From: a virus
Reading direction: 5' to 3' (one strand)
Virus record (IMG/VR): IMGVR_UViG_3300031337_000266
Location: 1-23,996 of that record
Length of the DNA: 23,996 nt
The notes beneath the pieces were generated by a model. It searched no databases. It was not told the DNA's origin and saw only the letters and a list, made by a program, of their open reading frames with translations. Of this stretch, positions 1 through 23,996 are shown one piece after another (position 1 is the first letter of the stretch; each line of letters starts with the position of its first letter). The translations under genes and the position numbers were made by a program.

Positions 1-3000
1 ATGTTACTATCATTAAACAAACCTTATACAGTAGACCCAGCACCAAGTGGCTCTTATCCTGATGATGGGGGTGTAGAGCTAACAAATGGTTTGATCGACC
101 AACATGGTTGTTGTCAAGTGAGCTGTTGTGATGTTGGGTGGTCACTTTTAGACCCTACTATAAGAATAGATTTAGAAAGCATATATCATATTGATAGCGT
201 TAAAGTACGCTATTCACGTGATAATGACTGCAGCATAGGTGCCCCATCTGTTATAGTTTATGGCTCTACTAATGATAGTGATTGGACAGAATTAGGATCT
301 GATACATTTATTGCTTCAGATAATACATGTAATTGGGGAGAAATAACTGGATTATCAGGAAAATATCGTTATATAAAATTTGCTTTTACTCGTAGTAATA
401 AATGGACTATGTTATCAGAGTTAGAAGTATATGGCGAATCGCCACCAACATTAGACACCACAGCAACTACAGATATAACTCAAGAGTCGGCAACTTTAAA
501 TGGTGATATAACAGATACGGGCGGTGAAAATGCCGATGAACGTGGATTTGTATATGATACTGTATCTCATGGAGACCCAGGCAATATAGCACCAGCAAGT
601 TCTGATTATCCAAATAATGTAAAAGAAACTGGTGATTATGGAACTGGAATTTTTAATCTTTCGGCAACCAGTTTAGATGTCGGTCAAATCTATTATGTAC
701 GAGCATATGCCCATAATTCGGGAGGTTACGCCTATGGTGATGAAGTTTCATTTGAAACACTGACGTCTTTTGGTTTTGAGTGGTTAGTTAAAAAAATACC
801 TTCTTTTGGTTTGGAATGGTTGGTTCAAAAATTACATAGTTCTTCATTTGGTTTTTTGTGGATAACAGGCAAAACCCAAAGAAGATATAATCTTTTAACA
901 TATCCATTATTCATAAAAACACCAACAGTTAGTACTTTCACATTTACATCATCGGTAACAGGAACATTAGATAGCTTGGCTGTTGATTTTAGCAATACTG
1001 GTAGTTCAGGGAGTACAATTATAAAAGTATATTTAGCAGATATATTAGAATATACATATACTGTAACAGCTAATAATTTGGCGAAAAATGAAACTATCAC
1101 TCTCAGTGATAACAATATCTCTCTGGGTGATAAGATTAGGGTAGAAATAGAATCTGTAGCAACAGGAATAGGCACATTACATGTTGCGGTTCAAGAAAAA
1201 ACTTTTACAGAACGATTAGAAATAACAAAAAAATGTAATGTTTTTAATAATACTGAATATGAAGATGAAATATTTTATGGTGATGCTAGCGAGTGGAGAC
1301 TATATATAAATCAACCACTATCATCTGTTATTCGTGTATACGCAAAATCAGGAACAAATATTTATTATCTTACAACAGCACTAGATTATGGTGATATAAA
1401 CGCCAACTATATATCTATAACTCCAGACACTATTAGTGGCTATGATGAATTAGTAATTTCCACAAAAACAGTAATAGATAATAAAGTTAAAGAAATTGTT
1501 ATACCATTGAGATTCTATGAGAACAGGGCGGACTATCCAAAATATGCCCATACTAGTTTTACTATGGATATATATTTATCGGCAATAAAACTTTATTATA
1601 GTTGGGATAATATAACTTGGTATAGTACAGATATTGATAGTAGCACTACAACAATATCAAATTTGCCGGCAACAGCAGGAACATATACATTTTATACCAG
1701 ATATTTTTATGATGACGATGGCAAAAAAGTTATAGCAGATACAACTACTATAATTTATAATCCAGACCCAATAGATGTATATATAGATCAAAATATAGTA
1801 AACTATAGTGATTCAATGCCAGCGGATAGGGTAGACATATATGCTGATGATGTTTTGGAAAAACAGATTGATATTCCTTGTACCATAAGTGGTTTTGATA
1901 ATTATACATTTCAATCCGCAAAAACAGACCCAAAATTAGAAGAACCCCTAACTATTTGGGTTGCAACAGATGGAGATGATGATAATGGAATTGGTAATTA
2001 TGACAAACCATACAAGCATTTGTATAAAGCAATACAACTAGCTGTGCGAGACAATGTTACAATTATATTAAAATCTGGTGTTTATAATGAAGAAAATTTG
2101 GAGGGAACATACCCAACGATAACAAATCCAATAACTATAGAGTCTGAAACGGGGAACTTTGAGGATGTTGTAATACATGCCTCTGGTTGGAGTAGCTACA
2201 GTTACTGTCATTCTTTTTTATATCATAACCCATTTGTAGGAACGGTCTATTTAAAGAATATTACAATAAAAATAGAGGACACAGGAGACATAAGCCAAAA
2301 GCTGTATAATGGATTTTACCAAACAAATTTAACTTTACTAAATGTATTTATTGATGGGCAAAATAATAGACTTTCGATATACGTCCACAGCGGGGCACTA
2401 AGATTTTACAAAGTTACTATTAGGAACGCATCAGGATTGGGTAGAGTAATCTGGAGTCAAGGAACGTCTTATTATAAAAACTGTATTTTTGAAAATATAG
2501 AACCTGAACTGTGTGGTTCTGTTCCAACAGAGGCAGACTATAACTGTCTTTATAATGTAACAGACAATGGTTTCTATTCTCCAGGGGCACATGATATAAC
2601 ATCTGATCCTAAGTTTACGGCAACTAATGTAGCAACATTGGAAAGCGATTCTCCTTGCAGAGACACAGGTATAGTAGTAACAGATTATGTAGAAAATTAT
2701 GGCGGTTCTGCACCAGACATGGGTTCTTATGAATTTAATTGGCAAAAAATATATATTAATACAGATGGAGCAGAAAATGTAACACTAACATCAGCAACAA
2801 TAAAGGGAATACTATATGATTTAGGAGGAGAAGATCAGGTAAAGGTATGGTTTGAATGGGGAGTAACAGACTCTTATGGCAATGAGACAACCAAAGAAAT
2901 AAAAAATTTAATAGGTGATTTTTCAGCTAATATTTCTGGTTTGACTCATAATACTTGCTATCATTACAGGGCATGCGTCTCTAAAACTGACGATTCTGGA

Positions 3001-3579
3001 ATAATGTATGGGAGCGATGAAACTATGATAACTGGTAAATTAAACCAATCATCTATTACATTAGACGCAGGGTATTTTTATGAAAAAGATATTAAATATA
3101 CTTTCGCCGAACAAACACTCGGAATAACCGAAACTCCTGATTTCAATAATCCTATATTATATTATGTTATAGGATTTAATACTACGACCAAAGAAATGGA
3201 ATTGAAAAAAGTTACTTATGAAACCTTAGATTTAACGTTTGAGGAGTTAACCACAGCATTTTTTATACCGATATGGCAATTTCAAATTAATTCTTATTTT
3301 CCCAATAATGATATAATTTCTGATGGTGTATTTGAAATAATGTCAGCAGATAAAATATTTTATCCTATAAAACTACCAACAATATATGGAGAAGCAAGTA
3401 CTAAATATAGAATTTATGATGTAACAGGAAGGTATAGAGATATAGAATTTAATAGTATTCCTACTAAAGATGATTATCTTTATTCGTTAACAGTAACAGA
3501 TGGTGATGGAAATGAAATAAAACAAGGACAAATTACACAAGAAACTATTTTAACATATACTATGGAGGAATTAGAATGA
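1..3579 (+). CDS. Mosaic tail fibre / host-binding adhesin
   Basis: This 1192-aa protein is built from extracellular binding modules and is probably a receptor-binding tail fibre or tail-tip protein. Residues ~20-144 resemble a discoidin (F5/8 type C) fold, with a Cys-rich patch near residues 37-43. Residues ~150-254 are a fibronectin-III-like repeat with the GG..ERGF and YYVRAYA signatures common in bacterial surface proteins. Three copies of an SFGxxW repeat follow at ~256-290. Residues ~652-913 look like a right-handed parallel beta-helix: they open with WVATDGDDDNG and close with PDMGSYEF. A second FnIII-like module lies at ~915-1010. The gene overlaps the tail-hub gene downstream by 4 bases (ATGA), preceded by GGAGG. 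The ATG is the first base of the window, so no ribosome site can be seen and the true start may lie upstream. Domain calls rest on reading motifs, not on profile searches. Confidence 0.75.
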   Translation: MLLSLNKPYTVDPAPSGSYPDDGGVELTNGLIDQHGCCQVSCCDVGWSLLDPTIRIDLESIYHIDSVKVRYSRDNDCSIGAPSVIVYGSTNDSDWTELGSDTFIASDNTCNWGEITGLSGKYRYIKFAFTRSNKWTMLSELEVYGESPPTLDTTATTDITQESATLNGDITDTGGENADERGFVYDTVSHGDPGNIAPASSDYPNNVKETGDYGTGIFNLSATSLDVGQIYYVRAYAHNSGGYAYGDEVSFETLTSFGFEWLVKKIPSFGLEWLVQKLHSSSFGFLWITGKTQRRYNLLTYPLFIKTPTVSTFTFTSSVTGTLDSLAVDFSNTGSSGSTIIKVYLADILEYTYTVTANNLAKNETITLSDNNISLGDKIRVEIESVATGIGTLHVAVQEKTFTERLEITKKCNVFNNTEYEDEIFYGDASEWRLYINQPLSSVIRVYAKSGTNIYYLTTALDYGDINANYISITPDTISGYDELVISTKTVIDNKVKEIVIPLRFYENRADYPKYAHTSFTMDIYLSAIKLYYSWDNITWYSTDIDSSTTTISNLPATAGTYTFYTRYFYDDDGKKVIADTTTIIYNPDPIDVYIDQNIVNYSDSMPADRVDIYADDVLEKQIDIPCTISGFDNYTFQSAKTDPKLEEPLTIWVATDGDDDNGIGNYDKPYKHLYKAIQLAVRDNVTIILKSGVYNEENLEGTYPTITNPITIESETGNFEDVVIHASGWSSYSYCHSFLYHNPFVGTVYLKNITIKIEDTGDISQKLYNGFYQTNLTLLNVFIDGQNNRLSIYVHSGALRFYKVTIRNASGLGRVIWSQGTSYYKNCIFENIEPELCGSVPTEADYNCLYNVTDNGFYSPGAHDITSDPKFTATNVATLESDSPCRDTGIVVTDYVENYGGSAPDMGSYEFNWQKIYINTDGAENVTLTSATIKGILYDLGGEDQVKVWFEWGVTDSYGNETTKEIKNLIGDFSANISGLTHNTCYHYRACVSKTDDSGIMYGSDETMITGKLNQSSITLDAGYFYEKDIKYTFAEQTLGITETPDFNNPILYYVIGFNTTTKEMELKKVTYETLDLTFEELTTAFFIPIWQFQINSYFPNNDIISDGVFEIMSADKIFYPIKLPTIYGEASTKYRIYDVTGRYRDIEFNSIPTKDDYLYSLTVTDGDGNEIKQGQITQETILTYTMEELE
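766..870 (+). repeat. Three tandem SFGxxW repeats inside the tail fibre
   Basis: Residues ~256-290 hold three imperfect copies of a 12-13-residue unit: SFGFEWLVKKIP, SFGLEWLVQKLHSS and SFGFLWITGK. They sit between the first FnIII-like module and the following beta-rich region. The codons differ between copies (for example gag/gaa and tta/ttg), so the duplication is not recent or has been under protein-level selection. Possible roles are a linker or an oligomerisation segment; the sequence does not say which. Confidence 0.6.
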
Positions 3580-6317
3580 GTGATATAACAGATGGTGGAG
3601 TAGCAAAAGTTAATTGTAAATTTAGAGATGATGGAGTTATAGAAATAGAGCTACCAATAGTAGGCTATAAAAGTACAAAAGAAACAAATATTGGTAGTCC
3701 CAAACCAGTGCGATTTGCATTTCGTCATGATTACAGTTGTCCTGCTACTTTTACAAAGGGTACACAACATGGGAAAAATGGAAGAACAAAAATAAGCATA
3801 ACTGGATTTAATGGCGGCGCAGATATAAAAGTATATCATTGTTTATATGATGGTTGGAGTTTTGACACTGGCGAATGGGATCAGTTAGTGGCATGGGGTC
3901 GTTTTTGTAGTATTGCGGCTGAATATAAGGGTATATTATCACCAGATATGGATGTTACCCACGATATAAATTATTGTTCTGGTGTACTCATTTATCCACC
4001 TAGTCTTGTTAATACTGATGGTTTAATGAGTGAAAGAACAGATTCTATTGTCATAGATTGGACAGAAACATTAGAGGCTATAACAAACCCAACATCACCA
4101 AATTATTTAGACCCACTAAAATATAGAATATTAGCATATGACGGGGCGGTAGATCCTGCTTTATGGAAAATTATGGATAAAACTAAAAAAGAATCTATTA
4201 TAGATAATAGCGTTGGCGATGTTGTAGCAGATATACAATCCGCATATACAGGAGTAAATACTGGTAGTTTTGCTTATTCTTCTTTAGATGGTAAAAAAAT
4301 AGCAGGATCATATACTGTTGGTGGGGATGGAAGAGCAGTTATAAATAGTAATGATTCTTATTCCACAGTGGCTATTAAGGAAGGAAGTGATTGTTACTAT
4401 ACTATTTTTCACCCATATATAAAATTATTTATAGTAGATTGGACTGGAATTACTCTTTCAGATTGGAAAGAGGAACAAATATTAGCAATTGGAGACGAGG
4501 ACGGCAATATTACAGGCGATAATATAGATGATGCAGACAAGGCAGATGAAACTGATAACACAGCAAGTAATTCTGGTTCTCATACTACAACAGGTAGTTC
4601 AGGAATACATAGAACAACATCACATTATAATGATTATAAAACTTCCTTTGATGTAACATATTTGTCATCTGGGAATTATAATAATTTTGTTAGTGGTGGC
4701 GGGGGCGTAATATCAGATAGTATTGTTCATGCCAACGACCAAACTTTATTTATAGAATCAATAAATTTGTTAATTTCTGGTAGTAGTATGACTGTTATTC
4801 AATTAGAGGAATTTGATAGTACATTAAAATTAGTAGCAGGCGAAAAAATATATGGGTATATAATAAATTCTGATGGTGATGTTCAACCAAGATTTTCAGG
4901 ATATGTATCTAGTATTAGTAGGCGGTTAGGAGCAAACGGCCAAGAAATAGTATATAATTGTAAAGATTGGAAATATTATTTTAATCAATTATATACACCA
5001 ATGATATACCAAAAAAAAGGCTATTTAAGAAATATTGTGAATGACCTATTAATAAAAGCAGGAATAACAAATTTTACTAACAATTTACCAAACTTGACAG
5101 TTACTGTAAAATACCAAGCAAATTCTATAATGAGTGTGTTAGATTGGGCTTGTAGTATAGCAGGAGATTATTGGTTTTGGATTGATATAAATGGCAAACT
5201 AAATATAAATAAAATAAACGGAGCAACACATTCTTTTAGGGTTCCAACTATAGGAGAGACCATTGGTACTAATAAAGTTGTAAATTTTGATGGTCTTTCT
5301 GATTTATCAAACAGTAGGTCAAGAATAGTAATTAGTGGCGGTAGTGGTAGTAAAATTTATGAAAAAGCAATTAACAGTACTTATAGTCCATCACAGCATT
5401 ATAATAGTATTCAAGAAGCTATAGATGAAGGAGGTAGAGGAGAAATAGGTATTTTTAAGCAATCAGGGACTACAACTAATACAAAAACATATTTAGTGGA
5501 TGATGGTAATTTTCATAGTACTGGTATTAATACTTATTCCCATAGTGGTGATAATCATGTTTGGTATAAAAACGGTATTGATGAAAAAACAGGAAAATAT
5601 AAATATTATTGGAAAAAAACTTCATGGACATTACCAGAGTATGACCACTATTATATTTACAGAAAGAGAAATGTAAAATTCTTTTCTGAAATGATAGCAG
5701 AAAATAGAACAGCATGGACAGACCATTATTATTGCGCTCCTAATGGTCGTGGTAAATGGACTAATGAGGGCGGAGTAAGTATACAAAATGATACAGTACG
5801 TGGAGATTCGGTAGTTTATGTGCACAGAGACCATTGTATAATGGAAATGCATTTTGCCGAAAAAAGGTTAAATGAGGATTTAACAGTATATATTGATACG
5901 GGAAATTCCGGGGGAACATATTTATATAAAAACGCTAGCTTTAGATATGTCCAAGGCTTAACTAGTATTATAGATGATACTCCATTGATGAGCGCAATTG
6001 CGGCTAATTTATCAAATTATTATAAACCAATTTATGGAGGAACATTAACCCTAGTAGGATTAAGAACTGAGTTAGAATTAGGGCAGAGAATAACTTTGAC
6101 TAATACTAGCTTACCCGCAACAGAAGCAGAAAATTTAAAGATTTTTGATATTCGCTTTGATATAGCAACACAAACAACGCAAGTAGGTCTATCAACCCGT
6201 ATAAATACTTCTGGAACTTCTATTGACCCAGAAATTATAAAAGAGAATATAGACTATTATCGAAGGGCATTGGCAGACAATAATAATTTTATATTAAGAA
6301 CAACCCAGCAATACTAA
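3576..6317 (+). CDS. Tail hub / baseplate-like structural protein
   Basis: This 913-aa protein is probably a siphovirus-type tail hub or tail-associated protein near the tail tip. Residues ~400-600 match the usual layout of phage hub proteins related to T4 gp27. A segment with GEKIYGYI and a following beta-strand region (FSGYVSSISRRL) lead to a predicted cofactor-free core containing LRNIVNDLLIKAGI, then DWACSIAGDYWFW. The C-terminal ~80 residues (TLVGLRTELELGQRITL, then QVGLST) resemble the last strands of such hubs. Residues ~305-350 form an acidic, Ser/Thr-rich low-complexity linker. The start ATG overlaps the stop of the fibre gene by 4 bases and has GGAGG 7 bases upstream. It sits between the fibre and terminase genes. 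Minor-tail-protein identity is likely; the exact hub role is inferred from motif order. Confidence 0.6.
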   Translation: MSDITDGGVAKVNCKFRDDGVIEIELPIVGYKSTKETNIGSPKPVRFAFRHDYSCPATFTKGTQHGKNGRTKISITGFNGGADIKVYHCLYDGWSFDTGEWDQLVAWGRFCSIAAEYKGILSPDMDVTHDINYCSGVLIYPPSLVNTDGLMSERTDSIVIDWTETLEAITNPTSPNYLDPLKYRILAYDGAVDPALWKIMDKTKKESIIDNSVGDVVADIQSAYTGVNTGSFAYSSLDGKKIAGSYTVGGDGRAVINSNDSYSTVAIKEGSDCYYTIFHPYIKLFIVDWTGITLSDWKEEQILAIGDEDGNITGDNIDDADKADETDNTASNSGSHTTTGSSGIHRTTSHYNDYKTSFDVTYLSSGNYNNFVSGGGGVISDSIVHANDQTLFIESINLLISGSSMTVIQLEEFDSTLKLVAGEKIYGYIINSDGDVQPRFSGYVSSISRRLGANGQEIVYNCKDWKYYFNQLYTPMIYQKKGYLRNIVNDLLIKAGITNFTNNLPNLTVTVKYQANSIMSVLDWACSIAGDYWFWIDINGKLNINKINGATHSFRVPTIGETIGTNKVVNFDGLSDLSNSRSRIVISGGSGSKIYEKAINSTYSPSQHYNSIQEAIDEGGRGEIGIFKQSGTTTNTKTYLVDDGNFHSTGINTYSHSGDNHVWYKNGIDEKTGKYKYYWKKTSWTLPEYDHYYIYRKRNVKFFSEMIAENRTAWTDHYYCAPNGRGKWTNEGGVSIQNDTVRGDSVVYVHRDHCIMEMHFAEKRLNEDLTVYIDTGNSGGTYLYKNASFRYVQGLTSIIDDTPLMSAIAANLSNYYKPIYGGTLTLVGLRTELELGQRITLTNTSLPATEAENLKIFDIRFDIATQTTQVGLSTRINTSGTSIDPEIIKENIDYYRRALADNNNFILRTTQQY

Positions 6318-6318
6318 T

Positions 6319-6978
6319 ATGGCTAAAAAGAAAGAAAAAAATAATATTAATGTTGGTACATTCTATGATAATTTTTGGAAACAAAAAATAAAAACCAAAG
6401 ATAATATTATCATATCCCCTACAGAGTTTTTCAAGAATTGGATACATGCGCAGTTATTTCCAAAACAAATGATACCAGTTGAAAAAACATTTTCCAATGG
6501 CTATAAATCACTATCAACTAATATTAATGAACTTGTAATAGGATTTGGAAAAAGATGTTTAGCAGGAAGTGTAAAACTTAGAGATGAGGAAACAAAAAGA
6601 GAATATACTATAAAAGAACTATCAGAAAATAAGAAGGCAATATTGGTAAAAGGAGTTAAGATAATAGGACGTAGCAATAAAGGTAACCCCAAAGGAAGGG
6701 TTGTTACTCAAAAAACAGGAATACCATTTTATAAAGGAAAATCAAAAATATATAGGGTAAAGACAAAATCAGGAAAGGAAATATTGGTTGGAGAGCATCA
6801 TAGGTTTTTGTCTAAAGATGGATGGAAAGAAATAAAAGACTTAAAGGTTAAGGAAAAGATTATGGTATCCAAAGCTCCAAATGAATCATTATCAGAAGAG
6901 CGAGAAAAACAAAGAAAATATAAAATTAGCAAAAGAATGAAATTTAATCCACCAAAACATTTAAAGAAGGTAAATTAA
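6319..6978 (+). CDS. terL: TerL N-fragment fused to the N-half of a split intein
   Basis: Residues 1-79 are the N-terminus of the large terminase: PTEFFKNWIHAQLFPKQ is the usual entry to the ATPase domain, and it ends in VIGFGKR, the first half of Walker A. Residue Cys80 (codon 6556) begins an intein. Block A is CLAGSVKL; a block B region follows at ~155-178 (GKEILVGEHHRFLS, then DGWKEIKDLK). No endonuclease motif is visible, and the frame stops at TAA 6976-6978 with no block F or G. The rest of the intein and of TerL is in the next frame, one base later. The block B Thr of the usual TxxH is Gly here. There is no clear Shine-Dalgarno before this ATG; translation may be coupled to the upstream stop at 6317. 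A deletion of T6976 would fuse the two frames, so a frameshifted cis-intein is the main alternative. Confidence 0.8.
   Translation: MAKKKEKNNINVGTFYDNFWKQKIKTKDNIIISPTEFFKNWIHAQLFPKQMIPVEKTFSNGYKSLSTNINELVIGFGKRCLAGSVKLRDEETKREYTIKELSENKKAILVKGVKIIGRSNKGNPKGRVVTQKTGIPFYKGKSKIYRVKTKSGKEILVGEHHRFLSKDGWKEIKDLKVKEKIMVSKAPNESLSEEREKQRKYKISKRMKFNPPKHLKKVN
6556..6975 (+). other. N-half of the TerL Walker A intein
   Basis: This is a 140-residue N-intein, from Cys80 to Asn219 of the upstream TerL frame. It carries the nucleophilic Cys1 and blocks A and B. The last ~38 residues are a highly charged, mostly basic tail. By count the half has about 40 Lys/Arg against 16 Asp/Glu. It is longer than the roughly 100-residue N-inteins of the DnaE family, which suggests remnants of a linker region. 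Confidence 0.75.
6964..6970 (+). promoter_or_regulatory. Ribosome binding site of the second TerL frame
   Basis: The purine-rich run AAGAAGG lies 9 bases before the ATG at 6980 and inside the end of the upstream frame. It supports independent initiation of the C-fragment. It is weaker proof than it looks, because Lys/Glu-rich coding sequence in this phage is purine-rich anyway. Confidence 0.5.
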
Positions 6979-6979
6979 A

Positions 6980-7093
6980 ATGTTAGCATGGGATGAGATA
7001 ACGGAAATAGAATGTATTGGCGAAGATGATATTTATGATTTGGAAGTTCCAGAAACAAATACTTATATCGCACAAGGATTTGTTAATCATAAT
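6980..7093 (+). other. C-half of the TerL Walker A intein
   Basis: Residues 1-38 carry block F (IYDLEVPETNTYIAQG) and block G (FVNHN), followed by Ser39 as the +1 nucleophile. The length is close to the 35-36 residues of known DnaE C-inteins. It contains ten Asp/Glu and no Lys/Arg. The block F His is replaced by Asn (T-N-T-Y). The penultimate His and the terminal Asn needed for Asn cyclisation are kept. Confidence 0.8.
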
Positions 7094-9787
7094 TCTGGAA
7101 AAGATTTTTTAATATCAAACCTATTAACATATATAGTTTACTATCTTTTAAAACAACCAGACCCATCAGAGTTTTTAGGTCTTAAATCAAGAGAACCAAT
7201 AGATATTGTAAATGTTAGTTTTGATGAAACACAAGCGAAAACAGTATTTTTTGAGAGATTTAAGAATAGGATAAAAAATTGTATAAACCCTATAACTAAA
7301 AAGAACTTCTTTGAAGAACAAGGGATGGATTTAAGTAGAGATATACAAAAAAATAGTATAATATTTCCAAAGAATATAACAGCATACTCTCTTAACAGCG
7401 TCAAATTTAAAGCTGAAGGAAAAAACGTTGTGTTTGCCGTCTTTGATGAAATAGCACAGTTTAGATTTGACAAAGCAGAGGCAATTAGAAGGCATATTAA
7501 AACTACCGCTAAAGCAACATGTCCAAAATTCTTTAAATTATTCTATATTAGTTTTTTGACGAACGGCAGTGATTATATGGCTCATTTATTAGAAAAAGCA
7601 GAAAAAGGAGAAATACCAAAATGTTTATATATGAGAGAATCTACATGGAGTGTTAGGAGCCAACGAGGTTGTCCTAAAGAATTAAAACCTTATATTGTAA
7701 ATCGCTCTACATTTCAAGATGAATTTGATGAGGATCAGGAAAACGCAATGTTGATGTTTGAATGTAAGATTCCTAAAACTAGAGGTAGTAGTTTTATAAA
7801 AAGACCAGAAAAAATATTACAATCTGTGGGATATATTTTAGACCAAAATGGCGAAAAAATATTTCGAGAAGATCCTAGAGTAAACCAAGAAAATATAATA
7901 GTGTATGATGATGAGTTGAAAGATTTAGAATTTGAGTCTTGGTTTAAACCATATTATACTTGGGAAATTTGGCAATTAGAAAAACAATATGAAATACAAC
8001 CGTCAGAATCATTGGAGCGCCAAATGATTCAATTAAAAGAACGCCAACAAACAGCAGAGTATTATATCCATATCGATTTATCTCGTGGAGTTGTAGATAG
8101 CGCAGGTATTGGTTTGGCGCACAGATATTATATAATGGACAGAGTAAAAATATATATAGACTTATTATTGGCTATAAGAGCAAGAAAAGGACAAGAAATA
8201 GACATGTCCAAGATATTGGATTTTATATTACTTAGACTGCATAAAGGCAAAGTATCTTTGGGTGGCCTTGGATTCCATATACATAAAATAACATCGGATG
8301 GTTGGAACAGCTCATTATTTTTAAATTTATGTGAGCGTGAAAATATAGACTCACAGTTAATAAGTTTAGAGCGTACAACAGCACCATATAATACATTCAA
8401 GGATTTTATATATAAGCAGGATATAAATTATTATCCTTACGCTCCATTACTCAGGGAAGTCGAGGAGCTTATAATAACAGATAAAGGTAAAATAAACCAT
8501 CCAAGAACAAGTCGGCGTAGAATGAAAGAAGAAGGGTTGTCAAGGGGGTCGAAAGATACTTGTTTTACAGGAGATACAAAAATACTACTGGTTGACGGGA
8601 GAGAATTATCAATTAAAGAATTAGTAGAGGAGCAAAAGAATGGCAAACAAAACTATATTTATTCTATTGATAATAAAAAAGAAAAAATAATGGCGAAGAA
8701 AATAGACTGTGTTTTTCAATCTGGTATTGAAAACAAATTTATAGAAATTAAATTAGATAATAATGAAATAGTCAAATGTACCTTAAATCATCCTTTTATG
8801 ATAAGGGATGGGGGCTATAAAAGAGCCGATAATTTAAAAGTAGGTGATTCTTTAATGCCACTATATAGAAAAATAAATAATTCTTATTTAAAGGGATATA
8901 GAGAAATTTATAATCCTTTTGAAAATAAATGGCATTATGAACATAGAGAATTTTCGAAAGCTATAAATAATCAAAAATTTGTTGTTCATCATAAAGATTA
9001 TAATAAGTTAAACAATAACCCAAATAATTTACAGATAATGTCTCTTAGCGCACATGCAAAATTACATGGATTATTGGCAACAAAAGAAAAATTAGACAAG
9101 ATGCACAAAGCGGCACATTTATTCAATATTTCTGTAGAGGGCAGAAGAAAGCACTCAGAAGCATTAAAGAAAACATGTAGATTAATAAAAGAAGGAAAAA
9201 TAAAACATACCAGTTGGAATCAGAGAGATGATTTTAAAGGATATAAAGACCAAAGAATGAAAAAATTTATAATGGCTGGAGCAAACGCAAGAAGAGGGGC
9301 AAGTAATTGGTGTAAAGGGCTTAAAGTTGAAACCAATCTTTCATTGCAAAAATTAATGTTGCATAGTTCAATAACAAAATTAGGATTTGATATTACAAAA
9401 TATAGAGAATATATAATTAATAAATATTTAAATGAGAATGTGTCCCCAAGACAAATAGGGGCTATACTGGGATGTAGCGGAGATACAATTAGAAAACGAA
9501 TAAAGAAATGGGGCGTTTTTAATAAAGAACAATCCAATAAAATACATAGGTTGAATATAATTAAAGCGAAGAAATTTAAAAATCATAAAATAAAGGAAAT
9601 AAGAATAATTGATACCGAAAAACAACCAATTTATGATATGATAATTGAGGATACCCATAATTTTGCGATTAGCGCTGGGGTATTTGTTCATAACTCAGAT
9701 TGTTGCGCCGGACTCTGTGATTCAATGACACAAGACAGTGAAGAGGGCGATATGGCGTGGAGTAGCGATAATGAGGAGAAAGAATAA
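6980..9787 (+). CDS. terL: TerL C-fragment with C-intein half and internal HNH intein
   Basis: This 935-aa frame starts with a 38-residue C-intein, then Ser39-Gly-Lys-Asp. Joining VIGFGKR to SGKDFL gives a terminase-type Walker A of the form G-K-R-S-G-K-D. Walker B is VVFAVFDE (Asp156, Glu157). The RNase H-like nuclease begins with HIDLS (Asp366) and continues with SDGW (Asp440). The third nuclease motif, SKDT-SDCCAG, is interrupted by a second intein (Cys528-Asn905), with Asp907 the likely third catalytic acid. After removal of both inteins, mature TerL would be 79 + 489 + 30 = 598 aa, a normal size. It cuts and pumps phage DNA through the portal. Its stop overlaps the next gene (TAATG). Neither frame alone could give a working ATPase. 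Confidence 0.9.
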   Translation: MLAWDEITEIECIGEDDIYDLEVPETNTYIAQGFVNHNSGKDFLISNLLTYIVYYLLKQPDPSEFLGLKSREPIDIVNVSFDETQAKTVFFERFKNRIKNCINPITKKNFFEEQGMDLSRDIQKNSIIFPKNITAYSLNSVKFKAEGKNVVFAVFDEIAQFRFDKAEAIRRHIKTTAKATCPKFFKLFYISFLTNGSDYMAHLLEKAEKGEIPKCLYMRESTWSVRSQRGCPKELKPYIVNRSTFQDEFDEDQENAMLMFECKIPKTRGSSFIKRPEKILQSVGYILDQNGEKIFREDPRVNQENIIVYDDELKDLEFESWFKPYYTWEIWQLEKQYEIQPSESLERQMIQLKERQQTAEYYIHIDLSRGVVDSAGIGLAHRYYIMDRVKIYIDLLLAIRARKGQEIDMSKILDFILLRLHKGKVSLGGLGFHIHKITSDGWNSSLFLNLCERENIDSQLISLERTTAPYNTFKDFIYKQDINYYPYAPLLREVEELIITDKGKINHPRTSRRRMKEEGLSRGSKDTCFTGDTKILLVDGRELSIKELVEEQKNGKQNYIYSIDNKKEKIMAKKIDCVFQSGIENKFIEIKLDNNEIVKCTLNHPFMIRDGGYKRADNLKVGDSLMPLYRKINNSYLKGYREIYNPFENKWHYEHREFSKAINNQKFVVHHKDYNKLNNNPNNLQIMSLSAHAKLHGLLATKEKLDKMHKAAHLFNISVEGRRKHSEALKKTCRLIKEGKIKHTSWNQRDDFKGYKDQRMKKFIMAGANARRGASNWCKGLKVETNLSLQKLMLHSSITKLGFDITKYREYIINKYLNENVSPRQIGAILGCSGDTIRKRIKKWGVFNKEQSNKIHRLNIIKAKKFKNHKIKEIRIIDTEKQPIYDMIIEDTHNFAISAGVFVHNSDCCAGLCDSMTQDSEEGDMAWSSDNEEKE
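8561..9694 (+). other. Intein with HNH homing endonuclease in the TerL nuclease motif
   Basis: The element is 378 residues, Cys528 to Asn905 of the second TerL frame, with Ser906 at +1. Block A is CFTGDTKILL, block B contains TLNH followed by PFMIRDGGY, block F is IYDMIIEDTHNF and block G ends FVHN. All the usual splicing residues are present. The middle encodes an HNH nuclease: HHKDYNKLNNNPNNLQ at ~670-685 and AHAKLH just after. A helix-turn-helix (RQIGAILGCSGDTIRKRI) lies near 824-841 and probably helps in target binding. The insertion point is between SKDT and SDCC, next to the third nuclease acid. This is an apparently intact, mobile, cis-splicing intein. Confidence 0.88.
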
Positions 9788-9939
9788 TGTTAATTAAAAC
9801 ACTAAAATTTTTATTTTCAAAAATGATAGGAAATTTATCAGAGGAAGAAAAGAAAAAATTGAAAAATAAACTCGGCGAGTTATTACACGATGTAGCAGTA
9901 GCATCTGCACAAGCAGCAATAGAAAAAAATATTAAGTAA
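9787..9939 (+). CDS. Small protein of unknown function after TerL
   Basis: This 50-aa frame starts at the ATG in the TAATG overlap with the TerL stop, which fits translational coupling. The N-terminus (LIKTLKFLFSKMIG) is hydrophobic and basic. It is followed by a charged, probably helical stretch (LSEEEKKKLKNKLGELL) and an alanine-rich segment. No transmembrane segment is convincing. It is the last gene of the rightward block. I do not recognise its family. Confidence 0.65.
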   Translation: MLIKTLKFLFSKMIGNLSEEEKKKLKNKLGELLHDVAVASAQAAIEKNIK

Positions 9940-10003
9940 GTGAATCTTCATATTTACTCAAACCGATTCTTTAACCCCTAAACTTAATACATTAATCTTC
10001 ATT

Positions 10004-10615
10004 TTAAATAACTCTCAACTTAGTATAATTTTGAATACTTCCTTTTTGCCATACAGCATGCATATATTCAATTGAATCGGTATTTTTTGTTCCATAAAAT
10101 CTCATTCTTTTTGAATGCACATAACAATAAATTGGCATTGTTTTTTGCCACCACGGTTGTCTGGACAAAGACCCAAAAAAATTAAGTCTGAGTAACATAA
10201 TCACTAAACCATTTTCTTTTACATCTGATAAAGATTTATCAATTATTTTTTGTGCTATCCCAAATGGAGGATTTGTAATTATAACATCAAAAATATTAGC
10301 AAATTTTGTAGTAGTTAAATAATCTGCTATTATTTGGGCTTCTGAATCTTCTCTAATATCTATTGTTGTTATATGATCTGAATCAACTAAAGTATCTTTT
10401 AATAATGCTTCTGGATAACTCATTCCTTCTTTTTCTGGTAATTTACCCCCTGCACAAGGGTCGAGGATTAGTTTATCATTATTTGTAAAACAAAGAGGGG
10501 TATCTCCAAAATCTATAAGAAATTCTCTTATAAAATCTGATATAGAATTTACTGGAGTTTTATAATAATCCGAAATATGAAAATCCCTTGCATTGCTTCG
10601 ATTAGTTGAACTCAT
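10004..10615 (-). CDS. DNA adenine-type methyltransferase
   Basis: This 203-aa protein has the two landmarks of class I amino-methyltransferases. The SAM-binding motif I is LILDPCAGG at ~49-57. The catalytic motif is TNPPFG at ~114-119, the NPPF form typical of N6-adenine enzymes. The order motif I then motif IV, with no large domain between, matches small phage enzymes. It ends the leftward block. Its ATG overlaps the stop of the 59-aa zinc-finger gene (ATGA), and GGAGGG lies upstream. A role in protecting phage DNA or marking it for packaging is inferred. No restriction partner is next to it. The target sequence cannot be read from the protein. Confidence 0.8.
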   Translation of the reverse strand: MSSTNRSNARDFHISDYYKTPVNSISDFIREFLIDFGDTPLCFTNNDKLILDPCAGGKLPEKEGMSYPEALLKDTLVDSDHITTIDIREDSEAQIIADYLTTTKFANIFDVIITNPPFGIAQKIIDKSLSDVKENGLVIMLLRLNFFGSLSRQPWWQKTMPIYCYVHSKRMRFYGTKNTDSIEYMHAVWQKGSIQNYTKLRVI

Positions 10616-10791
10616 AATTTTCCCTCCGATATTAAAAATATCATCATTTCATCCCAACATTTTCTACAATACCTATAAATATACGCCTTATCATCAAATT
10701 CAGTTAAATGGTCTATTCCATCAACAGTATGACATTCTATGATTTCTACCAATTTTCCCTCTATTTTACAACCACATTTATCACAAATCAT
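10612..10791 (-). CDS. Small zinc-finger protein
   Basis: This 59-aa frame has four or five cysteines in zinc-ribbon spacing: CDKCGC at residues 3-8 and YCRKCW at 41-46. Its start overlaps the stop of the preceding gene, and its stop overlaps the methyltransferase start, both as ATGA. This double coupling is good evidence that it is real despite its size. It could bind nucleic acid or a protein partner; no function is assignable. Confidence 0.7.
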   Translation of the reverse strand: MICDKCGCKIEGKLVEIIECHTVDGIDHLTEFDDKAYIYRYCRKCWDEMMIFLISEGKL

Positions 10792-11033
10792 TTTATTTCC
10801 TCATAATGTTCTGCTTCGCCAGTTACATTCTGCTTTTTTGGGTATATTCCTCCAATTGCTAAAAATTGTTTTTCTTTCTCACTATATATATTTTTATAAG
10901 CAAGTATTTCATAGTTATCATAACCTGCTTTCCAAATTTTATACATTTCCCAACTTTGTTTGGATAAATCATTTAACTTATTCTTTAATTCGAAAGTATG
11001 GATATTTATTTCGTGTAACCATTCTTTTATCAT
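10788..11033 (-). CDS. Small hypothetical protein
   Basis: This 81-aa protein starts MIKEWLHEINIHT. A Met seven codons upstream is possible, but the chosen ATG has GAGGG 8 bases before it and sits just after the stop of the upstream gene. The sequence is helical and charged at first (FELKNKLNDLSKQSWEMYKI) and contains no motif I recognise. It is coupled by ATGA to the zinc-finger gene downstream. A role in the same small operon is all that the context supports. Confidence 0.6.
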   Translation of the reverse strand: MIKEWLHEINIHTFELKNKLNDLSKQSWEMYKIWKAGYDNYEILAYKNIYSEKEKQFLAIGGIYPKKQNVTGEAEHYEEIK

Positions 11034-11034
11034 T

Positions 11035-11295
11035 TTAGCTTCCCTCTTTTTCAACTACACTATAAAATTTAATATATTTAGTGCTATGAAGATTAACATA
11101 AGTAGATGTATTTACTATAGGGGCATTTCCTCGTTTCTTATCCTTCTTTATTAATTTTTTAGAAATTAGTTTGCCTATTGCCCCGATATACTCTTTGCCC
11201 AATTCTTTTGTTATTGCATCAATTGTTGCATCCTTTACATTCTTTTTAATGAAATCGTAAAGTTTTTGTTCTTTTTCGGATAATATATTTTGCAC
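11035..11295 (-). CDS. Small winged-helix-like protein
   Basis: This 86-aa frame starts with GTG; a strong AGGAGG lies 4 bases upstream. Residues 5-60 follow the pattern of a winged helix: LSEKEQKLYDFIKKN, then TIDAITKELG, then YIGAIGKLISKKLIKKD as a recognition helix and wing. A small transcriptional regulator or DNA-binding accessory is plausible. It has one base between its stop and the next gene's ATG. The fold is inferred from pattern, not confirmed by a profile. Confidence 0.6.
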   Translation of the reverse strand: MQNILSEKEQKLYDFIKKNVKDATIDAITKELGKEYIGAIGKLISKKLIKKDKKRGNAPIVNTSTYVNLHSTKYIKFYSVVEKEGS

Positions 11296-11305
11296 TATTC
11301 CTCCT

Positions 11306-11471
11306 TTATTTAATTTCTTTTACTTTAACTTGTTTAAGATTTATAGAACTAACAAGTTTATCCGCTAGTTCACACGCTTTGTTATAATCTGCAATATCCT
11401 TTATTACTCTAATAGTGTCATCTCTATATATTATAAATTTTTATATCACCAGAAATCCATTTTAAGCCACT
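11306..11471 (-). pseudogene. Remnant of a small decayed gene
   Basis: A 44-codon open stretch (11306-11440) encodes RDDTIRVIKDIADYNK and ACELADKLVSSIN, which looks like real protein, but has no ATG, GTG or TTG. A second frame directly upstream (up to 11471) encodes KWISGDIKIY before a TAG. Joined, they would read GDIKIY-RDDTIRV, as if about seven bases (aatatat) had been inserted. No start codon with a ribosome site is visible. I infer a frameshifted remnant. A programmed frameshift or a chance open frame are alternatives. Confidence 0.4.
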
Positions 11472-11488
11472 TTAGCCAAAAAGCCATA

Positions 11489-11516
11489 CAAACTACGCAC
11501 ATCCCCCAAACTACGC
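11489..11516 (+). repeat. Short direct repeat CAAACTACGC, two copies
   Basis: Perfect 10-base copies occur at 11489-11498 and 11507-11516, an 18-base period, separated by acatcccc. They lie in the longest stretch without an intact gene (11296-11607). The rest of that stretch holds the gene remnant, three nearby GGCT words on the minus strand, and nothing else I can assign. The repeat could be a protein-binding site or chance. Confidence 0.4.
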
Positions 11517-11607
11517 TCAGATTGGCTCCTGTGGCGTTTAAATGGCATTGTAGAGCCTATTTTAATAAAACCCAACTAATTTTTCGGGTATTCCATATTT
11601 TGCTATA

Positions 11608-12078
11608 CTAATCTATTTGATAGTTCAATTTTTTGTTTATTATCTGCGCTCTTAAAAGACTCTGTAATGTTGAAATATTCTTTTCATTCATAGTCTTATA
11701 ATTCTGAATAATATTCCTTACACGTCGTAAATTTGTTGTCCTTGACGCAGCCTGCTTACTTGCAAAAGAAATATTAAATGGTTTTTTATTTCCTCTGATA
11801 TCAAGAAGCGGTGACTTGTCATATTTCTTTTTTAACTCTACTATAATAAGCAATTCTTTATTTCGCTTCTCTGTTTCTACAATTCCCAAGGCTGTAGTAA
11901 AAATACCAAAAAGCCCAGACACCACAGCCAAACTTTCTTTAATCAGTTCGCCATTGTCTATCTTGTTGTGTTTTAACAAAGAATTGTATTGCTCAGAAAG
12001 ATTTATATCTTCTGTTAACTCATCTAATACTTGAGGTAAATCTGTTTTAACTAAATGCTCGAAAATAAAAATATTCAT
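11608..12078 (-). CDS. Hypothetical protein downstream of the portal
   Basis: This 156-aa protein starts 2 bases after the portal stop and is therefore likely co-transcribed with it. Residues ~45-65 hold a hydrophobic stretch (SLAVVSGLFGIFTTALGIV) that could be one membrane helix or a buried helix. A basic, probably helical C-terminal half follows, with RTTNLRRVRNIIQNYK. The ribosome site is weak. I do not recognise a family. Position suggests a head or packaging accessory, but nothing in the sequence proves it. Confidence 0.6.
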   Translation of the reverse strand: MNIFIFEHLVKTDLPQVLDELTEDINLSEQYNSLLKHNKIDNGELIKESLAVVSGLFGIFTTALGIVETEKRNKELLIIVELKKKYDKSPLLDIRGNKKPFNISFASKQAASRTTNLRRVRNIIQNYKTMNEKNISTLQSLLRAQIINKKLNYQID

Positions 12079-12080
12079 CG

Positions 12081-13307
12081 TTATTTTTTTTCTTGTTTTT
12101 CTATAATAGTTGGTTTTGACTCCATACCAAAGATATCGTTTCTAATTTCATCAATAGTAAATATTTCTTGATCTTTTGTAGATAACGTTCTTGCTATTCT
12201 AGCTCTACTGTAATTCAATTTTGTCGCAATCATAGGATTGGTTATTTCTAATTTTGTTGCTAAAAATCCTTTTTTTACCAAAGTTAAGCTAAACAAAAAA
12301 CTTTCATACTTTAAAATGGGTTCTACCACATTTTCAAGAAATCTACTGTATTGTTCCCTGGCATTTAAACTACCTACGTTTTCCACTAAATTCAGCATAA
12401 ACGGGGGAACTTTAAATGCTGTTGCTATACAGTTTCCAAACCATCTGAACATATTTATAGTTTCTGCTCCAGTCCAATGAGGTAATTCAGTTACAACAAT
12501 TTTTTTATTTAGCCCCGTTACGGCAGCACCATTTTCTAACTCTTTGTTCATCCATTTCAAAAAAGATTTAAAAATTGTTTTTTCGGCTCTCTCTACCCCC
12601 ATTATAGATGGCAATAGACCGCCCTTCTTAGAAGTTAACATAACTCTTTTAATAAGCTCTATATCACTGCCCAAATGATAATACAATGGATTTAAGGGGC
12701 TGTTTGCTAAAGGAGAATCACTATCGGCGTCTATTTGAAAGTGCATAACTTGTTTATTAGTCAACTCAATTGTTTTTCCATCTTTGTTTGTTAGTAATGT
12801 ATCGGATAATTTTGCTTTTCTAAATACATAAGTTGGTGGTTCTTTGGTTGTTACACCAACAGTATATCCAGGAACAGTTCTGAGCTTATAAGGCGTGTTG
12901 TTTTTATAATCTACCAAACAACATCCATTTCCATATCTTAGCATATCTTTAATATACTTTTTGCGAATTAAAAAGAATGGCTCAACATCAGAAGGATATT
13001 TTAGAAATGAATTTATTTTTGTTATCTGTTCTTTTAAATGATTATTTGATTTAATTCCTTTTTCTAGTTGAACTGTTAATGGATATTTTACTACCTCATC
13101 AGCTATAGTGTTAACACATGAGTTTATCCAAAAATCATCTTTTATTAAATCCTTTATTTCGCTAACAGTAAAAACTGGTGATTTTTGAAGATAAACTGAA
13201 TCACTATCACTAACCCCAGCATAACTTTTCTCCTGATAATATTGTTCTGGATCAACTATCCTTTCTTTTTTGTTTATTTTTTTCTTTTTCATCTTAATTC
13301 TCTTCAT
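12081..13307 (-). CDS. Portal protein, HK97 type
   Basis: The portal is the dodecameric ring at the capsid vertex through which TerL pumps DNA. This 408-aa protein has the usual family landmarks. FWINSCVNTIADEVVKYPL sits near the start; YGNGCCLVDY lies in the clip-side region; VMHFQIDADSDSPLANSPL corresponds to the typical H-x-G-P-L neighbourhood; NAREQYSRFLENVVEPIL is the stem helix; and TIDEIRNDIFGM is the C-terminal motif. Length is normal for the family. The first ATG has GGAGG directly against it. An ATG five codons in (13292) follows the upstream stop by one base and is an equally good start. It lies on the strand opposite TerL, which is unusual. Confidence 0.88.
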   Translation of the reverse strand: MKRIKMKKKKINKKERIVDPEQYYQEKSYAGVSDSDSVYLQKSPVFTVSEIKDLIKDDFWINSCVNTIADEVVKYPLTVQLEKGIKSNNHLKEQITKINSFLKYPSDVEPFFLIRKKYIKDMLRYGNGCCLVDYKNNTPYKLRTVPGYTVGVTTKEPPTYVFRKAKLSDTLLTNKDGKTIELTNKQVMHFQIDADSDSPLANSPLNPLYYHLGSDIELIKRVMLTSKKGGLLPSIMGVERAEKTIFKSFLKWMNKELENGAAVTGLNKKIVVTELPHWTGAETINMFRWFGNCIATAFKVPPFMLNLVENVGSLNAREQYSRFLENVVEPILKYESFLFSLTLVKKGFLATKLEITNPMIATKLNYSRARIARTLSTKDQEIFTIDEIRNDIFGMESKPTIIEKQEKK

Positions 13308-13539
13308 CCTCCTTTATTTTTTGTATAACCTCTCTTCTACATACATTGAAAAAATCATTAATATGATATATTTTAGCCTCAAAATCTTGTTTTGATATAC
13401 TCATAGTATCAGAGTAAAGTTCTAAAAACTCTTTTATTGTAGCAGTTAAAATATTCTGAACCGCAAAATCAATACTATTAATATTTTTATTGAGATATTC
13501 CCTTACCAATTTTTTTAGTTTTACTTCAAAATTATTCAT
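13294..13539 (-). CDS. Small hypothetical protein between TerS-like and portal genes
   Basis: This 81-aa protein starts MNNFEVKLKKLV. The chosen ATG has GAGG 6 bases upstream and overlaps the end of the preceding gene by 8 bases. A more upstream ATG at 13554 has no ribosome site. The sequence is largely helical and charged, with LKKLVREYLNKNINSIDF near its start and an acidic end. No family is recognised. Its place between the small-terminase candidate and portal suggests a packaging or head accessory. Confidence 0.6.
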   Translation of the reverse strand: MNNFEVKLKKLVREYLNKNINSIDFAVQNILTATIKEFLELYSDTMSISKQDFEAKIYHINDFFNVCRREVIQKIKEDEEN

Positions 13540-14107
13540 TCGCCACCTCAGCATCTATAATAGTTTCACCATTTCTCGCCTTTATATCTAAGTTTACCAT
13601 TATCTGCATTGCTTCATTTCGATACTGTTCTGGTACAAAATTATCAATAATAGATTTTGTGGCCTCCAGTATTTTTTTCATATCACCAAGAGAAATATTG
13701 TTGTTAATAATAAGATTTTTTGGGTTGAACGAATTAAGTATTTTAACTTCTTTTTCAGTTCTATCCACTATATTCTTTAAAACACTTAACTTCATAGCAA
13801 AGGAGTTTTTTGGCGGGTTCGACCCATTACAATCTTCTTTTAAATTATTGAACATTTCCCAATACTCATCTCTAACTCTATGTATTTCCTGTCTTAACGC
13901 CTCTACATTTGCCACATATTGTTGTGCTAATTTTGGGTGATTTAAAAGCATTTTGCTTCTAAATGCCACAATATGATTCATATCTTTTTTCGCTGTGGTT
14001 TCGGCTATGTGTAATTCTTTGGCTATTTGATATAAAGTTTTGCCCTTATTAACCAAATTGGCAACTTCTTTTCTTCGTTTTCTTTGTTCTTCTTTGGATG
14101 TTTTCAT
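13532..14107 (-). CDS. Small terminase-like helix-turn-helix protein
   Basis: This 191-aa protein begins with a helix-turn-helix: KEVANLVNKGKTLYQIAKEL then HIAETTAKKDMNHI, at residues ~13-46. A long helical middle follows (ALRQEIHRVRDEYWEMFNNL), then a C-terminal part that may contact a partner. An N-terminal DNA-binding domain plus a helical core, two genes before the portal, is the usual plan and position for a TerS subunit, which selects DNA for TerL. The ribosome site is weak. Identity is inferred from layout and position; a phage transcription regulator is the alternative. Confidence 0.5.
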   Translation of the reverse strand: MKTSKEEQRKRRKEVANLVNKGKTLYQIAKELHIAETTAKKDMNHIVAFRSKMLLNHPKLAQQYVANVEALRQEIHRVRDEYWEMFNNLKEDCNGSNPPKNSFAMKLSVLKNIVDRTEKEVKILNSFNPKNLIINNNISLGDMKKILEATKSIIDNFVPEQYRNEAMQIMVNLDIKARNGETIIDAEVANE

Positions 14108-14109
14108 TA

Positions 14110-14409
14110 TTATTTCACTAACTCTTCTATTTCTTTCTTACTTATAATGGTCTGATTCAAAATAAGCAGAATACCACTTAAAGGAAATGTTTTTGCTATC
14201 TCATCTTTTGTTATCCCCTCATTGTAATCTTTCAGAATCATATAAATAACATCCACATAACATTCTTTTATTTTTTTGTTATTGTCCTTGACTTTTTCTA
14301 AAGAGGCCAACTGAACTTCAATTTCCTCCGTTTGATCCAAAGATAGTGGATAAGCTACATATTTTTTTCCTCTTACTTCATACTCAAATTTTTGGGTTAA
14401 ATTTGTCAT
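14110..14409 (-). CDS. Small phage protein, tail-chaperone-like N-terminus
   Basis: This 99-aa protein opens with two strands (KFEYEVRGKKYVAYPLSLDQ) and then charged helices. That order resembles some phage tail-assembly chaperones, which start with a short beta hairpin around a PL motif. The resemblance is weak and there is no second, frameshifted product or tape-measure gene nearby. A strong GGAGG stands 8 bases before the ATG. It precedes the TerS-like gene. Confidence 0.45.
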   Translation of the reverse strand: MTNLTQKFEYEVRGKKYVAYPLSLDQTEEIEVQLASLEKVKDNNKKIKECYVDVIYMILKDYNEGITKDEIAKTFPLSGILLILNQTIISKKEIEELVK

Positions 14410-14439
14410 CTCAACATCCTCCTTTTAGTTTTATTATAC

Positions 14440-14499
14440 CTAATCTTCTTCTGTTCCGCTTCCGCCGCTTGCTAATGAACTTATATATCTATTGGTCAT
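14440..14499 (-). CDS. Possible 19-aa microprotein
   Basis: The peptide MTNRYISSLASGGSGTEED has an ATGA overlap with the stop of the upstream gene and GGAGG 8 bases before its ATG. The sequence is Gly/Ser-rich with an acidic end. The ribosome site is among the best in the region, which favours translation. It might only serve to couple translation to the next gene. Confidence 0.4.
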   Translation of the reverse strand: MTNRYISSLASGGSGTEED

Positions 14500-14792
14500 T
14501 TCTGGTTCCTCCATTTTTTTAAATGTTCTTTTAATATTTTTGTATCATACCCCAATACTTCTATCTTAAAAAAGGCTATAAATTCACCCAGTCGAATCAA
14601 ACTATAAGCGACATCTTCTCGGCGAAGCAATTTTAATCTTTTCTTTATTTTCAAAAAACCAGAACCCTTTAAATACAATTTCCATAATTTCCATAGGTCT
14701 TTTGGCAAAAATGCCTTCATTTTCTTCAGTATACTTTTTTGATTAGTAAGTATTTTCTTCCTTTCGTAGTTTATCAACGGCTTTTCGTTCAT
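14496..14792 (-). CDS. Basic hypothetical protein overlapping the sigma-like gene
   Basis: This 98-aa Lys- and Leu-rich protein starts 50 bases inside the end of the upstream gene. The ATG has AGGAG 8 bases upstream, so the overlap looks real. The middle (LPKDLWKLWKLYLKGSGFLK) is helical and basic, consistent with nucleic-acid contact. No family is recognised. Because it is coupled to a protein resembling sigma region 2, it may supply a missing DNA-binding half, which is speculation. Confidence 0.55.
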   Translation of the reverse strand: MNEKPLINYERKKILTNQKSILKKMKAFLPKDLWKLWKLYLKGSGFLKIKKRLKLLRREDVAYSLIRLGEFIAFFKIEVLGYDTKILKEHLKKWRNQK

Positions 14793-15003
14793 TAATTATT
14801 CTCCTCTGTTTGTCAGTTAAGAAATTCTTAAATATTATAAACCATTCGTTTAAAGAATGTTCTTGCTCTTTTTTTGATAAATACAATACAAACAAATCAT
14901 TGTATAAATCTCCTTTGTCCAAATAAGCACATTTAAGTTTATATGCATATGTGTTGGACAGGTATGACATTATTTCTTCAATTTGTTTATTTATGTTTTT
15001 CAT
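14743..15003 (-). CDS. Sigma-factor region-2-like small protein
   Basis: This 86-aa protein has a pattern like sigma-70 region 2: an N-terminal helix (IEEIMSYLSNTYAYKLKCAY), then GDLYNDLFVLYLSK at ~31-44, which parallels the DLxQExFLxL of region 2.2. A Trp/Phe-rich helix NEWFIIFKNFLTDKQRRIIN follows. There is no region 4, so it cannot be a complete sigma factor. It has its own promoter-like sequence directly upstream, with an unusually short leader and a weak ribosome site. A phage transcription co-factor or sigma-mimicking protein is one reading. A chance resemblance is possible. Confidence 0.4.
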   Translation of the reverse strand: MKNINKQIEEIMSYLSNTYAYKLKCAYLDKGDLYNDLFVLYLSKKEQEHSLNEWFIIFKNFLTDKQRRIINERKAVDKLRKEENTY

Positions 15004-15009
15004 ATCTCT

Positions 15010-15047
15010 TAACTATATTATACCATATTCTGTTATGCGAGTACGAC
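15010..15047 (-). promoter_or_regulatory. Promoter, copy A of a three-copy motif
   Basis: The -10 box TATAAT is at 15017-15022, inside GAATATGGTATAATATAG. It matches copy C (21921-21958) at 31 of 38 positions, including all 13 from the -10 box downstream. The -35 area (around 15042-15047) is less conserved. The start codon at 15003 is only about 14 bases from the -10 box, so the mRNA leader would be very short. Confidence 0.65.
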
Positions 15048-15048
15048 A

Positions 15049-15618
15049 TTATTTTTTGTTTTTTATAGTTGCTAAAACCAATACTATTGCATCTGCTTGA
15101 TCATTTTGGTCTACTTTAAATCCCTTGTCCTGTAACTGTTTTATAATCATTTTCTTTCTTTTAGCATAATTGCCATTTTTAAGTTTTTTCTGTCGATCAA
15201 TTTCTGATTTGTTCTTTTTTGTTGATTTAAGGTTATATTGTTTTTTCGCTTCCCTGATTTCTTTATTATAAGATGGTAAAGTAGTATTGATACCAACAAT
15301 TCGGCGAGCAGATGAGGCCATTATAATTTCTGTTGTAATGTTTTTAAAATAACATTCAACTATTACCCAGCCTCTTAATTCATTCAAAAGTTTAACTGTA
15401 GCAAAGTTGTTTTTCATGAATGTATCCTCAATAACTATAATATTTGGTTTTTCCCCATCTATTAATTTCTTAATTTTTTGTGCTTGGCATAACATAGCAG
15501 AAATGCCTTTTATTTTATTGGGCTTTTTGAAATTACCAAAACTCCATTTTTTAGATTTAGTCCCATATATTGCGTAACCTGTGGAGCTTGTGCTTATGTC
15601 TAATCCAATTATCTTCAT
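15049..15618 (-). CDS. RuvC-like Holliday junction resolvase
   Basis: This 189-aa RNase H-fold nuclease probably cuts branched DNA before packaging or during recombination. The acidic residues lie in the expected places: GLDISTSSTGYAI (Asp7), IIVIEDTF (Glu64) and DQNDQADAIVL near the C-terminus (Asp173, Asp176). Between ~120 and 155 there is a very basic stretch likely to touch DNA. Length is close to bacterial RuvC. Its start overlaps the stop of the Cas4-like gene by 4 bases (ATGA). The RecA-Cas4-RuvC order makes a recombination operon. Confidence 0.8.
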   Translation of the reverse strand: MKIIGLDISTSSTGYAIYGTKSKKWSFGNFKKPNKIKGISAMLCQAQKIKKLIDGEKPNIIVIEDTFMKNNFATVKLLNELRGWVIVECYFKNITTEIIMASSARRIVGINTTLPSYNKEIREAKKQYNLKSTKKNKSEIDRQKKLKNGNYAKRKKMIIKQLQDKGFKVDQNDQADAIVLVLATIKNKK

Positions 15619-16433
15619 TTGTTCACTTTTTTAGTTTTAGGGATTCTAAGTTTATATGCTTTGCCCGACAATACCTTTTCTGCGTTTGGCAAACAAGTCT
15701 GCCAATACGGACAATATAAATCCTGCCAAGGGTAGAATCCCCTACTGTCTGGTTTTCCAAACATTCTTGCAGGCAAATCTTCTTTTGTAGAGTTGATTAT
15801 TGTTCTAAAATTATTTGTAATGTTTTGTATTATTTTATCATCTCTTTTAACAATTTTTTCGGCCAACATACCATTATTCTTATTTATTGCAACAAAAAGA
15901 GCTTCTTTAAGATTTAAAGAGGCCATATAAGTATTTACTTGAGCAATATAACTATCATCTATATCTCCTTTTTCGAATTTTTTGAATCCATAATCACTCA
16001 TTGATTTTACTTCCAATAATGTTAGTTCTCCATTATTCATAATAAGCCCATCTGGATGGCCTGTTATAATTGTATCATCAACTGTAAATTTAACAGTTAA
16101 TTGTTTAAAGCCAGTCGCTAATAATTTAACTCCTGCCAATACGGCGATATCTGTTACAATTATTTCTACCAAATCGCCCATCCAAAATATTATTTTAGCC
16201 CTACCATCAATTTCTTTGCCTGCTACCTTATAACCATGATATTTATATGCTTGTTGGCGAGGACATTTACCTGCGCTTGAAAGTCTAAGGGTTTTTTCTG
16301 GCGATTTTTCATTATCACTCATAAATTGTCTTTGAAAAGTATAGCCTGCTAACTTTTCTACCTCATATTTTATACTATCATTTATAGTAAAATTTTTTGA
16401 ACTCAAATATTGATTAATTTTATCAACTACCAT
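15615..16433 (-). CDS. Cas4/RecB-like PD-(D/E)XK nuclease
   Basis: This 272-aa protein matches the Cas4/RecB nuclease plan. The catalytic core is GHPDGL (Asp128), LLEVKS (Glu141, Lys143) and the QVNTYM motif (Gln165, Tyr169). Cys57 in GKCPRQQAY and Cys241/Cys247 in CPYWQTC bracket it, as in iron-sulphur Cas4 proteins, but only three of the four expected cysteines are evident. The start is ATG with AGGAGA upstream; an in-frame TTG 11 codons earlier is rejected. It overlaps the recA-like gene by 11 bases. No CRISPR array or other Cas gene is in the window, so a recombination role, as an exonuclease feeding the RecA-like protein, is the better reading. Confidence 0.82.
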   Translation of the reverse strand: MVVDKINQYLSSKNFTINDSIKYEVEKLAGYTFQRQFMSDNEKSPEKTLRLSSAGKCPRQQAYKYHGYKVAGKEIDGRAKIIFWMGDLVEIIVTDIAVLAGVKLLATGFKQLTVKFTVDDTIITGHPDGLIMNNGELTLLEVKSMSDYGFKKFEKGDIDDSYIAQVNTYMASLNLKEALFVAINKNNGMLAEKIVKRDDKIIQNITNNFRTIINSTKEDLPARMFGKPDSRGFYPWQDLYCPYWQTCLPNAEKVLSGKAYKLRIPKTKKVNK

Positions 16434-17265
16434 TACTACTCTCCTTTTGTTTGAATCCACAATCAAAATAAAAATTTAGAGATAATTCAGATCCCATTTG
16501 TGAGCAACCAATTATTTTGTGTTTTTCTATCTTTATTACACTTTGAAAGCCAAGTATTTTTTTACCTTTTTTTGGCGCATTTGCTTTCATACCATGTCTA
16601 ATATTTAATATCAAAGAAGCCCAATGTTTTAAAGCATGCCCTCCGCTTAAACCCTGTCTTGTAAAAAATGTTCCGATACCTTGAGTTCTAGTCTGACCTA
16701 TAAATAAAAAACCTATTTTGGCCTTATAAACAAAACTTGCTGTTCTGCGTAAAAACTTTCCCATTCTTCGAGCTAATAACGCCATCTCATCTTTTTCCAT
16801 TGGTTTTTCAATACCTTTTTTGGTTTCATTTTCACCCAAAGGAGTTAAAGCCTGAACGCTATCAAGAACTATATAATTTACTAGTTTTTCTTTTGATAAT
16901 TTTATAGTAATATCCATTGCTGCCTCGGCATTATTAGGACTTATCAATATTAGTTTATCTATATCAACTTCCAATAACTTAGCATATTTTGGGTCAAATG
17001 AATGTTCTAAGTCTAGCAAGCAACATACTAATTTCTTTTTCTGTAATTCTGCTATTTGTGTATATGCTAGAGTAGACTTTCCAACACTTTCAGCCCCATA
17101 AATAATAGTAAAATTACCTCCCAATATACCCCCCCCAACAAAGTCATCTATCTCTTTTACCCCAAATGGTAAATGTGGTTTCTCTGGTTCATCCTTGGCA
17201 TAATAAACAGTATTTTTACCATACTTCTTGTTAAAATCTTGTAAAACATTCTTCAATTTACTCAT
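16423..17265 (-). CDS. RecA-like recombinase
   Basis: This 280-aa ATPase forms filaments on single-stranded DNA and promotes strand exchange. Walker A is GAESVGKST (residues 57-65). LLDLEHSFDP includes the catalytic Glu87, Walker B is YIVLDSVQAL (Asp135), and FLFIGQTRTQGIGTFF covers the DNA-binding loop. It is shorter than bacterial RecA (about 350 aa), lacking the usual C-terminal domain, as in many phage recombinases. The ATG at 17263-17265 has GGAG upstream. An in-frame TTG at 17286 is excluded because it coincides with the promoter -10 box. It starts the RecA-Cas4-RuvC operon. Confidence 0.9.
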   Translation of the reverse strand: MSKLKNVLQDFNKKYGKNTVYYAKDEPEKPHLPFGVKEIDDFVGGGILGGNFTIIYGAESVGKSTLAYTQIAELQKKKLVCCLLDLEHSFDPKYAKLLEVDIDKLILISPNNAEAAMDITIKLSKEKLVNYIVLDSVQALTPLGENETKKGIEKPMEKDEMALLARRMGKFLRRTASFVYKAKIGFLFIGQTRTQGIGTFFTRQGLSGGHALKHWASLILNIRHGMKANAPKKGKKILGFQSVIKIEKHKIIGCSQMGSELSLNFYFDCGFKQKESSNGS

Positions 17266-17285
17266 ACTATTATCTCCTATATTCA

Positions 17286-17316
17286 ATTATAACATATTAT
17301 AATGTGCCATATCCAC
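17286..17316 (-). promoter_or_regulatory. Promoter of the recombination operon, copy B
   Basis: The -10 box TATAAT is at 17286-17291 and GTGGAT is at 17311-17316. From GTGGAT to TATAAT it matches copy C at 25 of 31 bases, with the same spacing. A second TATAAT lies 12 bases upstream. The match between copies upstream of unrelated genes is the main support. It shows that the recA-like start must be the ATG at 17265. Confidence 0.7.
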
Positions 17317-17636
17317 TATTTCTTTATAATTCTAAAAAAATTATCGGCATCTATTATAATATATTTTTCCTCAAATTTATTTTCATATACCCAAAAAGGA
17401 ACCCTGTCACTATTTATTGGTATTTGATCTTTTAGGTGTTGTATAATAAGCCTATCCATAACTATATTTTTTTTATCTTTACTCTTACATTCTACAAAAA
17501 AATCTTTACTATAAATATCGCCTATTTCCGTTGAGTTCCCAGAACCTCTTGTTGGACGAGCAAACTTATCGCCAAACCCAATAAGTTTATTAGCAATATA
17601 TTGTTCTAATTTAGTTCCTTTTTCTTTTCTTGTCAT
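17316..17636 (-). CDS. PD-(D/E)XK endonuclease / resolvase-like
   Basis: This 106-aa protein has the compact core of Hjc-type and related phage nucleases. KGTKLEQYIANKLIGFG is the first helix with Glu, TRGSGNSTEIGDI holds the Asp, and FFVECKSKDKK carries the E-x-K catalytic pair. Archaeal Hjc and several phage endonucleases have this length and order. It may cut branched DNA alongside the RuvC-like protein, which would make two resolvase-type enzymes in one module. Its start overlaps the 24-aa frame upstream by 4 bases (ATGA). The promoter for recA begins at its stop. Confidence 0.75.
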   Translation of the reverse strand: MTRKEKGTKLEQYIANKLIGFGDKFARPTRGSGNSTEIGDIYSKDFFVECKSKDKKNIVMDRLIIQHLKDQIPINSDRVPFWVYENKFEEKYIIIDADNFFRIIKK

Positions 17637-17707
17637 TCTGGAATTACTCCTATCAGCCGATTGTTTGAAAAGTCTATTGACATAAAAAAATCATTTAATG
17701 TATTCAA
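17633..17707 (-). CDS. Possible 24-aa microprotein with TTG start
   Basis: This short frame encodes MNTLNDFFMSIDFSNNRLIG plus four residues. Its TTG start has AGGAGG 6 bases upstream, and its stop overlaps the next ATG (ATGA). It may simply be a leader that couples translation to the endonuclease gene. An internal ATG exists at codon 9 without a ribosome site. Confidence 0.4.
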   Translation of the reverse strand: MNTLNDFFMSIDFSNNRLIGVIPE

Positions 17708-17737
17708 ATTTAATCCTCCTACTTTTCAGTTTCTATT

Positions 17738-18019
17738 TTAAACATTATACCTTTTTCTCTTTGATTCTTTAATTCTTTTCTTTTTATTTTCTCTGATAGC
17801 TTCTTTTTTCTTTATACCTATGTCTATATTATTGTTATATCCATCTTTATTTTGAAGTTCCTCTTTTCTTTTAGCTTGCTTTTCTTGGTATTTTTTATCT
17901 TTAGCATACTTTTCACGTTCTTTAAGCCATTTGGTTTTACGGTATTTTTTATTGCGTTCTTTTAAGGTCTGATCTCTTTCGGTTCTTCTTTGAGTCTTGG
18001 TTCTTTTTGAATATGCGAT
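17738..18019 (-). CDS. Highly basic protein with apparent AUC start
   Basis: A 93-codon frame fills the otherwise empty stretch 17738-18052. It is strongly protein-like, with nearly half its residues Lys, Arg or Glu: QRRTERDQTLKERNKKYRKT, then helical Lys/Glu repeats and a basic end (KKKRIKESKRKRYNV). It contains no ATG, GTG or TTG. A perfect GGAGG stands 5 bases before an ATC at 18017-18019, and an in-frame TAA lies just upstream, so ATC is the only start that fits the ribosome site. A point mutation of ATG (a recent pseudogene) or a sequencing error are alternatives. The function is unknown; a DNA- or RNA-binding protein is suggested by charge alone. Confidence 0.5.
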   Translation of the reverse strand: MAYSKRTKTQRRTERDQTLKERNKKYRKTKWLKEREKYAKDKKYQEKQAKRKEELQNKDGYNNNIDIGIKKKEAIRENKKKRIKESKRKRYNV

Positions 18020-18052
18020 GTTGCCCTCCTTGCTTTAGAATATATTTATATT

Positions 18053-18283
18053 TTATTCTACTTCAAATACTTTGGTTTTAGACAAATGCATTATGATTTC
18101 CAATCCAAATATATATTGCAACTCTTTAATATCGGGAAGCCCGCCTGCTTTTTTGATATAAGTATTATATTCTTTTAATAATTTGTTATAGGTTTTAATA
18201 TCTATGTGCAAATCAGTTGAAATTAACCCGCTATTCATAAAAAATTCTTTTTGTAGGTCAAAAATTTTAGATATTATTTTCAT
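18053..18283 (-). CDS. Hypothetical protein
   Basis: This 76-aa frame starts MKIISKIFDLQKEFF, one base after the end of the previous stop context, with GAGG 5 bases upstream. The sequence has alternating hydrophobic and charged helices (TYNKLLKEYNTYIKKAGG). I do not recognise it. It directly follows the 70-aa coiled-coil gene and precedes the AUC-start gene, within a run of small genes. Confidence 0.6.
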   Translation of the reverse strand: MKIISKIFDLQKEFFMNSGLISTDLHIDIKTYNKLLKEYNTYIKKAGGLPDIKELQYIFGLEIIMHLSKTKVFEVE

Positions 18284-18496
18284 TCAAACCTCATTATCTA
18301 AATCTCCATAAAGTTCATATAATTCGTTGACTACTTTTAAGCTATTTTTAATCATTTTATTAATCTTTATATCATGTTTACGCATTAAAATATCAAGTTT
18401 CTTATGATGTTCTTTTCGCTCTTTAGCAATATCGGCAATCAAATACTTTACCTCATGTATGGTTTTATCAAATAAGTCAATGTTTTCTTTTTTCAT
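18284..18496 (-). CDS. Small coiled-coil protein
   Basis: This 70-aa protein is almost entirely charged helix (LIADIAKERKEHHKKLDILM then KINKMIKNSLKVVNELYELY), with heptad-like spacing. It overlaps the stop of the HNH gene upstream by 4 bases (ATGA). AAGGA lies upstream. Unknown function; it may be an oligomer or a partner-binding helix. Confidence 0.6.
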   Translation of the reverse strand: MKKENIDLFDKTIHEVKYLIADIAKERKEHHKKLDILMRKHDIKINKMIKNSLKVVNELYELYGDLDNEV

Positions 18497-19140
18497 TCAA
18501 AATCCTTTCTTTTTATCTTTTTATCTTTTGTCATATGAATCTTTATATGGCATGCACGGCATATTGTAATTACATTTTCATCAACAAAACATAATTTCGG
18601 ATGTTGTTTCCTTGTTTTTTTGTGATGAATACAATTGGCTTTTTTGTCGCAAATCTGGCAAGTATAATTATCTCTTTCTAATATTTTTTTTCTAAAATCT
18701 CTCCAAAAATGTAAATTAAATATTCTCCCTGAAATAATATCATCTTCTATAATATTTTTTATTTTGTTTGGCGGCGGTCTACCACACATATTTTTTATTT
18801 TTGATTTATTTATTTTCCAATTTCTTCCTGTACTATTGCTTGATTTTCCTGTTTTAGCATTTGACATTTTTTGTCTTACTATTGGAGATTTTAGTGTGAT
18901 TTTTAAATCATTAATTCGTTTTTTAAGTTTTTCTGGATGTCGTATATTATATAACCTTGTTCCTTCTGAGTAGTTTCTTATTTTTGTCTCCATAAAAATT
19001 AATACCTTGCGAATAGTCTCATAACTACAGTCCATTTCTTTAGCAATTTCTCGAATACTTAAATTCTTCAAATATAGTTCTTTTATTGTATTCCCCCACT
19101 TTGGATCAGTTTTAAGTTTTTTAGCAGTTAATATTCTCAT
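18493..19140 (-). CDS. Free-standing HNH homing endonuclease
   Basis: This 215-aa protein has two parts. Residues ~26-48 are a helix-turn-helix (LSIREIAKEMDCSYETIRKV), and residues ~65-107 resemble a NUMOD3-type DNA-contact segment. The C-terminal HNH domain (146-203) has a structural zinc site, Cys161/Cys164 and Cys194/Cys197, plus the active-site His pair IHH and the final HIKIH. This is the architecture of phage homing endonucleases. It is not within an intein or intron. It overlaps the RNA ligase stop (ATGA) and the next gene's start. It may have inserted between coupled genes without breaking the operon. Confidence 0.85.
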   Translation of the reverse strand: MRILTAKKLKTDPKWGNTIKELYLKNLSIREIAKEMDCSYETIRKVLIFMETKIRNYSEGTRLYNIRHPEKLKKRINDLKITLKSPIVRQKMSNAKTGKSSNSTGRNWKINKSKIKNMCGRPPPNKIKNIIEDDIISGRIFNLHFWRDFRKKILERDNYTCQICDKKANCIHHKKTRKQHPKLCFVDENVITICRACHIKIHMTKDKKIKRKDFE

Positions 19141-19883
19141 AATTTATTTAGTAAATAATCAGAACGTTTTATTTTCCCTAATATTCGTCTATAATTATTA
19201 GTATACAAACTTATTTTAGGTTTTAGTACAAACCCTTCCAAAAACATATCGTTTCCGTTTTCTTTTGCTACAACAGATTTAGGATATGTTTTGAAAAGCA
19301 AATCATATGCTTCCTCAAAAGTAGGGAAAGAATTTAATACACATAAGCGAGGAACAACCTTTAAACCAAGTTCTCTACAAACCTTATTTCTATCATCAGA
19401 TGATAACCAAGAATTGCCTATTCTAATATCAAAAACTCTAATATCTCTTTCGCCTTTAGATAAATAATTCTGCTTTTGAATCCCGTAACCATAGCACTCA
19501 GCAAATATAGTTATTTCGGGAAATTCGGTTCTCTCTTCTTTATCTTTTGGATTTGGAGTCTGAACAAAATTCTTTATATACCAATCTTTTATCTGCGCAA
19601 AATCTATCACTTCATCAATTGTTTGTCTAATATAATTATTATCTTTATAATCGGGTTGATTTGAAATCTCGTGTTGCCTGCCAAAATATCTATAATTAAT
19701 TCCGTCATTAAAATCATAGTTTATTTTTAAACTAGAGTTTGTTCCATCAATTTTTTCCTCAACAATAATGCTCTTTATCAAATTCAATGCTTGTATAGTA
19801 TGACTAGAATTGACCATTGGAGTAACATTTCTTTTGCCTGATTCCTCTCTTTTAAATATTGTGTAGATTTTCGGATAAAGCAT
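19137..19883 (-). CDS. Rnl2-type RNA ligase
   Basis: This 248-aa nucleotidyltransferase probably seals nicks in RNA. The motifs run in order: EEKIDGTNS with the adenylated Lys44 (motif I), IFAECYGYG with Glu129 (III), RVFDIRIGN (IIIa), EGFVLKPK at 216-223 (IV) and GKIKR with Lys237/Lys239 (V). It lacks the longer C-terminal domain of T4 Rnl2, so it is at the short end of the family. The ATG has AAAGGAG upstream and overlaps the end of the methyltransferase gene by 32 bases. Phage RNA ligases usually repair tRNAs cut by host anticodon nucleases together with a polynucleotide kinase, which is not seen here. Confidence 0.85.
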   Translation of the reverse strand: MLYPKIYTIFKREESGKRNVTPMVNSSHTIQALNLIKSIIVEEKIDGTNSSLKINYDFNDGINYRYFGRQHEISNQPDYKDNNYIRQTIDEVIDFAQIKDWYIKNFVQTPNPKDKEERTEFPEITIFAECYGYGIQKQNYLSKGERDIRVFDIRIGNSWLSSDDRNKVCRELGLKVVPRLCVLNSFPTFEEAYDLLFKTYPKSVVAKENGNDMFLEGFVLKPKISLYTNNYRRILGKIKRSDYLLNKL

Positions 19884-21420
19884 TTTTTACTCCTTTTATT
19901 CTCTGTTCTATTATAGCAATAGTACAATGCTGACTGCCAGAATGTCCAAATACACACAATTCCTGTTTTTCAAATCCTCTTACTTTTCCTAAAAATGTTG
20001 AGTGGTATCCAAGACTAATTACAATACCTTTAGGTTTTAAAATTCTTGGTAATTCATCAGCGATTAGTTTAAATTTGCTGGTATAGTTTCCTTTATACAT
20101 TTCAATAGATTTTCTATATGAATTCCCACACCAACAAGGCTTCCCGTTTCTTCTTATATAAATAATATGATTCGGGACTTCCACACAATATATTTTATCA
20201 TTATAGTCTATTTTTCTAATATATTTACCTATTTTCTTTTTTCTAATTAAGGGAAATCTTCTCTTTCTTGATAAATTGATTACATAACAACGTCCATGAT
20301 TTCCATTTATTTGTTGATTATAACACCGATAACCACACTTAAAAGCTATTTCCGACACATCATCTGCTAATTGTTTAGATGTAGTAGCATAACTTTTATG
20401 AGAATCCATATAATATCTTTTATACTTTTTGTTATATATATTTTTTCTACTTTGATGCCCATCGCCCAACATTAAACCTTCTAATAAAAATCCCAGTTGT
20501 TTCATAGATAAATTTTTTATATCTTTTGGAATAAATTTATCATTTGTCTTGCCAAATTGTTTTAAATAACTCCATAATTGTTTATTGTAAATAGAATATC
20601 CGTTTTTTTCTATATTATAATTATACCCTAAATCGTTTAACCATGATTGAATAATAATTCTATTTGGTTTTTTTGTTTGAGCAATTCTAATGCGATAATC
20701 TGTACCTTTAGTATCAACACATCCCTCCGCTAAATATAATCCTAAAAATCTTAAAAAATTAACCATTTTTATTTTTTTTGGTTTAGCATACATCTGATTA
20801 TATCTATTGTGTCGCACAAAAGAAACTTTTGGTAAAGTGAAGTATGTTTTATTCTCCCCTTTCCATTTACAATCAGTTTTAAAATTACAACCAAAATTTA
20901 ATTGTTGGGCTTCTATTAATTTAAAAACATTAGTTTTCCAATTTTTTCTGATATATAAATTATGATTTGGGGTTATCATTAAATCAATAGTTCCAGAAGC
21001 GATTTGTATCATTTTTCCTTTATATTTTTGGTTAATATAATTGGTTGGCTTTTGATATTCTAAATAGTTAGTCTTCGGATTTAATGTAGCCACTTTTTCA
21101 TTTCTCTCTAAATCTTTAAACAATTTCCAACCATTTTCAGTTAAAATTTCAGTATTTTTATCGTAGCAATATGGAGGGTCTAGTGTTATAGTATCAAACT
21201 TCTTACCGTCCCATTCTTTTACAAATACTAAAGCATCTTTGTGATATTCAGCCACCGCTTCATCATCTATGTCATTTCTAATTTCATTTAGATCTAATAG
21301 GGTTGTGCCTGCAAATAAATTTAAAACTAAACCCTTACTCCTATTTTCAACCCATTTCTTTATCTTTGGGCTTTCAAAAGTATATCGTCTTAAATTAGTA
21401 CTAATATATGTTAATTTCAT
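19852..21420 (-). CDS. DNA methyltransferase interrupted by an intein
   Basis: The host protein is a class I DNA amino-methyltransferase. The N-extein (residues 1-84) has motif I LVLNLFAGTT at ~31-40 and ends with LDPPY, the catalytic motif IV. The C-extein (434-522) begins SYRKSIEMYKG and includes a GIVISLGYHST strand. Mature size is about 173 aa, small but usual for phage enzymes. A 349-residue intein splits it directly after DPPY. Splicing must occur before the active site is complete. The start is a plain ATG with an AT-rich leader. The gene ends 32 bases inside the RNA ligase. It is the second methyltransferase in the window. Confidence 0.85.
   Translation of the reverse strand: MKLTYISTNLRRYTFESPKIKKWVENRSKGLVLNLFAGTTLLDLNEIRNDIDDEAVAEYHKDALVFVKEWDGKKFDTITLDPPYCYDKNTEILTENGWKLFKDLERNEKVATLNPKTNYLEYQKPTNYINQKYKGKMIQIASGTIDLMITPNHNLYIRKNWKTNVFKLIEAQQLNFGCNFKTDCKWKGENKTYFTLPKVSFVRHNRYNQMYAKPKKIKMVNFLRFLGLYLAEGCVDTKGTDYRIRIAQTKKPNRIIIQSWLNDLGYNYNIEKNGYSIYNKQLWSYLKQFGKTNDKFIPKDIKNLSMKQLGFLLEGLMLGDGHQSRKNIYNKKYKRYYMDSHKSYATTSKQLADDVSEIAFKCGYRCYNQQINGNHGRCYVINLSRKRRFPLIRKKKIGKYIRKIDYNDKIYCVEVPNHIIYIRRNGKPCWCGNSYRKSIEMYKGNYTSKFKLIADELPRILKPKGIVISLGYHSTFLGKVRGFEKQELCVFGHSGSQHCTIAIIEQRIKGVKNALSENLHNI
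20122..21168 (-). other. LAGLIDADG intein in the methyltransferase DPPY motif
   Basis: The intein spans Cys85 to Asn433, with Ser434 at +1. Block A is CYDKNTEILT and block B has TPNH. The endonuclease has two LAGLIDADG motifs, LGLYLAEGCV at ~226 and LEGLMLGDGH at ~313, so it is probably an active monomeric enzyme. The C-terminus is unusual: block G ends WCGN with Gly instead of the penultimate His, and the block F Asp is Cys412 (IYCVEVPNH). Ser at +1 and Cys at position 1 are kept. Such GN endings occur in some known inteins. Confidence 0.85.
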
Positions 21421-21429
21421 TTTATCTTT

Positions 21430-21906
21430 TTAATCCCACAAACTATTAAAGTATTTAACAAATAATTGCCATCCTCTGCTTATAATTTTTTCTTCTTTTT
21501 TTGTGCGAACCCTTGCTTCATCATCAACTTTTAGTTGAGTTTCAAAGCCAATAATCATTTGTTGTAAAATTGTTTCCCATTTTTTTAAAGTCATTTTTTC
21601 TTCATTAGGGCACCCATTAATTTCACTTTTTAATTGTTTCAATCCTCTAATAATAACATTTGCCAAGTAATAATCAAAACCCCAAACATCTCTCTGAGCA
21701 ACCCCATATCTTACTCGTTGATAATATGCCTTAATATCGTATAAGAAAAAATCTATGAAAGCAATATAAGTTCTTTTTATGCTATACCGCAAGTTTCTCA
21801 ATTTTAAGCGAATAGGATGATTTTCCTTAAACGCCCTTTCTTTCTCAATTAATTTTTTAATATAAGGTGAATAATCTGCGACTTCATTTTCTAATTTTTT
21901 ACTCAT
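21430..21906 (-). CDS. Conserved phage protein of unknown function
   Basis: This 158-aa protein contains RYGVAQRDVWGFDYYLANV then IRGLKQLK and a later KWETILQQMIIGFE. I recall similar R-D-x-W-x-x-D-Y-Y-x-A runs in many phage proteins without a known function. The N-terminal ~50 residues are charged and helical (RLKLRNLRYSIKRTYIAF is basic and hydrophobic). A strong AGAAGGAG and a good promoter lie upstream, so it opens a transcription unit. The next gene begins 10 bases after its stop. Confidence 0.6.
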   Translation of the reverse strand: MSKKLENEVADYSPYIKKLIEKERAFKENHPIRLKLRNLRYSIKRTYIAFIDFFLYDIKAYYQRVRYGVAQRDVWGFDYYLANVIIRGLKQLKSEINGCPNEEKMTLKKWETILQQMIIGFETQLKVDDEARVRTKKEEKIISRGWQLFVKYFNSLWD

Positions 21907-21920
21907 TATATTTCTCCTTC

Positions 21921-21958
21921 TAACTATATTATACCATATTTTGGTATGCCAAATCCAC
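21921..21958 (-). promoter_or_regulatory. Promoter, copy C, with embedded dyad
   Basis: The -10 box TATAAT is at 21928-21933 and GTGGAT at 21953-21958. This is the cleanest of the three related copies. A perfect inverted repeat, ATACCA and TGGTAT with a 5-base loop, spans 21931-21947 between the two boxes. It could be an operator. In copy A one arm is changed (TGTTAT) and in copy B the dyad is lost, so an operator role is uncertain. The ribosome site AGAAGGAG follows within about 15 bases of the -10 box. Confidence 0.7.
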
Positions 21959-21969
21959 TTATTCTCATC

Positions 21970-22152
21970 TTAAAACTCCCCAAATATCTTATCAAACCCC
22001 TTTGGCAAATCTTTAAGCAAGTTGCTATTTTTTAAAATTTCATTGCATTTCATACAATACCCGTTCTTCAAAACTGTTACATTTTTGCAGCGTTTACATT
22101 CGCCTATAATATAACTATTCCCATCATCAGAATTTACAGTTTTCGTTGCCAT
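21970..22152 (-). CDS. Zinc-ribbon small protein
   Basis: This 60-aa protein starts MATKTVN. The ATG has GGAGG 6 bases upstream; an in-frame GTG further up has no such site. Four cysteines in CKRCKN and CMKCNE spacing form a zinc ribbon at residues ~19-36. The rest is a basic and hydrophobic tail ending FGEF. The C-terminal LPKGFDKIFGEF may dock a partner. Likely a nucleic-acid-binding accessory. Confidence 0.7.
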   Translation of the reverse strand: MATKTVNSDDGNSYIIGECKRCKNVTVLKNGYCMKCNEILKNSNLLKDLPKGFDKIFGEF

Positions 22153-22168
22153 TTTTATCCTCCCTCGC

Positions 22169-23395
22169 TCAAATTTCACTTACGATAATTTTCTTTTCAA
22201 TTTCACTCGCCGACCTCGCATTATACTTAGCTAATTCAACATTAATATTATATCCTTTATAACCCTTTTCAATATTTTGCAAATCAATTTTAATGCTATC
22301 TCTATTTCCGTTATTATAGAAGATGTGTAACGGCTGTGACGCTCTACTTTCAACCTCCAGACTACTGTTTGAATAAGCGTTGGCTCCAACTAATGAACTA
22401 CCTCTGGTATAAGTGTCTCCAACTATACTGCTATGATAATGTCCAAAAGCTATAAAATTTATTATGATATTTTTTGCTGTATATTTCCCTTTTATTTTTT
22501 GCACCTCTTCTTCTGGCTTATTTTTACTAATTTGATTTCCATGAATTAACAAAGCATTTTGTCCTGCCAATTTTACAACTTTTTCAATAGCATTTCCTTG
22601 ACTTATAAATTTAATATTGCTGTTTTCAAAAAACATTTCTAATATATTCAAAATTGTATAGTCATAATTATCAGTTGCAACTGAATTAGTCCATCCTACA
22701 TCCTGTGGTATTCTACTTTCATTACCCACGACTCCTGTCACGGTAACATTAAAATCCTTAGCAAAATCCACAATCAATTGTCTTAATAATGAAACTGCTA
22801 AAAATGTTGCTTTGGCTCGGTTTGTTGCTTGAGATAAACGCTCATCATCTCTTCGGTCAGAATTTAAAATATCCCCTGTAAATCCCACCAAAAGATTTTT
22901 CACATTATGACTCAATAAATAAATTTTAGATTTATCAACATACTTTTTAAGCCGTTGAGAAGCTATACTAAAATCGAATCTATTGATTGATAATTCAACT
23001 ATTTCATTTAAATGTAAATCCGTTAATTGGGCAAAACCCACTGCTTTCGTTGATCTGATTTTATTTTTTTCATACATAAATTTAGGCAATTTGTATGTTT
23101 TAAATATCTTCACCAATTCTTTATCATATTCACCAATAGAATTTTCTATACGAGCATAATCTCTAAATGCTTTACGGTCAATTCTACCTTTATCTTTATT
23201 TTTTTGTAACTCTTTAGCGAGCCTCACAGTTCTAACAATAGATTCCAAATCTTTTCCTTGCTCTTTTAATTCTGTTCTCAAATCATCTCTTAAATTAGCG
23301 AGCTGTGAAGTGCCTATTTTATATTTTTTGGTTATTTTCCTAAAAGATTTTCCTTTTAGTAATTCTTCTTTGATTTTTTTGCTTCTATCGTCCAT
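22169..23395 (-). CDS. Calcineurin-like metallophosphoesterase
   Basis: This 408-aa protein has the metallophosphoesterase blocks in order: LTDLHLNE (Asp126, His128), GFTGDILNS (Asp175), GVVGNES (Asn225), LLIHGNQ (His285) and FGHYHSS (His319, His321). The catalytic GNH motif reads GNES here, so the usual His is Glu. The first ~40 residues look like a helix-turn-helix (GKSFRKITKKYKIGTSQLAN), consistent with DNA binding. Phages often carry such enzymes of the Mre11/SbcD type, but without an SbcC-like ATPase next to it the substrate stays unknown. GGAGGAG precedes the ATG. Confidence 0.8.
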   Translation of the reverse strand: MDDRSKKIKEELLKGKSFRKITKKYKIGTSQLANLRDDLRTELKEQGKDLESIVRTVRLAKELQKNKDKGRIDRKAFRDYARIENSIGEYDKELVKIFKTYKLPKFMYEKNKIRSTKAVGFAQLTDLHLNEIVELSINRFDFSIASQRLKKYVDKSKIYLLSHNVKNLLVGFTGDILNSDRRDDERLSQATNRAKATFLAVSLLRQLIVDFAKDFNVTVTGVVGNESRIPQDVGWTNSVATDNYDYTILNILEMFFENSNIKFISQGNAIEKVVKLAGQNALLIHGNQISKNKPEEEVQKIKGKYTAKNIIINFIAFGHYHSSIVGDTYTRGSSLVGANAYSNSSLEVESRASQPLHIFYNNGNRDSIKIDLQNIEKGYKGYNINVELAKYNARSASEIEKKIIVSEI

Positions 23396-23410
23396 TAATT
23401 GCTCCTCCTT

Positions 23411-23446
23411 TTATACGAAAAACTTTAATTTTTCAGCCTGGCTCAT
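23411..23446 (-). CDS. Possible 11-aa leader peptide
   Basis: MSQAEKLKFFV has an ATG with AGGAGAT 9 bases upstream and ends just before the ribosome site of the phosphoesterase gene. It could be a translated leader or a chance frame. No hairpin or regulatory motif supports attenuation. Confidence 0.2.
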   Translation of the reverse strand: MSQAEKLKFFV

Positions 23447-23460
23447 ATTTTAAATATCTC

Positions 23461-23727
23461 CTACATTCTTTTATTCTTATTTTTCAACTTTCGTTTCTTG
23501 GCTTCTTCTAACAAAGTGTTATAATTATAATAATCTAACACTTCCTGTCCGTTTATAAGCCGAGCATCACAATAAAAACTATCAACATCATAACTTGTTC
23601 CTCCGCCTGTCATTAATACCGTCCCTTTGTCTGCCTTTTTCTCAATAAAATGCAAAATATTTAATAAATGACTATCTGTTAATTCAGCTATTTCAATTTT
23701 TTTATTATCTTTTGTTGTCCAGATCAT
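23461..23727 (-). CDS. Small conserved phage protein
   Basis: This 88-aa protein opens IWTTKDNKKIEIAELTDSHL then LNILHFIEK. The run of a tryptophan strand, KD, an I-x-I strand and TDSHLLN is common in small phage and plasmid proteins of unknown function. It has GAGG upstream and overlaps the stop of the preceding gene by 4 bases (ATGA). The C-terminus is very basic (KKRKLKNKNKRM). Confidence 0.65.
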   Translation of the reverse strand: MIWTTKDNKKIEIAELTDSHLLNILHFIEKKADKGTVLMTGGGTSYDVDSFYCDARLINGQEVLDYYNYNTLLEEAKKRKLKNKNKRM

Positions 23728-23996
23728 TTTCTTTCCTCATTTTGCCCTTGCGTTTCCCTTTGACGCCTTTTTATAGCCTCATAAACAACCTCAGTACCCA
23801 TAGAATATGTTATTCCTATTTCCTGCGCTCTATGTGGCGCAGCTCCTGTATCAAACAAATCACAATAAAGTCCCTCTAATTCATCAAATGTAAAATCAGA
23901 AACTAAATTATCTGATTTGACATAATATGCAAAGCACAAGACATCTAAAACATATTCTATTGCTTGTTTGAACCCTAATCTCGGTTGCCTACTCAT
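23724..23996 (-). CDS. Small protein with LigA-Ia-like N-terminus
   Basis: This 90-aa protein contains YYVKSDNLVSDFTFDELEGLY at about residues 24-43, in which the spacing of YY, SD and DEL resembles the Ia segment of NAD-dependent DNA ligases (YYxxDxPxxSDxEYDxL). The rest has no ligase motif, so ligase activity is excluded. Its start codon is at the window edge, so no upstream signals can be seen. It overlaps the next gene by 4 bases. Confidence 0.5.
   Translation of the reverse strand: MSRQPRLGFKQAIEYVLDVLCFAYYVKSDNLVSDFTFDELEGLYCDLFDTGAAPHRAQEIGITYSMGTEVVYEAIKRRQRETQGQNEERK

What the first reader, a model, noticed from the sequence alone, without database searches (positions are those of the whole stretch)
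6319..7093. TerL Walker A broken by an apparently naturally split intein
Cys80 starts an intein with blocks A and B, but the frame stops at 6978. One base later, with a purine-rich AAGAAGG upstream, a new frame opens with a 38-residue C-intein (block F, then VNHN) followed by SGKD. Trans-splicing would rebuild GKR-SGKD, the P-loop of the packaging motor, so packaging would need two polypeptides to meet and splice. A metagenomic split intein in TerL (AceL-TerL) is known, but its break point is near the N-terminus; this one is at the endonuclease position. A single extra T at 6976 in the run ttaaaa would also explain the pattern. Removing it gives a continuous mini-intein.
Basis: partly seen in the sequence, partly recalled or inferred. 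Interest (0 to 1): 0.85.

Follow-up and report, generated by a model that had tools for sequence, protein, structure and literature searches.

The report
Phage packaging motor split by intein
In this phage the DNA-packaging motor gene is broken in two inside its ATP-binding loop, and the two proteins must be stitched together by a self-cutting protein (a split intein); relatives show that this break is real, that it once carried a DNA-cutting mobile gene, and that it can apparently heal back into one gene.

Summary
TerL is encoded by two frames (6319-6978 and 6980-9787) that meet inside an intein in the Walker A loop (GKR | SGKD). I had no reads for the window. Relatives argue strongly that the break is natural. 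Six other IMG/VR contigs have the same P-loop intein split at the same residue: IntC starts at its own ATG, overlapping the first ORF by 4 or 14 nt. In these contigs the first ORF ends in a homing endonuclease that the window lacks. The window's nearest relative (88% TerL identity) has one continuous TerL with a mini-intein; it differs by 37 nt, not by one base. Both halves are under purifying selection and carry opposite charges (+16 and -10), as expected for a trans-splicing pair. A relative's fused version is predicted to have the intein fold. Continuous mini-inteins arose more than once in this clade and keep the IntC start Met and the charge pattern, so they look like split inteins re-fused when the endonuclease was deleted. 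One split element moved recently between two TerL genes (99.9% identical intein, 78-89% exteins). Trans-splicing itself is inferred, not shown. New variant of a known kind.

The parts
6319..6978 (+). ORF1: TerL N-extein (79 aa) plus N-intein
   Evidence: 80% identical to the N part of the continuous TerL of L003
6319..6555 (+). TerL N-extein, ends GFGKR (first half of Walker A)
   Evidence: dN/dS 0.145 against L003
6556..6975 (+). N-intein (140 aa): Cys1, block A, block B (VGEHHRF at 6787-6807), basic; last part is a NUMOD3-like tail
   Evidence: net charge of the 103-aa core +16; dN/dS 0.125
6940..6976 (+). 37-nt stretch absent from the continuous relative L003 (placement ambiguous by a few A); holds the SD-like sequence and the first base of the stop; reads as a possible remnant of the endonuclease region (KFNPPKHLKKVN)
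   Evidence: similarity to the L008 NUMOD3-like WNTGKHLAK, shuffle p 0.0085, best of four comparisons, suggestive only
6964..6970 (+). Shine-Dalgarno-like AAGAAGG, 9 nt before the IntC start codon
6976..6978 (+). TAA stop of ORF1
6980..9787 (+). ORF2: C-intein, TerL C-extein, second (continuous, HNH) intein and end of TerL
6980..7093 (+). C-intein (38 aa), own ATG, block F (YDLEVPETNTYIA), ends VNHN; acidic (net -10 over its last 36 residues)
   Evidence: dN/dS 0.064
7094..8560 (+). TerL C-extein, begins SGKD (second half of Walker A)
   Evidence: 88% identical to L003; distant match to Streptomyces phage terminases, E 1e-22
8561..9694 (+). second TerL intein, continuous, with HNH endonuclease, inserted at KDT|SDCC near the end of TerL; absent from L003, homologous intein at the same site in L016

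Best explanation
The phage makes its large terminase as two polypeptides from one bicistronic stretch. ORF1 ends in an N-intein. A stop codon follows at once and the ribosome (re)starts at the next ATG, helped by AAGAAGG, to make the C-intein plus the rest of TerL. The basic N-intein and acidic C-intein attract each other, fold into one HINT domain, cut themselves out (Cys1, terminal His-Asn, Ser+1) and join GKR to SGKD. This rebuilds the Walker A loop of the packaging ATPase. The arrangement descends from a mobile split intein whose N half carried a homing endonuclease. In this phage the endonuclease has been deleted and the split kept. In its closest relative a further (or different) deletion re-fused the two halves. 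Shown: both frames, the conserved residues, the same split in relatives, purifying selection, opposite charges, predicted fold of the fused homologue. Inferred: translation coupling, trans-splicing, and the order of loss and fusion.
For: (1) Six other contigs (L008=L004, L009, L010, L014, L015, L019), from six metagenome accessions, are split with IntC starting at the homologous Met, overlapping ORF1 by 4 nt (ATGA, five contigs) or 14 nt (L019). (2) No other frame break between the window and its relative over about 5,200 aligned residues. (3) dN/dS of IntN 0.125 and IntC 0.064, like the exteins (0.145, 0.086), at dS 0.8-1.1. (4) Charge segregation: IntN +16 and IntC -10 in the window; the IntN-minus-IntC difference is 16-29 in all split members and their fused kin, but -11 to +9 in nine continuous inteins of this TerL site. 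(5) The model of the fused homologue L003 (pLDDT 75.5) matches DnaB, RecA, gp41-1, NrdJ-1 and DnaE inteins, best Z 15.4. (6) The split element is mobile: L009 and L015 share a 99.9% identical 1019-nt intein in exteins 88.7% and 78.3% identical.
Against: No reads and no second assembly of this same phage were available. The nearest relative, L003, is continuous. Block B lacks the usual Thr (Gly here and in L003; Ser in others), so splicing may be slow. The charge pattern is shared by descent, so the sequences are not independent points. The clade holding all these members has 94/95 support with several open forks inside. L009 and L010 are near copies, and one of the six contigs (L008) has another unexplained frame break further down its TerL.
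Confidence: 0.85

Rival explanations
1. The true gene is continuous and the frame break is an assembly or sequencing error of one base; it would then be a mini-intein with a short leftover of the endonuclease.
For: L003 is continuous; a single-base difference near the junction would join the frames; no reads were available.
Against: The break would have to fall in about 7 nt out of roughly 3,400 in terL, exactly at the IntC start codon used by six other contigs. There is no other frame break in about 15 kb of aligned coding DNA. No long homopolymer is present, and a good SD with 9-nt spacing is.
Confidence: 0.09
2. One TerL protein is made by programmed ribosomal frameshifting or stop readthrough, so the intein splices in cis.
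For: The two frames touch with only a 1-nt gap, and overlap by 4-23 nt in relatives.
Against: The shift needed differs between members (+1 in the window, -1 in the ATGA forms). No slippery heptamer is shared: GTA AAT TAA, GTA TTA TGA, GTT CTA TGA and AAA TTA TGA. An ATG is kept at the IntC start in all.
Confidence: 0.04
3. The intein is a decayed, broken allele in a defective phage; TerL is not rebuilt.
For: Block B Thr is missing; the element has lost its endonuclease.
Against: Both halves evolve under strong purifying selection (dN/dS 0.125 and 0.064). All other splice-site residues are present. Neighbouring genes are intact.
Confidence: 0.02

Closest known systems
Fractured genes with split inteins (Dassa et al. 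2009; gp41-1, NrdJ-1, IMPDH-1; known to me, paper not held)
   Different: there the endonuclease is a free-standing ORF between the halves (as seen here in L077 and L078); in the TerL clade it is fused to IntN (or to IntC in L024, L056, L057 and L059) and the ORFs overlap; the window has no endonuclease
AceL-TerL and GOS-TerL atypical split inteins (PMC11766414)
   Same: naturally split inteins in a terminase large subunit from metagenomes
   Different: their IntN is 25-37 aa; here IntN is 140 aa and IntC 38 aa, the typical split position. Whether their insertion site is the same P-loop was not tested
MIJ3 PolB split intein with HNH ORF (PMC6892783)
   Same: phage gene split by an intein with an endonuclease in the locus
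   Different: other host gene; endonuclease is a separate ORF
Npu/Ssp DnaE split intein
   Same: typical split site, opposite charges of the halves, HINT fold
   Different: from general knowledge: the halves lie far apart in the genome and no endonuclease is linked to them; here they are in one bicistronic stretch

Membership tests
naturally split intein | N and C intein parts in separate ORFs, each joined to its extein | tested here: met
naturally split intein | splice residues: Cys1, block B His, terminal His-Asn, Ser+1 | tested here: met
naturally split intein | block B Thr (TxxH), usual but not an absolute requirement | tested here: not met
   Gly in window and L003, Ser in L008, L009, L014 and L019
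naturally split intein | HINT fold of the joined halves | tested here: met
   on the fused homologue L003, not on the window pair itself
naturally split intein | break at the endonuclease insertion position | tested here: met
   relatives carry the endonuclease there
naturally split intein | opposite charge of the two halves | tested here: met
   +16 and -10
naturally split intein | trans-splicing activity | not testable with these tools
   needs co-expression
fractured gene (Dassa type) | free-standing endonuclease ORF between the halves | tested here: not met
   only 1 nt lies between the two ORFs in the window
AceL-TerL atypical split intein | IntN of about 25-37 aa | tested here: not met
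   IntN is 140 aa
large terminase | TerL homology with Walker A rebuilt as GKR-SGKD | tested here: met
   phrog_17415 E 6e-19, Streptomyces phage terminases E 1e-22

The most novel reading that the evidence does not exclude
Splitting of inteins is reversible. In this TerL clade the mobile ancestor was a split intein with the endonuclease fused to IntN, and continuous mini-inteins (L003, L011-L013, L016) arose from it two or three times, when deletion of the endonuclease brought the two frames together. The window is an intermediate that lost the endonuclease but stayed split. This reverses the usual view that split inteins come from continuous mini-inteins.
Probability: 0.62. Interest if true: 0.75.

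Novelty: new variant of a known kind. Interest (0 to 1): 0.65.

Why it matters
An essential phage motor depends on joining two proteins across its own ATP-binding loop. The family shows a split intein as a mobile element carrying its endonuclease on one half, caught moving between phages, and gives related split and fused forms of the same intein. That makes the origin and reversal of intein splitting directly testable, and offers new basic-N/acidic-C split inteins for protein ligation.

Tried and rejected
The genome search 'relatives' is not available for a virus record. Dassa 2009 is not held. No paper held AceL-TerL together with the terms 'split intein' and 'terminase'. The remnant test of the window's last 12 N-ORF residues against the endonuclease region was weak: p 0.0085 for L008, 0.15-0.73 for L009, L014 and L019, so it is only suggestive. 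Programmed frameshift was rejected for lack of a shared slippery site. LR756500 (best phage hit for the IntN) is an intein in a gene that looks like thymidylate synthase (ThyX), not TerL. The first structure model (3 sequences) was of low confidence and was replaced by one with 13 rows.

Full report
What is in the window. The record is an IMG/VR virus contig of 23,996 bases. ORF1 (6319-6978) holds the first 79 residues of a large terminase, ending GFGKR, then Cys1 and an N-intein. ORF2 (6980-9787) starts with a 38-residue C-intein ending VNHN, followed by SGKD and the rest of TerL. The stop TAA (6976-6978) and the ATG (6980) are one base apart; AAGAAGG lies 9 nt before the ATG. The downstream frame is closed by a stop at 6971-6973, so the frames meet only at the IntC start codon. 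Pfam and PHROGs support the intein and TerL assignments, as do distant Streptomyces phage terminases.

The nearest relative. Contig 3300031653_000001 (L003) has TerL 88% identical, in one frame of 765 aa, with a continuous mini-intein. The DNA alignment shows that the window has 37 more nucleotides at 6940-6976. These hold the SD-like sequence and the start of the stop codon; the ATG itself is present in L003 as an internal Met codon. So the difference is a 37-nt insertion or deletion, not a single base. Across the rest of the two genomes about 5,200 residues align without any other frame break, which speaks against a generally faulty assembly.

The wider family. A profile of IntC plus the first TerL residues found 41 and then, with more members, 52 viral loci. 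In L008 (same contig as L004), L009, L010, L014 and L015 the first ORF is TerL-N, IntN and a PD-(D/E)XK-type endonuclease (Phage_endo_I in L008, PHROG resolvase/endonuclease families in L014). Its stop overlaps the IntC ATG as ATGA. In L019 the N half carries an HNH endonuclease instead, with a 14-nt overlap. In L024, L056, L057 and L059 the split lies before the endonuclease, which is fused to IntC. L017, L020, L021, L025 and others are ordinary continuous inteins with an endonuclease-sized insert in the same P-loop.

Direction of change. The intein tree groups the window with L003, L008, L009, L014, L015, L011, L016 and L019 (94/95), with several unresolved forks inside. All nine have Met at the first residue of IntC, including the continuous mini-inteins L003, L011 and L016. 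Inteins outside the clade do not. The three fused mini-inteins are not one clade (AU p 8.6e-5). L011 looks like L014 (87-90% identical) minus 548 nt between two CTATGA repeats, one of them at the IntC start; this deletion removes the endonuclease and joins the frames. I infer that endonuclease loss re-fused split inteins. Unrooted counts (4 changes on the intein tree) cannot by themselves give direction; the homologous endonuclease in L008, L009, L014 and L015 and the relic Met do. [quoted passage not shown]

Function. Between the window and L003 dN/dS is 0.125 for IntN and 0.064 for IntC, in the range of the exteins. IntN is strongly basic (+16) and IntC acidic (-10). All split members and their fused kin share this, while nine continuous inteins at this site do not (the sequences are related, so the permutation value is not a clean probability). 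Electrostatic capture of oppositely charged halves is the accepted first step for inteins split at this position (PMC11923092). A model of the fused homologue L003 aligns with NpuDnaB (Z 15.4), gp41-1 (12.5) and NrdJ-1 (13.0) inteins.

Mobility. L009 and L015 carry inteins 99.9% identical over 1,019 nt within exteins 88.7% (N) and 78.3% (C) identical. A split element with its endonuclease has therefore recently moved between terL genes, which is what homing predicts.

Verdict. The window holds a naturally split, endonuclease-free intein in the Walker A loop of TerL. It is a new variant of a known kind. Trans-splicing, translation coupling and the order of loss and fusion are inferred.

Noticed in passing
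window 8561-9694: A second, continuous intein with an HNH endonuclease near the end of TerL (KDT|SDCC); absent from L003, present at the same site in L016.
   Followed up: partly
window 19852-21420 (-): A third intein, LAGLIDADG type, in the DPPY motif of a DNA methyltransferase; the relative's methyltransferase lacks it.
   Followed up: partly
L024, L056, L057, L059: TerL P-loop split inteins with a TnsA-like endonuclease fused to IntC; they lack Cys1 (Ser or Gly) and L056 and L059 have a Cys in block F, as in class 3 inteins.
   Followed up: partly
L009 4865-6114 and L015 2443-3692: Nearly identical split intein (99.9%) in clearly different TerL genes: recent transfer of the element.
   Followed up: yes
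L004 10877-11224: A further frame break in the C-terminal part of this contig's TerL; assembly error or real, not resolved.
   Followed up: no
L077 4127-6969; L078 3266-6537: Classical fractured-gene arrangement (IntN ORF, free endonuclease ORF, IntC ORF) in what look like a DNA polymerase and a helicase gene.
   Followed up: no
L011 (second intein at DGYQ|SVDM), L020: Additional inteins at other sites of TerL: this gene is an intein hot spot.
   Followed up: no
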